A DNA stretch of 64,000 nt. It comes from Agarivorans aestuarii. GTDB lineage: Bacteria > Pseudomonadota > Gammaproteobacteria > Enterobacterales > Celerinatantimonadaceae. The notes beneath the pieces are model-generated. The model was given only the letters and a program-made list of their open reading frames with translations, was not told where the DNA came from and did not search any database. The translations under genes were made by a program, and so were the position numbers. Positions 1-64,000 of this stretch are shown in pieces. Every line of letters starts with the position of its first letter. Within the stretch, counting starts at the first letter, position 1. The stretch lies in NCBI RefSeq assembly GCF_019670125.1, contig NZ_AP023033.1, positions 2,779,001 through 2,843,000 on the forward strand, written 5' to 3'.

Positions 1-154
1 GCCCTTTCACCGTATAAGTGATGCTGAAATAGAAACATTTTCTGGAGCTGAGCAATACTTTTCGAGTGCCTTATCTCTGCCCGTGTATCCCGACTTGAGC
101 CATCAACAGCAACAACGAGTGATTGAGTCTTTGTTGGAGATTGTTAATGAATAA
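1..154 (+). CDS. pseC: PseC C-terminus (partial): UDP-4-amino-sugar transaminase of pseudaminic acid synthesis
   Basis: Only the last 50 codons are in the window, in frame 2, beginning PFHRISDAE and ending at TAA 152-154. The tail reads AEQYFSSALSLPVYP, typical of the C-terminus of DegT-family PseC, the PLP-dependent enzyme that aminates the UDP-4-keto-6-deoxy-AltNAc sugar in the second step of CMP-pseudaminic acid synthesis. The stop overlaps the start of the next gene (ATGAATAA), so the two are translationally coupled. The identification rests on the short tail and on pseF directly behind it. Other DegT aminotransferases share this tail, so the exact substrate is inferred. Confidence 0.7.
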   Translation, partial: PFHRISDAEIETFSGAEQYFSSALSLPVYPDLSHQQQQRVIESLLEIVNE

Positions 155-842
155 AAGCTTGTGTGTCATCCCTGCAAGAGGCGGCAGTAAACGCATTCCT
201 CAAAAAAATATCCGTGATTTTTGTGGCAAGCCGATGATTGCTTGGTCGATAGAGGCAGCTATAAATAGCCAATTGTTTGACGAAGTTATCGTATCAAGTG
301 ATAGCACTGAAATCATTAATATTGCCAAGCAATATGGAGCGAGCACCCCCTTTGTTCGTCCCGCAGATTTAGCTAACGATCATGCGGGTACAACAGCAGT
401 GGTCAAACATGCTGTAAATGAACTCGATCCAGACAACTTACTTTACTCAAGAATTTGCTGCTTATACGCCACAGCCCCGTTTGTTACAACAAGTGGATTA
501 CAGCAAGCAGCAAAAAACATTGACAATCCAAAGTGTAAAACCAGCTTTTCTGCTTCCAGCTTTGCCTTTCCAATTCAACGAGCAATCAAAATGAAGGGTG
601 AAGGAGTAAGTCCATTTCAACCAGAGTTAATGGGGCAACGCTCGCAAGACTTAGAACCCGCCTATCACGATGCAGGACAGTTTTATTGGTGGACGCGCGA
701 AGCGCTTAACGAAAATGCAGCTATGTTTTCTCAAAGTTCATATCCTGTGATATTACCGAGAATATTGACTCAAGATATAGACGACCAAGAAGACTGGGAA
801 ATGGCACAATTCTTGTTTAGTTATTTAAATCAGAAGAGCTGA
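147..842 (+). CDS. pseF: PseF: pseudaminic acid cytidylyltransferase
   Basis: A 231-residue protein of the CMP-sugar synthetase family (NeuA/KdsB fold) that activates pseudaminic acid with CTP to CMP-Pse. The N-terminal signature CVIPARGGSKRIPQKN (residues 6-21) is the nucleotide-binding loop of this family, and QDIDDQEDWEMAQFL near the C-terminus is the usual metal-binding end. The reading frame stays open upstream to 123, but ATG 147 gives the family's normal start and overlaps the pseC stop by 8 bp, so 147 is chosen. It sits apart from pseI/G/H (minus strand, 9.9-12.7 kb), so the pathway is split over two transcription units. Confidence 0.9.
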   Translation: MNKSLCVIPARGGSKRIPQKNIRDFCGKPMIAWSIEAAINSQLFDEVIVSSDSTEIINIAKQYGASTPFVRPADLANDHAGTTAVVKHAVNELDPDNLLYSRICCLYATAPFVTTSGLQQAAKNIDNPKCKTSFSASSFAFPIQRAIKMKGEGVSPFQPELMGQRSQDLEPAYHDAGQFYWWTREALNENAAMFSQSSYPVILPRILTQDIDDQEDWEMAQFLFSYLNQKS

Positions 843-936
843 GGCCAAGATTTGGCGCTGTAAACTTATATTTCTAAAGCTTTTCCCGCATTAACCGATA
901 GCAATTAAGAATATCCATGATAAGGGGCTCTAAATA

Positions 937-2049
937 ATGACGCAAAAATCACGAACCGAGCCTCTTTTAGTGCAGTGTCCCAGCCTGCCAGATCGGGAGC
1001 TTCTTAACTCTTATATTGACCGAATATATAAAGCAAAATGGATCACTAATAATGGACAACTCGTTCAAGAGCTAGAAAAAACCTTGAGTGATTTTTTAGA
1101 CGTCCCTTTCTTGGTATTGACCGCTAATGGTACCTCAGCTTTACAATTGGCTTTAAAGCTTTACAACATAGACCAAGAAGTCATTACCACGCCGTTTACT
1201 TTCGCCGCCACTGGCCAAGCAATAGACTGGGTAGGAGCGAAAGCCGTATTTGCAGATATAGATAGCAATAGCTTGTGTTTGTCACCTAAGTCTGTAGCAA
1301 AAAAGATAACAAAACACACTCAAGCTATATTGCCTGTAAACGTTTACGGTCGTACCGCGCACAACCAAGAGTTTGAAAATCTCGCTCAACAACACCAATT
1401 AAAGCTAATTTATGATGGTGCTCAAAGCTTCTCAGCCCCTAGCCTTCACCAAAAATTAGCATTAAGTAGTGGTGACGCGACAGCTTTAAGCTTTCATGCA
1501 ACGAAAATTTTTAACACCATTGAAGGTGGTGCGCTGATTCTAAAAAGCGAACGGGATTATAAAAAAGCCAAATCTCTAATAAACTTTGGCTTCGCAGAGG
1601 GCTTGCCTAGTGCGACAGGCACCAATGCTAAAATGAACGAATTTGAAGCAGCATTTGGGCTCGCTAACTTAACAGCAGTTAATAAGCAGATTCAGATAAG
1701 AAAAACTCTAACCAAAGAATACTTTAAACAGTTAAAAGACATCGACGAACGTCAGAAAATTCGCATAATCAAATCTCCAAACTATGCTTATATGCCGATT
1801 CAATTTGCCGATGAAGCATCTCTTTTTAAAGCGGATGAAATACTTAAGCAACACAATATATTTGGTCGTCGCTATTTTCACCCTCTTCAGCCAGGCTGCG
1901 ACCCCTTAACTTTACCAATAGCGAATTCTGTATCAAGCAGAGCATACTGCCTCCCGCTTCATGGGAACATGACCATACAAGATGTTAAAGAAATAGCTCT
2001 ATTACTAAAACATGCATTACAGTCATCAGGTTTTGCCTCCCAAGCTTGA
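937..2049 (+). CDS. DegT/DnrJ/EryC1/StrS sugar aminotransferase (VioA/FdtB-like)
   Basis: A 370-residue PLP-dependent aminotransferase for nucleotide-linked keto sugars. Visible landmarks are ANGTSALQLAL (residues 63-73, cofactor phosphate loop), TTPFTFAATGQA (84-95), YDGAQSF with Asp160 and the PLP lysine Lys190 in SFHATKIFNTIEGG. The HATKIFNTIEGG form is typical of the VioA/FdtB/RffA branch that makes 4-amino-4,6-dideoxy sugars; that substrate is an inference. It lies 94 bp after pseF on the same strand. The next gene is convergent and ends 8 bp away with no clear terminator between them. Confidence 0.82.
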   Translation: MTQKSRTEPLLVQCPSLPDRELLNSYIDRIYKAKWITNNGQLVQELEKTLSDFLDVPFLVLTANGTSALQLALKLYNIDQEVITTPFTFAATGQAIDWVGAKAVFADIDSNSLCLSPKSVAKKITKHTQAILPVNVYGRTAHNQEFENLAQQHQLKLIYDGAQSFSAPSLHQKLALSSGDATALSFHATKIFNTIEGGALILKSERDYKKAKSLINFGFAEGLPSATGTNAKMNEFEAAFGLANLTAVNKQIQIRKTLTKEYFKQLKDIDERQKIRIIKSPNYAYMPIQFADEASLFKADEILKQHNIFGRRYFHPLQPGCDPLTLPIANSVSSRAYCLPLHGNMTIQDVKEIALLLKHALQSSGFASQA

Positions 2050-2056
2050 GATTTTA

Positions 2057-2872
2057 TTATTCTAAGAATCTAGCTAGACGAGTACCTTTCAAATCTGCAT
2101 ATATCTCATCGACTATATGTGCGGGTAAGTGCTCTCGCCAAGGTTGGCTAGCTAACAACACAGGATTTTTGTAAACGGAATAATAATCATCAGAGTGAGA
2201 AGCGCCACTTTCAACAACAAAATCCCTAGTGTTTGATTGCCACGGCAAACCGACAAATTTAAACAAATCTTGCATTTTGTTGCTAGTATCCACGAGCAGA
2301 CCTTCATAATATTGAACGATAAATCGGTTTGGATATTTCTCTGCTAAATCTAGATAGAGATTGGCGACTTCTTTCCATTTGTAAAAGCCAAAATAATCTT
2401 CATTCCCCTGATTTTTACAGTTACCAAATCGCCATTCTTTTTCTATGTCTGCCCCTTTAGGAAACTCCTTTTCATTTCTCATCCAAGAGCTGATCACAGC
2501 ACATGGGTGACGGATTAAGCCAACGCCATAAAGATAAGGTACTTTTCTCATCATTGGTTCTATGACCGATTGATATCTATTCTCCTTAAAAGCCAAAATA
2601 GAGTTTGTACTGTTTTTTTCAAAGTCCGGGTATGTTCCTGACAGCACCTTATCTTCTTGAACCAGAAATGAAGAGTCATTAAGCGCCATTTGCTCAAACA
2701 GTTGAGAAAAATCCGCCGCACTAGAGTCTTCATTCACTGCGTTTTTAAACTCATAGGCAAATAAAGGTTGAAAACGAAAAGTGACATCGGGCGAGCTATT
2801 GAAAACCTGGCCTAACCAACTAGTACCACTTCTAGCGACACCTGCAATATATATTACTTTCTTTAAGTTCAT
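2057..2872 (-). CDS. Sulfotransferase family protein
   Basis: A 271-residue protein with the two hallmark motifs of PAPS-dependent sulfotransferases: the 5'-phosphosulfate loop IAGVARSGTSWLGQ (residues 9-22) and the 3'-phosphate motif LIRHPCAVISSWMRNE near residue 120. It would transfer sulfate from PAPS to a hydroxyl, most plausibly on a sugar given its neighbours. It is the last gene of a minus-strand operon and overlaps the upstream methyltransferase by 4 bp (ATGA). No signal peptide or membrane segment is visible, so it is probably cytoplasmic. Acceptor unknown. Confidence 0.78.
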   Translation of the reverse strand: MNLKKVIYIAGVARSGTSWLGQVFNSSPDVTFRFQPLFAYEFKNAVNEDSSAADFSQLFEQMALNDSSFLVQEDKVLSGTYPDFEKNSTNSILAFKENRYQSVIEPMMRKVPYLYGVGLIRHPCAVISSWMRNEKEFPKGADIEKEWRFGNCKNQGNEDYFGFYKWKEVANLYLDLAEKYPNRFIVQYYEGLLVDTSNKMQDLFKFVGLPWQSNTRDFVVESGASHSDDYYSVYKNPVLLASQPWREHLPAHIVDEIYADLKGTRLARFLE

Positions 2873-3564
2873 TTCTTTTCAGCCTTCATATCAAAACGAA
2901 AGTGAGCATAAATCTGTTCATTAGGTTGGTCCCATGCTCTAGGTTCTGCTAAGCCGGTGAATTCGCTTAATTTACATAACCACTGTTTCTCAAACCATGT
3001 TCCAACAACATCATTTCGTTCCTCGCAACGCTCAAAATAGAAATGCTCGCGTTCCTTACTGTTGTAAAAGTCCCAAAGTTTGCTCTTATCAGGAATATCA
3101 CCAACAAATAACATTCCATTCGGCTTCAACCAATGACTAAATTTCTTGAACAAGCTAATAACTTCATCTTCCGAAAAATATTGAATTCCGGCATAAAGAA
3201 TGATTTTACTAAAAGAATGTTTAGGAAAGTCCAAAGATAGTAAGTCTGTACATATAGCCTCAACATTAGGTAATTTTAAAGCGTTAAGCTGCTGTATAAA
3301 CTCTGGAGTTACATCGACACTAGTGACGCTCTGACATTTGTCGGAAAAGTATTGAGTGATCAATCCATTCCCGCAACATAAATCTAGTAACACATCTTTA
3401 TCATTAACCTCAAAAGTGTTCTGCAAGTATTCTAAGGTGTTTGCCCAAACAGACTCTGATACGACCTCTTTATTAGACGTCCTTAATACCTGCTCTTGAG
3501 CTTGATGGCCACTAGTTGACTTCCCGTGTTCTTTCCAAAATTGAGTCCACTTGATTGAAGACAC
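2869..3564 (-). CDS. SAM-dependent class I methyltransferase
   Basis: A 231-residue Rossmann-fold methyltransferase. Motif I is DVLLDLCCGNGLITQYF (residues ~58-74), followed by an acidic strand end VTSVDVTPEF and the motif IV/V region FSKIILYAGIQYFSEDE. The C-terminal part (EREHFYFERCEERNDVVG) resembles small-molecule or lipid/sugar methyltransferases but I cannot name the acceptor. The start is GTG at 3564 preceded by GGAGAGG on the minus strand. It is tightly packed between a DegT-like gene (1-bp gap) and the sulfotransferase (4-bp overlap), so the product probably decorates the same sugar. Confidence 0.75.
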   Translation of the reverse strand: MSSIKWTQFWKEHGKSTSGHQAQEQVLRTSNKEVVSESVWANTLEYLQNTFEVNDKDVLLDLCCGNGLITQYFSDKCQSVTSVDVTPEFIQQLNALKLPNVEAICTDLLSLDFPKHSFSKIILYAGIQYFSEDEVISLFKKFSHWLKPNGMLFVGDIPDKSKLWDFYNSKEREHFYFERCEERNDVVGTWFEKQWLCKLSEFTGLAEPRAWDQPNEQIYAHFRFDMKAEKK

Positions 3565-3565
3565 A

Positions 3566-4534
3566 CTACCTCTCCATGTTTTTTAATAAAGGAATAAGCA
3601 TATCAGCCATTAATTGCATGTGCTCTCTCTCGTACCGGTGGTCAATAGGCAGCGGCAAAAGGCGGGCTGCTAAATCGTTCTCACACTCGAATCCATTAAG
3701 CTCTCTTTTACAAACGTCTTCCCATAGCTTAGGAATATAAATACCCTGCTGATGGAATTGGGTTAACTCGATTTTAGATGCTGGTAATAAAGGGTAACAA
3801 AAAGGTGACATGCTAGATTTTGTTAGCTTCAGCTGGTTATATTCATCAAGAAGCGATGACAAGTAGGTGAAATTGGCGAGCCTTTTTTTCATCACTCGGT
3901 ATAAATCTAAGCTTTTCAAACTAGATTCGGTAGCTTTTGACATGCGATGAATCGAGCAATCAAGCGACGCTTCATAGCTTTGGTATAGCTTAAACGCTTC
4001 ATTCTGCTTTCCAGCTAAACGCAACTTACAATGCTGATTCGAGGAGTTAAAAAACGAGTACTTCGATAAATCTAGTTCCTTAGGCGAAAATAACAGTGCG
4101 CCATCACCAACACCAAAGTACTTTCTAAGTGATGTAAACGACCAACATTCAGAGTTTTCGAACCCAAACAAATTATGTGTATCATCGAGTATCAATTTAT
4201 CGGAACCAAAGTGCTCAAGTAGATATTGAGTATATTGTTGTTTTAAACCAAAGTAATTAGTCCATAAAAACAATTCACCATCTTGTAGGCTAGGTAAACT
4301 CTGTGGCTCTAAATTGTAATCAATAGCATAATATGTAGTTCGAACACCCAATTGCCTAAATGGTTCTAAGGTTGCATCGCATGTATAGAAGGGCACATAA
4401 ACATGTTTTGGCCTAACCGTCGTCAACATTAGCGCTAAGCACGCTCTGCCAGTAGATAGCGGGTAGAATGAGCCACTTGAAAAATAGCTATCTTCTGTAG
4501 TTTCCTGCTCAAAAAAACCGCCAATATGATTCAT
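3566..4534 (-). CDS. Divergent DegT/StrS-like PLP aminotransferase
   Basis: A 322-residue protein with the layout of DegT aminotransferases but a divergent sequence. Recognisable parts are STGRACLALML (cofactor phosphate loop region, residues ~27-37), YVPFYTCDATLEPF, the aspartate segment ILDDTHNLFGF and the lysine segment SFTSLRKYFGVGDGALL. The usual small-polar pattern around the PLP lysine is altered (LRKYFG), and the protein is ~50 residues shorter than typical members. It follows a second DegT-like gene with a 4-bp overlap, so the two may form a heteromeric enzyme or act in successive steps; both ideas are inference. Confidence 0.65.
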   Translation of the reverse strand: MNHIGGFFEQETTEDSYFSSGSFYPLSTGRACLALMLTTVRPKHVYVPFYTCDATLEPFRQLGVRTTYYAIDYNLEPQSLPSLQDGELFLWTNYFGLKQQYTQYLLEHFGSDKLILDDTHNLFGFENSECWSFTSLRKYFGVGDGALLFSPKELDLSKYSFFNSSNQHCKLRLAGKQNEAFKLYQSYEASLDCSIHRMSKATESSLKSLDLYRVMKKRLANFTYLSSLLDEYNQLKLTKSSMSPFCYPLLPASKIELTQFHQQGIYIPKLWEDVCKRELNGFECENDLAARLLPLPIDHRYEREHMQLMADMLIPLLKNMER

Positions 4535-5469
4535 AATAGTAACTCTGAAAGCTTTTTCTTAATCCCGTTACACACATATTCAACTTGCTCAAAACTGATG
4601 TCTTGATGTAGCGGCAAATTGAGAATACTGTTTGAAATACAGTAGGATTGGGGGAACTTATCTCGCTCAATCTCGTCGATTAAGCGGTAGTAAAGCGCAA
4701 TTGTTGGTATATCAATATCGAATAGAGAAAAATAGAGTTTTTCTCTAAGCCCATTATCAATAAACAAGGGAAAGCTGTGCGGTGTATCATCAATATGTGG
4801 ATACATAACCCTTAGCCCGGAAACATCTTTTAATATCGAAGAGTAGTACTGATAGTTTCGCTTTCGAATTTCACTATACTTAGTCAAATCACTAGACAGA
4901 AGTTCAGAAATGACCGAGTCATCACAAGCTAAACTTTTAGGTACATGTGGCAAAACACAATCATGATTCGCTCTTAATAAACCACCAGATTGCACAGCAA
5001 TAGCCTTGTGCAAACTATAAAAAGCATAGTCACCATAAGAGCCTAAGGAACTACCTTCTACATTTAAACATGCTACATGCGCGCAATCTTCGACCAATGT
5101 AACGTCATACTGTTTACATAAATTGCTAATCTTCTTTGTATCAGACTGTTCGATACCAAAATAGTGGACTAATAGTAGAACATCTATTTCACCAGATTTT
5201 ATTATGTTCTCAATGCTCGATAAATCTGCGGCCAATCGTTCACTAAGTGAATAAAATTCAAAATCTAGATTTAGGCTTTGAATTGGATCAAAAATACCCG
5301 AACCTTCCCTATCCGTGATCCCTATGTAAGATGGCAATAATACTTTTCCATCCGCGATACCCAAAGACTGCAAAATCAATAACCACGCTGAACGCGCAGA
5401 ATCAGTAGGACAAATACTAGAACTCGCCCGAATGCATTGCTGCGGATTGGTCAATACTTTACTTACCAC
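4531..5469 (-). CDS. DegT/DnrJ/EryC1/StrS-like aminotransferase
   Basis: A 312-residue PLP-dependent aminotransferase-like protein. It keeps the canonical aspartate motif LVEDCAHVACLNVEGSSLG and the lysine motif DYAFYSLHKAIAVQSGG, with LLPSYIG and LLVHYFGI matching the TFxAT and VHxYG segments of the family. It is short for the family (usually ~370 residues), with the C-terminal small domain reduced. It overlaps the WbqC-family gene upstream by 11 bp and the second DegT-like gene downstream by 4 bp. The product is likely an amino sugar or an amino-acid-like decoration; the substrate cannot be told from sequence. Confidence 0.72.
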   Translation of the reverse strand: MVSKVLTNPQQCIRASSSICPTDSARSAWLLILQSLGIADGKVLLPSYIGITDREGSGIFDPIQSLNLDFEFYSLSERLAADLSSIENIIKSGEIDVLLLVHYFGIEQSDTKKISNLCKQYDVTLVEDCAHVACLNVEGSSLGSYGDYAFYSLHKAIAVQSGGLLRANHDCVLPHVPKSLACDDSVISELLSSDLTKYSEIRKRNYQYYSSILKDVSGLRVMYPHIDDTPHSFPLFIDNGLREKLYFSLFDIDIPTIALYYRLIDEIERDKFPQSYCISNSILNLPLHQDISFEQVEYVCNGIKKKLSELLL

Positions 5470-6202
5470 TGTCTAGCAACTCCTGATGTGAACGTATTCG
5501 AAAATCTTCTTGTAGCGCTTTTTTAACATCACTTACTGAGTTCCACAACAACACATCTATTATTGACAAACCAGCCACAAAGTCTCGCTGCTGCGTATAG
5601 GGTTTAAGCTCGGTTTCTAAGAAACTTAACTTAATATTACTTTCATCAAACTCGCTTTGACGAAAGATACTTACTCCTCCACAGGGATTCACATATTCGT
5701 TAGCACCATAAAACTTCGCAATATTCAGCGCCCATTGCCCCGCGTGTTCAGCTTCATCTATTACGATATTTTCAGATGACTGAGTAACAATAGGGGTATC
5801 TATACCTAAATATTGTGCGGTGGTTATTAGACTATGGCTAAGCATTTCACTTAGCGACGTTGTATCCGAAGACAAACATTCATCCAACCAATCCATTGTT
5901 ACTCTAAAATACGGTGCTTTCTTACGTAAGTATTCGAGTTTCCCCTTTACTTGCATTTGCCACTTCTGCTTGTTGTGAATAGAGATATCACAAATATTAG
6001 AAAACTGACCTCTCTTACTTAGAGGTACTGTAATAAATTGCCATTGCTTGCTTTGATCAGGGTGCAAAATTCGGTTTCTATTAACCCAACCTTTATCAAT
6101 AAACTGAACTCGATCAAAAACCACCCATTTATCAACATGATTCATCAATTGGAAATAACCAATGTAAGGCATAAAGTAGGGTTGCATAATCCCAATTTTC
6201 AC
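5459..6202 (-). CDS. WbqC-family protein
   Basis: A 247-residue member of the WbqC family. The opening MKIGIMQPYFMPYIGYFQL and the following VVFDRVQFIDKGWVNRNRI are close to the family signature (QPyffPyiGYfqli...d..vq...k.g.inRn.i). WbqC proteins occur in O-antigen and flagellar glycan clusters; no biochemical function is firmly known to me. As the first gene of the five-gene minus-strand operon (WbqC, DegT, DegT-like, methyltransferase, sulfotransferase) it probably acts on the same activated sugar. The promoter should lie in the 134 bp shared with the divergent glycosyltransferase gene. Confidence 0.85.
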   Translation of the reverse strand: MKIGIMQPYFMPYIGYFQLMNHVDKWVVFDRVQFIDKGWVNRNRILHPDQSKQWQFITVPLSKRGQFSNICDISIHNKQKWQMQVKGKLEYLRKKAPYFRVTMDWLDECLSSDTTSLSEMLSHSLITTAQYLGIDTPIVTQSSENIVIDEAEHAGQWALNIAKFYGANEYVNPCGGVSIFRQSEFDESNIKLSFLETELKPYTQQRDFVAGLSIIDVLLWNSVSDVKKALQEDFRIRSHQELLDSGK

Positions 6203-6336
6203 TTTCTATCTCCCGATGATACTTTGCACTCGATGGCATAAGCCCGAAAATGATAAAGCAATAATTGAACCACCATTTATACCTAGTTACACTAAATAAT
6301 CACAATATATGCAAGATTTATTGAACAAGGTCCAAA

Positions 6337-7527
6337 ATGGCAGATTTAGCTCCAATTATGGTCTCTACGTATAGCCGGCTTTCACATTTGAAAAAGACGA
6401 TACGAGCACTGCAAAAAAATACGCTAGCAAAACAAAGCAATGTTTTCGTTTACTCCGACGCTGCAAAAAGAGGGGACGAAGACAAAATAGCGTTAGTTAG
6501 AGAGTATTTAAGATCTATTGCAGCTAAAAGCGGCTTTAAAAAACTAACAATTATCGAACGAAAAACTAACAGCCGAGTTTACAACAATAGGGAAGGCATC
6601 GCTCACTTGCTGGCTAAATACGGTCGGATGATTTTCCTAGAGGACGATATTGAAACAGCACCAGGCTTTATGGCTTTCATGAATGCTGCTTTAGATACCT
6701 ATCGTAAGGATCCAAAAATCTTGAGCGTTAGTGGTTACTTACCTCCAATTAATACAAGTTACGTAACCGATGACTGTTTGTTCCTAAAGCGGTTTTCAGG
6801 TTGGGGAGTGGGATTTTGGGCAGGTAAATATGAAGACATTCAAGAAATTCAACTAACAGAATATAAGAAACTCCTAGGCTTACCTAACGAGCTAAATAGA
6901 CTAAATCAAGAGTATGGTGAAGATTTACTTAACCGATTCAGAGCAGAAGCATATGGCCACCTAGACGGTGTAGACAACCGCGCCTGTTACCTCCAATTTC
7001 AGAAAAAACTTTTTAGCGTTCACCCCAAACAGTCTCTTGTTAACAATACTGGTAATGACGGGTCAGGTGTCCACAGTAGCATCAACAATAAGTTTGATGT
7101 GAATTTGTGGAAAAAAGTAAGCCATTTCAATTTAACTAATCAGCAGTTCATAGATCAAAACATAGATAAACAAATAGTAGATTTTTATCGCCCAGACCAT
7201 CGCGATATGAGCCCCACTATTATCGAAAATATCCTTCAACAGCTAATTTCAGCTGAGGTACAAAGTGTATGCCTTTGGGGAACGGATATTCTAACGGAGA
7301 TAATGTTGGAAGAAATCCACCATCACCCAATTATAATTCAATGTGTTATGGATTCGTGGGCAGAGAAAGGCCAATCGTTTAAAGGTTATGAGCTAATAAC
7401 CCCAGCGCAAGCTATAGAGCGAGGAGAAAGAGACTTTGTAATCCTTTCGTTTGCATCTAGATCAAAAATGAAGCTAGCGGCAGAAAAAATGAGCTCGGAG
7501 CTAAGGATATTTATGTACCAAGAGTAA
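6337..7527 (+). CDS. Glycosyltransferase with C-terminal Rossmann-like domain
   Basis: A 396-residue protein. The N-terminal ~260 residues look like a GT-A glycosyltransferase: IMVSTYSRLSHLKKTIRAL at the start, the metal-binding acidic motif MIFLEDDIETAPGF near residue 106, and FSGWGVGFWAGKY as a GT2/GNT-I-like acceptor segment. After ~residue 300 comes a second module (VCLWGTDILTEIM ... IIIQCVMDS ... ITPAQAIERGERDFVIL) resembling the nucleotide-binding fold appended to PglD-type acyltransferases and some sugar methyltransferases. It is transcribed divergently from the WbqC operon. It may add the sugar that operon makes; donor and acceptor are unknown. Confidence 0.7.
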   Translation: MADLAPIMVSTYSRLSHLKKTIRALQKNTLAKQSNVFVYSDAAKRGDEDKIALVREYLRSIAAKSGFKKLTIIERKTNSRVYNNREGIAHLLAKYGRMIFLEDDIETAPGFMAFMNAALDTYRKDPKILSVSGYLPPINTSYVTDDCLFLKRFSGWGVGFWAGKYEDIQEIQLTEYKKLLGLPNELNRLNQEYGEDLLNRFRAEAYGHLDGVDNRACYLQFQKKLFSVHPKQSLVNNTGNDGSGVHSSINNKFDVNLWKKVSHFNLTNQQFIDQNIDKQIVDFYRPDHRDMSPTIIENILQQLISAEVQSVCLWGTDILTEIMLEEIHHHPIIIQCVMDSWAEKGQSFKGYELITPAQAIERGERDFVILSFASRSKMKLAAEKMSSELRIFMYQE

Positions 7528-7653
7528 TCAGCTAGAGCAATAAATGCTGGAAAGTTTGTAGCTTTACCTCAATAGTTGAAAGCCACTTGTATAATTCTCA
7601 AATTCTTAAAACAATGACTGTATATCTCCTGCGGACTTTGAGCAGCAGTATTC

Positions 7654-7693
7654 TGAAAACCTAGAAAGTGTCTAGGGTTCTCAGGCCTTACCA
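7654..7693 (+). repeat. 40-nt dispersed hairpin repeat, copy 1
   Basis: A 40-nt element matching 37 of 40 positions with a second copy at 42395-42434 inside the mobile element. It contains an imperfect hairpin (aacCTAG ... CTAGgttctc) followed by a conserved tail aggccttacca. Both copies sit after the stop codon of a plus-strand gene, so a role in transcript ends is possible, but there is no U-tract like that of an intrinsic terminator. Confidence 0.6.
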
Positions 7694-7734
7694 AACCTCT
7701 ATTTTTTCAAGCTCACTCGGTCAACTAATATAGG

Positions 7735-8466
7735 TTACGCTGTACTACCGGCATCAACGGTAATGGTGGTTCCGGTAATAGCACTGGCCTCTTCGCTCAG
7801 TAGATAACAAACTGCTGAAGCCGCCTGATGTGGGCTAGCAAGCTTGCTTAAAGGAGTTCGGCGGCGTATTTTATCTAGCTTGTCACCTTCTAGTTTTTCT
7901 GTCATCTGGGTTTCCAAAAATCCAGGCGCGACACAATTTACGGTAATATTTGCTTTACCTAGCTCTCTAGCAAGCGAGCCGGTAAACCCTTGCAGGGCAG
8001 CTTTAGAAGCCGCATAAACACTCAGGCCATTAAACCCAGTATTAGCAATAATCGAAGAGATATTGATGACCCTACCCAGCTGGTTAAGTAACATTGGTCT
8101 AGTCAAATATTTAGTCATCAATATCGGGGACTGAATGTTGAGGCGCATTATTTGATCAATTTCACTGTCATGCATCGTCGCTAGTATTCCATCATGCCCA
8201 ACCGCAGCATTATTAATAAGTGCATAAGGGCGGCCAAACTGCTTCACGATATCTCGACACAATTGAGGAATTTTGTCTAAATCAGCTAAATTGCTCTGTA
8301 GCCAGTCTAGCTGTTGAGGGTAGAGATTGGCTAGCTCGATGAGCCCATCACTATGCTGACGTGATAAGCCAAGCACCTTATAGCCTTGCTTCAGTAAAGC
8401 CTGACAAATAGCCAAACCAAGGCCTTGACTAGCGCCACTTACCACTACCAATTTACTATTATTCAT
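7735..8466 (-). CDS. SDR-family 3-oxoacyl-ACP reductase-like (FabG-like)
   Basis: A 243-residue classical short-chain dehydrogenase/reductase. The cofactor loop is GASQGLG (residues 11-17), NNAAVG at 85-90, and the catalytic set is Ser137/138, Tyr151 and Lys155 in SVYAASKAAL. The C-terminus TITVDAGSTA is the FabG-type ending. It overlaps the acyl ligase gene by 8 bp and follows an ACP gene, so it most likely reduces a 3-oxoacyl chain on that dedicated ACP to a 3-hydroxyacyl group. It is not the housekeeping fabG, which normally sits with fabD/acpP. It is the last gene of the pseI operon. Confidence 0.82.
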   Translation of the reverse strand: MNNSKLVVVSGASQGLGLAICQALLKQGYKVLGLSRQHSDGLIELANLYPQQLDWLQSNLADLDKIPQLCRDIVKQFGRPYALINNAAVGHDGILATMHDSEIDQIMRLNIQSPILMTKYLTRPMLLNQLGRVINISSIIANTGFNGLSVYAASKAALQGFTGSLARELGKANITVNCVAPGFLETQMTEKLEGDKLDKIRRRTPLSKLASPHQAASAVCYLLSEEASAITGTTITVDAGSTA

Positions 8467-9667
8467 TTCGTTTTACTTTACCTGTCAATGCTATATCAAT
8501 GCTGTCCAGCCACCTGAAAAACATCGGTATTTGATAGCGTTGTAAGCTCCGATTGCAGTGTTCAAGTATGTGCTGTTGAGCTAGTTTGGGATCTTTCTCT
8601 GTGCACACAATATCTGCAGCAACCAACTGCCCCATAATTGGATTTGACTTGGGGTAAACCCTTGCATGAAGCACCAGAGGGCTTTGATGTAATACGTCTT
8701 CGATATACTCGGGATAAACTTTGTTACCACCAACATTTATCAAGCCGCTGCTGCGCCCTTGAAAATAGACTCTACCCTCTTTGACAGCCACTTTATCACC
8801 GGTATTAACATACTCTTGTTCCGCGTTAACTTTTAGCAATAGACAATCATCACTATCAATGCTTAACATTGGAAATCGCTTAGCGTTATTAAGCCAAGTT
8901 AGAGGAAACCCAGCTTGTCCATCAGAAACCGCAAAGCCTACCCCCAACTCAGAAGCTGCAAAAATATGAGAGACTTTGGCTTTGGGGAATAGACCCGTTA
9001 CTTGGTCTAACAAACTTTGTTCCGCAATTTCACCACCAAGGCTTACAAACTTTGGATGTAAAGAATCAATACCTTCAGCCATCATCAAGCGTCGATAAAT
9101 TGATGGTGTTGCAGAAATGGCATCCACACCGTTAGTAAGCATAATGTCTAACGATGTTTGCGGATTTGCATTAACGGCATCAACCAGTTTTGCACCGCTT
9201 AACAGGCTCTGCAACACAACTTGAATACCAGCAAATCGAGTCGCTTGATAAAGTAGCCCCCAACACAGGTCATTTTGCACCTCTCCGGTAACAACTGCCC
9301 TACTTAACTGTTGCAAAGTATGTGCATTCCAGCTCGGTATCCCAGTTGTGCCAGAGCTGGCAAACCACCACTTAGTTTCCTGCGGGTTAGCGCTTTGCTT
9401 ATCTATATCAATCCTGCGTAACGCTTCCTCAGCGTTTACCCCATCAGGTAACAGCAGCAGATGTGCAACGTGACCATCAAAAGCCAGCAACTCGGTGACA
9501 AACTGGTGAATATTCTCAAAACTAACCACAATTTTATCGCGTGCAGGGCGAACTCTTCTTAATTCCTGTGCCGCGTTAATTAAGCTACGAAAACTGACAT
9601 CTCCATCAAAGCCAAGAGCTATACGATCAGCAAATACAGTTACTGCTTGTTCAAGGTTTTTGTACAT
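8459..9667 (-). CDS. AMP-dependent acyl/acid ligase (ANL superfamily)
   Basis: A 402-residue adenylate-forming enzyme. The P-loop-like motif WWFASSGTTGIPSW covers residues 100-113, VNTGDKV (residue ~300) is the ATP ribose-binding aspartate motif, and ALTGKVKRNE at the extreme C-terminus carries the catalytic lysine. It is ~100 residues shorter than usual ANL enzymes, with a reduced N-terminal half. Its start overlaps the ACP stop (TAATG), so the ACP is the likely acceptor: the enzyme would load a short acyl acid onto it. The acyl specificity cannot be read from sequence. Confidence 0.8.
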   Translation of the reverse strand: MYKNLEQAVTVFADRIALGFDGDVSFRSLINAAQELRRVRPARDKIVVSFENIHQFVTELLAFDGHVAHLLLLPDGVNAEEALRRIDIDKQSANPQETKWWFASSGTTGIPSWNAHTLQQLSRAVVTGEVQNDLCWGLLYQATRFAGIQVVLQSLLSGAKLVDAVNANPQTSLDIMLTNGVDAISATPSIYRRLMMAEGIDSLHPKFVSLGGEIAEQSLLDQVTGLFPKAKVSHIFAASELGVGFAVSDGQAGFPLTWLNNAKRFPMLSIDSDDCLLLKVNAEQEYVNTGDKVAVKEGRVYFQGRSSGLINVGGNKVYPEYIEDVLHQSPLVLHARVYPKSNPIMGQLVAADIVCTEKDPKLAQQHILEHCNRSLQRYQIPMFFRWLDSIDIALTGKVKRNE

Positions 9668-9924
9668 TATTTATTGGAGCTTTGCTGATAAATAGATAGA
9701 AATTCACCAAAAGTGCGAGGATAAACCGCCATTTCCATTTCACTAAATGGGTCAAGACCTAGCTCTTCTTCTAACTTGGCCACCAACAATGCAAAACCCA
9801 AAGAGTCCAAGCCACTTTCTAGTAACACGGTTTGACTATCGATATTCTCAATCAAGGTACAGCCACAAAGTTGAGCCGCGCTCTCAAAACATTCACGAAT
9901 ACGTTGTTCTAAATTCAAAATCAT
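9667..9924 (-). CDS. Acyl carrier protein
   Basis: An 85-residue acyl carrier protein. The phosphopantetheine attachment serine is Ser41 in the motif LLESGLDSLGFALLVAKLEE, and the protein is a predicted small acidic helical bundle. It lies between the sugar N-acetyltransferase-like gene pseH (3-bp gap) and the acyl ligase (1-bp overlap), which makes it a dedicated carrier rather than the general AcpP. It probably delivers an activated acyl group to the sugar N-acyltransferase. The general arrangement of carrier, ligase and reductase resembles flagellin-modification clusters I know from Shewanella. Confidence 0.85.
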   Translation of the reverse strand: MILNLEQRIRECFESAAQLCGCTLIENIDSQTVLLESGLDSLGFALLVAKLEEELGLDPFSEMEMAVYPRTFGEFLSIYQQSSNK

Positions 9925-9927
9925 TCC

Positions 9928-10587
9928 TTATAAAGTAAAGCTAATATACTTTGCAGCTTCGGTAATCTGTTTTGGCAATTTAGCTAACACACTCGCGCGC
10001 TGCGCCTGCCACTTTGAAACCGGATATCTAAAATCATGAAGCAAGCAGCCACTCTCGGTTTTGCTACCCTCGATATTAGTGCTAGCGTTAAGCTGGTACT
10101 CAAATATTTCTCGGAGTTTTAACACTGAGGGATTGGTCGACAATACTTCAGCTTTCAATTGGTCTACAAATTGTTTCTGGTAGTTGGCGCTGTAGTCTAG
10201 GGCTGCTATCTCTAACAGCAAACCAGAGCCAGGCCAAACATTTGTCTCACCAAGATAACACCCCCACTCTAGTATTCCGGGCTCGGCTATATCAAAGTTA
10301 AGCACCCCAATAGGTCGATTATCTTGATGAAAAATAAAATAGTCGCAGTTTTTCTTTTCAGATAAACCAGCAAACCAAGCTTGATGATTTTCAAATGAGA
10401 TAAGCTCACTATTTCTCATCATATTACGAACGCGATCTTGATTGCGCCAGCCAAGTACCAACTCCAATTGGCTAGATTCTATAGGACTAAATGTAGTACG
10501 GGGATAATGCTTGCTCAAAAAATGGGTTCCATGATTACGGTTGTTGGTATAATACTTTTTTTGTTGGCCATATAGGAACAGCCACAC
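9928..10587 (-). CDS. pseH: PseH-like GNAT N-acyltransferase of pseudaminic acid pathway
   Basis: A GNAT-fold protein of up to 219 residues, matching PseH, which N-acylates UDP-4-amino-4,6-dideoxy-AltNAc. SPIESSQLELVLGWRNQDRVRNMMRNSELISFENHQAWF is the family's N-terminal half and RPIGVLNFDIAEPGILEWGCYLG the central strands. The longest reading starts at GTG 10587, which adds ~30 residues before the conserved part; an internal TTG (codon for Leu in HFLSKHYPR) may be the real start. The C-terminus is longer than in typical PseH (~165-200 residues). It follows pseG by 23 bp and precedes the ACP gene by 3 bp, suggesting that its acyl donor may be acyl-ACP rather than acetyl-CoA. Confidence 0.75.
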   Translation of the reverse strand: MWLFLYGQQKKYYTNNRNHGTHFLSKHYPRTTFSPIESSQLELVLGWRNQDRVRNMMRNSELISFENHQAWFAGLSEKKNCDYFIFHQDNRPIGVLNFDIAEPGILEWGCYLGETNVWPGSGLLLEIAALDYSANYQKQFVDQLKAEVLSTNPSVLKLREIFEYQLNASTNIEGSKTESGCLLHDFRYPVSKWQAQRASVLAKLPKQITEAAKYISFTL

Positions 10588-10610
10588 AAAATCTGAATCA
10601 CCTTTTGCCG

Positions 10611-11606
10611 CTAAACTTGCCTAATATCACGATTGCTTCGACTGATCCTTTCCATCGCAGTGATAATTCGCTCAGGGCCGTATACATCCACAGTTTGTCT
10701 TGCAAAATCATGCATTTTTGATAAATCACTGGCCAACAAACAATCGAGCTTGTCACTAAGTTGTTGCTTTGCTGTGTCCACGCGAATATCAAAGGCAAGA
10801 CACCAGCCAGAAGCTTCAAGCTCGCGGGCGGCTGTAACTTGGTTATCGGCCACAATCGCAAATACTGAAGGTACGCCTTGGCTAGCGAGTTCAAACATGG
10901 TTGAGCCAGCGGCTCCCATAGCAATCTTAGCTCTACCCATTAAATTCGCCATTTCTTTGGCGCTAAGGTTGCGATGTAGCGAAACCTTAGCAAGATTGGT
11001 GTTATTAAGATTGATATTCATCGCATCGGTTACAACTAAGTGAATATCGGTAAAGCCTGCACTGATGAGCGCTTCAACGGCATCCCAACTTAGGTTAGCT
11101 ACGTCTGCCCCGCCAAAACTAACTAAGGCAATTTTTCGCTCGGAATAGTTTAGAAAGCTTTGTTCAAATTCAGAACGAAGTAAAACGTAGCGCAAACCTA
11201 GAAGTAACTCTGCGCGTGGGAAGGTTTCACAATAAAACGCCTTAAAAGCTTCTCCGTTAGGACTAACCAACAGCTGACTATCTAATTGATAGGCTTGTTG
11301 TAAATCATCAATATGCGCAAGCTGATCTGCAATACGATTAAATATTTCGCATTGTTGTTGAGTAAAATGGTAGCCATCGATAAACAACCACTCTGGCTTA
11401 TTTATTAACGATTGATTAAGCAGTTGCTGATCACTATCAACATAGTTGAGCTCTACGCCTGTAGGCAAGTTAATGGTTATACGGCTAGTGGTGAACAGCT
11501 TAACCTTCCACCTTCTTGCTATGGCAGCATTAGCCAAGGCAGACATTCTTACCAAATGACCAAAGCCAATAGATGGGTTGGCGTCAAGCCTAATCCACAA
11601 TTCCAT
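10611..11606 (-). CDS. pseG: PseG: UDP-2,4-diacetamido-2,4,6-trideoxy-altropyranose hydrolase
   Basis: A 331-residue GT-B-fold nucleotide-sugar hydrolase that removes UDP from the diacylated hexose before condensation with phosphoenolpyruvate. The N-terminus IRLDANPSIGFGHLVRMSALA contains the conserved GxGH with His17 as the catalytic base. VSFGGADVANLS and MGAAGSTMFELASQGVPSV (UDP-binding C-terminal domain) match the family. It starts one base after the pseI stop and is followed by pseH, the usual Pse gene order on one operon. Length is normal. Confidence 0.88.
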   Translation of the reverse strand: MELWIRLDANPSIGFGHLVRMSALANAAIARRWKVKLFTTSRITINLPTGVELNYVDSDQQLLNQSLINKPEWLFIDGYHFTQQQCEIFNRIADQLAHIDDLQQAYQLDSQLLVSPNGEAFKAFYCETFPRAELLLGLRYVLLRSEFEQSFLNYSERKIALVSFGGADVANLSWDAVEALISAGFTDIHLVVTDAMNINLNNTNLAKVSLHRNLSAKEMANLMGRAKIAMGAAGSTMFELASQGVPSVFAIVADNQVTAARELEASGWCLAFDIRVDTAKQQLSDKLDCLLASDLSKMHDFARQTVDVYGPERIITAMERISRSNRDIRQV

Positions 11607-12659
11607 TTAGGATAATAACTCCCAGCTAAGCGGAGTACCTTTATCTAAATCTTTTATGGCTTTGCGGCCCAGCACCACCTCCCAGTGTTTAGGTGGCATC
11701 CCTAAACCAGGTCTAACAATCTTTAGGTTTTGCGACGTTAATATGTCACCGGCTTTGATATCACAGCTGACATATATCGAGCGGCGGTACATCTTCGATT
11801 TCTCTTCCGCTGCGGTTCCCCCGTAACGTACCTCACCTAAGGCGAGCTTGGCACTATTACATTCTGTAACTAAGCTCTTCAGCTCGGCAGGCTCTAGTGA
11901 AAAGGCGGCATCAACCCCGCCAGCATTACGGTCAAGTACGAAGTGTTTTTCAATTACACAAGCTCCCATCACCATACTGGCAACACTCACCCCTATACCT
12001 AAGGTATGATCAGACAGCCCTACCAAACAATCGAAGCTTTGCTGCATGTGCGGAATGGTGGCTAAGTTAGTATTTTGAGCCGATGCCGGATAAGTACTGG
12101 TGCACTTAAGTAAGATAATTTGTTGATTACCCTGCGCACGAATAGTACGCATTGCTTCATCTATCTCCGCTAAGCTGGCCATCCCAGTTGACAAAATAAT
12201 CGGCTTGCCAGTTTTAGCTATATACTCAATCAAAGGTAAATCGTTGTTCTCAAAAGATGCGATCTTGTAACAAGGCACATTAAGATCTTCCAACATATCT
12301 ACTGCGTCTTTATCAAAAGGGGAACTAAAAGCAATCAGCCCTAGTGCGTTTGCATAAGAAAATAGGGCTTCGTGCCATTCATATGGAGTAGCAGCCTCTG
12401 CATATAACGAATGTAAATTTCGGCCCTGCCATAAATTGCTACCTTCGTTAATAACGAAACCTTCTTTATCTGTGTCTAAAGTCATACTATCAGCGGTATA
12501 ACTTTGCAACTTTATCGCATCTACCCCGGCCTCTGCTGCTTGTTTAATCATTTCTTTGGCAATAGCAAAATCTTGCTGATGATTACCCGAAAGTTCGGCA
12601 ATGATAAAAGGCTTTTCTTCACTGGATATGGTTTTACCAGCAATCCTAATTACTTGCAT
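11607..12659 (-). CDS. pseI: PseI: pseudaminic acid synthase
   Basis: A 350-residue NeuB-family enzyme that condenses 2,4-diacylamido-trideoxy-altrose with phosphoenolpyruvate to pseudaminic acid. The TIM-barrel part begins PFIIAELSGNHQQDF and includes AGVDAIKLQSYTADSMTLD, VPCYKIASFE, KPIILSTGMA and LKCTSTYPA, all characteristic of PseI/NeuB. The C-terminal ~60 residues (RRSIYVSCDIKAGDILT to the end) are the SAF antifreeze-like domain. It is the first gene of the minus-strand operon pseI-pseG-pseH-ACP-ligase-reductase; its promoter must lie in the 158 bp before 12818. Confidence 0.92.
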   Translation of the reverse strand: MQVIRIAGKTISSEEKPFIIAELSGNHQQDFAIAKEMIKQAAEAGVDAIKLQSYTADSMTLDTDKEGFVINEGSNLWQGRNLHSLYAEAATPYEWHEALFSYANALGLIAFSSPFDKDAVDMLEDLNVPCYKIASFENNDLPLIEYIAKTGKPIILSTGMASLAEIDEAMRTIRAQGNQQIILLKCTSTYPASAQNTNLATIPHMQQSFDCLVGLSDHTLGIGVSVASMVMGACVIEKHFVLDRNAGGVDAAFSLEPAELKSLVTECNSAKLALGEVRYGGTAAEEKSKMYRRSIYVSCDIKAGDILTSQNLKIVRPGLGMPPKHWEVVLGRKAIKDLDKGTPLSWELLS

Positions 12660-12744
12660 TGTTAAAATCTTACGAAGGTTACTTTGCTAAGACACTAGCA
12701 AGAACCACACCCAAAAACATTACTTTTTTCACACATTTCTACAG

Positions 12745-12760
12745 TGGCGTCATTCTTGCT
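12745..12760 (+). promoter_or_regulatory. Candidate sigma-54 promoter
   Basis: TGGCGTC-N4-TTGCT with the invariant GG (12746-12747) and GC (12758-12759) separated by the required 10 bp. The -24 element departs from TGGCACG at three positions. It faces the gene at 12818, with a predicted leader of ~47 nt. Confidence 0.5.
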
Positions 12761-12817
12761 TTTTAATTCACCAAGCTTAAGTTAAGGTTAACAAAACTAT
12801 ATTAGAGGGCCCAATTT

Positions 12818-13219
12818 ATGGACGCAAAAGAGTTTACCGAATTGATGCAAAATTCCGCTAAAGATGCCGTGCTTTTTGCTCAAGAGGAGTATCAATTTAA
12901 GCTCGACTTCAGTCTAGAGAGCATTTCGCAGATTGACCAAATAATTGCCAAACTAAGTTTGCAAGTTTTAGATGATAAGGCTCTTTTTACCTACTCGTTT
13001 TTGCTTGGTTCTTATTTAGGCGAAGCCTATATAAAAACCTACGGCGGTCATTGGTTATATGAAGAAGAAACAGAAGATGAACCCCCGCAAACTTTCGTGG
13101 TAGACGGCGATAAAACTTTTGCTTTCCCCAGCAAAATATACCACTCATTAGTAGGGACAGAAGAACATACCATTGATGAGTATTTCGAAAAGATTGCCGA
13201 ACAAACTAACGTTCAATAA
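12818..13219 (+). CDS. Hypothetical protein in flagellar cluster
   Basis: A 133-residue acidic protein that I do not recognise. It has no signal peptide or membrane segment. Two amphipathic helical stretches (residues 1-60) are followed by YSFLLGSYLGEAYIKTYGGHWLYEEE, then a short beta-rich part FVVDGDKTFAFPSKIYHSLVG and a helical tail. The start ATG 12818 has GAGGG 11 bp upstream. It is divergent from pseI, convergent with maf across a shared terminator, and preceded by a sigma-54-like promoter, so it may belong to the flagellar regulon. That last point is inference. Confidence 0.75.
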   Translation: MDAKEFTELMQNSAKDAVLFAQEEYQFKLDFSLESISQIDQIIAKLSLQVLDDKALFTYSFLLGSYLGEAYIKTYGGHWLYEEETEDEPPQTFVVDGDKTFAFPSKIYHSLVGTEEHTIDEYFEKIAEQTNVQ

Positions 13220-13222
13220 CAT

Positions 13223-13253
13223 AAAAAATCCGCCTTACTTAAGGCGGTTTTTT
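13223..13253. terminator. Bidirectional intrinsic terminator
   Basis: A stem ccgcctta/taaggcgg (13230-13247) with a 2-nt loop, flanked by an A-run on the left and a T-run on the right. It serves both the plus-strand gene ending at 13219 and the minus-strand maf gene ending at 13256. Confidence 0.9.
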
Positions 13254-13255
13254 AC

Positions 13256-16126
13256 TTATTTTTGCGCCTGCTTCTCCCAGCTGGCTTTTTGAGAGGTAAC
13301 ATCCCAAGACTCAAAACTGTTTATATAATACTCTCTAGCGTCTTCGATATACCGCTTCCATATATCTCTACCTTCGTTAAATCGCTCGATACATAAGGTT
13401 TCATCTTCTGACGAAAATGCCAAACGAGTAAGATAGGTTAAACAAAAAGAAGCACTTCCTCGCATCAATGCAAAAAACAGCGAGTGTTTATTTGCAGAGC
13501 TCTGCTGTACGAATCTAAATTGGCTGTTGAGCAAATTTAGAATATCTTGCCAACTCTCAGTTGGCGCATCTAGAGAATCAAGAAAATGGTCACAATTATC
13601 AACAAACTCTTGCTGTTGGTATTGTTCTGAAAATAGTTGATACCAAGTATTGGTTTCACAGGTATATGCGTGTTGCATTAACAAAGACTTGAACGCAGGT
13701 TTATTAACGTTTTCACTCAGAATAATATTTTCACTTAATAATGCTTGTGTGCCGCCAATATAGGCACCATCACTGCAGTTAAATGCATCTACATCAGGGT
13801 ACTCAGCAATAGTTTCTTCCATTACCTCGCGCGCAAAACGGAATTCGTACTTAGTGCTAACCCATTCTTGAAAGTTACCCTTAGCCCTAATCCCTGTTCC
13901 GTGCTTAGCGTAATTGTACAGCTCTTTTCCGGACTTTTCGTGAAAATAAGCAGAGTGCTTACTATGATGTTGCGTCGGGTCTTTAAAACCTAAATCAACG
14001 CCAAACATAAAGACTTGCTTAAAACCAAGTTTTAAGGCGTAAGCTAAGGCACTGTTTGACACAGTAGGGTAAGAATACAGAATATCCTCTAAGTCATTAG
14101 TCCCTTTAATCGTATCTTGATACATCAAAGTGGCAGCTTCACCACGTTTTAAACATATGAAAGCTTGATTAAACATTGAAACAACATCGGGGTGAACGCC
14201 GTTTACGCTGAGTAAGTCAATGCCTTTAACCCACTCGGGATCGTTTACCTGCTCAATCCACTCTACCGTTGCTCTGGTTTGTTCAACCTCAGCATGAAAA
14301 TCAGGTTTGATACCCAATTTGTAAAGAGTCTTTAAACAAGTACCACAGGAAATAATAATCGCATGATCCTGGTGCTGTTTTAAGTGCTCAATATTGTCAT
14401 CTAGCGACGGACCATTACCCACGATAAATACAGGTGTATTATTAAGGATTTCCGCCACTTGAGTGCCTTTATTTTTTTTCAGGTGGTAGCAGTTTCTTTT
14501 AAATGCTTCGTTAGTATGAGAGATATTAAACATTGCATGATCAAAGTATTCACCAATGTTCATTAGAACCCTAAATTGCTCTCGAGTGCTGCGGATTGCT
14601 TCATCCATAACACGATGGAAGTAGCTCACGTAGAAAAAGGTGTATGACAGTATGTTTATACCTTGCTGCTGAAGCCGGGTATGTAAATCGTTAAACATAT
14701 TGCTGCCATCATCACCAATATTTAGGTAGATGTTTTGCTCATTGTCTTCAACTTTTTCCAGAATCGCGCTCCAATCAGTCAAGAGCAAAGAAGCAGTAAA
14801 GTAATCAATGTTGGGCTCATACAAAATGAAATAATCGACATCATGGCCAAGCATGATAGATTCGATTTGATACCCTGCTCCGCAGCCATACATGATGAAA
14901 GAAGGCAAACGCTTGGGTAATTGAGTTCTAGACTCTTGCGGTAAAGCAGACACTAACTCTTTAAGCTCATCTGAGCGCTTGTAATGAATGTATGGGCTTG
15001 GCTTACGAAGACTCTTACGTGCATCCAAGGTTTCGAGCTTAGGATTAGAACTATAGTAGTCAAAATAAAGCTGGCTTTCTTCTTTAGGGCTATTGTTAAA
15101 CAAGCAAACCCCATAGTCCGTATCCAGTAAATTTACTTCACCACTAGGCATTACAAACGGAACCCAACGCTGTTGCTGATAACTTAAGCACTGCGCGTAT
15201 ATGTCAGGCATTCTTTCAGCGAAGGCAAGTAAGTTACGTTCTCTACGAGAATTTAGCTGTTCAGACAGCTGGTCTATTTCCTGTTCAGACTTATCACAAC
15301 CAAGATAACGATTCAGCCCAAAGCAGCACTCAAAACCTCTATCTTCATCTTCATTTGGCCAACGAATTTTATCAATATTCGAGAAGCTTAAACTGCGAGT
15401 AGCAAAGCCAAATTCTAGTGCATTAAAAGGAGCGTAATTGTAGTGCTTAAACAAGAAAAACTTAGATTCGTCTGATTCTTCTTGCCACTGCTGCACAGAT
15501 TGCAACATCTGTTGGTCGGTTTCACCTGTTATTAAGGTCAGTTTACAGTCTTGATTTTGCAAGTAATTAACTACTCTCAGCCAGTTAGCACTGTATAAAG
15601 AGACGGCTAACAGATCCCATTCGGGCTCTATCAACAATACTCGTTTCCAAGCCTTCATCTGCAGCAATCTATCAATATGTAAACCTAAACCACAGCCCAA
15701 AATGACGAGACAATCAGACTGTTCATCAACCCCACAATACTGAGCTTCTAAGCCGGGATATATATTTTCTATTGTGCCAAAAACATCTTGCTTCGGTATG
15801 TCAGCAAGATTGTTCTCAGAATCAACCAATAAGCCTTTATCTTGAAAGTCAGCTAATTGCTGATTAACTTGAATCGTGGGAGAAATATCATAAAGCGCGC
15901 GACCTTTAGTTACGTTTACAATATTAAGGTGCTTCTTTCGAGTAATAAAAGGAGAGTATTGAGCCGTGGGGTGACGATGTAACTTCTCGGCTAACTCAGG
16001 GGAGTATTGCGCCAATGCATTAAGATTTATTTGAAACTTTCGTTTGATGACTGGTGTTACAGTGGCTTCTATTTTTTGTTGAGTTTCATCATCGCCACTA
16101 ACTTGAAAATCAATATTTCTTAGCAT
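13256..16126 (-). CDS. Maf family flagellin glycosyltransferase (DUF115/MptE-like)
   Basis: A 956-residue motility accessory factor. These proteins transfer nonulosonic acids such as pseudaminic acid to serine/threonine of flagellin. The central DUF115 domain is clear: VFIVGNGPSLDDNIEHL, IISCGTCLKTLYKLGIKPDFHAEVEQ and VFMFGVDLGFKDPTQHHSKHS, with the last carrying the histidine-rich signature. N- and C-terminal flanks are long, as in Maf-1 proteins of Aeromonas and Shewanella. It lies 27 bp downstream of the fliS/fliT genes and next to the Pse synthesis operon, fitting CMP-Pse as donor and the two flagellins at 18.8-21.0 kb as acceptors. Confidence 0.88.
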   Translation of the reverse strand: MLRNIDFQVSGDDETQQKIEATVTPVIKRKFQINLNALAQYSPELAEKLHRHPTAQYSPFITRKKHLNIVNVTKGRALYDISPTIQVNQQLADFQDKGLLVDSENNLADIPKQDVFGTIENIYPGLEAQYCGVDEQSDCLVILGCGLGLHIDRLLQMKAWKRVLLIEPEWDLLAVSLYSANWLRVVNYLQNQDCKLTLITGETDQQMLQSVQQWQEESDESKFFLFKHYNYAPFNALEFGFATRSLSFSNIDKIRWPNEDEDRGFECCFGLNRYLGCDKSEQEIDQLSEQLNSRRERNLLAFAERMPDIYAQCLSYQQQRWVPFVMPSGEVNLLDTDYGVCLFNNSPKEESQLYFDYYSSNPKLETLDARKSLRKPSPYIHYKRSDELKELVSALPQESRTQLPKRLPSFIMYGCGAGYQIESIMLGHDVDYFILYEPNIDYFTASLLLTDWSAILEKVEDNEQNIYLNIGDDGSNMFNDLHTRLQQQGINILSYTFFYVSYFHRVMDEAIRSTREQFRVLMNIGEYFDHAMFNISHTNEAFKRNCYHLKKNKGTQVAEILNNTPVFIVGNGPSLDDNIEHLKQHQDHAIIISCGTCLKTLYKLGIKPDFHAEVEQTRATVEWIEQVNDPEWVKGIDLLSVNGVHPDVVSMFNQAFICLKRGEAATLMYQDTIKGTNDLEDILYSYPTVSNSALAYALKLGFKQVFMFGVDLGFKDPTQHHSKHSAYFHEKSGKELYNYAKHGTGIRAKGNFQEWVSTKYEFRFAREVMEETIAEYPDVDAFNCSDGAYIGGTQALLSENIILSENVNKPAFKSLLMQHAYTCETNTWYQLFSEQYQQQEFVDNCDHFLDSLDAPTESWQDILNLLNSQFRFVQQSSANKHSLFFALMRGSASFCLTYLTRLAFSSEDETLCIERFNEGRDIWKRYIEDAREYYINSFESWDVTSQKASWEKQAQK

Positions 16127-16153
16127 TTTGTTCCCTAAAAAAGAATAACCTAG

Positions 16154-16468
16154 CTATATACCATAGGCCTTTTTAATTTTTTCACTTCGCTTAATGGACC
16201 CAAGTTTAAGCGAGACATCATCTTTACCTTTTTCACATTCCGTTACAACAACTTGCATAGCCTGCAAGTGCTTTTTGAGGTCTTCAACTTGAGAGTTTGA
16301 TAAAGAGTCGGTACCAGAGCAAAGATGTTTAAGAAGAGCCTCGTGCTGGGAGAGCAAAGCCTCCAGCACAGAGACAGCAGACGCCTCTTTTAAGAGCTCA
16401 TCTTGAATGGTTGTTAATAAGTGTTCGGCTTGAAGTAAACTCTTAGCAAAATTTGACGTTGTAGCCAT
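16154..16468 (-). CDS. FliT-like flagellar chaperone / hypothetical
   Basis: A 104-residue, mostly helical protein directly after fliS: the fliS stop TAG is followed at once by this ATG. The helices (LLQAEHLLTTIQDELLKEAS, VLEALLSQHEALLKHL, VEDLKKHLQAMQVVV) and a basic tail fit the FliT/FlaI position in the order flaG-fliD-fliS-fliT. FliT in other bacteria is the export chaperone of the FliD cap and can bind the flagellar regulator. Sequence similarity is too weak to be certain; position and size support the call. Confidence 0.6.
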   Translation of the reverse strand: MATTSNFAKSLLQAEHLLTTIQDELLKEASAVSVLEALLSQHEALLKHLCSGTDSLSNSQVEDLKKHLQAMQVVVTECEKGKDDVSLKLGSIKRSEKIKKAYGI

Positions 16469-16882
16469 CTACTCGCCGCGCATCTGATAAGCTTGCTGTT
16501 TATCAGCTTCGGGGATTTGATCCCATGCAGATTTAATTGGTAGCATCAATCCAATCACTTCTTCGACAATTGCTGCGTCATTTGCAATTGATGCTTCAGA
16601 CAACCTAGTAAGCATGAACTCATATAGATCATTTAAGTTTCCAGCTATTTCACCGCCGCGGTCAAAATCTAGAGTATTTTTTAAAGACGTTATGATAGAC
16701 GTTGCTTTTGCTAATGGCTTGCCTTTATTTTGAAAATCAGCGCGCTCAATACAGCCTTTTGCAACAGCAAGATTTTCTAATGCTGTTTGCATCAAAATTT
16801 GTGTAATTCTATGAGGATCAGCAGTCGCAACTTGGTCTTTTACACCCACCTGGCGATACTGATTGATGCCTTTTTGATACAT
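16469..16882 (-). CDS. fliS: FliS flagellin export chaperone
   Basis: A 137-residue helical protein beginning MYQKGINQYRQVGVKDQVATADPHRITQILM, the classic FliS N-terminus. FliS binds the C-terminal D0 helix of flagellin in the cytoplasm, prevents early polymerisation and guides export. Conserved helical parts include LENLAVAKGCIERAD and LDFDRGGEIAGNLNDLYEFMLTRL. The gene is 10 bp downstream of fliD and abuts the fliT-like gene. Confidence 0.95.
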   Translation of the reverse strand: MYQKGINQYRQVGVKDQVATADPHRITQILMQTALENLAVAKGCIERADFQNKGKPLAKATSIITSLKNTLDFDRGGEIAGNLNDLYEFMLTRLSEASIANDAAIVEEVIGLMLPIKSAWDQIPEADKQQAYQMRGE

Positions 16883-16892
16883 ACTTTTTCCG

Positions 16893-18290
16893 TTAACCTA
16901 ATTGGCCTAAAACGTATTGCATTTGGCTATTAAGACTACCCATTGTTACGTCGAAGGCAGTGTATTTTGAACGTAAAGTAGACTCATATGATGTCATTCT
17001 TTCTTCAAAATCTAACATTTGACGCTCTAAGTCTTTCTTTTGACTTTTAACAGAGTCTTCTCGGGTAGCTAATACGCCTCCTGACTGCTCATAACTTTTT
17101 ACCGTAGACAAAAAGCTGTCAGCCACACCACCATCCATTGCAAAAAGCTCGCCAACACCATCTAGATTAGAGTTAATGGCTTTCTTAAACTCAGTTTCAT
17201 CAAGTTTCAACAGACCATCTTCATCCATTTCTATTCCAATGCCATACATGGTTCGCATTCCTGGAGCCGCGTCATCGTAACCATTAGTAGAAAGGCCGCC
17301 TAGACTGTAGCGTAAGGTCCTAAACATAGGATCGCCGCTCAACTCTTTACGATTACTGTTATCATCGCCCTCAGAAACACCCGTTGCTTTAGTATGCTTA
17401 TCAATTTCTTTAATTACATTATTGTAGGCATCGATAAATGCTTTAACGTTTGCAACAGATTCCTCTTCGCTAGGTTGAATATCAAGAGCAACTGCTGATG
17501 ATGTCACTTTATTGACGTTTATAGAAACACCTGAGATAACATTTTCAAAAGTATTCGTCGAACTTGTCGCTTCAATACCGTCAATTGTGATTTTTGCAGA
17601 AGACGCGTCATTCACGTCCATCTTGCCACCAGCGTTGGTAAAATTATCTAATTCGGCATTTGCACCAGTATTTGTAACCAACAGGGTATTTCCATCGCCA
17701 GTTTCATCTGAGGTCATCGACAAGCGAATTTCCGAACCGGTATCAATTAAGTTTGCAGACACACCAAAGTTATCTTCGTGAGAATTAATTTGCTCGCGCA
17801 ATTGTTTAAGTGTTGTGCCTGCAGCAACGTCGAGCACCATAGACTCGCCACTAGCAGTGGAAAAAGTTAACTGCCCATCAGTAGTCGCTACAACATCATC
17901 TTCAGAGGTATATAGAGGGGTTCCACCATTTGCTGTGGCATCAATTGATGTTAGAGATGAACCTTGAGCAAGTTCTTGAACCTCAATGGCATAATTACCA
18001 TTTGTAGCACTGTTTGCTAGGTCAACCGAAAAAGACTCATTACCTTCACTTTCATTAGTAGTAGCAGTGCGTGGGAAAAAGGTATCCTGATTCTGGGCTT
18101 TTTCAAGAATTTCGCGAAATGCACTAAGTGAAGACTTGATACTGCCAACAGCTGAAAGGGTCACTTCCAAAGTGGTCTTAGTTTTCTCAAAACGAGCGTC
18201 TTTGCCAGCCCGTTCAGCATTGATAGAAACTTCGATGAGAGCTTCTAAATCTAAACCACTACCAATACCTGCTGCTGTGATTCCAGTCAT
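16893..18290 (-). CDS. fliD: FliD flagellar hook-associated protein 2 (filament cap)
   Basis: A 465-residue filament-cap protein that sits at the tip of the growing filament and folds incoming flagellin. The N-terminus TGITAAGIGSGLDLEALIEVSINAE is the family signature, and the C-terminal half has the helical ends QKKDLERQMLDFEERM and ...YTAFDVTMGSLNSQMQYVLGQLG typical of FliD D0/D1. The variable middle domain is beta-rich and acidic. It lies 22 bp after flaG and probably shares transcription with flaG, fliS and fliT. Confidence 0.95.
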   Translation of the reverse strand: MTGITAAGIGSGLDLEALIEVSINAERAGKDARFEKTKTTLEVTLSAVGSIKSSLSAFREILEKAQNQDTFFPRTATTNESEGNESFSVDLANSATNGNYAIEVQELAQGSSLTSIDATANGGTPLYTSEDDVVATTDGQLTFSTASGESMVLDVAAGTTLKQLREQINSHEDNFGVSANLIDTGSEIRLSMTSDETGDGNTLLVTNTGANAELDNFTNAGGKMDVNDASSAKITIDGIEATSSTNTFENVISGVSINVNKVTSSAVALDIQPSEEESVANVKAFIDAYNNVIKEIDKHTKATGVSEGDDNSNRKELSGDPMFRTLRYSLGGLSTNGYDDAAPGMRTMYGIGIEMDEDGLLKLDETEFKKAINSNLDGVGELFAMDGGVADSFLSTVKSYEQSGGVLATREDSVKSQKKDLERQMLDFEERMTSYESTLRSKYTAFDVTMGSLNSQMQYVLGQLG

Positions 18291-18312
18291 ATGTCTTTAC
18301 CTGCACTATATG

Positions 18313-18735
18313 TTAGACCAACTGATCAACAAACAAACCCGTAGTTTGACCAATCGCATCTTGAAACTTTCTTAGCCGTTCTTCTAACTGACGATATTCC
18401 TCGGTAGGAATTTCACGAATTAGCTCATCGGTGCTTCGATTGAGCACTGAAGTGAAAAACTGGCCATCTCTTTCGTCTACAACAAACTTCACATCTCTAT
18501 CTTGAACTTCAAGTAGCTGATTAAGCGACGCAACAACATCTTCAACCTGAGATTGGTCTTCATTTTGACGTTTCTCTTTTTCGGCTTGTTGCTGAGCTTT
18601 TGCCTTTTCTTGCTCTTTTTGAAGCGATATCTGTGCCACTTCCATCTTGTCAGCAGCACTTAAGTTTTGCTCCTGCTTATTGGGAAGATTCGATGCGATT
18701 GTTGAGGTGGATATTGAACTAACATTACTATCCAT
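18313..18735 (-). CDS. flaG: FlaG family protein
   Basis: A 140-residue FlaG homologue. The C-terminal domain VEDVVASLNQLLEVQDRDVKFVVDERDGQFFTSVL...ELIREIPTEEY is the conserved FlaG region, ahead of which is a Gln/Glu/Lys-rich coiled-coil linker (QISLQKEQEKAKAQQQAEKEKR). FlaG proteins influence filament length in polarly flagellated bacteria. It follows flagellin 1 across a hairpin, so some read-through from the flagellin promoter is possible. Confidence 0.9.
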   Translation of the reverse strand: MDSNVSSISTSTIASNLPNKQEQNLSAADKMEVAQISLQKEQEKAKAQQQAEKEKRQNEDQSQVEDVVASLNQLLEVQDRDVKFVVDERDGQFFTSVLNRSTDELIREIPTEEYRQLEERLRKFQDAIGQTTGLFVDQLV

Positions 18736-18759
18736 ATTCCAGACTCCTTAAACAAAGCA

Positions 18760-18787
18760 AGCCACACCTATACAGTATAAGTGTGGC
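18760..18787 (-). terminator. Terminator/attenuator after flagellin 1
   Basis: A hairpin agccacac..tata/tata..gtgtggct with a 3-nt loop and one G-U pair, followed on the minus strand by a U-rich stretch. It lies between the flagellin gene and flaG. It may cut most flagellin transcripts while letting some continue. Confidence 0.7.
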
Positions 18788-18814
18788 TGCGTATTTCTTC
18801 ACTATTATTAACGA

Positions 18815-19636
18815 TTAAACTAGAGCTAACGCAGCCTGTGGGCGTTGGTTTGCTTGAGCAAGAATCGAAGTACTAGTTTGTTGTAGAATCTGCGCTTTAG
18901 TTAAATCGGCAGTTTCTTTAGCAAAGTCAGTATCTTTAATTCGTGAACGAGCACCAGAGATGTTCTCTGAAATGTTAGACAAGTTACGAATGGTAGATTG
19001 GAATCGGTTTTGAACCGCACCCAATTCCGCACGCTCAGAGTCAACCAACTTAATAGCTGAATCTAAAGATGCCATTGCCGCACTTGCTCCGCCAACAGTA
19101 GATACTGATAATGAAGCTAGACCTAAGCCAGATGCTCCCCAGCCGCCTGAGCGAGAGATGTTCACACTGATGTTTTGACCAGCATTAGCACCCACTAGGA
19201 ATGCCGCTGAGTAGCCACCATCAAGAAGGTTAACACCACCGAACTGGGTAGTGGTAGCAACACGGCTCATTTCAAGCTTAAGTTGAGAAACTTCAGCTTG
19301 TAGTGCAGCACGGTCACTTGAGTTATTAATACCATCTTGAGATTGAACCGCTAACACACGCATACGTTGCATCATGTTAGTTAGCTCGTCCATCGCACCT
19401 TCAGCAGTTTGTGCCACTGAGATACCATCTTGAGCATTCATCACAGCACGGTCTAGACCCTGGATCTGAGATGTCATACGGTTTGAGATTTGTAGACCTG
19501 CAGCATCATCTTTTGCGCTGTTAATTCTGAAACCAGAACTTAAACGTTGATATGCAGTGTCTAATGTATTGCCTGAGCTTGATAGCTGGCGTTGTGCGTT
19601 CAATGACGACACATTGGTGTTGACAACTAATGCCAT
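18815..19636 (-). CDS. Flagellin (copy 1, downstream)
   Basis: A 273-residue flagellin that polymerises into the filament. The N-terminal D0/D1 helix is ALVVNTNVSSLNAQRQLSSS, with the TLR5-type segment LSSGFRINSAKDDAAGLQI, and the C-terminus is AQILQQTSTSILAQANQRPQAALALV. The variable D2/D3 domain is almost absent, as in short polar flagellins of Vibrio and Shewanella. The gene has a consensus sigma-28 promoter at 19783-19809, a ~140-nt leader and a strong SD (AGGAGG, 8 nt before ATG). It is very similar to the second flagellin at 20193-21017 and is a likely target of Maf glycosylation. Confidence 0.96.
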   Translation of the reverse strand: MALVVNTNVSSLNAQRQLSSSGNTLDTAYQRLSSGFRINSAKDDAAGLQISNRMTSQIQGLDRAVMNAQDGISVAQTAEGAMDELTNMMQRMRVLAVQSQDGINNSSDRAALQAEVSQLKLEMSRVATTTQFGGVNLLDGGYSAAFLVGANAGQNISVNISRSGGWGASGLGLASLSVSTVGGASAAMASLDSAIKLVDSERAELGAVQNRFQSTIRNLSNISENISGARSRIKDTDFAKETADLTKAQILQQTSTSILAQANQRPQAALALV

Positions 19637-19782
19637 ATTTTGAGCCTCCTAAGAAATTGTTCATCCTGATTGAACTGTGTCAGGACGACCAAAACCATTT
19701 GTTAGTTGTTGAACCCCTGGTCTATGAACCGTAAACCAAGACAACTTTGAAATGGACCAAAGTTTTAATAACTTCATATTAG

Positions 19783-19809
19783 TTAGCGGCAATGGAGGAA
19801 AAAGCTTTA
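19783..19809 (-). promoter_or_regulatory. Sigma-28 (FliA) promoter of flagellin 1
   Basis: On the minus strand: TAAAGCTT-N11-GCCGCTAA, one mismatch in each box to the FliA consensus TAAAGTTT-N11-GCCGATAA and exact spacing. The predicted transcript starts near 19776. Its leader holds a small hairpin aactttg/caaagtt at 19743-19764. Confidence 0.85.
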
Positions 19810-19968
19810 GAAAAAAAGAGGAAAAAAGCGGAATTTTTTTGCCGCATTTACGGCAAGCCTTGTAAACACTGGCTTTAAGCCCTAGAAAAAACTTCTGAAC
19901 TCAGTGAAAAAACGGTATATTTACGCTGACTGAGCAATAATTAGACGCCAAATTATTGCCGATAATTA

Positions 19969-19985
19969 TTGGCACGTACATTGCT
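19969..19985 (+). promoter_or_regulatory. Consensus sigma-54 promoter pointing away from flagellin 1
   Basis: TTGGCACG-TACA-TTGCT matches the sigma-54 consensus at every conserved position, with GG (19971-19972) and GC (19983-19984) 10 bp apart. It points in the plus direction, opposite to both flagellin genes, and opens the RNA gene described next. A plus-strand GCCGATAA just upstream lacks a matching -35 box. Confidence 0.85.
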
Positions 19986-19994
19986 TTATTACAT

Positions 19995-20190
19995 TCGCAG
20001 CCTGAACCGCTGCGAAAAAAAGGCCAAGTGAGTATGCATCACTTGACCGTATCGCTCGAAACGATAGGAGATTGAGAGCGAAACTAAAGCGCTACTTATT
20101 ATTGGTATGGAATTGAGCCTCCTAAGAGTACTAATAGCGCTACTGCAGTCTGAGGACGGTGGATTGAACCCCCACCGTCCTTTCTTTTTT
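19995..20190 (+). ncRNA. Candidate sigma-54-dependent small RNA between the flagellins
   Basis: A predicted ~195-nt plus-strand RNA from the sigma-54 promoter to a strong terminator. I see successive hairpins at 19994-20016 (8-bp stem, 7-nt loop, at the very 5' end), 20025-20045 (7-bp stem), 20050-20066 (5-bp stem), 20088-20141 (7-bp stem with a long loop) and the terminator. The long loop contains ttgagcctcctaaga (20113-20127), identical in sense to 19640-19654 and therefore perfectly complementary over 15 nt to the SD region of flagellin 1 mRNA. No credible plus-strand ORF with a ribosome binding site lies inside. An alternative for the 15-mer is decay of a duplicated flagellin leader. Confidence 0.65.
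20154..20190 (+). terminator. Strong plus-strand terminator of the small RNA
   Basis: A 9-bp stem ggacggtgg/ccaccgtcc with a 9-nt loop followed by tttctttttt on the plus strand. On the minus strand no U-run follows the hairpin, so it is oriented for the plus-strand RNA, although it could also protect the 3' end of the flagellin 2 mRNA. Confidence 0.9.
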
Positions 20191-20192
20191 CA

Positions 20193-21017
20193 TTATCCAA
20201 GTAGAGACAGTGCAGCCTGAGGACGTTGGTTTGCTTGAGCCAAGATGGTTGTCGACGTTTGCTGAATAATCTGGTTACGCGTTAGTTCAGCAGTCTCTTT
20301 GGCAAAGTCAGTATCTTTAATTCGTGAACGTGCCGCGGTTACATTTTCAGAAATGTTAGACAAGTTACGAATGGTTGACTGGAATCGGTTTTGTACCGCA
20401 CCAAGCTCTGCACGTTTACCATCAATTTGCTTAATTGCAGAATCAATAGCTGTCATAGCTGCGCTTGCACCACCTACAGTCGATACCGACAAGGCACCCA
20501 AGCCAAGACCTGATGTACCCCAACCACCTGAGCGAGAGATGTTTACGCTGATATTCTGACCGGCATTTGCACCAACTAAGAAGCTCGCCGAGAAAGTACC
20601 ATCTAGTACATTCACACCACCAAATTGAGTGGTTGTAGCAATTCGGCTCATTTCAGCTTTAAGTTGAGAAACCTCTTGCTGCAATGCGATACGGTCGTCT
20701 GAGTTGTTAATACCATCTTGCGATTGGATGGCTAATACTCGGATACGCTGTAAAGAGTTAGTAATTTCATCCATCGCGCCTTCAGCTGTTTGCGCTAATG
20801 AAATACCATCTTGAGCATTCATTACAGCACGATCCAGACCTTGAATTTGCGAAGTCATACGGTTTGAAATTTGAAGACCAGCGGCATCGTCCTTTGCACT
20901 ATTAATACGCAAACCAGATGATAAACGTTGGAATGAAGTATCTAATGACCAGCCAGACTGTGTAAGTTGACGCTGGGCGTTAATAGATGACACATTAGTA
21001 TTTACGTATAAAGCCAT
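20193..21017 (-). CDS. Flagellin (copy 2, upstream)
   Basis: A 274-residue flagellin, nearly the same as the copy at 18815-19636 in the D0 and D1 helices, beginning ALYVNTNVSSINAQRQLTQS and ending QTSTTILAQANQRPQAALSLLG. It keeps the short middle SRSGGWGTSGLGLGALSVS and so lacks a large outer domain. Differences from copy 1 are spread through the gene, so this is an older duplication. Two sigma-28 promoters precede it (21097-21123 and 21201-21227). The SD is TAGGAGAA, unlike copy 1, so the antisense 15-mer in the small RNA is specific for copy 1. Confidence 0.96.
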   Translation of the reverse strand: MALYVNTNVSSINAQRQLTQSGWSLDTSFQRLSSGLRINSAKDDAAGLQISNRMTSQIQGLDRAVMNAQDGISLAQTAEGAMDEITNSLQRIRVLAIQSQDGINNSDDRIALQQEVSQLKAEMSRIATTTQFGGVNVLDGTFSASFLVGANAGQNISVNISRSGGWGTSGLGLGALSVSTVGGASAAMTAIDSAIKQIDGKRAELGAVQNRFQSTIRNLSNISENVTAARSRIKDTDFAKETAELTRNQIIQQTSTTILAQANQRPQAALSLLG

Positions 21018-21096
21018 GATATTTCTCCTATCTATATCTTAACCATTTATAGGTTTTATTAGTTGTCAGTTATTTTATGTTTCTGACTTAACCTAT

Positions 21097-21123
21097 ATAA
21101 CGGCAGCACTTCAATATTCTTTA
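21097..21123 (-). promoter_or_regulatory. Sigma-28 promoter P2 of flagellin 2
   Basis: Minus strand TAAAGAAT-N11-GCCGTTAT with exact 11-bp spacing. The predicted transcript starts ~70 nt upstream of the ATG at 21017. Confidence 0.75.
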
Positions 21124-21164
21124 GCAATTATTTAAATTTTATTTTTAAGCTATAAAAGCATCAA

Positions 21165-21200
21165 AAGAAAAAAGGTTGCTTCAATATTGAAGCAACCTTT
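21165..21200 (-). terminator. Terminator of the flgF-flgL transcript
   Basis: A 30-nt perfect palindrome centred on aat-att (21171-21200), stem aaaggttgcttcaa, followed on the minus strand by a T-run. It lies 30 bp downstream of the flgL stop. Confidence 0.9.
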
Positions 21201-21227
21201 ATAACGGCAGAAAGAATTAAAACTTTA
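21201..21227 (-). promoter_or_regulatory. Sigma-28 promoter P1 of flagellin 2, abutting the terminator
   Basis: Minus strand TAAAGTTT-N11-GCCGTTAT: the -35 box is a perfect FliA consensus and the spacer is exactly 11 bp. The -10 box ends where the flgL terminator palindrome begins, so the predicted start (~21195) lies inside the hairpin. Confidence 0.75.
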
Positions 21228-21230
21228 GAT

Positions 21231-22442
21231 TTATAGGTAATTAAATAAAGATAATTGGCTAATACGGCTATACGAGGAATAAGAAGTATTTAGAGCAAGC
21301 TCGGCTTTCTGCAGGTTACTAACCGCTTCGGCGAAATCAACTTCGCTAATGGAGGCCCTTGATTGCTGGTTGATGATGTCCATAGACGAGGATGCATTCC
21401 TTACAGACTCTAAGGAGTTACCTCTTGCACCTATAGAGCCCAGGGTTAAGTTTACGCTTTCTAAAGCGTTATCAAGACCTACCAAGAAGTCACTTTGCGC
21501 TTCTACGTAGTCCCCTTGCGGCAAGGAAGTATCTTCTAATGCAATGATAAAATCACTCAACATATTCAATACATTATCTTTTTCGGGAGGTGCTAGTTCA
21601 AATTGCTCAGTTGATGGTGCAGCGCCAGTAACCGTAACATCAATTCCGTTAAAGTTAATTGCTTCACCAGGTGTGTAATTCCCCATAACAGGAGGTACTA
21701 ATGAGGTACCAGTATTATCTAAGACCTCATAGGTATCGGGTACACCTGCAGTAGTTTGTACCTGATAAGTATTATTAGCCGGAGTGATAGGGTCATAGTT
21801 TAGCTTATGGAAACTGTCATAAGCTTTCTGGTCATTAATTGTTGTAGATATATTTGCAGTTAAGTCATTCGTAACAAAACGCTTAAATACATTATCAAAC
21901 ACTTCTTGCCCAGTATCATTACTTTGAATATATACTGAAGAAGATACTTTTAATTCATTTACACCCGCATCGCCTTGGTAGTTATAATCTGTACCATCAA
22001 ATACGTAAGGCTTTTTCTGAGTTTGAAAGCCCGAAAAGACATAGCTACCATCAGCGTTTTGACTATTCATAAAATCTAGCATTTGGTTTTGGATCTGACG
22101 TAACTCCTGTGCGAGCGAAGCTCGTTCAGTGTCGCCATTAATACCATCACCAGACTGAACCCCCAATACTCGCGCTCGCTGCATGGCATTGATCATCCCG
22201 TCCAGGGTAGACTCTTCGAAGTTAAGAGCATTTTCCAACAGAGTACCATTCTTTAAGTGCTGCTCAGTTAAGGTTATTTCCGTAGTCAAAAACATGGTTT
22301 TACTCATGTCCGAAGGACCGTCAGCAGCGGTTAGCAACTTCTTATTAGTGATAAGGTGTTGGTTCATCTTCTCAACTTGCTGCTGAGAGTTGAGTACTCC
22401 ATTTAGTGAGTTTTGATACAAGTTAATACTGGAAACTCGCAT
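21231..22442 (-). CDS. flgL: FlgL flagellar hook-associated protein 3
   Basis: A 403-residue junction protein between hook and filament. The N-terminus MRVSSINLYQNSLNGVLNSQQQVEKMNQHL and the C-terminus ISEVDFAEAVSNLQKAELALNTSYSSYSRISQLSLFNYL are the flagellin-like terminal helices of FlgL. The gene follows flgK by 6 bp and ends the flgFGHIJKL transcript, with a terminator 30 bp on. Length is within the family range. Confidence 0.95.
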   Translation of the reverse strand: MRVSSINLYQNSLNGVLNSQQQVEKMNQHLITNKKLLTAADGPSDMSKTMFLTTEITLTEQHLKNGTLLENALNFEESTLDGMINAMQRARVLGVQSGDGINGDTERASLAQELRQIQNQMLDFMNSQNADGSYVFSGFQTQKKPYVFDGTDYNYQGDAGVNELKVSSSVYIQSNDTGQEVFDNVFKRFVTNDLTANISTTINDQKAYDSFHKLNYDPITPANNTYQVQTTAGVPDTYEVLDNTGTSLVPPVMGNYTPGEAINFNGIDVTVTGAAPSTEQFELAPPEKDNVLNMLSDFIIALEDTSLPQGDYVEAQSDFLVGLDNALESVNLTLGSIGARGNSLESVRNASSSMDIINQQSRASISEVDFAEAVSNLQKAELALNTSYSSYSRISQLSLFNYL

Positions 22443-22448
22443 AGTTTA

Positions 22449-24422
22449 TTACCTCACTGAGCTTAATAGAGTTTGAAAGGTTTCTTGCGCGGCACTAATC
22501 ACTTGAGCAGAGGCAGCGTAAGCTTGCTGGAAGCGAATCAAATTAGACGCCTCTTCATCTAAATTAACACCGGATATAGAGTTATGACGCTGGGTACTTT
22601 GCTCTAGTAAGGAGTTAGCAGCCGATGCCGACACCCTCGCCTCGCTCGTCTTACCACCAACAAAACTAACCACACTGGCATAAGCATCATTCATCGTCAT
22701 TTTGTTGTCGCCACCGGTGGCTAAGCTTTTACGTACTAAGTCTTCCTGCTGCAAGTCAATTAAACGTAGAGCATTGTAGTTATCATTAAAACCATCGGTA
22801 TTGTAACCCATGGTGAATACATCCCCCTCTTGCACATCACCGTCAATATTCATTTCATAACCCGGTGTTAGCGCGGGCACTGCGTTAGCAAATATTTGTT
22901 GGCCGGCAGTAGCAGCAGGAGCTGTTGCCATTAATGCGCCTAATCCGTTATAGATTTCGTAATCACCGGTTGCGTTAATACGCACTTCGGCTGGACCATT
23001 AACATCATACCCACCTGGCAAGGTAAAATTGGAGGTAGCAGGATCGGTATCATAAATGGAGTCAATGGAAACTGTTGCGTTTCCGCGATTATTAAGCTCA
23101 CGCTCAACCCGTATAGGTGAAGCTAACGCCAATTTCTCAGGCTGACTCATGCTTACCGTCATAGAGGCTGCCGCATCTCGCACCGGTTGGATAAGGTGCC
23201 GATCACCAGCAGCAAAGGGGCCAGATGAGAAATCCCAATCCATACCATCAAGTTGAAAGTTGGTAGGTGGGATTGTTCCTGCAATAGCCGCTTCAATGGG
23301 TTGGTCGCCATCATAACGCTGTAATTCAAAGGTTGTCGCTGAGGTAAAAGTCACACGGTAGTCATAGGGCGTTACTTCACTGCCACTGCCAGCAATAAAA
23401 CTTCCACTAATGGTGCCAGCGGTGGTGTTAGTTGAAAATTCTTTTCCGTTAAACGTAGGCAAGGTGAAAATATCACCCCCAATATCACCATTTAAGTCCA
23501 TACCCAATCTGTTTTGAGTATTGAAAGCATCTGTCATCGCAATCGACAATTGACCTAATTGGTTACGGCTAGTATCCAAAGTGGTTTTACGGTACTCCAT
23601 CAAACCACCAATGGTGCCGCCAATATCCTCACGTCCAATTATCCGTGTAGAGCCTGCCAAGCTAAGTGTCATCTCTTTTTGAGTACTATCTGGGTCACCA
23701 TCAACAATCGCTAGCTTAGTATGGTCATCTTGCAGCACCAAGGCTTGCCCTGAGCGCATAAATACCAGTGTAGAGCCATCGTCTTGAACGATGGTGTTAA
23801 TATCAATTAACTCGGCCAAGTCTTTAATCGCTTGATCGCGTTTGTCGGACAAGATTGCATTATTACCGTCCAGCGGACTACCACCAGCAGCCACAATTTC
23901 TTTGTTAATCTCAGCTATGTTGGAAATTAGTGCATTGGCTTCGTCAGCTTTTTCCACAATGTCTTGGCTGATATTTTTCTCTTGAACTTGATATTGTTCG
24001 TTTAGAGTGCGGTAGCGGTCAGTCAAGGCATGGAATTGAGATAATGCTAGCTCTCGAGTCGAAAGTGCAGTGGGGTTATCAGTTGTTGCGTGCAGCTGAG
24101 TAAAAGTATCGTCAAACTTGCTACTTAAAGATAGTGAGTCATCACTAAGGATTGCATCAATGTGGCTCACAGACTCAAGGTAGGCGTTACGGTTAGCGAA
24201 TGTAGAAGTATCACGAAACATCTGCGCTTGCGCAAAACCATTTAACACCCGCTCAGTATAACCTTCGCGAACGCCGCCTAAGGTATCGGCAGTGTAAAAG
24301 GTGCGCTGTAAGCTGTAACCAGGCGTATTAACATTGGCAATGTTGTTACCCGTGGTCATCAATAAACGTTGATGCGCGGCAACCCCAGAAGAACCAATTG
24401 TAAGTAGGTCGTTCATTGCCAT
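22449..24422 (-). CDS. flgK: FlgK flagellar hook-associated protein 1
   Basis: A 657-residue hook-filament junction protein. The N-terminus reads NDLLTIGSSGVAAHQRLLMTTGNNIANVNTPGYSLQRT, with the flagellar rod/hook motif NNIANVNTPGY, and the C-terminus SGVNLDEEASNLIRFQQAYAASAQVISAAQETFQTLL is the matching helical end. The large middle domain carries an insertion relative to the enteric protein (usually ~550 residues), as in many marine gammaproteobacteria. It is encoded between flgJ (7-bp gap) and flgL. Confidence 0.95.
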   Translation of the reverse strand: MAMNDLLTIGSSGVAAHQRLLMTTGNNIANVNTPGYSLQRTFYTADTLGGVREGYTERVLNGFAQAQMFRDTSTFANRNAYLESVSHIDAILSDDSLSLSSKFDDTFTQLHATTDNPTALSTRELALSQFHALTDRYRTLNEQYQVQEKNISQDIVEKADEANALISNIAEINKEIVAAGGSPLDGNNAILSDKRDQAIKDLAELIDINTIVQDDGSTLVFMRSGQALVLQDDHTKLAIVDGDPDSTQKEMTLSLAGSTRIIGREDIGGTIGGLMEYRKTTLDTSRNQLGQLSIAMTDAFNTQNRLGMDLNGDIGGDIFTLPTFNGKEFSTNTTAGTISGSFIAGSGSEVTPYDYRVTFTSATTFELQRYDGDQPIEAAIAGTIPPTNFQLDGMDWDFSSGPFAAGDRHLIQPVRDAAASMTVSMSQPEKLALASPIRVERELNNRGNATVSIDSIYDTDPATSNFTLPGGYDVNGPAEVRINATGDYEIYNGLGALMATAPAATAGQQIFANAVPALTPGYEMNIDGDVQEGDVFTMGYNTDGFNDNYNALRLIDLQQEDLVRKSLATGGDNKMTMNDAYASVVSFVGGKTSEARVSASAANSLLEQSTQRHNSISGVNLDEEASNLIRFQQAYAASAQVISAAQETFQTLLSSVR

Positions 24423-24429
24423 AGCTTAA

Positions 24430-25440
24430 TTACTCCCCTTCAACCGTTTGTTGGCTAAATTCCGCAAAATGTTTGCCATCTAAAATCTGACCAATTTTAT
24501 TGGCATATTGAGGATCGGTGGCATAACCAGCTGCTTGCAATTCTTTAGCGTACTGCTTTGCATCCATACCGTTAGCCAAAGCTTGTTGGTAACGCGGCCC
24601 TTCAACAAACGATAAGTAGTCTTTAACACTTTCTTCAAATGAGTCATATGAGCGGAAAGCTGCTCGCTCCTGATTGGCTTGACCATTTCTATATTCTAAA
24701 GTGTTCACAACCGCTTTATCTCCTTGCCAGCGACTATCCGCTTTTATCCCAAATAGATTGTGGCTACTTGAACCGTCACTATTAGCAATAACCTTTTTAC
24801 CCCACCCTGACTCAAGAGCCGCCTGTGCAACAATCGCCATGGGTTCAATGCCCTTATCAGCAGCCCACTTTTTAGCGACGGGCAAGATTGCTTGAATAAA
24901 CTCTCCGGGAGAGGCAAAACTTTGCCGACTTATTGCCGCTACTTCCTCTGTATTTTCACTAATGGCAGCACTGGCATTATCTTTTTCTAAAGTTTTGCTA
25001 CTTGCGGCCGCTACACTAGTCGATTGAGCAATATTCTTGCCAGTTGTATCTGATGCATTTAAAGAACGCTTCTGAAGATCAATATTTTGCCCACCACGTA
25101 ATACAGATGCCGGGGTAACATTGGCTGCTGCAGGGTCAAGCTGAGCAACAATTAGATCGGCAAGCCCTAAAGCACCAGAAGAAGATAATTCAAGTGCCAT
25201 TTGGTTATCATGCATGTCTCGGTAAGTTTGGGTGTGGCGATTATTTAACGGCGTGTCACTTTCAAACAACTCATTGCTCTTACGCATCTGTTTCATCAAC
25301 ATCTGCATAAACAAAGACTCAAACTGACTAGCAACTTGTTTAAGTGCCTTGTTCGGATCTTTTTGAGCAGCACTTCTTAGCTCATCTAAACTGGCTAAGT
25401 CATGGTAGTTTGCTGATTGTTTGACTGCGTCCATTGCCAT
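24430..25440 (-). CDS. flgJ: FlgJ: rod-binding protein with peptidoglycan hydrolase domain
   Basis: A 336-residue dual-domain FlgJ. The N-terminal ~110 residues (ALKQVASQFESLFMQMLMKQMRKS...NRHTQTYRDMHDNQMALELSSSGALGLADLI) cap the rod. A Ser/Ala-rich linker follows, then a GH73-type glucosaminidase domain (residues ~170-330) with IVAQAALESGWGKK carrying the catalytic glutamate and SHNLFGIKADSRW. It opens a hole in the peptidoglycan for rod growth in the periplasm. It follows flgI by one base. Confidence 0.95.
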   Translation of the reverse strand: MAMDAVKQSANYHDLASLDELRSAAQKDPNKALKQVASQFESLFMQMLMKQMRKSNELFESDTPLNNRHTQTYRDMHDNQMALELSSSGALGLADLIVAQLDPAAANVTPASVLRGGQNIDLQKRSLNASDTTGKNIAQSTSVAAASSKTLEKDNASAAISENTEEVAAISRQSFASPGEFIQAILPVAKKWAADKGIEPMAIVAQAALESGWGKKVIANSDGSSSHNLFGIKADSRWQGDKAVVNTLEYRNGQANQERAAFRSYDSFEESVKDYLSFVEGPRYQQALANGMDAKQYAKELQAAGYATDPQYANKIGQILDGKHFAEFSQQTVEGE

Positions 25441-25441
25441 C

Positions 25442-26542
25442 TTAAATCACCAACAACTCGCCCTGAATAGCGCCAGCTTGCTTTAGCGCTTCTAGGATAG
25501 AGACCAAATCACCAGGAGCAACCCCTACCTGATTAACCGCCCGCACTAAATCATCAAGCGATGCGCCGGGGTTAAAGTTAAACATTCTCGAATCTTCTTG
25601 AGTCGCTTCAATCGTGCTAACGGTAGTTTCAACTGTTTCGCCATCAGAAAATGGATTGGGCTGGGAAATAAGCGGTGTTTCAGAAATTTTGACAGTTAAA
25701 CCACCATGGGTAATTGCGGCAGGTAATAGCCGAACATCTTTACCAATCACAATGGTACCAGTACGCGAGTTAACGATAATTTTGGCAGACTCTGAAGCCG
25801 GCTCGAAGGTTAAGTTTTCTAAGGTAGATAAGTAAGCAACACGCTGGCCAGGGTCTCGTGGGGCAAATACTTGTACCGATGCTGCATCCATAGGCGTCGC
25901 GGTATTAGGGCCTACTAAACTATTAATGGTATCGGCTAAACGCTTTGCAGTAGTGAAGTCCGAACGCTTAAGATTAAAGGTGATAGTATCGCCGTTCATA
26001 AACGGTGAAGGCACCGAGCGTTCTACAATTGCGCCGTTTGGAATGCGGCCTACGGTTGGAGTATTTGAAATAACTTTAGAGCCATCGGCTCCTTCTGCGC
26101 CAAAACCACCAACAATTAAGCTACCTTGAGCTAGCGCATATACTTCACCATCAGCACCCTTTAAAAAGGTTTGAATTAAACTGCCGCCACGTAAGCTTTT
26201 TGCTTCACCAATGGCAGAAATTGTAATATCGATGGTTTGACCCGGTTTAACAAATGCAGGCAACTCCGCGTGTACTGCAACGGGAGCAACATTCTTAATT
26301 TTTAAATTAGTACCAGGAGGAACAGTAATCCCAAAATTACGTAGCATGGTGGCAAAAGACTGCTTAGCGAAATCGCTGTTTTTCTCGCCGGTACCGGGTA
26401 AGCCCACCACCAAACCGTAACCGGTCAATTGGTTAGCCCGCACACCAGCAACATTTGCCACGTCTTTGACACGAGCAGCATTCACCGAATTCGCTACTAA
26501 ACACAAACCAATGCTAAATAATACAATGCTACGTTTAAACAT
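25442..26542 (-). CDS. flgI: FlgI flagellar P-ring protein
   Basis: A 366-residue periplasmic P-ring protein. The Sec signal peptide is [22 protein letters not shown], cleaved before [30 protein letters not shown], the strongly conserved mature start. The C-terminus [40 protein letters not shown] is also canonical. It lies between flgH and flgJ as in nearly all gammaproteobacteria. Confidence 0.96.
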
Positions 26543-26566
26543 AAGACTACTCCTAAAAATCAGGGC

Positions 26567-27241
26567 TTAGAATGGCCAAGCTGGACCATTAAAGAATTTA
26601 GATAACCAACCCTGATCAGTGGTATTGGCAAAATCACCAGTGCCACCATACTGAATTCGTGCATTAGCAATGCGTAACGAGGTAATTGAGTTATCAGGTG
26701 CGACATCTTCTGGGCGAATAATCCCGGTTAAACGAATGTATTCATTACCATTGTTTAACATCAGCCATTTTTCACCGCTAATAATCAGATTGCCGTTGGC
26801 CAATACCTGTACCACGTTCACTGAAATATTACCGTTCAAGCTGTTACTTTGAGCCGCATCGGCTTCACCGGTAAAATCACTACTTTGACTTAAGCCTAGT
26901 TCTATTGGATTACCGTTAATTGTAGCCACACCGCCAGGTACTGTGATTTGGTTTAGATTTAAATTCTTATCTTTAGCCAGCTCGTTACTGGCTGATTTAC
27001 TGGCTTGAGTACGCTCGGCGAGATTCACCACAATAATGTCTCCAACCCGATGGGCTTTTTTATCTGAATACAGATTATTGGCGCCATTTTCGGTAAACAA
27101 CGAGCCAGTGATTCTTGCTTCTACGGCCACGTCTTCTGGATATACCGGCGCAAACTCTGGGTCATCTGGCACTACTGCCGTGTTCACGCTGGCGCAGCCA
27201 GCCATTGCCATACAGGTTGCTACTACCATTAGTTTATTCAT
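26567..27241 (-). CDS. flgH: FlgH flagellar L-ring lipoprotein
   Basis: A 224-residue outer-membrane L-ring lipoprotein. The signal peptide NKLMVVATCMAMAGC ends in a lipobox with the lipidated cysteine. Mature motifs include GSLFTENGANNLYSDKKAHRVGDIIVVNL and GNLIISGEKWLMLNNGNEYIRLTGIIRPEDV, diagnostic for FlgH. The frame opens 6 bp earlier with TTG, but ATG 27241 follows GAGAGGGA at proper spacing and gives a normal lipoprotein signal. Confidence 0.95.
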   Translation of the reverse strand: MNKLMVVATCMAMAGCASVNTAVVPDDPEFAPVYPEDVAVEARITGSLFTENGANNLYSDKKAHRVGDIIVVNLAERTQASKSASNELAKDKNLNLNQITVPGGVATINGNPIELGLSQSSDFTGEADAAQSNSLNGNISVNVVQVLANGNLIISGEKWLMLNNGNEYIRLTGIIRPEDVAPDNSITSLRIANARIQYGGTGDFANTTDQGWLSKFFNGPAWPF

Positions 27242-27267
27242 GAGCAATCCCTCTCTCTAAACTTTGA

Positions 27268-28056
27268 TTACAATTGCTGCGTTGCGAAGGTCAACATTTG
27301 GTCTACGGTTGAAATCACTTTTGAATTCATCTCGTAAACCCGTTGCGCTTCAATTAAGTTAACCAGCTCTTCAGTTACATTCACGTTTGATGTTTCTAAA
27401 GAGCCTTGGCGAATTGCGCCTAAGCCATTTTCCGATGCAATACCATTTTGAGGCGCACCACTGGCACCTGTTTCCAAATACAAGTTTTGGCCACGAGGCT
27501 CTAATCCAGATGGGTTAACAAAATCAGTAATGGTAATTTGGCCAATAACTTGGCTGTCGGTTTGACCTGGCAAACGAACGCTTACCTCGCCGTCTTCACC
27601 CACAGTAAAGCTTTGTGCATCTTCAGGAACTTGAATTTCTGGCTGTAATGGGTAACCCGCACCAGGCGTTACAATAGTGCCTTCATCGTTAAGACCAAAT
27701 TGGCCGTTACGAGTATAAGCAGTAGTGCCATCTGGCATCAAAATCTCGAAGAAACCACGGCCATCTACCATTAAATCAAAGGCATTATCGGTGGTTTGAA
27801 CATTACCTTGGTCATGGTTCTTTTGCGTGGCGATAACTTTAGCGCCAGCACCAATCATTAAGCCCGATGGCATTTTGGTGTTCTGCGAAGAACGACCACC
27901 GGGTTGGTTAATGGTTTGATATAACAAATCTTCAAATACAGCGCGGCTTTTTTTGTAACCTACTGTGCTGGCATTGGCTAAGTTATTTGATATAACCGAT
28001 ACGTTAGTTTGTTGGGCATCTAAGCCAGTTTTACTGATCCATAATGCGGGATGCAT
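27268..28056 (-). CDS. flgG: FlgG distal rod protein
   Basis: A 262-residue rod protein. The N-terminal MHPALWISKTGLDAQQTNVSVISNNLANASTVGYKKSRA contains the rod/hook motif NNLANASTVGYKK, and the C-terminus QRVYEMNSKVISTVDQMLTFATQQL is canonical FlgG. Length matches the family (~260). It is followed by flgH after 20 bp and preceded by flgF. Confidence 0.96.
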   Translation of the reverse strand: MHPALWISKTGLDAQQTNVSVISNNLANASTVGYKKSRAVFEDLLYQTINQPGGRSSQNTKMPSGLMIGAGAKVIATQKNHDQGNVQTTDNAFDLMVDGRGFFEILMPDGTTAYTRNGQFGLNDEGTIVTPGAGYPLQPEIQVPEDAQSFTVGEDGEVSVRLPGQTDSQVIGQITITDFVNPSGLEPRGQNLYLETGASGAPQNGIASENGLGAIRQGSLETSNVNVTEELVNLIEAQRVYEMNSKVISTVDQMLTFATQQL

Positions 28057-28072
28057 AATACGCTCCTTATAC

Positions 28073-28819
28073 CTAGCTTAATCGCAACAAGCTGTTAGTG
28101 GCTTTTTCATTTTCTTCAGCAGCTTTCATCATCTTGATTTGCATCTCAAATTGACGCTGCATGCTGATCATATGTGTCATTTCTTGCACTGGGTTCACGT
28201 TACTGCCCTCCAGCGCTCCTTTCACCAATTCCACGGTAGCATCGGGCTGAAAAGGCTGGCCATTGGTGGCTCTGAACAAACCGTCGTCGCCTTTAGTTAG
28301 CTCACCAGCAAAAGGTTTACTTAGTTTAATGCGGTTAACTTCTTCCAAGGCGTCTGCAGGCGCACCTTCTGGACGAATCTCGATGGTGCCATCTTCGTTA
28401 ATTTCTAGCTTTTCAACAGGTAGCGGAATAATAATTGGCGCGTCTTGATTACCTAATACAGCCTGCCCCTGCATGGTTTGTAAAACACCAGCAGCAGAAA
28501 TGGTAAAGTTACCATTACGAGATAACGCTTCATTACCATCTTTATCTTGAACCGAAATCCAACCTTCTCCTTTGATCGCCACATCTAAATCTCGCCCCGT
28601 TGTCTTTAACAGACCATCGGTAAAGTTTTGAGTTGGGCGCTCGGTCATAGCAAATACGCGAGAAGGCATGCCTGGCCCAAAAGCCTGCATTGAGCGCGCA
28701 TTCTCTAAGTCGGCTTTAAAGCCAGTGGTATTTGCATTTGCAAGGTTGTTACCACGTACCGCGAGCGAGTGCATATTTTGTTTTGCACCGGTCATCGATA
28801 TATAAAGTAGTTGGTCCAT
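28073..28819 (-). CDS. flgF: FlgF proximal rod protein
   Basis: A 248-residue rod protein beginning MDQLLYISMTGAKQNMHSLAVRGNNLANANTTGFKADL, the FlgF form of the rod motif, and ending MTHMISMQRQFEMQIKMMKAAEENEKATNSLLRLS. It is the first gene of a second rod/hook transcript: flgE upstream ends in a terminator and a sigma-54-like promoter lies between them at 28860-28875. Confidence 0.95.
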   Translation of the reverse strand: MDQLLYISMTGAKQNMHSLAVRGNNLANANTTGFKADLENARSMQAFGPGMPSRVFAMTERPTQNFTDGLLKTTGRDLDVAIKGEGWISVQDKDGNEALSRNGNFTISAAGVLQTMQGQAVLGNQDAPIIIPLPVEKLEINEDGTIEIRPEGAPADALEEVNRIKLSKPFAGELTKGDDGLFRATNGQPFQPDATVELVKGALEGSNVNPVQEMTHMISMQRQFEMQIKMMKAAEENEKATNSLLRLS

Positions 28820-28859
28820 GTCTATTTCCTACGTCAATTAGCTGACTCAGAGGAAATAA

Positions 28860-28875
28860 AGCAATTAGAATGCCA
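28860..28875 (-). promoter_or_regulatory. Candidate sigma-54 promoter of flgFGHIJKL
   Basis: Minus strand TGGCATT-N4-TTGCT with correct GG-N10-GC spacing, 40-56 bp before the flgF ATG. It would restart transcription after the flgE terminator. Confidence 0.7.
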
Positions 28876-28927
28876 GAAGATAAAAGAAGAAAAACAACAA
28901 GAAAAAAACCAATTAAATCAATAAAGT

Positions 28928-28954
28928 AAAAAGGCAGCCAAAGCTGCCTTTTTA
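28928..28954 (-). terminator. Terminator after flgE
   Basis: Stem aaaaaggcagc/gctgccttttt with a 4-nt loop and T-runs available on both strands. It lies 20 bp downstream of the flgE stop. Confidence 0.9.
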
Positions 28955-28973
28955 TTCAGACCTTATCAAATCA

Positions 28974-30311
28974 TTAACGAATTTGAATAATGGTTTGCTG
29001 TAGCGTTGAGTTAACTTCTAGGGCTCGAGAGTTAGCCTGGAAGTTACGCTGGGCGCTAATCAAATTCACTAACTGCTCAGTTAAGTTAACGTTAGCTTGC
29101 TCTAAAGAAGCCGAGTTAATTTTACCAAATGTACCCGAGTTACCTTCACCAGCAATGGCTTCACCACTTAATTGAGTTTGTTGCCATGCAGTATCGCCAA
29201 TTTGCGATAAACCTTGGTTATTGGCAAATTTTGCTACCGATACTTTAGCAATGTTAGTGGTTTCCCCATTACTGTATGAAGCAACAACCAAACCGTCTGG
29301 ACCAATATCGATACCTGTCAATTTACCAACGGTAGAACCATCCTGCGATAAGCTAGACACCTCAAAGGCTGAATTGTATTGAGTTGGGCCATTTAAGTTA
29401 AAGGTAATGGTTTGTGTTGGGTCTACAGAACCGGTCACAGGATCCCAAACACCACCAGGGCCGTTTGGTGGAGCCGTACCAAGAGCGACGGTTTCAATAA
29501 TGGCAGGCGCAGTTGACGCTAAGGCACCGGTGTTGTCGAAAGTTAAAGTAGCAGAAGCTGGAATGTTAGGGTTAGCATTACCCGCATTAGGTGTATTAGC
29601 CGTACCGCCAGCAACATCTACAGGTTGGCCGTCAATGTATATCAACTTGTGCCAAGTATTTGCCGTGGTGTCATCTTTAATAAAGAAGGTCTCTGCGACA
29701 TGCGACCCACCTTGCGAATCATACACCGTCACAGACGTAGCCGAAGTGTAAGTATTACTATCAGTTGGATCAAAATCGCCAATATCATGAGTAGTGCCAC
29801 TAGAAGGCAAGTTAAAACTCATATCGACTTGGCTGGTCATAGTAGGGTTACCCACTTCAGCACTAATTTGAATCGCGTTGGTTGCTGCCATACTTACAGC
29901 AGAGGGTGTACCGCTGCTGTTCACAGTATAACCTTGCAGGTACTGACCCTGTGAGTTAACAATAAAGTTATCAGCGTTTAACTTAAAGGCACCTGCACGA
30001 GTAAATTCTCGCGTTTGGGTGGTTAAGTCTGACGCGGTAACAAAAAAGCCTTCGCCGCTAATCGCCATATCTAAGGCATTCTGGGTAAAGTTAAGACTAC
30101 CTTGGTGGAATTGCTGGGCAACATCTACGGTTTTAACACCATTACCCACGGCAGTACGAGCATTTGAGAAAATCGATGTTGCATACACATCGGCAAACTC
30201 AGCACGCGACTCTTTAAAACCAATGGTGTTGACGTTAGCAATATTGTTCGCCGTTACGTCAAGATCCTTTTGCGAGGCATTGATGCCGCTTAGAGCGATA
30301 TTAAATGACAT
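28974..30311 (-). CDS. flgE: FlgE flagellar hook protein
   Basis: A 445-residue hook protein. The N-terminus MSFNIALSGINASQKDLDVTANNIANVNTIGFKESRAEFADVY and the C-terminus NVNLTEQLVNLISAQRNFQANSRALEVNSTLQQTIIQIR are FlgE hallmarks. The middle holds the hook-specific D1/D2 domains, with the calpain-like SLTVYDSQGGSH type segment seen here as SVTVYDSQGGSHVAETFF. It follows flgD by 32 bp. Length is typical for the genus-level group (400-450). Confidence 0.96.
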   Translation of the reverse strand: MSFNIALSGINASQKDLDVTANNIANVNTIGFKESRAEFADVYATSIFSNARTAVGNGVKTVDVAQQFHQGSLNFTQNALDMAISGEGFFVTASDLTTQTREFTRAGAFKLNADNFIVNSQGQYLQGYTVNSSGTPSAVSMAATNAIQISAEVGNPTMTSQVDMSFNLPSSGTTHDIGDFDPTDSNTYTSATSVTVYDSQGGSHVAETFFIKDDTTANTWHKLIYIDGQPVDVAGGTANTPNAGNANPNIPASATLTFDNTGALASTAPAIIETVALGTAPPNGPGGVWDPVTGSVDPTQTITFNLNGPTQYNSAFEVSSLSQDGSTVGKLTGIDIGPDGLVVASYSNGETTNIAKVSVAKFANNQGLSQIGDTAWQQTQLSGEAIAGEGNSGTFGKINSASLEQANVNLTEQLVNLISAQRNFQANSRALEVNSTLQQTIIQIR

Positions 30312-30343
30312 CTCTCAATCTCCTATCGTTTTACTATTCTTTG

Positions 30344-31015
30344 TTAGGCCTTGGCTACTTCGAGAACATCGCTCATTGCAATGCCACCTAAGCCTTCTAA
30401 ATTGACGACTACGCCAGATGTGCCACCCGCTAAGCTCACGCTACCTACGCTTGCATATGTTGCGGTGGGTAAACTGATCTCTTTACCGCCCTGAACACCA
30501 TTAACTTTAATGTTGTACTTACCTTCCGGCATCGGATTCCCGTTAGAATCGGTGCCATCCCAAGAGAACGGCATGTTGCCACTTCCCTCACCTAAGTCGA
30601 TAACCTTGACGACTTCACCCGCCGCGTTTTCGACCGAAACTTTTACATTAGTGGTAGCTGCGCCTGTCACCGCTACACCGTCAAATCCAGCGCCGCCGTT
30701 ATGACCATAATCTAAAGGCACCAGCACTTTTTGACCTACTAAGGTTGACGCCTGCAAGGCAGCCGATGAATTCATAATCGAGTTCATGGTGTCAAATTTG
30801 GTACCAAGCTCAGCAATACCCTCAGAAGTTTGAAAGCTCGCCATTTGAGCGATCATTTCGGCGTTATCAACGGGTTTACTGGGGTCTTGGTACTGCAGCT
30901 GCGTGGTCAGTAGCGAGAAGAAATCCTCTTGCCCCAAGGACTGATTATTATTACTCTCTGGAACAACCGATTCAGGCTGCCAATAATTACTTTGTAACGG
31001 ATCAATAGTAGACAC
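30344..31015 (-). CDS. flgD: FlgD hook assembly scaffold
   Basis: A 223-residue hook-capping scaffold, lost on hook completion. The N-terminal export region contains LGQEDFFSLLTTQLQYQDPSKPVDNAEMIAQMASFQTSEGI, the conserved FlgD core, and the C-terminal beta domain has FSWDGTDSNGNPMPEGKYNIKV, the FlgD Ig-like signature. It sits between flgC (10-bp gap) and flgE. Confidence 0.95.
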   Translation of the reverse strand: MSTIDPLQSNYWQPESVVPESNNNQSLGQEDFFSLLTTQLQYQDPSKPVDNAEMIAQMASFQTSEGIAELGTKFDTMNSIMNSSAALQASTLVGQKVLVPLDYGHNGGAGFDGVAVTGAATTNVKVSVENAAGEVVKVIDLGEGSGNMPFSWDGTDSNGNPMPEGKYNIKVNGVQGGKEISLPTATYASVGSVSLAGGTSGVVVNLEGLGGIAMSDVLEVAKA

Positions 31016-31025
31016 TGGCTACTCC

Positions 31026-31445
31026 TTAACTTTTACCCAGATTAAGCGTGCTATTAAGCATTTGCTTAGCGGCTTCTGCTACTTGAACATTCGCTTGATA
31101 AGAGCGCGATGCACTCATCATATCGGCCATTTCTTCAATAACATTTACGTTGGGCTTGAATATATACCCTTCTTCATTCGCCATCGGGTGTTCTGGATAG
31201 TACTCTTTACGTAACGGTGCATCCGATTCAACAATGCCCGCTACTTTAACTTGGGCAGATTCAAGCTGTGCTTGAGAAGCTTTGTTTAGCTCAGCTTCAA
31301 ACACAGGTTTTCTTGCTCGATAAGTTTGGTCGATACTTGAACTAATGCTGTCGGCATTGGCGAGGTTACTGGCAGTAGTATTTAAACGTACTGACTGAGC
31401 CTTCATGGCCGAAGCTGAAATATCAAAAACATTAAAAAAGCTCAT
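31026..31445 (-). CDS. flgC: FlgC proximal rod protein
   Basis: A 139-residue rod protein. The N-terminal MSFFNVFDISASAMKAQSVRLNTTASNLANADS and the C-terminal VNVIEEMADMMSASRSYQANVQVAEAAKQMLNSTLNLGKS are FlgC signatures. Its ATG overlaps the flgB stop by one base (TAATG), so the two are coupled. Confidence 0.96.
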   Translation of the reverse strand: MSFFNVFDISASAMKAQSVRLNTTASNLANADSISSSIDQTYRARKPVFEAELNKASQAQLESAQVKVAGIVESDAPLRKEYYPEHPMANEEGYIFKPNVNVIEEMADMMSASRSYQANVQVAEAAKQMLNSTLNLGKS

Positions 31446-31843
31446 TATTGACCTCCCTTAATTGCATTACGCAAGCCACTAAATTTACTAGAAAGAAAAC
31501 CAATTCCTGCCTGGTATTCCAAGCCGTTCTGCATAAATTCGGCCTTTTCTTTCTGTACATCAACGGTATTGCCGTCGCCAGTATCTGGCTGATCCGGCAC
31601 TTGAAAGCCTAATTCGGCAAACTGGCTATTACCGCCGCTTATGTGGCGCTCATTAGTGATCTGCATTCCACCACCCTGCTTACTTTTAGCGGCAGCAAAT
31701 GCTTTATTAAAATCTATATCTCGTGCTTTATAGTTAGGTGTATCGGCATTAGCAATGTTACTTGCAATCACCTCAGAACGGCGGGCTCTTACACCTACAG
31801 TATGCTGATGAACGCCTAATGCTTTATCAAATGTTATTGCCAT
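31445..31843 (-). CDS. flgB: FlgB proximal rod protein
   Basis: A 132-residue rod protein with the motif EVIASNIANADTPNYKARDIDF and C-terminus MQNGLEYQAGIGFLSSKFSGLRNAIKGGQ. The frame opens 6 bp earlier at a GTG, but ATG 31843 has GAGG 5 nt upstream and gives the usual MAITFDKALGVH start. It is the first gene of flgBCDE and lies ~30 bp downstream of a sigma-54 promoter. Confidence 0.95.
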   Translation of the reverse strand: MAITFDKALGVHQHTVGVRARRSEVIASNIANADTPNYKARDIDFNKAFAAAKSKQGGGMQITNERHISGGNSQFAELGFQVPDQPDTGDGNTVDVQKEKAEFMQNGLEYQAGIGFLSSKFSGLRNAIKGGQ

Positions 31844-31876
31844 ATACACCTCGTTACACTTCCACGAAGAATAATT

Positions 31877-31892
31877 AGCAAGAGCTGTGCCA
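31877..31892 (-). promoter_or_regulatory. Sigma-54 promoter of flgBCDE
   Basis: Minus strand TGGCACA-N4-TTGCT, a single departure from the sigma-54 consensus, with correct GG-N10-GC spacing. Predicted start near 31866, ~23 nt before the flgB ATG. Confidence 0.82.
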
Positions 31893-32026
31893 GAGTTTTT
31901 TTGACGCTTTTTGTTCAGCTAACTAAGTAACTTAGTTGTATTGGTATGGATTAACTTGATGGTGAGAAGATGATAGCGGCAAATAAAGCGGCAACTATTG
32001 CCCTTTAGTGCCGCTGTGGGAAACAC

Positions 32027-32860
32027 CTATTTTAATTGATAAACAATGCCGGGGTGACAACGTAGCATATTAAAACGATCGGTTAAGCCGGTAATCGATT
32101 CAGAAGCCCCTAACATTAAATATCCATTGGGATTTAATGCTTGAGCAAACTGGTTAAGGATCTTCGATTTCACATCGGCATTAAAGTAAATCAGCACATT
32201 CCGGCAAAAAATGATATCGAACTTACCCATTAGTGCATAGCTATCTAAAAGATTCAGCGGTCTGAAGCTGACATTTTTACGCACTTTATCATTAACTCTA
32301 AATCTGCCATCGGTAGTCGCTTCAAAAAACTGACGCTTACGTTCTGGTGATAAACCACGAGCCAAAGCCAAGGTGTCATATTCACCACGCTTGCAGTGCT
32401 CCAACATTGACGGTGATATGTCAGTGCCCACTACCTGCACGCCCATTGGTAAAGTCCCAGGGCGTCTCGCTTGATACTCCAGTGAAGTCATCATAATCGA
32501 ATAAGGCTCTTGCCCAGAGGAACTAGCCGCTGACCAAATTTTAACTGGCCTCGATAACTTAGCGAACTCGGGTAAGATTTTGTCACCGAGTAATTGAAAA
32601 GGATAAGTATCCCTAAACCACAATGTTTCATTGGTGGTCATGGCATCAACCACGGCCGCACGTAAATCTCGCTCACGTAAGCTCATAGCTTTTTGAACTA
32701 GCTCGGTAAGACTTTCTACAGAGTACTGAGACATCAACGGCGATAAACGGCTCTTTACTAAGTATTGCTTGTTGTCACCTAATACAATTCCGCACTGCTT
32801 TTCTAAAAAGCCGCAAAACTGTTTATACACATCATCTGTTATGGTTCTCAATGCATCCAC
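32027..32860 (-). CDS. cheR: CheR chemotaxis methyltransferase
   Basis: A 277-residue SAM-dependent glutamate methyltransferase of chemoreceptors. The N-terminal helical domain (YKQFCGFLEKQCGIVLGDNKQYLVKSRL) precedes the catalytic domain with TNETLWFRDTYPFQLL, IWSAASSSGQEPYSIMM, GTDISPSMLEHCKRGEY, FDIIFCRNVLIYF and LMLGASESI. The start is GTG 32860, 4 bp after the cheV stop; an ATG two bases in is out of frame. The cheV-cheR pair between flgA and flgB is the usual Vibrio/Shewanella arrangement. Confidence 0.95.
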   Translation of the reverse strand: MDALRTITDDVYKQFCGFLEKQCGIVLGDNKQYLVKSRLSPLMSQYSVESLTELVQKAMSLRERDLRAAVVDAMTTNETLWFRDTYPFQLLGDKILPEFAKLSRPVKIWSAASSSGQEPYSIMMTSLEYQARRPGTLPMGVQVVGTDISPSMLEHCKRGEYDTLALARGLSPERKRQFFEATTDGRFRVNDKVRKNVSFRPLNLLDSYALMGKFDIIFCRNVLIYFNADVKSKILNQFAQALNPNGYLMLGASESITGLTDRFNMLRCHPGIVYQLK

Positions 32861-32863
32861 ACT

Positions 32864-33775
32864 CTATAAAGATTGACGAACAGCGGCAGCCAATTCATCT
32901 GGATTAAATTTAGCAATAAAGGCATTAGCGCCAACTTTATTTACCATAGCTTGGTTAAATACACCACTTAGAGAGGTGTGTAAAATTATGTGCAGACCTT
33001 TTAAGTCGGGATGAGAACGTACTTCAGCAGTTAAGGTGTAACCATCCATTTCCGGCATTTCTATGTCAGAAATCACCAACGCAATTTGATCAGTAATAGG
33101 GCCATCTTTAGCCATCGTTGTTAACAGCTCAAGTGCTTCTCGTCCGTCTTGGCAAAGCAAGGCTTCCACCCCTAAAGAAGTTACCGCACGCTTAACTTGA
33201 TTTCGCGCCACTGAAGAATCATCAACAACCAACACTTTTTTATCTATGTGCACATTGGCAGCGGCTTCATCAACAATCTCTTTACTTACAGTGGTATCAA
33301 CCGGTGAAATCTCGTCAAGGATTTTTTCAACGTCTAAAATAGAAACCAATTCTTTTTCAACTTCTGTAACCGCTGTTAAGTAGTTGAACTTACCAGCGCC
33401 TTTTGGCGGCGGTAAAATATCTTCCCAGTTCATATTAACAATGCGCTCAACCGAGCCCACTAAAAAGCCCTGCACCGAGCGGTTATATTCAGAAATGATA
33501 ATAAAACATTTGCTCACGTCTTCAATTGGACGTCCGCCAGTAGCTGAACTTAGATCAATCACTGAAATAGTTTGGCCACGAATATGGGCTACACCACGGA
33601 TAACAGGATTTAGTTTAGGCAACGCGGTAAGGGGTGGACACTGTAAGACTTCTTTAACTTTAAATACATTAATGCCGTAGCGCTGAGACCCATTTAACCT
33701 GAATAACAACAACTCTAAGCGATTCTGACCGACTAGCTGCGTACGCTGGTTTACCGAATCTAAAATACCCGCCAT
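32864..33775 (-). CDS. cheV: CheV chemotaxis coupling protein (CheW-REC)
   Basis: A 303-residue two-domain protein. The CheW-like domain spans about residues 15-155 (LLFRLNGSQRYGINVFKVKEVL, VIRGVAHIRGQTISVIDL). The receiver domain spans about 180-300 (VLVVDDSSVARNQVKRAV, LVISDIEMPEMDGYTLTAEV with the phospho-aspartate, LHIILHTSLSG, ANAFIAKF with the conserved lysine). It couples chemoreceptors to CheA and adapts by phosphorylation. It is divergent from flgA and 3 bp upstream of cheR. Confidence 0.95.
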   Translation of the reverse strand: MAGILDSVNQRTQLVGQNRLELLLFRLNGSQRYGINVFKVKEVLQCPPLTALPKLNPVIRGVAHIRGQTISVIDLSSATGGRPIEDVSKCFIIISEYNRSVQGFLVGSVERIVNMNWEDILPPPKGAGKFNYLTAVTEVEKELVSILDVEKILDEISPVDTTVSKEIVDEAAANVHIDKKVLVVDDSSVARNQVKRAVTSLGVEALLCQDGREALELLTTMAKDGPITDQIALVISDIEMPEMDGYTLTAEVRSHPDLKGLHIILHTSLSGVFNQAMVNKVGANAFIAKFNPDELAAAVRQSL

Positions 33776-33943
33776 ATACTTATCACTCCTTAGAAAGGGG
33801 CATCAACCTTGCTTAACCCCTGTATACTATCGCTTAATCTAGCTTAATTGTCGTTTTTTTGACACCAAAAGACTTAGCATCAACTTGTTAAGCATAGACA
33901 AAAAAGCCAATTGTTACTTTGCTTTATCGGTATCATATCGGAA

Positions 33944-34624
33944 ATGTTGATAAAAATTGCAGCTTCACTCGTATTATTTTGTTTTAGTCTTACTGCTCAC
34001 ACTAGTGAGCTGCATTCGCAGCTTGAAAAAGCAGCAGTAGATTTCGTTCGCTCGCAGATAACTCACGACAATCGTCAAAAAATTGATCTCACTGCCAACC
34101 AACTGGATGAGCGGGTCGCTATTCCCGATTGTTTAACCCCTTACCGCTATAGCCTGGCCAATGGTGAAGTAAGAAGAAACACCAGTGTCTTAGTGACTTG
34201 TGACGAACAGGCAAACTGGCGTCTATATATCCCGGTACGCAAACAAGTATTGCTTGCTGTAGTCGTTGCAGCCTCACCAATTCAAGAAGGGGCTGCTTTA
34301 ACTAACGCACAACTTACCACGAATTTTTTGCCCGAGAACCGCTTACGCGGTAGTTACTTCACTGAGCTAGAGCCTCTAGTTGGTGCTAAACTTAGACGAG
34401 CAATGCGTAAAGACCAAATCATAACCGGGCGCGATATTTGCATAGTATGCAAAGGTGATGCTGTTACCATCTCCGCCAACGCAGGTGGACTGAATGTAAC
34501 AACCCAAGGTACCGCTTTGTCTAGTGGTACTATCGGTGATACCATTCGGGCTAGAAATAATCAGTCTCAGCGTCTGGTCACCGGCCGAGTAAAGGCGATT
34601 GGAATAATTGAGGTAAATCTTTAA
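33944..34624 (+). CDS. flgA: FlgA P-ring assembly chaperone
   Basis: A 226-residue periplasmic chaperone for P-ring formation. The signal peptide is LIKIAASLVLFCFSLTAHTSE. The C-terminal SAF-type region includes EGAALTNAQLTTNFLPENRL, GAKLRRAMRKDQIITGRDICI and SSGTIGDTIRARNNQSQRLVTGRVKAIGIIEVNL, the FlgA signature. The frame is open to TTG 33911, but ATG 33944 gives a proper signal peptide. A sigma-28 promoter for flgM begins 8 bp after its stop. Confidence 0.92.
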   Translation: MLIKIAASLVLFCFSLTAHTSELHSQLEKAAVDFVRSQITHDNRQKIDLTANQLDERVAIPDCLTPYRYSLANGEVRRNTSVLVTCDEQANWRLYIPVRKQVLLAVVVAASPIQEGAALTNAQLTTNFLPENRLRGSYFTELEPLVGAKLRRAMRKDQIITGRDICIVCKGDAVTISANAGGLNVTTQGTALSSGTIGDTIRARNNQSQRLVTGRVKAIGIIEVNL

Positions 34625-34632
34625 TTTTTTTC

Positions 34633-34659
34633 TAAAGTTTTACCAAAGCAAGCCGATAG
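34633..34659 (+). promoter_or_regulatory. Sigma-28 promoter of flgMN
   Basis: TAAAGTTT-N11-GCCGATAG: perfect -35 box, exact spacing, one mismatch in the -10 box. It lies ~43 bp before the flgM ATG and fits FlgM feedback, since the anti-sigma factor is made under its own target sigma factor. Confidence 0.88.
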
Positions 34660-34701
34660 CTTTATTGAATACGAAAAATTGATTAACTGTGGGGCGCCAT
34701 T

Positions 34702-35025
34702 ATGGCTTTAAATATTAACAACTTAGGTGGGAACCGTCCTAGTCAAGTAGACTCGAATCGAGTTGCTGACAAAGGCACAAAAGAAAGCGCTGAACAACGT
34801 TCAACCGCTGGTTCTGCTGCAGCCCAGGATTCAGTTATGCTTACAAACGAAGCACAACAACTAAACCGTATTCAGCAGAATTTGCTCAGTGATTCAGATA
34901 GCAGAAGCTCTAAGCTAGAATCAATTAAGCAAGCGGTGGCCGATGGAACTTATCAAGTAGATGCCAATAAAGTTGCACAAAAAATGGGTGACTTTGAAAG
35001 TGAGTTTAATAAAGCGCTTGGATAA
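34702..35025 (+). CDS. flgM: FlgM anti-sigma-28 factor
   Basis: A 107-residue FlgM. The N-terminal part is Ser/Gln-rich and probably disordered; the C-terminal sigma-binding part reads DSVMLTNEAQQLNRIQQNL...SKLESIKQAVADGTYQVDANKVAQKMGDFESEF, close to the family signature (kv..ik.ai.sGtY.vd...iA..ll). It holds FliA inactive until it is exported through the finished hook. flgN follows after 7 bp. Confidence 0.94.
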   Translation: MALNINNLGGNRPSQVDSNRVADKGTKESAEQRSTAGSAAAQDSVMLTNEAQQLNRIQQNLLSDSDSRSSKLESIKQAVADGTYQVDANKVAQKMGDFESEFNKALG

Positions 35026-35032
35026 TTAGCCT

Positions 35033-35452
35033 ATGATCGCCCCACTACTGAATACTCAAGAGCAGCAACTCACCTTGCTGCTTTCTCTTTTGGAACAAGA
35101 AAAAGTTGCTCTTGAACAAGACGACACCATTGCTCTCTATGCTATCGCTGAACAAAAAGAACAAGCACTAACGCTAATAGCTTGCGCTGATGAAGAAATA
35201 GCAGCGTCTTCCGGTAAGGAACAGCTGAACTCTGATCCTCAGTTTGTTCAACAAGTCGATACCATCAAAAGTTTGCTTGCCCAATGCCAAGAGCTAAATC
35301 AGCTAAATGGCGAGATAATTAAAACCAGCAATGAAAAAGTCAAACAACTCAGTGCGGTAATTGATCAGCTGCAAAACCAAAATGCGTCTACCTACGACAA
35401 ACTTGGTAAAAAACACAGCTCACAACGAATGGGTAAAGGCTTTAAAGCTTAA
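35033..35452 (+). CDS. flgN: FlgN export chaperone for FlgK/FlgL
   Basis: A 139-residue helical protein directly behind flgM. The long amphipathic helices (LLNTQEQQLTLLLSLLEQEKVALEQDD, ALYAIAEQKEQALTLIACADEEI) and the tail LQNQNASTYDKLGKKHSSQRMGKGF are those of FlgN, the cytoplasmic chaperone of the junction proteins FlgK and FlgL. Its partners are encoded at 21.2-24.4 kb. Confidence 0.92.
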   Translation: MIAPLLNTQEQQLTLLLSLLEQEKVALEQDDTIALYAIAEQKEQALTLIACADEEIAASSGKEQLNSDPQFVQQVDTIKSLLAQCQELNQLNGEIIKTSNEKVKQLSAVIDQLQNQNASTYDKLGKKHSSQRMGKGFKA

Positions 35453-35603
35453 GTTTAGAATACCGGCTTCTCCAAAAAACCACACCTTAAGTAACTGGAC
35501 ATTCAGAGATACAGCTTACCTAAATTAGTTAGATTCCTTTGTTGCACCGCTATCGATGTGATTGGAATAACACTCTCCTTGTGTAACTCCCTATTCAAAA
35601 AAC

Positions 35604-35635
35604 AACAAAACCCCAGCCAAAGCTAGGGTTTTGTT
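35604..35635. terminator. Bidirectional terminator after flgN and the FlgO-like gene
   Basis: Stem aacaaaaccc/gggttttgtt with an inner agc/gct pair and a 4-nt loop, between the convergent ends at 35452 and 35660. Confidence 0.85.
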
Positions 35636-35659
35636 GGTAACAGTAATAGACGAAATTAA

Positions 35660-36406
35660 CTAACCACGTTCACCCATCGGCATCTTAGTTTTGCTGGCTT
35701 GTTTACGCGACTCAATAATCATTACCCCATCTCGCTTAACCGGTGCAGGCACTTTGCTTTGATAGACGTCATTTGGAATAAGCTCTTGAGCAGAAGCAAC
35801 CACAACTTTTGATTGCGCTCCAACGATTCGGGCATTCACCAAAATACCGTTATTGGATTTACTAAAGGTGCCGACTAATAGATATTCAATTGGCAAACGC
35901 TTAGATAACTCTTTTACATTACGGCTATATACAAAATCACCTTCAGGAGTAATACGGATAAAGCCCGTTGTTTTGTAATCAATCACCGAGAAGCCGCTCT
36001 GCTGCATTTCATATACAAAGCTTTCAGCCAACTGCATACCAAATAAATCGGTAGTGCGAAGGTTGTCTAAAGGTACAAAAGAAGCCACGCCAATAGGAGT
36101 ATCGGCGTTCACAAAGTGCGAGCTAGACACTAAACGTTGCGACATTAGATTTACATAATCGGTAAGCGAGTGCTGCGCGTCGGGGTCGCTCATGTCAGGT
36201 CCAGCAGGATTAAGTGAACGGCTTTGCATCCCACTTAGGAATAATTGGCCATTTTCGTCAACAACGCCTTCCATATAATGGGAGTTGTGAGTATGCGCGG
36301 CGTGATGTTTTGAGCCATCGTACACCACGACCTTCTGCATCGAGGGAGAGCTAGAACAGCCCACCAGCATTGAAGTAGCCAAGGCCACTAAAGATATACC
36401 TTTCAT
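35660..36406 (-). CDS. FlgO-family outer-membrane lipoprotein (paralogue)
   Basis: A 248-residue lipoprotein with signal MKGISLVALATSMLVGC (lipobox LVGC). The mature part shares the FlgO domain with the gene at 36922-37506: LTDYVNLMSQRLVSSSHF, PIGVASFVPLDNLRTTDLFGMQLAESFVYEMQQSGFSVIDYKTTG, EYLLVGTFSKSNNGILVNARIVGAQSKVVVASAQELIPNDV. A His-rich segment (SKHHAAHTHNSHY, residues ~32-44) after the lipid anchor is unusual. It is the third gene of flgO-flgP-this. FlgO-type proteins associate with the outer-membrane ring of polar flagella. Confidence 0.85.
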   Translation of the reverse strand: MKGISLVALATSMLVGCSSSPSMQKVVVYDGSKHHAAHTHNSHYMEGVVDENGQLFLSGMQSRSLNPAGPDMSDPDAQHSLTDYVNLMSQRLVSSSHFVNADTPIGVASFVPLDNLRTTDLFGMQLAESFVYEMQQSGFSVIDYKTTGFIRITPEGDFVYSRNVKELSKRLPIEYLLVGTFSKSNNGILVNARIVGAQSKVVVASAQELIPNDVYQSKVPAPVKRDGVMIIESRKQASKTKMPMGERG

Positions 36407-36464
36407 GTCGCTTCCTTAATCGTCTATTACGCTTTAAGTATCGGCCAGAAAGGTAAAATCTTTA

Positions 36465-36941
36465 CTAAAAATGAACGGTTTTTTGACTCTCAAGATGGCG
36501 AGTTGGCGCCATTGACATAGTAACCCGGTAAACCTCTCTAAAATCCAGTTGCAACTCTGTAACATATACATCGTCAACCGCGTAGGCATTAATCACTTTA
36601 GCACCACGAATTACCCCAGCAACCGAGGCGGCTAAACGCTCGTTGCCAAGCACCATATCGCTGACAGTTGCGGTACTATCGATATGTTGGCCATACACTT
36701 GCTCAGAAAGCTCTCTGTATGCGTCCAGCTTCGAGGCTTTCATTGCGCGTAATTGTTTAGCGCTCATGTCTGCGCCACGTTGCTGACTAATAGGCGCATA
36801 GCCAACAGCATTAACCACGGTAAAGTCACCCGGTGGCTCATAAGTCCATTCAACTTGTTTAACTTGGGTTGTTGGCGTACAAGCTAGCAACAACAAAACC
36901 GCTAAACTAATAAACCACGATCTAAAGTACAGATTGTTCAT
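36465..36941 (-). CDS. flgP: FlgP flagellar lipoprotein (LPP20 family)
   Basis: A 158-residue LPP20-family lipoprotein. The signal NLYFRSWFISLAVLLLLACT has lipobox LLAC, and the mature part has QLRAMKASKLDAYRELSEQVYGQHIDSTATVSDMVLGNERLAASVAGVIRGAKVINAYAVDDVYVTELQLDF, the conserved FlgP core. FlgP is needed for a stable outer-membrane disk around polar flagella in Vibrio and Campylobacter. The ATG at 36941 lies inside the end of flgO (20-bp overlap). The longer frame start at 36965 has no lipoprotein logic. Confidence 0.92.
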   Translation of the reverse strand: MNNLYFRSWFISLAVLLLLACTPTTQVKQVEWTYEPPGDFTVVNAVGYAPISQQRGADMSAKQLRAMKASKLDAYRELSEQVYGQHIDSTATVSDMVLGNERLAASVAGVIRGAKVINAYAVDDVYVTELQLDFREVYRVTMSMAPTRHLESQKTVHF

Positions 36942-37506
36942 GACGCTGCAAGCTCCCATTAACACTAGTCACACGCGGTGAAGTTGCCCCCGCCATATTG
37001 GGGATAAATTGATAAGCAGCCGACACAACTGCTTGGCTAGATAGCTCAACTAAACGAAGGTTCACATGCCTGCCCGAAGTTGTTCGCTGAAAACTGCCAA
37101 CCACCACATAGGTAATTTCCATTTCAGTTCTCAGTAATTCAGCATCTCGCGATAACGAAAATTCACCGAACCCAGGGTCCATTTGCAAACGTCCAGTAAG
37201 GCGAGGCTCTACCATATTTACGCCTTCACGCGATAAAGCGGCAAACATTGCCTCTGCCACTTGCCGCCCAAATCCATCGCTCGATTGCAAGTTGTCTAAA
37301 TCCACCACCGTGCTTATGGCCACAGAGTCAGTTTCAGTTAAATCCACGTCATCAGTTAGCTGTTGAGACAGGTTGTCGACATGCACATACAAAGCGGCAT
37401 CTTGCTGCTCTCGCGGCTCCACATAAGGATAATTAGAAACATGATGTAAACTGGTATTGCATCCTTGTAGCGTTACCAGCAAAATAAATAGTGTCGTATA
37501 TCGCAT
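36922..37506 (-). CDS. flgO: FlgO flagellar outer-membrane protein
   Basis: A 194-residue FlgO lipoprotein. ATG 37506 follows GGAGGAG on the minus strand and begins MRYTTLFILLVTLQGC, a lipoprotein signal; the frame start at 37539 is rejected. The FlgO domain reads ALYVHVDNLSQQLTDD, SVAISTVVDLDNLQSSDGFGRQVAEAMFAALSREGVNMVEPRLTG, EITYVVVGSFQRTTSGRHVNLRLVELSSQAVVSAAYQFIP. It is the first gene of the flgO-flgP-FlgO-like unit, with a sigma-54 promoter just upstream, divergent from flgT. Confidence 0.92.
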   Translation of the reverse strand: MRYTTLFILLVTLQGCNTSLHHVSNYPYVEPREQQDAALYVHVDNLSQQLTDDVDLTETDSVAISTVVDLDNLQSSDGFGRQVAEAMFAALSREGVNMVEPRLTGRLQMDPGFGEFSLSRDAELLRTEMEITYVVVGSFQRTTSGRHVNLRLVELSSQAVVSAAYQFIPNMAGATSPRVTSVNGSLQRHEQSVL

Positions 37507-37534
37507 ATCAATCTCCTCCGACTTCCCTGTTCCA

Positions 37535-37550
37535 AGCAATAACCGTTCCA
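37535..37550 (-). promoter_or_regulatory. Sigma-54 promoter of flgOP
   Basis: Minus strand TGGAACG-N4-TTGCT with exact GG-N10-GC spacing, ~30 bp before the flgO ATG. Confidence 0.75.
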
Positions 37551-37573
37551 GTCAAAAAAATAGCGTTTTATTT

Positions 37574-37590
37574 TGGGTATAGTTATTGCT
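37574..37590 (+). promoter_or_regulatory. Weak sigma-54-like promoter of flgT
   Basis: Plus strand TGGGTAT...TTGCT: the spacing from GG (37576-37577) to GC (37588-37589) is right and the -12 box is perfect, but the -24 box is poor. It faces flgT. Confidence 0.4.
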
Positions 37591-37613
37591 TAGCCTTGAG
37601 ATAGGAGGGCCTT

Positions 37614-38756
37614 ATGAAACAGATAATTCTTTTAGTTGGGATGCTTATTAGCATGTCAACACAGGCAATATGGTACGAGGCGAAAGGCCAAGCCACCATC
37701 GTAAATAACGACTTTGAGCAAGCCAAGAGCATAGCCACACAAGATGCGGTTAAACAGTTATTGTTGTATTCGGGGGCGTCTGTCACCAGCATCAGCAAAG
37801 TCTCTGGCGGGCAACTCACGCTTGATCAAATTGAAGTGGTCTCCAAAGGTTCCTTGCACAACTTAACCGTGTTAGATGAAGGTAATCACGGCCAGCAATA
37901 CTATATTATCTTACAAGCCGACGTATTCCCGGCCTCCAGCCAATGTAAGGCCAGTGGTTATAGTAAAAACATGTTGCTACTCCCTCCCTTCTTAAAGCAA
38001 CAGCATCAAGCGCGTGTTGGCCAACTACAAGAATTGTCACCCGCTGTTGAACAACGAACCTACGACATTGCTCGCCAGGTGGGTAATCAGTTCAACGTAA
38101 AGCCCCCACCTAAATTACCCCTAAACTATTACAAGCCGGGAGAGCACAACTACAAGGGTATTAAAGACGTAGCAGATCGTTATGGCGCGCAATATCTGCT
38201 TGGCTTAGAAATCGAGAATATTTCGCTAGACCAAGTGCACAAACCTAAATTTATAAACCTTAGTTATCCTCAACGTTACTTTGTGGTTAATGCCAGGGTA
38301 TACAACGCCATTGATTTAGAAGAAATATACAACAAGCGCTTTTCGGTAAACGCTCCTTGGGAGTTTGACGCCAGAGAAGTGGTATCACCCCACTCTGCCG
38401 AATTTTGGTTATCAGCCTATGGCGAAACAGTAAACTCTACCTTGCAACAAGTGGTGACCGAAGTAGATGCCCTGCTCGCTTGCCAACCCTTGCAAGGCAG
38501 TGTGGTAAAAGTTCTTGGTCCTGATCGCTGGCAAATCAATTTGGGTAAAGCTAACCAACTCAACCGCGGCATGCTGTTAAACCTTATCCATCAAAACTAT
38601 CACTGGGGTAACTGGGATATTCCGCGCCAAGAACAAATCATGGCCGATAGCATGGTAAGAATTGAGCAAGTGTATCAAGAGAGTGCCATCGTGGTAGCGG
38701 TAGACCCAAGCATGACTGCGAATATCCAACTTGGTGACTTAGTAAGCAAACAGTAA
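37614..38756 (+). CDS. flgT: FlgT flagellar H-ring/assembly protein
   Basis: A 380-residue periplasmic protein with signal peptide MKQIILLVGMLISMSTQAIW and SD AGGAGGG before ATG. The N-terminal domain (YEAKGQATIVNNDFEQAKSIATQDAVKQLLLYSGASVTSISKVSGGQL) and middle domain (RYGAQYLLGLEIENISLDQV) match FlgT, which forms the H-ring outside the L/P rings of sodium-driven polar flagella in Vibrio. It is divergent from flgOP, as in Vibrio. It is the last chromosomal gene before the interrupted tRNA-Arg. Confidence 0.92.
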   Translation: MKQIILLVGMLISMSTQAIWYEAKGQATIVNNDFEQAKSIATQDAVKQLLLYSGASVTSISKVSGGQLTLDQIEVVSKGSLHNLTVLDEGNHGQQYYIILQADVFPASSQCKASGYSKNMLLLPPFLKQQHQARVGQLQELSPAVEQRTYDIARQVGNQFNVKPPPKLPLNYYKPGEHNYKGIKDVADRYGAQYLLGLEIENISLDQVHKPKFINLSYPQRYFVVNARVYNAIDLEEIYNKRFSVNAPWEFDAREVVSPHSAEFWLSAYGETVNSTLQQVVTEVDALLACQPLQGSVVKVLGPDRWQINLGKANQLNRGMLLNLIHQNYHWGNWDIPRQEQIMADSMVRIEQVYQESAIVVAVDPSMTANIQLGDLVSKQ

Positions 38757-38835
38757 GGCTTGGCTTTTCATAAGCTTAAAGCTGAGTATAATGAAACCGC
38801 GCATTATCAGTGATAGTATGCGCGCCTTACTTTGC

Positions 38836-38875
38836 GTCCCCTTAGTTCAGCTGGATAGAACAAGGACCTCCTAAG
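38836..38875 (+). pseudogene. 5' half of split tRNA-Arg(CCU), attL side
   Basis: The 40 nt from GTCCCCTTAG to CTCCTAAG are the acceptor 5' strand, D arm, 5' anticodon stem AGGAC and loop CTCCTAA of a tRNA-Arg(CCU). The sequence then leaves the tRNA pattern. The missing 36 nt are at 58609-58644. Joining the two gives a complete 76-nt cloverleaf: GTCCCCT/AGGGGAC acceptor, AGGAC/GTCTT anticodon stem, ACAGG/CCTGT T stem and discriminator G before CCA. Confidence 0.88.
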
Positions 38876-38894
38876 GGAGCAATAATAGTATTTG

Positions 38895-38937
38895 TTGCTA
38901 ATAATTATCATGCAGGTTTTTCTCGAATTATTAGCAA
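38895..38937. repeat. 12-bp inverted repeat next to attL
   Basis: ttgctaataatt (38895-38906) and aattattagcaa (38926-38937) form a perfect inverted repeat with a 19-bp spacer, 20 bp inside the left attachment core. A related ctaataa occurs 14 bp before the right core. These may be integrase arm or excisionase sites. The remaining 38938-39113 is AT-rich and probably holds the integrase promoter. Confidence 0.5.
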
Positions 38938-39113
38938 TCACCTATAACCCATTGTTATAAAATCACTTTTCAACACGCCCTCGCCTAAAAATCAATCAGA
39001 TATTAATTCCCGCTTATATCTTGACAATTTGAAATTGTGCTATATGGCGTGCTATATTGCACTCATCTGGCTATAGATAGTGCTATATCGATATACTAAA
39101 GGATTCTGGGCTA

Positions 39114-40775
39114 ATGGGTTTAAAGAGAGTCAAAAAAGAAGATTTTGTTCTTTCTGACTATGTCAAAAATGGTTTGCATACGAAGAAAAGCACATCTTTC
39201 GTTTTCAAAGTTGATGAAATCAAAAAGCTCCCTCTCTTAGACAAGATGGAGGGTAAAGACGAGACTGTTGATCTGTTTGATTACAGTGAAAGTCGAAAGG
39301 GTTTTAGCCTCGTACTCAGAATTTCCCACAGTAAGAAAACTTTCTACCTCAAGGCCAGGGCTGGCAAAACAGTTGCGCGTGGCGCGATGCGAAAACTCGG
39401 GGATTTTGGATACAGAACAGCCAATCGTTCTCGACCAGCGAAGGGACTTATTGAGCTTTCAGAGGCCAGGAAAAAGTTTCATGAACTTGCCGATCAGTTA
39501 ATGATTCAAAGTGAAGAAGCTCGTGAAGTAGCCGATCTGACTATCAGAGATTATCTTGAAACTCTGTATACTCATGACAGAGACAACTACAGTGTTAAAA
39601 GCGGCAAGCATCACCCTCTAAAGCCTGGAACTGTTGAACAACTGATTCAAGCGTTTCCGCACTGGATTGACAGAAAAGTTGGCGACGTTAAAAAAGAGTG
39701 GGTTCAAGAGTTTGTCGATCACTGGGACTCATTACATCTCAAAGATCCCGAAACTGGCAAGCCTGTTCTCGATCCTGTCACAAACAAGCCGGTATCAACA
39801 AATAGCTCGGAAACCCGACGCAAAAAGTACACGATGCTGAATGCGATGTTCAACATGTGTGCTAAGCGCGGATACATACCTAGCAACCCCATCGATGGTC
39901 AAATCGGACGCTTTCCCAGATCAAAATTCAAGTCAGATGTCAGCTACGACTATGTGTTTGAAGAAGTCATAGAGCACTTGTTTAATAGTGAAGACATTAA
40001 AGGCTCACTGGCCGGCAAAATCGTGATTGCCACAATGATTTTGACCGGAGCCAGGAATGCGGAGGTTTACAAAAACTACACGTCTAATTTTGATAGCAAA
40101 GAACGCACAATGTTTATCCCTGCGGAGATCAGCAAAAATAATGGTCAGCGCAAAGTAAAAATTGAAAACGACACGTACTGGGAATTTGTAGCTCTATATC
40201 TTGAGCAGAATCACTTTATCAATCAGTTCGATCACATGTTTCCAAGTACAAAGAAAAATGGACATGCTACTGAATCTATTTATCGCCCTGTTTGGGAAAC
40301 ATTAAAGCCTGCATTCAATCAAGAAGGACGCTTATACGATGTGCGCCACACATTTGCTCGTCGAGTGACTAAAGAATTTGGCATATCTCAAGCAGCAGAA
40401 GTACTGGGAGATAGCATTGAGACTGCGCACAATCACTATGTACAAGGCGATGAAGAAGAGAAGTTTGCCAACATGGCTGCGATACAGCAGACATCAAGAG
40501 AAATCGAAAAGCCAGCTCAAGCAGATTTTGAAACGCCAGCAAAAGAACCTCCTGCGCATCAACAAGACTCTTCTGAACAGATAGTAGAAGCGAATGAAGA
40601 ATTCATGCCAGAGCCAGTCTTGTGGCTGTTCAACATGTTTAAAAATGGCAAGGTACTCCCCACCCCCAATCAGATCTATGCTTCACAGTGGCAGCATTTC
40701 GTCGGCTTTGTAACTAAAAAACATGAGCGCTCAGATCTGGGCGAAGAAGTCGAAGATTGGTTGATGATGCAGTAG
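39114..40775 (+). CDS. Tyrosine-type site-specific integrase
   Basis: A 553-residue tyrosine recombinase next to the attachment core, presumably catalysing integration and excision of the element. An N-terminal DUF4102-like/arm-binding part and a SAM-like core-binding domain (DYLETLYTHDRDNYSV... about residues 145-270) precede the catalytic domain. The catalytic residues seen are Arg314 (TGARNAEVY), Arg411-His412 (LYDVRHTFARR, with Tyr instead of the usual first His) and nucleophile Tyr442 (HNHYVQ). About 100 extra C-terminal residues, Gln/Glu-rich and then WLFNMFKNGKVLPTPNQIYASQW, are beyond the usual domain. Confidence 0.9.
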   Translation: MGLKRVKKEDFVLSDYVKNGLHTKKSTSFVFKVDEIKKLPLLDKMEGKDETVDLFDYSESRKGFSLVLRISHSKKTFYLKARAGKTVARGAMRKLGDFGYRTANRSRPAKGLIELSEARKKFHELADQLMIQSEEAREVADLTIRDYLETLYTHDRDNYSVKSGKHHPLKPGTVEQLIQAFPHWIDRKVGDVKKEWVQEFVDHWDSLHLKDPETGKPVLDPVTNKPVSTNSSETRRKKYTMLNAMFNMCAKRGYIPSNPIDGQIGRFPRSKFKSDVSYDYVFEEVIEHLFNSEDIKGSLAGKIVIATMILTGARNAEVYKNYTSNFDSKERTMFIPAEISKNNGQRKVKIENDTYWEFVALYLEQNHFINQFDHMFPSTKKNGHATESIYRPVWETLKPAFNQEGRLYDVRHTFARRVTKEFGISQAAEVLGDSIETAHNHYVQGDEEEKFANMAAIQQTSREIEKPAQADFETPAKEPPAHQQDSSEQIVEANEEFMPEPVLWLFNMFKNGKVLPTPNQIYASQWQHFVGFVTKKHERSDLGEEVEDWLMMQ

Positions 40776-40985
40776 TTGTGACCAAACAACAGCCAAGTAA
40801 GACTGATCTGGACAAGATTTGACTGAAGAAGAAAAGCTTGAGCTAGTTAGTTCTCGTTTTGAAAATATAGATTAACACGATTGATGAACAGTGACGAACT
40901 GTAGTAACCCATACTCGATCTTACACATCCGCTGGTTAGTCACGACTAGAGCGTACAGTCAACCTGCTGGTATCGTAACTCACAA

Positions 40986-41495
40986 TTGGACAATGATTTA
41001 CTGATTTTCGGTAAATGCTTCCGTAAAAAATATCTTCATAACTTAATCGAAAGGCATACGACGGCGTTAAAGTCTCAAACAGCCCGCAACCAAGGTGTGG
41101 CTTTAGACCATCATAACCAACTAAACACAATCAAGTTAAACCGACTTCCAACATGGAACTACAACCGTCCATATGCAAACCCACCTTTAGGTAGAGGTAA
41201 AACAGTTCTCTTAGTAGACGACATTTGTACTAAAGGCTGGTCACTGGACGCTGCTCGTAAGTACATCGAGAAGACCAACGCTAAAACAATAATGGTTACT
41301 TGGCTTAAAACTATTAATACAAACTACTGTCCGATTGGTGATTTAGGTAACTTCGACCCCTACGAAGCAAACCAATTTGCTAACGTTCCAATGGCGCAAG
41401 AGTACAATTACCATAAGTACTTAGTGGATCACAACGCCTCAGAGGAGCTGGGTGAACAGTTGGAGCAATACTTAAACTGGGACTGGCCTCAATAA
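40986..41495 (+). CDS. Phosphoribosyltransferase-like domain, probably an N-truncated fragment
   Basis: A 169-residue ORF whose middle, KTVLLVDDICTKGWSLDAARKYI, is a PRPP-binding loop of type I phosphoribosyltransferases, preceded by LNTIKLNRLPTWNYNRPYANPPLGRG. In proteins I recall with this segment it is the C-terminal part of a longer polypeptide, and the first ~35 residues here look less protein-like. No convincing SD precedes ATG 40986. It is followed by a good terminator at 41513. It may be a remnant of a larger cargo gene. The 210 bp after the integrase hold no gene that I can see. Confidence 0.5.
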   Translation: MDNDLLIFGKCFRKKYLHNLIERHTTALKSQTARNQGVALDHHNQLNTIKLNRLPTWNYNRPYANPPLGRGKTVLLVDDICTKGWSLDAARKYIEKTNAKTIMVTWLKTINTNYCPIGDLGNFDPYEANQFANVPMAQEYNYHKYLVDHNASEELGEQLEQYLNWDWPQ

Positions 41496-41512
41496 CTTAC
41501 AGATACAAAGAA

Positions 41513-41541
41513 AGAGAGGTTTCAAAACCTCTCTATTTTTT
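41513..41541 (+). terminator. Intrinsic terminator
   Basis: Stem agagaggttt/aaacctctct with a short loop followed by attttttt, 18 bp after the stop at 41495. Confidence 0.9.
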
Positions 41542-41719
41542 TAGATAAATATACAGTCCAGCTTGTCGGTAAATCACAACCGGTTATGGTCTTAGCGAAT
41601 CAGGTAGTTGTTAACAACATATGGCCCTCCTTCTTAATCATAAATTCAATCAAATATGAATTGACACATGGCCATATATGATTATTATTGCAATTAGCCT
41701 AAGCCTTAGAGGTAATCAT

Positions 41720-42319
41720 ATGTCACGTAATATCCAATTCTCAGATGAAATATTCTCTCGCCTTGAGAAACTTGCCGTAGGCTTTGATACTCCGGAAGCT
41801 GTCATTGTTCGCCTGTTAGACCAAGTAGAGGGTAAGCCTGAATCAAAACCTTCACTTAGCTTTTATCCTGAAGATGAAGTTGAGTTCAAACAACAATTGT
41901 TAGATACCAAGGAAGCTGAGGTTGTAATCTATAAAGTTGATGGTTCTCGAGAGGTTAATCATTGGAAAGCAAGCCGCCTTTCGGACTCATCTAATTTGAG
42001 AGGTAATCTGTGGTCTGGTCCACTTAGAAACTGGAAAGATAAGGGGATCCAGAAAGTTGACCTATCTATCCTACCAAAGGGGTTGAATATACCGGATGAT
42101 GAGACAGCAACAACCAAGGCTTTAGCTATGGAATTTCAACTTACCTATGATGAAATGGATTCTTTAACCTACGAAGTTGAAAGTAACTCAAGTGATGATG
42201 ACTTGATTTATAACTACATTATTCAATTTGATGACAGTAATGACCAATCAATCCTAGCCAAGATTGATGGGCTGTCTGAACACCTGTGGATTGACGTAGA
42301 TACATCTGTTCTAGACTAA
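41720..42319 (+). CDS. Hypothetical protein with RHH-like N-terminus
   Basis: A 199-residue acidic protein. ATG 41720 is preceded by GAGG and begins SRNIQFSDEIFSRLEKLAVGFDTPEAVIVRLLD, which resembles ribbon-helix-helix or SeqA-type N-terminal dimerisation segments. The middle, VDGSREVNHWKASRLSDSSNLRGNLWSGPLRNWKDKGIQKVDL, looks like a separate small domain that I recall from defence-island and endonuclease-associated proteins without a known function. The C-terminus is Asp/Glu-rich. An inverted repeat tatggcc/ggccata lies in the 100 bp upstream and could be an operator. The function is unknown. Confidence 0.7.
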   Translation: MSRNIQFSDEIFSRLEKLAVGFDTPEAVIVRLLDQVEGKPESKPSLSFYPEDEVEFKQQLLDTKEAEVVIYKVDGSREVNHWKASRLSDSSNLRGNLWSGPLRNWKDKGIQKVDLSILPKGLNIPDDETATTKALAMEFQLTYDEMDSLTYEVESNSSDDDLIYNYIIQFDDSNDQSILAKIDGLSEHLWIDVDTSVLD

Positions 42320-42338
42320 AACAATCAAATACCAAAAC

Positions 42339-42366
42339 GCTCTCAACCGATATCCGAGAGCATTTT
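42339..42366 (+). terminator. Probable terminator
   Basis: Stem gctctc/gagagc with an 11-nt loop followed by atttt, 20 bp after the stop at 42319. Confidence 0.6.
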
Positions 42367-42394
42367 AGTTTAACTGTCTAAAGCAAAATGGATT

Positions 42395-42434
42395 TGAGAA
42401 CCTAGAAGGTGTCTAGGATTCTCAGGCCTTACCA
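42395..42434 (+). repeat. 40-nt dispersed hairpin repeat, copy 2
   Basis: Matches the copy at 7654-7693 at 37 of 40 positions (differences at element positions 4, 14 and 24). The hairpin gaacctag/ctaggattc is better paired here. It lies inside the mobile element, after a gene end, whereas copy 1 is in the host chromosome. Confidence 0.6.
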
Positions 42435-42492
42435 TTCAGACGAACAAACTGGCCCACTCCCGCGAAGCGGGCCAATCTCAAAAAGAAACCAA

Positions 42493-43299
42493 CTAACCAG
42501 CCAATTCATCCTTGTTGATAGAAGTCGCTTTAACTTTAACTTCAGAGCGACTTGAGCCCGGCTCTTGATACAAACCGACATCCGGAATATCTAAGCTCTC
42601 TTCTTTCTTTGCCAGTTCAATCTTCCGCTCTAGCATTTCAATCATTTCATCTTGCGGAGAGGATTCAGGAAACTTCCCGTTTTTCGCTTTGTATGCAGTG
42701 CGATAAGTACGCTTCATAACACGAACATCTTTTAGCTGATACTCAAGCTGTTCAGCTTTTGTTTTTTTCATTAGTATCTCAGTGATTTCAATATTCGCTT
42801 TCTCAATCAGCTTTTCATAGTGTCTTATTTTTTGAGATTTAGTCATCCCTGGGCGACCTGACCCATCATGTTCTTTGCCGAACTCGCTTTCATCTTCTGC
42901 TTCAATTTTTTGAATAGTTGTTACTTGTCGACGAATGTATTTTTTCAAGCGCTCGATTTCATCAGCTTTCTTACGCCCTGCTTTGTCTTTAACTTTATAG
43001 CCGATGATGTCGCTTTCGTGCCAAGGCTCCACACTCTCTTTAGCTTCAACCTCGCGATATACTTCAAGTGATGTTTTGTATTTATCCAACGCTCTGCGTT
43101 GAAGGGTTGCCAGCTTTACAGGTGGCCTACCCATCCGTTTTTCTGACTCAGCAAACTGCAATTCTTTATCTCGCTGAAGCTGTTCGAACTCTTCAGTTAG
43201 CGTTTCTTGATAAAGCTTGTGATCACGCGAAGCACGACTTCTCGCTTTGTCGATTTCAGATGTTTTCTTTCTGCCGCGTGTTTCAACTTTCTCAGTCAT
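42493..43299 (-). CDS. Hypothetical protein with four GR(K/P) AT-hook-like repeats
   Basis: A 268-residue highly charged, helical protein. ATG 43299 with GGAG 6 nt upstream is preferred over TTG 43311. A GR(K/P)(K/P/G) motif recurs at about residues 9-12 (RGRKKTSEI), 57-60 (GRPPVKLATL), 108-111 (GRKKADEIERL) and 148-151 (GRPGMTKSQKI). Each is followed by a basic amphipathic helix, giving 40-50-residue units. AT hooks bind the minor groove through a similar GRP core, so DNA binding is plausible but inferred. The C-terminal third is a coiled-coil-like helix (EMIEMLERKIELAKKEES). Not recognised further. Confidence 0.7.
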   Translation of the reverse strand: MTEKVETRGRKKTSEIDKARSRASRDHKLYQETLTEEFEQLQRDKELQFAESEKRMGRPPVKLATLQRRALDKYKTSLEVYREVEAKESVEPWHESDIIGYKVKDKAGRKKADEIERLKKYIRRQVTTIQKIEAEDESEFGKEHDGSGRPGMTKSQKIRHYEKLIEKANIEITEILMKKTKAEQLEYQLKDVRVMKRTYRTAYKAKNGKFPESSPQDEMIEMLERKIELAKKEESLDIPDVGLYQEPGSSRSEVKVKATSINKDELAG

Positions 43300-43848
43300 G
43301 CTGCTCTCCAACTTTTTAATTCGACGCCGAGCATACTATTTTTATTCGCAAATATAAATATAGCAACCAACCAACAAATATCCAAAAACAGTCTAAAAAA
43401 ACCAACCAATCAGCATCCAAAACCTAGAAGCCAAACCTTAAATTAAAAACGACTCCACCCCACTAAAAAAAAGCCTTTGCGAGCATAACTCACACCAGTG
43501 TGAGGGAAACTCACATGAATGGGTCTGTTTTAATTGACAAGCAATCTAATTGCCATTATTAAACGAAAAAGTATTGGTAGACAATTATTGTAACTTGGTA
43601 TAATAAAACTATATTAAGAAATTCACTCTCTGTGAAAGCGAATGCAAAAGAGATGGTTTCAAAAATTTTAGGAGTATGTTCATAGCCAGCTATCTTTTTA
43701 GTACCTACTTTCTCCTTCACTCCGTGATTCAAATGTGTACTAAAAAATTGGATGCTCAAAGCTGAAGCTTCTGCGCAATGAACGATAAAAGGAAGTCCCA
43801 AAACAATACAACACAATAACTAGAAAGCGATATAGAGAGGTATCTATC
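43300..43848. other. 549-bp noncoding region before the mob genes; candidate oriT
   Basis: No convincing gene: a minus-strand 85-codon frame (43559-43816) starts at TTG without an SD. It contains the palindrome ctcacac-ca-gtgtgag (43489-43504) followed 5 bp later by a half-site ctcacatg. Such inverted repeats immediately upstream of mobC and a relaxase gene are where an origin of transfer is expected. The nic site is not identified. Confidence 0.4.
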
Positions 43849-44265
43849 ATGAACGCTTCAAATACAAAACTCGGCGCACCAACTAAAGCTGACGAAGACA
43901 AACACAGCAGCTACATTAAGCTCTACTTAACAGCTGTTCAGAAAGACTGGATTAAACAGCAACAAAAAGCTGCCGGTGTTAAAAGCACTTCACGCTTTCT
44001 CTTTAAGCTACTCGCAGAAGCAAGCTTAAAGCGCCAAATCAGCTTCGCTGTAAACAAGCAAATTAACACCGACCTACAACTTCAACTTTCAAAGCTCGGC
44101 AACAATGTAAACCAAGCAATCGCATTTCTGCACTCAACGGGTGACACGCAATACATCGAGCAAACAAAGCGCGAACTAGAACTTGTGATGATGACTTTAC
44201 AGCAAGTCTCAGCTGAAGTCAGAACGCATGCTGACAAGCAGCCAGCGCCTGAATTCCCACACTAA
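43849..44265 (+). CDS. mobC: MobC-family relaxosome accessory protein
   Basis: A 138-residue protein of the MobC type. After a short RHH-like N-terminus (YIKLYLTAVQKDWIKQQQKAAGVKSTSRFLFKLL) comes the diagnostic motif LQLSKLGNNVNQAIAFLH near residue 80. MobC proteins bind oriT and help the relaxase open the DNA. SD AGAGAGG precedes ATG 43849. The relaxase gene follows after 69 bp. Confidence 0.82.
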   Translation: MNASNTKLGAPTKADEDKHSSYIKLYLTAVQKDWIKQQQKAAGVKSTSRFLFKLLAEASLKRQISFAVNKQINTDLQLQLSKLGNNVNQAIAFLHSTGDTQYIEQTKRELELVMMTLQQVSAEVRTHADKQPAPEFPH

Positions 44266-44334
44266 ATTGAGCACAAACCTGGGGCTCTCAGAGTCCCAAA
44301 AAACCAATAACTAAAACTATAAATGGTGAACACT

Positions 44335-45666
44335 ATGTCTGTATTCAAAGCAACAATAAGAAGATCTAAAGCCGAGCCAACTCTCGTTTACATGTATCGC
44401 GGTGACAAGCACGAACACGAGATAAACCTAATCCGTCACATCGGCGGCAACATCTTCTCGCCAGATCCAATCATTCGCGACGATATCACCGGCCTGCCGC
44501 TGGAAGTCGACTTAGAAATGATGATTAAAGAGTTTGAGTTTCATGCAGATCTGCATGATGGTAAAGGTGAGAAACTATACAAGCACTACATTGTCTCTCT
44601 CGCACCTGGCGAGACTCTTGAAGATCACGAATGGCTTGAGCACATCCAGCAAGACCTCATGCCATCCCTAGACTACGACGAATCAACCAAGTATGTGATC
44701 TGTAGACACAGTGATCGCGATAATGAGCACTGTCACATATTTGCTTGTTTAGTGAAAGGCGACGGCTCTCTTGTTAAAACAAACAACGATGTTTTCAAGG
44801 GCTTAGAATCTATGCGCAGACTAGAGAAGAAATACGGCCTGCGTGAACTTGAATCACCAGAAAACAACTGGGGTCACCATTACTCAAAAGCAAAGATGAA
44901 AGGCGCAAATAGCGACAGAGAGCTTGCTATAAAGCGCGATGATGCTGCAATCATCCGAGCTCGCTTTAAAGCCATCGAAAGCCAGAACGGTGGCAAGCTG
45001 CCAGGCACTATGACGAAGATGGTTTTCGCGCTAGCTCGTCGCGGTGTTGATGTTAAGTGCAGACAAGACGACAACGGCAATATTATTGGCATCTCATACT
45101 CAGCAGATGGCGGGTCTTTCATCAGTGGTTCTAAAGTAAAAGCAACAAGACTCAGCTTCAAAAACCTTCAGCTCAAAGAGCGCGTAAGCTACGTCCCGGA
45201 ACTTGACAACACAGCCCTTCTGGGCGAGTGGAAAGACGCTAAAGAGTTCACTATTCAGCTTCAAATTACAGCTAGTCAATTCAAGCGAATCAAGGCAAAA
45301 CGCCCGCCGAACCGCGCATACAAAATCAAGAATCGAGATTGGAACAGGTACTACGTTGATCTTAGCTTCTGTCGCTCAAATTACGAAAGAGACTTGGCAC
45401 TACTCTTCGCTGAAATCGTCAAGCTCTTCGATGTACTATTTGGGTCTTTAAGCGACGCAGACTTTAACTTCATGATGAGACTTGAGCATCAGCGACAGTG
45501 GGAAGCATACAAAGCTGAGCTTGCTGAAATCTATGAACCGGCACAAGAAAAAGTCTATGACGCTGAAGAGTGCTTTGGCCTTACTATCGAACTCGATGAA
45601 GACACAGAATGGCGATACGAATCTCAAGATACGACTTTCGATTCCAAATTTACCGCCTGTTTCTAA
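44335..45666 (+). CDS. MOBP/VirD2-like relaxase (mobilization protein)
   Basis: A 443-residue relaxase that would nick oriT and lead the strand during transfer. The metal-binding motif is H-x-D-x4-H-x-H: His125, Asp127, His132 and His134 in CRHSDRDNEHCHIFACLV. Upstream, KHYIVSLAPGETLEDHEWLEHIQQ matches the helix preceding it in MOBP enzymes. The usual catalytic tyrosine is expected in the first ~30 residues (LVYMYR, near residue 20). ATG 44335 has GGTGA 5 nt upstream and is preferred over ATG 44323. The C-terminal 200 residues show no helicase or primase domain. Confidence 0.8.
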   Translation: MSVFKATIRRSKAEPTLVYMYRGDKHEHEINLIRHIGGNIFSPDPIIRDDITGLPLEVDLEMMIKEFEFHADLHDGKGEKLYKHYIVSLAPGETLEDHEWLEHIQQDLMPSLDYDESTKYVICRHSDRDNEHCHIFACLVKGDGSLVKTNNDVFKGLESMRRLEKKYGLRELESPENNWGHHYSKAKMKGANSDRELAIKRDDAAIIRARFKAIESQNGGKLPGTMTKMVFALARRGVDVKCRQDDNGNIIGISYSADGGSFISGSKVKATRLSFKNLQLKERVSYVPELDNTALLGEWKDAKEFTIQLQITASQFKRIKAKRPPNRAYKIKNRDWNRYYVDLSFCRSNYERDLALLFAEIVKLFDVLFGSLSDADFNFMMRLEHQRQWEAYKAELAEIYEPAQEKVYDAEECFGLTIELDEDTEWRYESQDTTFDSKFTACF

Positions 45667-45678
45667 AAGACAATAATA

Positions 45679-46179
45679 ATGAAAAAGACCATAAACTTTA
45701 AAGAACACAGCACCGAAGCAGCATCTTTTGTTGCATTTACAGCGTACTTACAGCGCGATTCTAAAATGGCAGCAAAAGTTTCTACATTAAGGATGCTTAA
45801 AACTGTTTGTCGAATAAACTTTGTTGACTACAAAAAAATCGAAAATAACGAATACGAGTTTTTCTCAGACTGGATTGAGCGATATGGTTTATACGTACAT
45901 CATCTCTACGAAGAGATCATTGCTATTCGTGATATAACTGTGTCACTTCATCAACCCAAAGAGCGTTTCCTAGCTCAAGCTGAGCGGATATTTTCGGCCG
46001 TGCTCAATCATGCTGGACGAGACAACTTCGACGACAACATAGGTAATCTAGATCTAGCACTTGCTAGACTGCATTACGAAGTTCTCAAAACAGCTGAAAA
46101 CGAAGAACTAGAATTTCTCGATAAACCAGTTATTGACTCGTCAAATAGAGAAATTAACTTGTGTGATTCGTTAGCCTAA
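45679..46179 (+). CDS. Hypothetical protein downstream of relaxase
   Basis: A 166-residue, mostly helical protein 12 bp after the relaxase stop, so probably co-transcribed. The start is ATG 45679 in a weak SD context. Segments such as VAFTAYLQRDSKMAAKVSTLRMLK and FFSDWIERYGLYVHHLYEEIIAIRDI have no family that I recognise. A role in mobilization is suggested only by position. A decayed rsmJ fragment begins 20 bp after its stop. Confidence 0.65.
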   Translation: MKKTINFKEHSTEAASFVAFTAYLQRDSKMAAKVSTLRMLKTVCRINFVDYKKIENNEYEFFSDWIERYGLYVHHLYEEIIAIRDITVSLHQPKERFLAQAERIFSAVLNHAGRDNFDDNIGNLDLALARLHYEVLKTAENEELEFLDKPVIDSSNREINLCDSLA

Positions 46180-46198
46180 AGAAAGTCAACGCCCCAGT

Positions 46199-46671
46199 GT
46201 TATAGGTGGAACGACGGGTTTAGGCTAAGATGCTTTTGTATTGGCTAACCTTGGCTGTGAAGTCATTATGCTGGAGCGCTCCTCCTAGGTTGCCGCCTTA
46301 ATGGCTGATGGACTACGGCGGGCTAAAACCGATGCCGATATTGGCCAATGGGCTGGCCAACGTATGCGCCTAATTTATGCCAACAATATTGACATTCTCG
46401 CACAACAGAACTTGCAAGCAGATTTAGTCTACCTAGACCCAATGTATCCGCATCGTAAAAAATAGGCTCAATTAAAAAATAGAAATGCGGGGTTTTCTGT
46501 TATTGGTTGGAGCCTACTTAGATGCTGACTTGCTTTTAGAACAAGGTTTAAAGGTTGCCCAAAACAAGTAGTGGTTACAAGACCCTGTTATGCAGAGCCG
46601 TTAGCGGAGAAAGTCGCCTACATCATTTAAATACTAAAACCCACCGCTTCGATATTTATTCACTAATTTAG
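46199..46671 (+). pseudogene. rsmJ: Decayed rsmJ fragment (16S rRNA m2G1516 methyltransferase)
   Basis: Read across frames, the DNA encodes the C-terminal two thirds of RsmJ: TTGLG(stop)[50 protein letters not shown], then GAYLDADLLLEQGLKVAQ, VTRPCYAEPLAEKVAY and finally THRFDIYSLI before a stop at 46669. At least three in-frame stops (46226, the TAG in the ERSS-stop-VAAL stretch and the TAG after HRKK) and two or more frameshifts make it non-functional. RsmJ is a core enzyme, so this is a relic captured from a chromosome. Confidence 0.85.
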
Positions 46672-47252
46672 TCGCTCAAGTAAGTGATAAAGCCACTTGA
46701 ACAATTGTTTTAGGCCTTGTAATTACTCAAATTTTGGCGCCTATTTGTCGAGGGTTTTGGGCCGATGATTATTGGAAGTCATTAGATATTCGTGATAAAG
46801 GACGGTAGCTTGTAACACCATTATGGCTGAAAGCGCCATTTCTTTGATCCAGATCGCGGTTGGCTTTAGTTTAAGTGAGTTCGATCTGGTTTCTTATGAT
46901 TGACTGGAAAAATGCTTGCATCAAGAAAACGCTATCATTACTCTAACTTCATCGTTCCAAGGATTGGCACGATATCGAAAGAAATAAAATCTGACCTTTG
47001 TTGACCGACAGAAAAATAGGAGATGCCATTGCTTCTCCTTTTTTTTCGCTCGAAATTTATGGGAAGGAATTTTATACCATTCAAAGTTCGAGGGATACGC
47101 CCTTGTAAATCCAATGAGCGGAATAATTCATTACTCTAAAGTTGGATTCAGAGCTAAAAGCTTGCAGATTAACAAGACCTAAGTTTTCGTCATATTTTCT
47201 ATTTCAAAGGTAACAGTCTTTTTATTCAAGCAGCAATAATTCATGGCTACAC
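46672..47252. other. Noncoding, degenerate region before the restriction genes
   Basis: No open gene. Short protein-like stretches may be remnants of whatever followed rsmJ in the donor, but I could not identify them. A hairpin aggaga/tctcct with T-run sits at 47018-47046. Confidence 0.5.
47018..47046 (+). terminator. Probable terminator
   Basis: Stem aggaga (47018-47023)/tctcct (47034-47039), 10-nt loop, then an eight-T run. It is oriented for plus-strand transcription, and would insulate the restriction genes from the mob operon. Confidence 0.6.
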
Positions 47253-48341
47253 CTAAGCCATTACAGCCTTTGAACATTGCACCAAATGATCAAATGTATC
47301 ATCTTTAATCTTAGACTGATCCGCATGATAATTAATCATATCTAGAACCCAGCGAATATCTATGCTTGGAATACTCGATAAGTTCGAAACAAAATGTTCT
47401 AAAACATTAACGAAGTACAAATTAACACCTTGCTGACTCCACAATTGGGTTAACTCTGCCCAACTACTCCCCCTTAGTGATCCTCTTGGCCCTACAGCAA
47501 AGACAAGAGACTTACTTCCTGACATAACTGCTTTATTAATTGCGTGCTGAACATCTTCTGGTGTGAATTCTTTGTCTTTAACTTCGATAGTGTGGATTAG
47601 CATTCCATTTTCATATACATCGACATCAGACACTTCTTTAGATGACGAACCAGCTTGGTTCACTTTATGAACCTTGACATCAAAGCTTCTTGATTGAGCA
47701 AGCCCCATGACATTATATGTAGCACCAACGAGAAGAGCGCACGTTTCACCTTCAAAAGACTGACTTAACAATCCATCAGCAAAGCGAATTAATGAAGTTT
47801 GTTGTAATGAAGAATCAGTAGAGATTAGATAATCAGATAAGTTTCGAGATTTGCGTTGAAGTATGTAGTAAACGCAATCTTTTAAACACTGATAGGCATG
47901 TTCTGAAGAAGTAAGACTACTCAATACACCGATGGTAGTTTCTAGTAAGCGAGCGTCATTACCTCTTCTTACTGCGTTTAAAGTTGAAAGCTCTGGATAA
48001 CGCGCAGGCTTATTCAAAAAAGGCTCATTTGACTCACCTAGCCTTCCTCCGAGCAACTCTCGCTCTATAGGTACTAAAACACCATGACAAATCGAGCGTG
48101 CATCATAAGCGCCTTGAAGACTTGAACCAGCTTGTAGAGTTATTGCATTACAACTCTCGTTGGTTGCCTTTGCAATTAACCCTGTTGTTAATATATAACG
48201 ATACGTAAGATGTGTCCCAAGAATTACATCTTCAATTTGCTTAGATTGGAGGCTATTTGGTGTCCAACTATTTTGGTTTACATCAGTAATTGCTGACCTG
48301 AGAAGCTTATTTGCTTGACTTGCATTGACGGTGACACTCAT
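47253..48341 (-). CDS. Type II restriction endonuclease, SacI-like
   Basis: A 362-residue protein, starting at ATG 48341 inside the end of the upstream regulator gene (35-bp overlap); the frame start at 48398 is rejected. The N-terminal half (NAITLQAGSSLQGAYDARSICHGVLVPIERELLGG, NEPFLNKPARYPELS) resembles what I remember of the SacI family (GAGCTC). A PD-(D/E)xK-type core is visible as SDVDVYENGMLIHTIEVKDKEF, with D...ExK spacing. Its neighbours, two HTH regulators and a divergent C5-cytosine methyltransferase, make a Type II restriction-modification system. The recognition site is inferred, not shown. Confidence 0.72.
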   Translation of the reverse strand: MSVTVNASQANKLLRSAITDVNQNSWTPNSLQSKQIEDVILGTHLTYRYILTTGLIAKATNESCNAITLQAGSSLQGAYDARSICHGVLVPIERELLGGRLGESNEPFLNKPARYPELSTLNAVRRGNDARLLETTIGVLSSLTSSEHAYQCLKDCVYYILQRKSRNLSDYLISTDSSLQQTSLIRFADGLLSQSFEGETCALLVGATYNVMGLAQSRSFDVKVHKVNQAGSSSKEVSDVDVYENGMLIHTIEVKDKEFTPEDVQHAINKAVMSGSKSLVFAVGPRGSLRGSSWAELTQLWSQQGVNLYFVNVLEHFVSNLSSIPSIDIRWVLDMINYHADQSKIKDDTFDHLVQCSKAVMA

Positions 48342-48591
48342 TGATTTTCTTCCATGTTTGGTTGACGAAGTCACTGTCTTTACCAGAGATAACCTCAAGA
48401 AAGTCTAAGTATTCAATGATGTCTAATCTTCGCTCCAATCTTTCAATCTTTGAAATGTCAGGTTGTGTAAACCCCAACTTTTGAGCAAGCTCTAGCTGTG
48501 AAAGGCCCTTTTCTTTGCGAGCTTGTACTAAAAGATCAATAATTCTGCGGTATCTGGAATCATGAATGGTAGATGTTCTATGAGGCTGCAT
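48307..48591 (-). CDS. HTH Xre-family regulator, C-protein-like (second copy)
   Basis: A 94-residue protein with a helix-turn-helix at residues ~23-60: ARKEKGLSQLELAQKLGFTQPDISKIERLERRLD. It is clearly related to the regulator at 48752-49024. It overlaps the endonuclease start by 35 bp, the usual layout for a controller (C) protein that times endonuclease expression. The 39-nt operator-like palindrome at 48645-48683 lies 54 bp upstream of its ATG. The C-terminal ~25 residues diverge from copy 1. Confidence 0.82.
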   Translation of the reverse strand: MQPHRTSTIHDSRYRRIIDLLVQARKEKGLSQLELAQKLGFTQPDISKIERLERRLDIIEYLDFLEVISGKDSDFVNQTWKKINECHRQCKSSK

Positions 48592-48644
48592 ATCGTAAGT
48601 ATCGATAGTGATTGAAAAAATGTAATAGGCGTCAATTCAATGCC

Positions 48645-48683
48645 AAACAATCAAATATTCCAAAATCGAATATTTGATTGTTT
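48645..48683. promoter_or_regulatory. C-box-like operator A (16-bp perfect inverted repeat)
   Basis: aaacaatcaaatattc and its exact inverse around caaaatc. The inner 23 nt (48653-48675) match 20 of 23 positions of the sequence at 49052-49074 in front of the methyltransferase gene. It is placed upstream of the second regulator and the endonuclease, and downstream of the first regulator. Confidence 0.75.
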
Positions 48684-48751
48684 AGATAAAGAAATATCAT
48701 TCCAATTCAAGGTAAATAAAGCCGTGGCTTTATGATTAGGGAGGTGGTCTT

Positions 48752-49024
48752 TCAAAGTGCTGAATTCAGATCTAATTCTAAAAAAGCAACCACTAAATGC
48801 TTCAACCTTTCATTGTGTTGAACTCGGTAAACTTTTAAAATCAGCTTTAACTCATAAATATCAACTCGCCTTTCGGCTGTCTCTATCTTTGATATTTCGG
48901 ACTGAGTCATTCCAAGCTGTTGTGCAACTTCAAGTTGAGATAACCCCAGCCGCTTGCGTTCCTCACATAAGCACTGTATAAAAGAACAGTAATCTTGACT
49001 GTAAATGGTCTTAGTTCTACTCAT
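48752..49024 (-). CDS. HTH Xre-family regulator, C-protein-like (first copy)
   Basis: A 90-residue protein. The helix-turn-helix is ERKRLGLSQLEVAQQLGMTQSEISKIETAERRVD, almost the same as in copy 2 at 48307-48591. It is divergent from the methyltransferase gene, and the 60-bp gap between them contains operator B. A short gene of this type beside a restriction system is normally a C protein that activates itself and the endonuclease and represses the methyltransferase. Here the two copies could divide those tasks, which is an inference. Confidence 0.82.
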   Translation of the reverse strand: MSRTKTIYSQDYCSFIQCLCEERKRLGLSQLEVAQQLGMTQSEISKIETAERRVDIYELKLILKVYRVQHNERLKHLVVAFLELDLNSAL

Positions 49025-49051
49025 AGTTTAGACACTATGCTATCATTTACA

Positions 49052-49074
49052 GAATATTCGAAAATCTAATATTT
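49052..49074. promoter_or_regulatory. C-box-like operator B upstream of the methyltransferase
   Basis: gaatattcgaaaatctaata plus ttt, imperfect inverted repeat aatatt/aatatt, matching the core of operator A at 20 of 23 positions. It ends ~10 bp before the methyltransferase start and so could block its translation start or promoter. Confidence 0.7.
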
Positions 49075-49084
49075 TGGAGTGACC

Positions 49085-50185
49085 GTGCCAACTGCAATTT
49101 CAATGTTTGCAGGTGCAGGAGGAATGGATGTTGGTGTTGTTAACGCAGGCTTTACTGTTATCGCAGCATCCGAACTAGACCCACATGCATCAAATACATA
49201 TCGTCATAATCATCCTGACACCACCTTAATTGAAGGTGATATTAATGATGAAAAAAACTTCGAAAAGTTAGTAGCTTACGAAGATATCGATCTTGTTGTA
49301 GGCGGTCCTCCATGCCAAGGTTTTTCTGTTGCAGGAAAGATGGACAAAGATGATCCTCGCTCACAACTGGTGTTTTCATATTGCTCTGTTGTTGAACGAG
49401 TAAAGCCAAAGGCTTTTATCATGGAGAATGTTAAAGCTCTAGGTTCGTTAGCTAAATTTGAAGACGTTCGCGAAGAAATATTTAAGCGAATGAATAAGGC
49501 TGGCTACAACGTTACCATGAACATACTAAATGCGAAGGAATTCGGAGTGCCTCAATCTCGAGAGCGTGTGTTTTTCATAGGTACTAAAATCGAATTTCCC
49601 GCAGTCGAAATGGCAGCTTTTAATAAGTATAGAGCAGATGCAATTTCACTTAGAGAGGCAATCATACATTTAGGTCGCGCTGGCACGACAACAAACCCCA
49701 ATTTAACAAAAGCAAAGATTACATTGGCCGCTAATCCTATTCTAAGAAAATCTCCGTATGCAGGAATGCTATTTAATGGTCAGGGCAGACCACTAAACCC
49801 TGATGCTTGGTCAAGTACACTTCCAGCTAGCATGGGGGGAAACAGAACACCAATTATTGATGAAGATCACTTGTACGATGGCAAGGAATCTTGGGTTGAA
49901 GAACATCATCACAATCTAATAGCTGGCAATCTTGATCCTGAATATAAGCAAGCACCACCTCGATTAAGGCGATTAACTATTGATGAAGCTGCAATTTTGC
50001 AAACGTTCCCCGAAAACTATAGTTTTTTAGGCCCCCAGTCTAAAGTATTTAGTCAAATTGGTAACGCTGTACCATGTAAACTTGCTGAGGTCGTAGCTCG
50101 AGTAGTTCTCGATAGCATTGATAAGTGCACCACCACCAATGAGTGCTCTAAGCTTGAAAATTTAGAATTAGATCTAACCATCTAA
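49085..50185 (+). CDS. DNA (cytosine-5-)-methyltransferase
   Basis: A 366-residue C5-cytosine methyltransferase. Motif I is ISMFAGAGGMDVG, motif IV GGPPCQGFSVAG with the catalytic Cys77, motif VI MENVKAL, motif VIII VPQSRERVFFIG and motif X FSQIGNAVPCKLAEVVA. The region between VIII and IX (residues ~190-300) is the target-recognition part. GTG 49085 is chosen because GGAG lies 5 nt upstream; GTG 49079 overlaps that SD. It protects sites cut by the adjacent endonuclease. A terminator follows at 50240. Confidence 0.93.
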   Translation: MPTAISMFAGAGGMDVGVVNAGFTVIAASELDPHASNTYRHNHPDTTLIEGDINDEKNFEKLVAYEDIDLVVGGPPCQGFSVAGKMDKDDPRSQLVFSYCSVVERVKPKAFIMENVKALGSLAKFEDVREEIFKRMNKAGYNVTMNILNAKEFGVPQSRERVFFIGTKIEFPAVEMAAFNKYRADAISLREAIIHLGRAGTTTNPNLTKAKITLAANPILRKSPYAGMLFNGQGRPLNPDAWSSTLPASMGGNRTPIIDEDHLYDGKESWVEEHHHNLIAGNLDPEYKQAPPRLRRLTIDEAAILQTFPENYSFLGPQSKVFSQIGNAVPCKLAEVVARVVLDSIDKCTTTNECSKLENLELDLTI

Positions 50186-50239
50186 ATAATATATTCAATC
50201 AAGCTGCTCCAATGGACATTAACTAGATGTACTAAGTCC

Positions 50240-50262
50240 AAAAGCACCTGACGGTGCTTTTT
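50240..50262 (+). terminator. Terminator after the methyltransferase
   Basis: Stem aaagcacc/ggtgcttt with loop tgac, followed by tt, 55 bp after the stop codon. Confidence 0.85.
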
Positions 50263-50442
50263 ACGAGTATTTTTATATGTAACTTCAACAACCGACTGTA
50301 GTTGTAAAGTGCATTGATTGGCACCAAGGAGCACCGACAGGATTAAAGCATTCGCCGAGACGTTTATTTAAGGGTTTCATTAATCCCCTCCCCTCTAAAA
50401 AGCAGGGGCAATTGCGCCCCAGTTGTCAACAAATTCGAATAA

Positions 50443-50790
50443 TCAACCTTGATACATCTGGATTCCTCGAACGATTTCCTTGGCAATAATAGTAACAATC
50501 GCTTTCGCCTTTTTTTGCTTTTCAGCCATAAATCTATTGCAGTTTGAATAGGTCAGAGGCACGATAGGTTCGTCTTCCAGCGATGTTGCCTCACCAATAT
50601 TCCGTAATTTAGAGCACCCACTGATACCGACGAGCCTTGTTTAGTCAGCTATTCAGCTTCAAACCCACAAACTAATCGCTAACTTTTCTATCGTTGTTTC
50701 TCAGCACTCTCAACCATTTCATCATACTTTTGAGCAAGCCTTGCAGCTCTGTATGCAACTAAATCTTTCTGCTTTACCCCCAGCCCCAAA
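50443..50790 (-). pseudogene. Degenerate minus-strand coding remnants
   Basis: Two short minus-strand frames look protein-like but have no start or SD. One (50688-~50786) reads VKQKDLVAYRAARLAQKYDE... to a TAG. The other (50443-~50636) reads LVGISGCSKLRNIG, a lipobox-like segment, then EDEPIVPLTYSNCNRF... and ends at TGA 50443. They may be pieces of one or two decayed genes. The rest of 50263-51332 holds no gene that I can support. Confidence 0.35.
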
Positions 50791-50793
50791 TTT

Positions 50794-51220
50794 TATAATA
50801 TACGGCAAAGTATATTTTATCTTAACAAGATTACACTTTGATATCTGATGTTCTTTGACTTCGATTTTTGATTTTCACCTCGCTTCGCGAGAAGTCTATC
50901 CAGTTTTTTTTCGTAGGTTTAGGATATGAGTACAAGTCTTGAATTTACCTTATATATAAGAAACACTCTTGTACTCATGCACTCAACTTCAGAAGAGCAA
51001 AGCACGCTGGCTATTCTACTGGCGAAGCCAGGCCAATCACAAAAAGAAGCTAAGAAAACAATTCTCTAACCCTGTCTATATACAAAAACAGCCAGCACAA
51101 CCCACTGACAATAAAAAATTTTCCAATATAAGGAAATAATTTAAACATAACAAATCAGACACTTAACCATAAAATATTAGACACTGATAATATTTAATAT
51201 ATGGCAAAGTATTAACAAGA
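50794..51220. repeat. Diverged direct repeat upstream of the replication gene
   Basis: The segment around 50798-50850 (atatacggcaaagtat ... taacaaga ... ctgatgtt) recurs at about 51197-51232 (atatatggcaaagtat, taacaaga, ctgatgtt) with a shorter spacer. Paired AT-rich repeats of this sort ahead of a replication gene may be binding sites. Confidence 0.4.
50926..50978. repeat. 11-bp perfect inverted repeat
   Basis: atgagtacaag (50926-50936) and cttgtactcat (50968-50978) with a 31-bp AT-rich spacer, ~350 bp upstream of the helicase-like gene. It may be part of a replication origin or an operator. Confidence 0.45.
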
Positions 51221-51332
51221 AGGCCTGATGTTGTTAAAATAAATACATAAGAAATTGAGAGTCGAAGTGACTCATGCGCATCGACCAAATTAGCGTATAT
51301 CTCAATAACTAAACCAAACTAGGTAGAGCACA

Positions 51333-53894
51333 ATGTCGAACCACCTACAGCTCTCTCGCGTAGCTAAAATCGCGACTTCAAAATCCAGAATTCAAGAAAC
51401 TAAACATCTTCATATAGAGATCTCAAACGCATATGAAAGTGGCTTGAAAGCATCTCAGATCGAAATTCACACTAATAAAGCAAACGCATTCGAAGATGCT
51501 AAGTTAGCGCTACAGAAGAAAGTGAAGCTGTTCATTGATAGAGAAAACCAAAAGCTCAGCGCAAAGAAAAACAGCTTCGATAAAGCGCTATACCTCTACA
51601 CCCTAGCGATGACGTCTGAGCAAGAAAAAGAAGCGATAGAGAAGATTAAATTCGCATCGCTGCTGCAAGTTCCACGTCGCATGAGCGCTGAAATGCTTGC
51701 TGATGAAATACGCAAAGTGCTTTCTGAAGATAAAGCTAAAGCAATGATCAAGGTATGCTCTCTGTTCATCGAGCACATGAAGAACAAAGTACGCAAATTT
51801 CACTCAATCGATGAAAATGACCCCGACATAACTGTTATCGAGCAAGATTACTCAGATCTGGGCGACATCTGCGAAAACAACAACAGAAACGAGCTACACC
51901 TAATCACTGGCCCTACTGGCTCAGGCAAAACCGTAAACACGCTTCTTCCAACTTTTGAAGGCGCTTGCTACGACGATAAAATGCCACTCTTCATTAATGG
52001 TTCAAGAGCTCTAGCTGCCGCAATGCTTAACCCTGACGACCCGCGCTACTATAAATGGGCTCACATTGAGGCAACAAAAGGCGTACTGGGCGTAGTCTAT
52101 AAAATGATGCTTGATGAAGCATACGGAGACCATCGAAAAAACAGCAATGTTCTCATCATTGATGAAATCGAAGATGTGCTAGACCTTTGCACACAAACAA
52201 TTGCCGGTGATGGCTCTCTAGATGCATTGAAGCTTCTTAACGAGCGTCTGGATGCTCAGATTCACAAAACCCCTCTAGTAGTGGTTTCTGACGCAATGAT
52301 GAGTCAAAACACCTTCGAGCGACTAAAGATAATCGCCAAGGCATCGGGCAAGAAAATCTTCGTTCACAGACCAAAAGTGAAGCCAAAAAACACGAATGTT
52401 ACTGTGATGACTGAAGCTCAATGCACCAGCAAAATCAACGAAGCATCAAAGAAATTACAGAACGTATTTGTTTACAACGATGGCTCTCAAGACGGCAAAG
52501 AGTCTAAGTTCAATGCTAGATATAATTCTCTGAAAGCAGATAACAAAGTTCAAGTAAACGCAGCATTCATGCACTCTATTCGAGCTCATGAGCTAAGCAA
52601 CCCTGCCTCTTTCGCTGATAAGCACCAGGTTATTTTCGCGTCACCGACAGCCAAGTGCGGGCTTTCAATTCCTAATCAAAGCTACAAAACATCTGCAATC
52701 TATGGCTACGGCACAAGTGCTCCAAATGACCTTCTTCAAGCGGCTCACAGAGCTCGCTGCACTGAAGAAGTATTTCTTGCTTTGAACATCAAAGGCAACT
52801 ACTGCTCAGCAAATGAAGATAGAGTCCTAATTGACATGATTCTGAAAGATCAAAAAGAGGACTTATCTAAAGCATCGTTCAACGAAATGATGAAAGACGA
52901 GACTTTGAAGATGATTGCTGAGCGCATTGCATTTAAAAACGAAGCGCGTAAGTACTTCGAGTTCACAACTATCACAATGTTCGAGCAAAATGGCTACAAG
53001 ATCGAATACTTGAACGAGGATAGAATAAGCAAGAACAGTCATCAAAAACAAGGTTCCAAGGCCAATGAAGAAGGCGCTGTAATCGAGAAAGAAGAGCGCT
53101 ACGCAGGCATTATCAATGCTGAGTTAATTGCTGAAGAGGTTGCTATGCAGCGCAGAGCTGACGGCGATATAAACACTCAACAACGCAAATTCGAGCTTGA
53201 GAACTACGATCTTCGCAAGTTCTACAATACTGAAAAAGTGGACACTCTTCTGCTTGATTTCGACTATTCAGGCCGAGGTCGCAAACAAGTGCGTAACCAC
53301 ATGATGAGCAGAGGCCACGTTTACGGAACTTCACTCAAAGATCAGTTCAACGCACTTACGGTTAAGACATTCTTCGAAATGGTTAGCACTAGAGACGACT
53401 TCAAATTCACTTCAGAAGACCAAGGCGCAAAAATCAAGGCTTGGGTAGAAGCTGGAACTCTTAAAACTGGCGAGCACACAGAGCTTGTTAAAGATTACTT
53501 CTTCCGTGTTTTTCCAAACGCTAGATTTGGCAACTCAACTCTGACAACGCTAAAAGACATTTTGGATACAGAGTTCGGCATGACGCTAAAATCATGCAAA
53601 GACCAAGCATATAAGCTTGATGCAAAAGGGAATAAAATCGAAAATAAAAGCGGCAAGGGATATCAGCGCTACTGTCACAGAGCATTCACTGCAACAATGC
53701 ACGAAGTAATAGAATTCTTCTTAGCGGCTCATGCTGGAGAGCTAACAGTGCTTAGTTTTACAGAGCGCACTCAGAAAGACGCATGCGAAGTCATAGAAGT
53801 AACTCAAACGAGCAAGACTTCAGATGAAGAGCTCAAAGAGGCAAAGGCAAAATCAGACTCTATTGAGAAAGCCATTCAAAATCTTGTCGCATAA
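51333..53894 (+). CDS. Helicase-like replication protein of the mobile element
   Basis: An 853-residue protein with an ATPase/helicase core: Walker A LITGPTGSGKTVNTLLPTF (residues 193-200 for GPTGSGKT), Walker B VLIIDEIEDVL (DEIE at 277-280), VVVSDAMMSQNTFERL and a motif VI-like LLQAAHRARCTEE (~residue 468). This resembles the origin-binding/replication helicases of plasmids and large DNA elements (SF2-like). No primase domain is obvious. The first ~170 residues are helical and may bind DNA. SD AGGTAGAG precedes ATG. It probably lets the excised element replicate, which is an inference from fold and position. Confidence 0.68.
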   Translation: MSNHLQLSRVAKIATSKSRIQETKHLHIEISNAYESGLKASQIEIHTNKANAFEDAKLALQKKVKLFIDRENQKLSAKKNSFDKALYLYTLAMTSEQEKEAIEKIKFASLLQVPRRMSAEMLADEIRKVLSEDKAKAMIKVCSLFIEHMKNKVRKFHSIDENDPDITVIEQDYSDLGDICENNNRNELHLITGPTGSGKTVNTLLPTFEGACYDDKMPLFINGSRALAAAMLNPDDPRYYKWAHIEATKGVLGVVYKMMLDEAYGDHRKNSNVLIIDEIEDVLDLCTQTIAGDGSLDALKLLNERLDAQIHKTPLVVVSDAMMSQNTFERLKIIAKASGKKIFVHRPKVKPKNTNVTVMTEAQCTSKINEASKKLQNVFVYNDGSQDGKESKFNARYNSLKADNKVQVNAAFMHSIRAHELSNPASFADKHQVIFASPTAKCGLSIPNQSYKTSAIYGYGTSAPNDLLQAAHRARCTEEVFLALNIKGNYCSANEDRVLIDMILKDQKEDLSKASFNEMMKDETLKMIAERIAFKNEARKYFEFTTITMFEQNGYKIEYLNEDRISKNSHQKQGSKANEEGAVIEKEERYAGIINAELIAEEVAMQRRADGDINTQQRKFELENYDLRKFYNTEKVDTLLLDFDYSGRGRKQVRNHMMSRGHVYGTSLKDQFNALTVKTFFEMVSTRDDFKFTSEDQGAKIKAWVEAGTLKTGEHTELVKDYFFRVFPNARFGNSTLTTLKDILDTEFGMTLKSCKDQAYKLDAKGNKIENKSGKGYQRYCHRAFTATMHEVIEFFLAAHAGELTVLSFTERTQKDACEVIEVTQTSKTSDEELKEAKAKSDSIEKAIQNLVA

Positions 53895-53907
53895 ATTGAG
53901 CACAAAA

Positions 53908-53936
53908 AAAGAGCACTCGACCAAAAGTGCTCTTTT
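53908..53936. terminator. Terminator after the helicase-like gene
   Basis: Stem agagcact/agtgctct inside A- and T-runs, 14 bp after the stop at 53894. It works in both directions on paper. Confidence 0.9.
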
Positions 53937-54116
53937 TCACAAACCAAAGGTTCAATGTCAGAAGTCTTTCAACTTCTAATTACATTATAGCACTACAGCA
54001 GATTATTGCACCATTTTTCCGCAACAATAAGCACTCATTATTGCGATTTTTGCAATCAAATTCAGTAGTCAATAATTACGATTAAGACTAAAAGCTGAAG
54101 TTTTTGTTGGTTCATA

Positions 54117-54383
54117 TTAATGCCCCGCTTCAGTAAAAATCCCGAATCTCGCATACGGTAAAATGAAACATAACTTCAACAAGAAATGCAGATCATCACG
54201 AACATGATTCACGTACTCAGAGCTAAAGCTGAAATAACAAATCTGGAAACTGTAAGCTCCATCTTCCTGAACTTGGTCGTAATACTGCTCTGGGCCGCAC
54301 ATTTCGAACCATTCTAAAAATTCGACTAGCAGCTCGAATTGCAGATGGCACATGAGCAAACCGACTGTCATTACAATAAGCAT
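54117..54383 (-). CDS. Small hypothetical protein, last gene of the DraG operon
   Basis: An 88-residue protein whose start is well supported: AAAGGAGG lies 4 nt before ATG 54383, the best SD in the operon. The N-terminal ~25 residues (LIVMTVGLLMCHLQFELLVEFLEWF) are hydrophobic, possibly a membrane or amphipathic helix. The rest is rich in aromatic residues (YSFQICYFSFSSEYVNHVRDDLHFLL). I recognise no family. It lies 49 bp after the HExxH lipoprotein gene. The 222 bp between its stop and 53894 hold the helicase terminator only. Confidence 0.6.
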   Translation of the reverse strand: MLIVMTVGLLMCHLQFELLVEFLEWFEMCGPEQYYDQVQEDGAYSFQICYFSFSSEYVNHVRDDLHFLLKLCFILPYARFGIFTEAGH

Positions 54384-54432
54384 GCAACCTCCTTTGCGTT
54401 AGATCGGCCCATTAGGGCCGAAGACACACGTT

Positions 54433-55761
54433 CTAAAGATTTTGTAGCTGGGTTGAGTAGTCCAGGCGATAGTCGCTTAGCTCATAACCGCAATCATAAG
54501 TACATGATACTGGCGTCAGGGCGTTGAGTGATTCAACAAATGATTTATGACCAAAGGTGTAACCGTGTGGATGCTCGCTATTGTTGCGAATATCAAACAA
54601 GAAGCCAATACCTTCATTTTGTCCAAATTTACCCAAGAACCAGTTGTACGCTTGTCCATAATCAGCGTACTCATTTGGGTTTGCGAAGCCGTACACTGTG
54701 CCAGATTCAGGGAAACCAATTACATCCAGTGTTTGGCGACCATGACCTTTATCGCTAGTTACCGTCATTCCCGATAGCTTCACCGCTTGACCTTCGCTGT
54801 ACCAACGCTCTAAGGCAATATCTCCGTCAAGAGGCGCAGTAATCGTGATCTGAAGATGGTGAATAACTTCATGCGTACCGATAGTCAAGTCATCCGAACG
54901 CTGTGTCGCTGATTTTGCAGCCACTTCAAAGCCTGTCTTTGTACCCATGCCCCACTCAGAATTTGAGCGACTTGAGCTAAGGCAAACAACCACCTTCTCG
55001 ATTGAGTCAAAAACATCGGCAGGTGTTGCATCAGTGTAAGCGCCATTTGTATCAAACTCAGCCTTTAAATCTGCATATAGATCAGCCTGCTCTTGATGAG
55101 TCATTCTTTGAAGCTCAACTTCGAATAGGCGGATAGCCCACGCTCCGCCAGGCAGTTCATTGCCAACGATGTAAGTGCTAATATCTCGCCAATCAGATAC
55201 TGGCTGCGCATCATAAAGACCAGATCGCGTTGCACCATCAAAATAACGATCTAGAACCTCATCGTCATATAGATCGATGCTTAGTTCTGGATCTCCGGTG
55301 TACTCATTCGCATAATCAATTCCAGTAAGCATTGTGGTAATTCGGCCTGCTATTTCGGTAGATACGCCTGGCTTAAGAGACAAGTACTGCTCATAAGATA
55401 GACCCACTGCTGCAAGTGCTCGATCAAGAGAACGCTCACCCAAGGTCGCCCCCCAACGATAATCATCATCAGACATGCCGCCTTCACCAACAACGATTAC
55501 GCGATCTGACTCAAAGTAGCGACCATCAGAATTCTGTGCACATTCCCAACCCAAATCAGTCTGATTTGGATAAAGCAAGTGATTAAAGTTAGTGGCATTG
55601 GCATCTTTAAATGAGCCCGCCACATAACTATCTGACGAGATACTAGTATTCCCTAGACCGCCGCCACCGCCGCTACTATCGCCATCGCCACCTTCACCGC
55701 CGCAAGCAGTAAGTAGAACTGAAGACATAACTATCCCTACGCTGATAATCAAGTTGCGCAT
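54433..55761 (-). CDS. Putative zinc-metallopeptidase lipoprotein (HExxH)
   Basis: A 442-residue lipoprotein. The signal MRNLIISVGIVMSSVLLTAC ends in lipobox LTAC with Cys20, followed by a Gly/Asp-rich linker (GGEGGDGDSSGGGGG). HEVIH at residues 297-301 in IGTHEVIHHLQ is a zinc-binding HExxH, and Glu323 in ERWYSEGQAVKLSG, 22 residues on, is a likely third ligand as in gluzincins. Two conserved-looking cysteines close the C-terminus (SCTYDCGYE). It should sit at the inner or outer membrane facing the periplasm or outside. No family name is certain. Aspartate after the Cys is absent, so outer-membrane sorting is possible. Confidence 0.75.
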   Translation of the reverse strand: MRNLIISVGIVMSSVLLTACGGEGGDGDSSGGGGGLGNTSISSDSYVAGSFKDANATNFNHLLYPNQTDLGWECAQNSDGRYFESDRVIVVGEGGMSDDDYRWGATLGERSLDRALAAVGLSYEQYLSLKPGVSTEIAGRITTMLTGIDYANEYTGDPELSIDLYDDEVLDRYFDGATRSGLYDAQPVSDWRDISTYIVGNELPGGAWAIRLFEVELQRMTHQEQADLYADLKAEFDTNGAYTDATPADVFDSIEKVVVCLSSSRSNSEWGMGTKTGFEVAAKSATQRSDDLTIGTHEVIHHLQITITAPLDGDIALERWYSEGQAVKLSGMTVTSDKGHGRQTLDVIGFPESGTVYGFANPNEYADYGQAYNWFLGKFGQNEGIGFLFDIRNNSEHPHGYTFGHKSFVESLNALTPVSCTYDCGYELSDYRLDYSTQLQNL

Positions 55762-55791
55762 ATTTACTCCTAATTGTGTATTAGATTGGTG

Positions 55792-56610
55792 TCAAAATGG
55801 TAGCGATTTACTGTCGTCAAATCGCATTTCAAACTCTTGAACTGTTTGTAAAATTCTTGGCGCTTTGCGCCATAAAATTTGCTTGCTCATATGCTCCCAT
55901 CGCGGATTCGGCGCATACTGCTGTGACTTAATTAGCCCAGACATGCAAGCAAGGGTATCAGTATCGCCACCCACAAATTGGCAAGCACGGATAGCTGTTT
56001 CAACGTTGTGAGACTGAAACAGAGCAATAAAGATTGCTAAAGGTACAGTGGTCACAGCGCTAGCATCAGAAGTCACAGCTTCGCTTCGCATCTTTGCTAG
56101 ATTATGCGAGTGAGTCTGATCAACGTAGTAGTTCCACTTCTGATACAGTTCTTCGCAAATCTCTTGCGCTGATATACGTTTGCGCATCGCCCACGTTGCC
56201 CAAGCCACTGCCTGAGCCCCGTCTATCGCTTCTTGATGACTGTGCGTAGCCTCTGCCGATTTTTTCGCGAGCCTGAGCACTTCGTCTTCGTTCTCAAGAT
56301 AACCAAGTACTCCAGCACGAGCAGCAGGGCCGTTTGTGTAGCTACTATCTGATGGTTTTCCTGTTCTTATCCAGTGCGAAAAGCTTGGCCCATACTTGCA
56401 ATCACTGAACTCGTTAGCATAGTGCTGATAGTACGTTGCGAAATCGTCTCTATCATCAAGCATTGCATGAGCTGTTGCAGCAAGAAGCACACTGTCATCT
56501 GTCGGATGGGCTTTCGCGCAAAACATCTTTGCTTCGCTCAAGTTGTACGTTCGCAGCTGAGCTACCTCGAGAAGTGAGCCAGCAATGTCACCAATAATTC
56601 CACCTATCAA
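55792..56610 (-). CDS. ADP-ribosylglycohydrolase family protein (DraG-like)
   Basis: A 272-residue DraG-fold hydrolase that removes ADP-ribose from proteins or nucleic acid. Both metal-binding motifs are present: GGIIGDIAGSLLE at the N-terminus, AHPTDDSVLLAATAHAML (residues ~36-53) and VGGDTDTLACMSGLI (~218-232). A TTG start at 56610 has GGAG 7 nt upstream. It lies in a tight minus-strand operon, 9 bp after a hypothetical gene and 30 bp before the lipoprotein. No obvious ADP-ribosyltransferase is in the window, so the substrate is open. Confidence 0.88.
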   Translation of the reverse strand: MIGGIIGDIAGSLLEVAQLRTYNLSEAKMFCAKAHPTDDSVLLAATAHAMLDDRDDFATYYQHYANEFSDCKYGPSFSHWIRTGKPSDSSYTNGPAARAGVLGYLENEDEVLRLAKKSAEATHSHQEAIDGAQAVAWATWAMRKRISAQEICEELYQKWNYYVDQTHSHNLAKMRSEAVTSDASAVTTVPLAIFIALFQSHNVETAIRACQFVGGDTDTLACMSGLIKSQQYAPNPRWEHMSKQILWRKAPRILQTVQEFEMRFDDSKSLPF

Positions 56611-56619
56611 TAGTTACTC

Positions 56620-57072
56620 CTACTTGTAAGACTCGCAGCTTTCAGCTGTCACCGTTACTCTAAACTCAATACCTGAAAAATCTCGAACCGGTAGACCTTG
56701 CATGCTTGTCAGTCGCTTATTTCTGTACATTTGCACATGCCAGAACAGCACGAAGCTGTAATAAGGAATGCAACCAACTTGGAACACATCAAGATCATAA
56801 TGCGGCTTTCGAAAGTAGATTTCGTCGCTCAGCATGTCGCGTATGTCACTCTCTTTATAAAGAGACTGATTTCTCAGATAGTTGCATACTTTGAGTCGCA
56901 CCCTTGCTCCGCAAAGCTGTTCCATCGGCTCGCTATCCCTGTCCCGAAATAGCGAGTAAACAACTGCTCGATTGACATCTCTAAGTGTCTCAGTGATCAG
57001 CAATCTGGTTTCTGACTCAGTTAGATTTCGCACATCTAACTCAAGTCGCTCTGCTGCTTGCTCAAGAAACAT
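56620..57072 (-). CDS. Hypothetical protein, DraG operon
   Basis: A 150-residue protein with SD GGGAGG before ATG 57072. The N-terminal half is charged and helical (AERLELDVRNLTESETRLLITETLRDVNRAVVYSLF); the C-terminal half is beta-rich and aromatic (VGCIPYYSFVLFWHVQMYRN). No signal peptide. It starts one base after the upstream gene's stop. I recognise no domain. Confidence 0.7.
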   Translation of the reverse strand: MFLEQAAERLELDVRNLTESETRLLITETLRDVNRAVVYSLFRDRDSEPMEQLCGARVRLKVCNYLRNQSLYKESDIRDMLSDEIYFRKPHYDLDVFQVGCIPYYSFVLFWHVQMYRNKRLTSMQGLPVRDFSGIEFRVTVTAESCESYK

Positions 57073-57073
57073 A

Positions 57074-57577
57074 TCAACCTCCCAATTTGTCGAACTCTTC
57101 TAGATCATCCAAATCGATATTATCTAAGTCATCCCAGTCTAAAGTTGACTCAACGACCGAAGCAGGCAAACCATCAGGCGGCAAATTCGGCAACTGATTA
57201 TCAGTCGATTGTAAAAGCGTATCGATAATGCCGAATTCGTCGTCTTCTTCTTGAGTACAGATGTAAACGATGAACGTATCGAGCTCTGCGCTCAGCTTCG
57301 TTTGATAAGCGCACATGTAGAACTGTACTGACTTTCTATCGCTCACTTGCACTTTGAAGAAGCTTCTCAAGTCGCTAGCAATTGGGGCGTAAGGAAGCAC
57401 TTTCAGAAACTTGTCTACATCCACTGCATTATGATTTTTGATGAATTTATCGACTGCTGGCGACAGCTGGATTACGAGCGCTTCCATTCGCTCTAAGGTA
57501 TCCCGCATGCCCGCCTGAGTCGTAGCGACTTCAATTAGTCGCTCGTACTTTTTGCGATCAAATGCGGGTTTAGTCAT
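57074..57577 (-). CDS. Hypothetical protein with acidic C-terminus, DraG operon
   Basis: A 167-residue protein. Residues 1-130 are mixed helix/strand (KKYERLIEVATTQAGMRDTLERMEALVIQL, SDRKSVQFYMCAYQTKLSAELDTFIVYI), and the last ~25 are strongly acidic with repeated D-(D/N)-(L/I) (STLDWDDLDNIDLDDLEEFD), like a short protein-docking tail. Its start lies inside the end of the preceding gene (8-bp overlap). No recognised family. Confidence 0.7.
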   Translation of the reverse strand: MTKPAFDRKKYERLIEVATTQAGMRDTLERMEALVIQLSPAVDKFIKNHNAVDVDKFLKVLPYAPIASDLRSFFKVQVSDRKSVQFYMCAYQTKLSAELDTFIVYICTQEEDDEFGIIDTLLQSTDNQLPNLPPDGLPASVVESTLDWDDLDNIDLDDLEEFDKLGG

Positions 57578-57935
57578 TCAGTTTTCCTTCAAGCAGTTCA
57601 TCAATCTTGCCGCCGCTCAGGCTTACGCGCTTGTCGGGATTGTCGATAAAGACAGTTACTTGAAACTTGTTTTCTGCATGCGAGCTGACGCAGAACATCA
57701 GTTTGATGTCGTTGTGCTCAAAAGTTTGTAGCGGATGAGTTCGAGTGTATTCAATCGCGTGAATAGAGCTGTGTAGCTCTTTGATTTGAATTGTTTCTTC
57801 ATCGATGAGCTTCTGCACTTCAGACGAGTACAGGTAGTTCACATGCTCCATATCTTCAGAGAACTGACGAGTAGACTCGATGCAAAGAAGAGTTGAGAAG
57901 TCGTTATAGCGTTTTAGTTGTGCTGTATTTAGCAT
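57570..57935 (-). CDS. Hypothetical protein, first gene of the DraG operon
   Basis: A 121-residue protein: a helical N-terminal ~60 residues (FSEDMEHVNYLYSSEVQKLIDEETIQIKELHSSI) and a beta-rich C-terminal part (IKLMFCVSSHAENKFQVTVFIDNPDKRVSLSGGKIDELLEGKL). SD AAAGGTG precedes ATG 57935. It overlaps the next gene by 8 bp. A plausible promoter (TTGCGT-N16-TAAATA on the minus strand) lies within 50 bp upstream. Function unknown. Confidence 0.68.
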   Translation of the reverse strand: MLNTAQLKRYNDFSTLLCIESTRQFSEDMEHVNYLYSSEVQKLIDEETIQIKELHSSIHAIEYTRTHPLQTFEHNDIKLMFCVSSHAENKFQVTVFIDNPDKRVSLSGGKIDELLEGKLND

Positions 57936-58050
57936 AGTTCAAAGCACCTTTATTTAGGTTGAGTAAAGCTCTACGCAAGACGCGCATGTTGAGCAGTTTT
58001 TTTTGGTTTTGAACTATTAAAAAGAAGTGCGACTTAAAGTGTCGTCTAAA

Positions 58051-58070
58051 TAAAAACTGTCTTCAGACAG
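58051..58070 (-). terminator. Terminator of the small-peptide unit
   Basis: The palindrome ctgtcttcagacag (58057-58070) is followed on the minus strand by a T5A run. It lies 24 bp after the stop of the 28-codon gene. Confidence 0.7.
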
Positions 58071-58094
58071 GGTAAAGCTAGTTGTTTCTCCTGC

Positions 58095-58181
58095 TTAGTT
58101 AGCTACAAAAATTGCGTAATCAACAATGAGTAACGCTGCGACAAATAAAGCAATGTATCTGAAAGACATAAATCTAAACAT
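58095..58181 (-). CDS. 28-residue hydrophobic membrane peptide
   Basis: A short gene, ATG 58181 to TAA 58095. The peptide starts MFRFMSFRYIALF, continues VAALLIVDYAIFVAN and forms a single membrane-spanning helix with basic residues at the N-terminus. SD GAGAGG lies 9 nt before the ATG. The unit is complete: a promoter at 58211-58239, the SD, the ORF and a terminator at 58051-58070, a ~150-nt transcript. Size and composition resemble toxins of type I toxin-antitoxin systems or small regulatory membrane peptides; I see no antisense RNA promoter. The other 200 bp of 57936-58366 hold only promoters. Confidence 0.5.
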   Translation of the reverse strand: MFRFMSFRYIALFVAALLIVDYAIFVAN

Positions 58182-58210
58182 TTAAATGTACCTCTCGCCG
58201 ACGGGTTAGC

Positions 58211-58239
58211 ACTTTATCATAATTATTAGTTGACGTCAA
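58211..58239 (-). promoter_or_regulatory. Sigma-70-type promoter of the small-peptide gene
   Basis: Minus strand TTGACG-N17-TAAAGT, a near-consensus -35 and moderate -10, starting transcription ~25 nt before the ATG at 58181. Confidence 0.55.
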
Positions 58240-58366
58240 GTTTATTTTGTGAGTGACCTGCTGCACAGAATAGAAGCCAGCTGTTATCTGGTTGTATTAT
58301 ATACAGATTCCATTCTAGACATTGGCGATTGTCTGGCAATGGTATACAATGTGCGCCTGCATTTAG

Positions 58367-58441
58367 GTCCCCTTAGTTTAATGGATAAAACAAGAACCTC
58401 CTAAGTTTTAGATGCAAGTTCGATTCTTGCAGGGGACGCCA
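58367..58441 (+). tRNA. tRNA-Arg(CCU), complete copy carried by the mobile element
   Basis: A full 75-nt cloverleaf: acceptor GTCCCCT/AGGGGAC with G73 and encoded CCA, D arm GTTT/AAAC, anticodon stem AGAAC/GTTTT around loop CTCCTAA (anticodon CCT) and T arm GCAAG-TTCGATT-CTTGC. It differs from the interrupted host gene at several positions in the D loop, anticodon stem, variable region and T stem, so it is a diverged gene, not a recent duplicate. A promoter-like TTGGCG-N17-TACAAT followed by GC-rich GTGCGCC lies just upstream. Confidence 0.93.
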
Positions 58442-58608
58442 CTCTTCGTATACCAAATACCCTCGTTTGCCCAGAATTAGCGTCTGTTAATATTTTCAGT
58501 CAACAAATTGCGCTATGAAAAAAGATATGGAAAATTCAAATACTCACAAATAATTGTATTAAAAGAATTATTTTTATTAATGCACACTAATAACGATACC
58601 CTCCTAAG
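58442..58608. other. Right end of the mobile element (attR arm)
   Basis: AT-rich DNA between the element's tRNA and the right core cctcctaag (58600-58608). A plus-strand frame crossing the core (58508-58708) has no SD and no protein character. ctaataa near 58588 echoes the inverted repeat at the left end and may be an integrase arm site. Confidence 0.5.
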
Positions 58609-58644
58609 TCTTAGACACAGGTTCGAATCCTGTAGGGGACGCCA
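58609..58644 (+). pseudogene. 3' half of split tRNA-Arg(CCU), attR side
   Basis: The 36 nt tcttagacac...acgcca supply the 3' anticodon stem (the G of the core plus TCTT), variable region, T arm ACAGG-TTCGAAT-CCTGT, acceptor AGGGGAC and GCCA. They complete the 5' half at 38836-38875. On this side the core is preceded by element DNA, so no functional tRNA can form here. Confidence 0.88.
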
Positions 58645-58747
58645 GTATCTGCGTAACAAAGTATGCTCTAACCCTCATTTATGTGCATCACACCTTACTG
58701 CGCCATAATTGATTTACAGCACACTTGGCTTATTTCTATTGATATAG

Positions 58748-58903
58748 CTACGCAGCCTCCTTCGCACACTCACTTTCCGCAGCTTTGCGGGCGGCGATAG
58801 CCTCTTCCCGCTTCTTAAAACACCCTAAATGCTTGCGTTTCCCTTCGACAATTATATGAGCCATCCATAGTGCATCTCGTTTGTGAAAACTTACACCCTT
58901 CAT
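58748..58903 (-). CDS. 51-residue AP2-domain DNA-binding protein
   Basis: A short gene from ATG 58903 (GAGG 7 nt upstream) to TAG 58748. The protein GVSFHKRDALWMAHIIV, then EGKRKHLGCFKKREEAIAARKAAE, is a compact AP2-type three-stranded sheet plus helix, as found in phage HNH/homing endonucleases and as free-standing proteins. The basic KRKH and the GxF are typical. It lies outside the element, on the chromosomal side of the right end. It may be a relic of a larger endonuclease or a small DNA-binding protein in its own right. Confidence 0.65.
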   Translation of the reverse strand: MKGVSFHKRDALWMAHIIVEGKRKHLGCFKKREEAIAARKAAESECAKEAA

Positions 58904-59454
58904 GTTCTTACCTCGTCAATCTACATTATGCGTGCCTTGAAAGTGAAACTAGCTCACTAAGTTGATTACAGCGTTTTATAAGCCATTAGTAACGGGCAAA
59001 TACTTAGTAGCCACACACTTGTTAGCAATGCATTTCACTTATTTGACGCTAAAGTCACCCACAGAAAATGAGCTAAAGCTGTTACCGTAGTTCCTTCACT
59101 GTTGGCTGCTAGTTACAATTTTCTTTTGGACACAAAAAAGCCGCCCTGGGGCGACTTCCTATCTAGATATTTTCATCAGACTATCCTTCTGACAACACAG
59201 ATATTACCACGCAGCCCTTTGCTCAACTATGTATAGTTCATATACGCTAGGTGAATCGCATAATGCAATGATATCAAACACCTAGCGGGAATCGTTACAG
59301 CCAACCGCCTCTCTACTCACCCGCTGATTATTACAGTGCCCACCTTTTTACTTCTAGAAAACAAAATTTTACTCCCGTCACTCGTCAACATTTGGCGTAG
59401 CTAGAAACAAAAAAGCCTCGAACAAGTCGAGACTTTTGCACTAGCACTTAGGTA
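58904..59454. other. 551-bp intergenic region between the AP2 gene and galK
   Basis: No gene seen. It holds a hairpin with T-run on the minus strand (59134-59155, stem gtcgccc/gggcggc with one mismatch), an inverted repeat cgctaggtg/cacctagcg (59245-59253 and 59279-59287) and the galK terminator (59408-59437). Confidence 0.6.
59408..59437 (-). terminator. Terminator of the gal operon
   Basis: Stem aaagcctcga/tcgagacttt with loop acaag and one unpaired base; on the minus strand it is followed by a T-run. It lies 18 bp after the galK stop. Confidence 0.88.
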
Positions 59455-60618
59455 CTAAATAGCGCCTGCTCCTGGCATTGCCTTACACACATAAATGCTT
59501 TCTTTTAACCCTGTAAGCGCTTGATATTTCTTCTCCACAGCTTGGCATACATCATCCACAAGCGCCGGTGACATAAGCGCGACAATACAGCCACCAAAAC
59601 CGCCACCAGTCATCCTAACGCCACCTTCCGCACCAATGACTTGTTTTACGATATCTACCAGCCCATCAACTTCTGGAACGGTAATTTCAAAATCATCACG
59701 CATAGAGGCATGAGATTGCTCCATAAGTACACTCAGCTTGGCCATATCATTAGCTTTTAGTGCTTCTGCGGCTGCTAAAGTACGAGCGTTTTCGGTTATC
59801 ACATGACGAGCGCGTTTAGCCACAATAGGGTCGAGACTGGCCGATTTTTCTGCAAATACCAACTCGCTAACATCTCGTAAAGATTCAAAGCCTAAACCTT
59901 TGGCCGCCGCTTCACATTGTTCGCGGCGAGTATTGTATTCACTGTCTACCAGACCACGTTTTTTGTTGCTGTTAATAATAACAACCGCCATTTCTTCTGG
60001 CATTGCCACAGCTTTAGTATCTAGAGAGCGACAATCGATTAGCAAGGCATGGTTTTCTTCGCCTTCAGCAGATATTAGCTGGTCCATGATGCCGCAATTA
60101 CACCCTACAAAGTTGTTTTCAGCTTCTTGGCCTATCAGCGCCAGTTGCTGCTGCGATACATCTAAGTTATATAAGGTTTTAAACGTTTGGCCGATCACAA
60201 CTTCTAAAGCTGCGGAAGAGCTTAAACCGGCGCCTTGGGGCACGTTTCCGCTAACGGCGATATCGGCGCCAGCAAAGCTAAAACCTTGTTCAAGCAATAC
60301 TGAAATAACCCCTCGAATGTAGTTAACCCACATCAGATCTTGGTCAAATTCCAAAGGCTGGCTTATATCAAACTGGTTAACTTGATTGCCGTAATCTACT
60401 GATACCACCCGCACAATACTGTCTGTACGTGGAGACGCAGCCACTACTGCTTGGTAATCAATAGCACAAGGTAAAACAAAGCCATCGTTGTAGTCGGTGT
60501 GTTCACCAATTAGGTTAACTCGACCAGGTGCTTGAATCAGTTTTTCTGGCGCCTGACCGGTCATTTCAGTAAAGGCACTCGAAACCTTATCAATTAGTTG
60601 TTGTTGGCGATTAGTCAT
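59455..60618 (-). CDS. galK: GalK galactokinase
   Basis: A 387-residue GHMP-family kinase that phosphorylates galactose to galactose-1-phosphate. Signatures: [25 protein letters not shown] (galactokinase motif), [17 protein letters not shown] (ATP-binding GHMP motif, residues ~130-146) and [14 protein letters not shown] (C-terminal GHMP motif). Length is standard (~382). It follows galT by 11 bp and closes the operon galE-galT-galK (Leloir pathway). Confidence 0.97.
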
Positions 60619-60629
60619 TAACGGCTCCT

Positions 60630-61691
60630 TTACTGATTTTGTTCTTTATAATGTACGTCGCTTAAGTTACGTAGCTTTTCGGCTGCTTGTTCGGCAGTTA
60701 AGTCACGTTGGCTTTCGGCTAACATTTCATAGCCCACCATAAACTTCCGTACACTGGCACTGCGTAATAGCGGTGGGTAAAACAGTGCATGTAACTGCCA
60801 ATGCTCTATAGAGGTATCCCCCTCTTTAAAGAATGGTGCATAGTGCCAGCCCATTGAATACGGGAATGAGCACTTAAATAAATTGTCGTAACGGCTAGTT
60901 AGCTTTTTGATGGCTAATGACAAATCATCGCGCTGTTCATCACTTAGCTCGCTCATACGGCGAATATGCGCTTTTGGCAATAACATGGTTTCGAACGGCC
61001 AAGCGGCCCAATAGGGAACCACCGCTAACCAGTGTTCGGTTTCAACCACGGTGCGCACACCGTCGGCTTGCTCCTTGGTCGCATAATCAACCAGTAAGTT
61101 GCTGCCATATTGCTGGTAGTAATCACGTAAGTGTTTATCCTTACGTTCTATCTCATTAGGCAAAAAGCTATTGGCCCATATTTGGCCATGCGGGTGTGGC
61201 TGAGAGCAGCCCATAGTTTCACCCTTATTTTCGAAAGCCTGAACCCATAGGTAGTCTTGCCCCAGTTCTTCAATCTGCTCATTCCACGTATCAATCACAC
61301 CACGAATAGCTGGTATCGAAAGCTCTGGCAGGGTTTTACTGTGATCAGGTGAGAAGCAAATCACTCGGCTCAGCCCGCGTGCTTCCATGCTAGTAAACAA
61401 AGGATCGGCAGATTTTGGCACATCTGGCGAGTCGGTCATTAGCGCTGCAAAATCATTCCCAAATACATAGGTGCCCTGGTAATCTGGATTAACATCGCCA
61501 GAAATTCGGGTATTACCAGCACACAAAAAACAGCCTTCGTCGTAGCGAGGAAGCTCGGCGGTAGACGGCGTTTCGTCTTGGCCACTCCAAGGTCGCTTAG
61601 CACGATGCGGAGATACCAAAATCCACTGCCCGGTTAAAGGGTTGTAGCGGCGATGCGGATGCTCTGTTGGGTCAAATTTAGTGTCTAACAT
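60630..61691 (-). CDS. galT: GalT galactose-1-phosphate uridylyltransferase
   Basis: A 353-residue enzyme exchanging UMP between UDP-glucose and galactose-1-phosphate. The N-terminal [25 protein letters not shown], the zinc-site CFLCAGN, the active-site [13 protein letters not shown] (catalytic HPH) and the C-terminal [11 protein letters not shown] are all canonical GalT. It is the middle gene of the gal operon; a hairpin separates it from galE. Confidence 0.97.
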
Positions 61692-61713
61692 GAGATTTTC
61701 TTACTCCATCAAA

Positions 61714-61730
61714 AGCACCCATTGGGTGCT
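61714..61730 (-). terminator. Intercistronic hairpin between galE and galT
   Basis: agcaccc-att-gggtgct followed by TTTT on the minus strand. It may act as a partial terminator or processing site, lowering galT/galK relative to galE. Confidence 0.45.
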
Positions 61731-61746
61731 CCTTATTTCTAAACAA

Positions 61747-62766
61747 TTACTGTTCGTAGCCCTTGGGATTATTTGACTGCCAGTTCCAGGTATCGGCGGT
61801 CATATCATCAATGCTACGCGTGGCTTTCCAGCCTAAAACTTTTTCTGCCTTATCGGTTGCAGCCCAGCACTCTGCAATATCACCATTGCGACGAGGACAA
61901 ATTTGGTAAGCGATCTCTTTACCACTGGCTTGGCTAAAGGCTTTTACCATTTCCAGAACCGAGCTACCCTTGCCAGTGCCTAAGTTGAAAATATGTAGCC
62001 CTGCTTGTTCGCCAATTTTGGTTAAGGCAGCAACATGTCCATCGGCGAGATCCATCACGTGAATGTAATCGCGCACGCCAGTGCCATCAGGGGTAGGATA
62101 ATCATCACCAAATACCGATAAGCTATCTCTACGCCCAACCGCAACTTGAGCAATAAATGGCATTAGGTTATTAGGAATACCTTGAGGATCTTCGCCCATT
62201 AAGCCGCTAGGGTGAGCGCCTACAGGGTTAAAGTAGCGCAGTAAGGTAACGCTTAAGTCTGGTGCGGCTAATTGAATATCGCGATAGCACTCTTCAACCA
62301 TAAATTTACTGCGGCCATAAGGATTAGTTACATCACCGGTTGGGGTGTTTTCATCAATCGGCATAACACTCGGCTCGCCATACACCGTTGCCGAAGAGCT
62401 AAACACTATGCTCTTTACACCTGCTTTTCGCATCACATCGATAAGTACTAAGGAGCCATTAACGTTGTTGTCGTAGTATTCATAGGGTTTCTCAACCGAC
62501 TCACCCACCGCTTTTAATCCCGCGAAGTGAATCACTGAATCAATCTGATGCTCGCTAAAAATCTTTTCTAGCACTGCACGGTCTCTAACATCCCCCTCGT
62601 AAAAGGCGGGCTGCTGCTTGCTTAAGGTTTCGATGCGCGACAATACTTCGCGCTTACTGTTGCACAGGTTGTCTAAAATAATGGGCGTTAAACCAGCATT
62701 AATCAGTTGTACACAGGTATGGCTGCCAATGTAGCCCATACCGCCTGTAACCAAGACCTTATTCAT
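61747..62766 (-). CDS. galE: GalE UDP-glucose 4-epimerase
   Basis: A 339-residue SDR-family epimerase. The cofactor loop VLVTGGMGYIGSHTCVQL, the FSSSATVYG segment and YGRSKFMVEE (catalytic Tyr-x3-Lys) are standard GalE. ATG 62766 with GGAG 6 nt upstream is chosen; the frame start at 62778 is a TTG overlapping that SD. It links galactose use to UDP-sugar supply for the glycan genes elsewhere in the window. An operator lies ~90 bp upstream. Confidence 0.96.
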   Translation of the reverse strand: MNKVLVTGGMGYIGSHTCVQLINAGLTPIILDNLCNSKREVLSRIETLSKQQPAFYEGDVRDRAVLEKIFSEHQIDSVIHFAGLKAVGESVEKPYEYYDNNVNGSLVLIDVMRKAGVKSIVFSSSATVYGEPSVMPIDENTPTGDVTNPYGRSKFMVEECYRDIQLAAPDLSVTLLRYFNPVGAHPSGLMGEDPQGIPNNLMPFIAQVAVGRRDSLSVFGDDYPTPDGTGVRDYIHVMDLADGHVAALTKIGEQAGLHIFNLGTGKGSSVLEMVKAFSQASGKEIAYQICPRRNGDIAECWAATDKAEKVLGWKATRSIDDMTADTWNWQSNNPKGYEQ

Positions 62767-62856
62767 TACCTTCTCCAAAATCTGTGCAATTAAAGATGCA
62801 CCCAGTTCTCTTACAAACTGCTTTCACAGCCTCGAATAAGTATATTGAAGCACGAA

Positions 62857-62873
62857 AGGGTAAACGTTTCCAC
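62857..62873. promoter_or_regulatory. LacI/GalR-type operator O1 upstream of galE
   Basis: gggtaaacgtttccac, centred on CG at 62865-62866, fits the LacI/GalR-family form GTaaaCGtttaC. On the minus strand it overlaps a plausible galE -35 box (TTTACC), so a bound repressor would block transcription. Confidence 0.65.
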
Positions 62874-63113
62874 TTTTAAATATAAAGTAATTGAGCTATT
62901 AGCTATTTTTGCGGATCCGCTCAATTTTTAAAATCGTTTAGCGCTACTGTAAACTCCAACTATCATGGCCTTAAGCAACTAGAGGCAACTACTCACCAAG
63001 CCATGTAATAACTACCATTCATGGTTACTAATGAAATAATAAAACTGACCCTCCAAATGCAGACATTCCATTTTAGGGGGAAAACTTTCCCTAAACCATT
63101 TCCATTCACCAAA

Positions 63114-63130
63114 TGAGACAACGTTTACCC
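63114..63130. promoter_or_regulatory. LacI/GalR-type operator O2
   Basis: gagacaacgtttaccc, inverse orientation, sharing gggtaaacgtt with O1. The centres are 257 bp apart. No galR-like gene is in the window. The rest of 62779-63385 holds no gene; the promoter of the acyl-CoA synthetase must also be here. Confidence 0.55.
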
Positions 63131-63385
63131 AACAATAAGGCTAGCAGTAAATCCCATAAGGGGATCATGTTTCCTTGAGATATTCGAACAAACGGATGTT
63201 TTTGTACATAATTCGGACATATCCAGAGTTAACCCTGCATTTATTTGCTAAGCACCAGCATTTAGCTGCCAATTACCAAAGAATATTTCAAAACTGTTTA
63301 GCTTACACTTGTACGCTAAAATAAAACTCCCTAAAATAGCCGCCTTATTTTGGCTATTCGCCCTCATCCTCATAAAGGTAGAAAC

Positions 63386-64000
63386 ATGCAGCACATCGTT
63401 AACATGCTAAGCCAACAAGCTCAGCAGCAGTTAGATCAGGTGGCGCTAAAAATTTGGCGCAATCAAGCATGGCAGTGTTTTACATGGAAGGATTTTTCTC
63501 AGCAATGGACGCTAGTAGCAAAAGGCTTAATTAGTCTTGGTCATACCGAGCAACAAGCCGTAGCTATAATGTCTCCCAACATGCCAGAGTGGACTATTGC
63601 AGATCTAGGCATACTAGCTGCACGGGGCTGTGTGGTGCCTATCTACCCCACTAATACGCTAGAGCAGAGCCAATACATTATAGAAGACGCTAACTGCCAG
63701 ATCTTATTCGTAGGGCAAGAAGAACAAATTCACATTGGTTTAGAACTTCTAAATGCAGGGCGAATAAACACACTAATATGTTTTGAAGATAGCCAGCACA
63801 CAGAGCTTGAGAACGTACTCAGTTGGCAGCAGCTGCTGGAGCTGGGTGAGCAACAAGATAAGCTAATACTTGAGCAGCGCAGTGAGCGCATAACAATGAG
63901 CGATCTCGCAACCCTAATTTACACCTCTGGCACTACCGGTGAACCCAAAGGTGTAATGCTTGATCACGCTAACTTTGCAGCAGCTTTTGCCATGCATGAC
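63386..64000 (+). CDS. Long-chain acyl-CoA synthetase (AMP-forming), 5' part
   Basis: The first 205 codons of a gene that runs off the window. ATG 63386 follows AAAGG. The protein starts MQHIVNMLSQQAQQQL and contains VAIMSPNMPEWTIADLGILAARGCVVPIYPTNT, typical of FAA1/FadD15-type long-chain acyl-CoA synthetases, and the AMP-binding motif LIYTSGTTGEPKGVML near residue 176. It is divergent from gal. The C-terminal domain is not visible, so acyl-chain preference cannot be judged. Confidence 0.88.
   Translation, partial: MQHIVNMLSQQAQQQLDQVALKIWRNQAWQCFTWKDFSQQWTLVAKGLISLGHTEQQAVAIMSPNMPEWTIADLGILAARGCVVPIYPTNTLEQSQYIIEDANCQILFVGQEEQIHIGLELLNAGRINTLICFEDSQHTELENVLSWQQLLELGEQQDKLILEQRSERITMSDLATLIYTSGTTGEPKGVMLDHANFAAAFAMHD

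Follow-up and report, generated by a model that had tools for sequence, protein, structure and literature searches.

Two flagellin genes lie on the minus strand of the flagellar gene cluster in the window (the whole 64,000-nt stretch of Agarivorans aestuarii DNA that was analysed), and the interval between them raises the question of whether it holds a regulatory RNA, on which strand, and for which flagellin. The initial annotation had proposed a sigma54-driven, structured RNA on the plus strand, carrying a 15-nt antisense to the Shine-Dalgarno (SD) region of one of the two. We compared the locus among 12 genomes from four genera of the window's family (f1) and with relatives in other families. 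At the level of sequence we could confirm the observation, which also proved more extensive than first described, the 15-mer being one contact among several. The features of the locus are:

18815-19636, minus strand: flagellin 1, 273 aa, the predicted target (ORF list)
19637-19778, minus strand: structured leader of the flagellin 1 mRNA, ~140-150 nt (leader alignment and consensus fold)
19783-19809, minus strand: sigma28-type promoter of flagellin 1, TAAAGCTT-N11-GCCGCTAA (pattern in 12/12 f1 genomes)
19969-19985, plus strand: sigma54-type promoter, TTGGCACG-TACA-TTGCT (sequence read and pattern scan)
19996-20190, plus strand: predicted small RNA (sRNA), ~195 nt, its start placed by promoter spacing (fold, blastn and covariance model)
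19997-20013, plus strand: hairpin H1 at the 5' end of the RNA, with UGAACC in its loop at 20003-20008 (fold and alignment)
20015-20048, plus strand: A-tract and hairpin H2, the hairpin at 20022-20048 (hairpin scan, alignment and compensatory pairs)
20052-20081, plus strand: hairpin H3, an 18-nt loop with the ribosome-binding-site (RBS) look-alike GAUAGGAGAU (fold and alignment)
20088-20141, plus strand: hairpin H4, which presents the anti-SD stretch (fold and alignment)
20113-20127, plus strand: 15-nt antisense to the flagellin 1 SD (sequence comparison)
20154-20180, plus strand: hairpin H5, an intrinsic terminator followed by T-rich 20181-20190, with loop TTGAACCCC at 20164-20172 (sequence and alignment)
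20193-21017, minus strand: flagellin 2, 274 aa (ORF list)

The elements of an RNA gene were found where the initial annotation had placed them. The sigma54-type promoter was read on the plus strand, opposite to both flagellins, and only two zero-mismatch matches to TGGCACN5TTGCW occurred in 64 kb: this one and a second at 31877-31892 on the minus strand, the sole other exact match of the window. Allowing as many as two mismatches made the pattern common in the window (48 matches vs 38 expected). The annotated hairpins, including the one at the 5' end, were recovered as H1-H4, and the annotated terminator as hairpin H5; H5 is missing from the hairpin scan because its 9-nt loop exceeds the scan's loop limit of 8. 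The T-run follows H5 on the plus side only. Both a promoter pattern and a terminator of its own, as looked for in a base-pairing sRNA, can thus be read in the DNA. The alignment of 12 relatives contained no credible ORF in the ~195-nt RNA, its gaps not being multiples of three. The flagellins have promoters of another type: a sigma28-type pattern was found upstream of flagellin 1 in 12/12 f1 genomes, with a leader of ~145 nt, and flagellin 2 has one too, by eye and in the window.

Folding of the plus strand was better than that of shuffled sequence (z = -5.6; 0/200 shuffles as good), with z = -5.2 for the minus strand and f1 consensus fold energies of -45.1 for plus vs -51.6 for minus. Since both strands fold well, fold energy gives no strand, and we rejected it as strand evidence. 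Rfam 15 had no match at gathering score at the RNA, the only such match in the window being a tRNA at 58367-58438, and its matches on the RNA and its relatives were all far below gathering scores. MicX, whose gathering score is 75, reached 23.1 bits on the strand opposite the second Aeromonas RNA (L033, 883-1093, plus strand), probably by chance.

BLASTN found the RNA in 12/12 f1 genomes. All 12 likewise keep the promoter, the hairpins and TGAGCCTCCTA, the core of the anti-SD, the conservation on which the initial annotation had staked its reading. In the oriented alignment of the 12 f1 sequences, double changes occurred in 5/35 predicted pairs; compensatory pairs were found in H1 and H2, with A-U replaced by G-C in H1 of 2/12 genomes. 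The loops of H3, H4 and H5 were highly conserved. Blastn over 247 genomes of the order gave four short matches outside f1 (L100-L103); the two that were read, L100 and L101, fall within the coding parts of other genes and were rejected.

Two covariance models were used to follow the RNA beyond f1: R1, made from the 12 f1 RNAs, and R2, made from sequences of the type found in family f7 only (two of them from named loci) and containing no f1 sequences. Across 394 genomes of the order, R1 returned the 12 f1 RNAs and 10 weak matches, four of which adjoin flagellins, all in f7, and six of which do not. Within 39 f7 genomes R1 matched 29 places at E ≤ 1 in 20 genomes; 21 of these (13 genomes) adjoin flagellins, the best 20 all among them, and the remaining eight (L160, L162-L167, L175), with no adjoining flagellin, were set aside as chance. 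R2 recovered the f1 RNA, where it was already known to lie, in 10/12 f1 genomes (G002 and G007 missed), with E-values of 6.6e-6 to 6.9e-4 that, like all those of these custom models, are rough. R2 also matched 14 f7 genomes, adjoining flagellins in 14/14, five of them by construction since these genomes gave sequences to R2, and five matches in other families do not adjoin flagellins. The matches outside f1 and f7 (L141, L144, L145, L147-L149 with R1; L228-L232 with R2) had no flagellin in the stretch and were treated as chance. Run on 30 of 79 named loci, R1 matched Paraglaciecola mesophila, Glaciecola sp., Aeromonas rivipollensis and Aeromonas salmonicida.

The A-tract, H2 and H3 form a module common to f1 and f7. 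We distinguished two f7 types by eye, A and B, with L018 and L019 put in f7 by sequence type. The sigma54 pattern stood upstream of the RNA in 12/12 f1 genomes, 12/12 f7 type A RNAs and 3/3 Aeromonas loci, and in 0/8 of the type B RNAs; the pattern count and all later pair tests cover loci other than L150, L151, L170 and L156, the last of which is of type B.

Transcription of the minus strand is probable at this locus as well, since H2 and the A-tract, read backwards at 20048-20022 (minus strand), make a terminator-like site for the flagellin 2 mRNA; a scan for such sites gave 7 in 4.5 kb vs 3.9 expected. If the flagellin 2 mRNA ends at H2, its 3'UTR would be complementary to the part of the sRNA that follows H1, and the site at 20048-20022 would imply such a cis-antisense overlap. 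This is a probable correction to the initial annotation, whose interpretation is supported in part, by the conservation and by the further evidence for flagellin 1 as target given below. A rival account would make the minus strand the functional one: the hairpins would belong to a flagellin 2 mRNA 3'UTR that imitates the flagellin 1 leader, with its SD and GUUCA loops, and either has a regulator in common with that leader or titrates it. The terminator-like arrangement of H2 and A-tract, the keeping of the A-tract in both f1 and f7 and the equally good fold of the minus strand fit such an account. It has to contend, however, with a plus-facing sigma54 pattern kept in 27/27 f1, type A f7 and Aeromonas loci, with a T-run after H5 on the plus side only, and with the long H4 hairpin of f7, which uses plus-strand G-U pairs, although its structure was predicted on the plus strand. 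On this balance we hold the minus-strand account to be rather unlikely.

With a plus-strand RNA, the question becomes which mRNA it would meet. The candidate contact sites in the flagellin 1 leader are:

19640-19654, minus strand: SD region of flagellin 1, perfect complement of 20113-20127 (sequence read)
19671-19675, minus strand: third GUUCA motif of the leader, in a hairpin loop (motif count and fold)
19709-19717, minus strand: GGGGUUCAA, complementary to the loop of the terminator hairpin H5 (sequence and duplex)
19725-19731, minus strand: CGGUUCA in an apical loop, complementary to UGAACCG of H1 (sequence and fold)

The 15-mer TTGAGCCTCCTAAGA was present, as claimed, at 20113-20127 and 19640-19654 and absent from the flagellin 2 leader. 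TTAGGAGGCTCA had only two exact matches anywhere in the genome, one at the flagellin 1 SD and one on the strand opposite this RNA; a 12-base part of the 15-mer had no third exact copy in the 4.69 Mb. Among the f1 genomes the core TGAGCCTCCTA occurred in 12/12 RNAs and, in antisense, in 12/12 leaders; the longer TTGAGCCTCCTAA was found in 12/12 leaders and 9/12 RNAs, those without it beginning ATGAGCC (G005, G007) or ending CCTAG (G004). The choice of flagellin 1 over flagellin 2 is borne out by further contacts. UGAACC stands in the loops of both H1 and H5 in 12/12 f1 RNAs and complements GUUCA or GGUUCA in the leader. There are exactly three GUUCA motifs in each flagellin 1 leader (12/12; mean of 0.36 in shuffled leaders) and none in 12/12 flagellin 2 leaders, and the consensus fold for the 12 flagellin 1 leaders leaves all 36 unpaired, the sites being an apical loop, a bulge and the last hairpin's loop. 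Duplexes between the H5 loop and the leader reached -12.1 to -14.6 kcal/mol in the 12 genomes vs -8.0 to -9.0 for shuffled leaders, and were equalled by 0-5/100 shuffles; the H1 loop duplex was weaker, with 0-25/100 shuffles as good, and often not significant alone. Complementary 6-mers between f1 RNAs and f1 leaders averaged 31.4 vs 15.0 shuffled, a count that 0/100 shuffles reached in 11/12 own-locus pairs and 1/100 in the remaining one. Covariation within the family is scarce because the contact motifs are nearly invariant inside a family. Complementarity that is conserved and above that of shuffles, as is looked for in a base-pairing sRNA, was thus found for f1 and, through the CCGAACACCC site described below, for Aeromonas, with a weaker case for f7.

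We consider it likely, if well short of certain, that an RpoN-driven sRNA represses flagellin 1 through its SD region and through loop contacts, delaying this flagellin or setting the ratio of the two. RpoN polymerase would transcribe the sRNA divergently from the flagellin 1 promoter and stop at H5. The anti-SD stretch would cover the flagellin 1 Shine-Dalgarno sequence while the UGAACC loops of H1 and H5 meet the GUUCA loops of the leader. Ribosome entry would then be blocked, and flagellin 1 translation would stay low while the middle (RpoN) genes are active, or the flagellin ratio would be set. Repression could last until RpoN activity falls or until the flagellin 2 mRNA, which apparently ends at H2, titrates the sRNA by its complementary 3'UTR. 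Promoter pattern, terminator, conservation, complementarity at several sites and the way this complementarity differs between families are properties of the DNA itself; transcription, pairing in cells, repression and its sign, its timing and titration by the flagellin 2 mRNA we infer, drawing on what is generally known of flagellar cascades.

The effect could also run in the opposite direction. The RNA may pair with the leader and yet activate or stabilise flagellin 1, or mainly direct RNase III cleavage. The GUUCA contacts of f1 are 37-94 nt ahead of the start codon, binding so far upstream could in principle activate a leader, and part of the SD is paired in some single-sequence folds. The longest f1 contact covers the SD itself, however, and the f1 consensus fold leaves the SD stretch largely unpaired; we hold this alternative to be unlikely.

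RNA and leader were also compared as partners family by family. The f7 type A RNAs carry a repeated loop, GGCCUCUCA, which faces GAGG motifs of the leader that is transcribed away from the RNA. Outside the SD, GAGG averaged 3.33 in the 12 f7 type A leaders vs 1.02 shuffled (0.42 in f1 flagellin 1 leaders and 0.12 in f7 flagellin B leaders), and GUUCA was nearly absent from the type A leaders (0.17). A loop duplex equalled by at most 5/100 shuffles was found at 8/12 f7 loci. Overall complementary 6-mers in f7 showed no excess (19.6 vs 18.6 shuffled). Total 6-mer complementarity gives no support to the f7 case, which rests on motif counts, loop duplexes and location. Three loci (L146, L174, L018a) are in the loop-duplex test and outside the f7 group of the 6-mer test, and the type B row of that test was dropped, its leader and RNA windows overlapping. 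The CUGGCCUCUCAACC stretch occurred in tandem, with three copies in L174 (G412) and two in L146 (G291), perhaps through selection for more binding loops. In 6/6 pairs examined, 7-10 nt of the type B RNA can pair with the SD region of the flagellin A gene in the same genome. Their loop CACUACCUCCUGGCG, or a variant of it, complements the SD of the other flagellin (L153, L155, L169, L171-L173, L156), and the adjoining flagellin B leaders, where read, contain repeated A-rich AAUAAUAA-like stretches, by eye.

In Aeromonas the RNA has UGAAC loops and CCGAACACCC. We took the stretches L186-L207 and L025, chosen around blastn matches to the RNA (17 genomes plus L025), and dropped 4 duplicates from 45 rows; a further match of this search fell in family f8 (G139). 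Among the resulting 41 distinct flagellin upstream regions, CCGAACACCC was present in the RNA and, in antisense, in the leader in 23, in neither in 18 and in one partner only in 0; the sigma54 pattern accompanied it in 21/23 regions with the pair and in 1/18 without. GUUC(A/G) averaged 3.74 in the 23 leaders vs 0.60 shuffled, and GAGG was raised there also (1.43 vs 0.78). The duplex at the CCGAACACCCC site, ~-22.5 kcal/mol vs -10 shuffled, was equalled by 0/100 shuffles in 3/3 loci tested, and one genome (G229) had CCCGAACACCCT on both the RNA and the leader side, which is one co-change. Complementary 6-mers between Aeromonas RNAs and leaders averaged 20.0 vs 13.1 shuffled, with own-locus pairs borderline (5, 6 and 7 of 100 shuffles). 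Leader motifs were fully unpaired in the consensus fold in 40/83 cases in Aeromonas and in 18/25 in the close f7 group.

Between groups, Aeromonas RNAs had 14.4 complementary 6-mers with f1 leaders vs 15.8 shuffled, while f1 RNAs had 13.6 with Aeromonas leaders vs 9.4 and 22.9 with f7 flagellin B leaders vs 15.4. The 6-mer specificity is therefore not clean, as the f1 RNA is in excess with these two sets of leaders as well. The motifs on both partners change between families, and architecture and place stay; base pairing between the two is the best explanation of this pattern that the sequences offer. Flagellin leaders of Pseudoalteromonas (L030, L032, L034, L036) and of Arsukibacterium and Rheinheimera (L035, L039) contain GGGGTA motifs, repeated in L035 and L039, and the SD GGAGGCTA; these leaders resemble another version of a multi-site leader. 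The flanks of these loci contained no RNA with UACCCC and an anti-SD.

Hairpin H3 stands apart from the antisense contacts, as its loop is of the same sense as ribosome-binding sites in the window:

20059-20078, plus strand: 20 nt in H3 that equal the flgE ribosome-binding site in the same sense (sequence comparison)
21024-21032, minus strand: ribosome-binding site of flagellin 2, GATAGGAGA, 9 nt common to the H3 loop (sequence comparison)
30312-30331, minus strand: ribosome-binding site of flgE, AAACGATAGGAGATTGAGAG, identical to 20059-20078 (sequence comparison)

The loop reads GAUAGGAGAU in f1 and GUUAGGAG in f7 type A. Six f1 genomes share 20 nt between this loop and the flgE RBS, and the remaining six share 10-16 nt; identity with the flagellin 2 RBS covers 9-10 nt in f1. 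The next best match among 58 ORF upstream regions in the window was 10 nt. In f7 it shared 9-12 nt with the flagellin B RBS (six genomes). The idea that flgE of f7 also bears the H3 sequence was rejected, CGUUAGGAGA being absent from the nine f7 flgE leaders read (0/9), and none was found in L185. Neither the 12 f1 nor the 12 type A f7 RNAs had a start codon 3-12 nt past AGGAG; an ATG overlaps or abuts the AGGAG motif in G002, G007, L146 and L157.

As a hypothesis only, H3 could be a decoy for a factor that binds ribosome-binding sites. Taken further, the RNA might be mainly a decoy, its H3 copying the RBS of flgE and of flagellin 2 or B and titrating a translational regulator such as CsrA, with antisense pairing secondary. 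That H2-H3 is the module common to f1 and f7 speaks for this, as does the extent of the flgE identity. ANGGA is the best-known CsrA core, and many such loops typify sponges of the CsrB/RsmZ type, a feature that the f1 alignment of 12, by eye, did not show. The GGA of H3 is preceded by UA (UAGGA), so that the core is not kept around it, and the bases that precede the GGA ahead of the anti-SD vary. H3 and the flagellin B RBS did not change together significantly (permutation fraction 0.067 in six genomes, with one type B H3, L169, mis-picked), and the antisense motifs vary in step with the leader between families. A mainly decoy role is, on these grounds, quite unlikely.

The decoy and the repressor could instead be parts of one device, a tentative proposal that we put forward as no more than possible. 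The RNA would then be a two-armed switch, antisense to the flagellin A leader with one arm and, through H3, a same-sense decoy of the flagellin B/2 RBS (in f1 of the flgE RBS also) with the other. Under RpoN, flagellin A would be held down and flagellin B and hook freed, and the antisense 3'UTR of flagellin 2 would remove the RNA once sigma28 is active; the loop code would have been rewritten between families and the architecture kept.

That the locus has no function, being a remnant of a duplicated flagellin leader with back-to-back terminators, is very improbable: a duplication would leave stretches shared by leader and RNA, but the matches read are confined to short pieces of loop and SD that f1 and Aeromonas each conserve strongly, and in f7 RNA and leader both have a different repeated motif.

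The ordering and dosing of multiple flagellins after hook completion are usually credited to sigma28 and its anti-sigma factor. An RpoN-made RNA that contacts the leader of one flagellin, as repression of flagellin 1 by the sRNA would have it, would add a direct post-transcriptional step, at Aeromonas, Paraglaciecola and Glaciecola loci as well as in the window's family. The locus is, besides, a natural experiment in how RNAs recognise each other through several loops, since from family to family RNA and target differ in concert.

A transcriptome of Alteromonas macleodii Te101, whose flagellins it names TE101_04960 and TE101_04970, reports 127 chromosomal sRNAs, none of them named at this locus in the text available (PMC5864184). 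Two RNA-discovery papers mention neither flagella nor the genera concerned in their main text, and no published description of this RNA appeared by title or abstract start, in a coverage that lies mostly outside subscription journals.

Other RNAs share single aspects of the predicted one. The Vibrio Qrr sRNAs are sigma54-driven regulatory RNAs, alike in their sigma54 drive; the window region is without an Rfam family match at gathering score. Multi-loop antisense RNAs, such as S. aureus RNAIII with spa and coa and plasmid CopA with CopT, make loop-loop contacts and sometimes occlude the SD. Their loci and sequences are, by description, unrelated to the present ones, and here the loop motif varies with the target between families. 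In Campylobacter jejuni, CsrA and FliW reportedly control flaA mRNA post-transcriptionally, which is likewise control of a flagellin mRNA, with a protein regulator there and RNA pairing proposed here.

Closer in function are small RNAs of the flagellar cascade itself. C. jejuni has two of these, FlmE (CJnc230) and FlmR (CJnc170), and in the available text of the source FlmE depends on RpoN through flgE, is mostly processed from flgE mRNA, represses flgM and Cj1387c, and raises flagellin when overexpressed (PMC11187230). The tie to the cascade and the link with RpoN would be common to both systems as that text describes them; unlike FlmE, the RNA predicted here is not placed for processing from a flgE 3' region, its gene lying between the flagellins with a promoter pattern of its own, and a flagellin is its predicted direct target (PMC11187230). 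E. coli UhpU, MotR, FliX and FlgO are described, again in the text available, as sigma28-dependent, UTR-derived sRNAs; overexpression of FliX lowers fliC mRNA and flagellin, its pairing with fliC has been footprinted, and MotR and FliX pair inside coding sequences (PMC10578931). They resemble the predicted RNA as sRNAs under a flagellar sigma factor, FliX also in acting on the flagellin fliC, and differ from it, by that description, in that the promoter here is of sigma54 type and the predicted contacts lie in the leader and SD (PMC10578931). Flagellar sRNAs are thus known with other promoters, origins and pairing sites, and the present RNA would differ from them in these respects.
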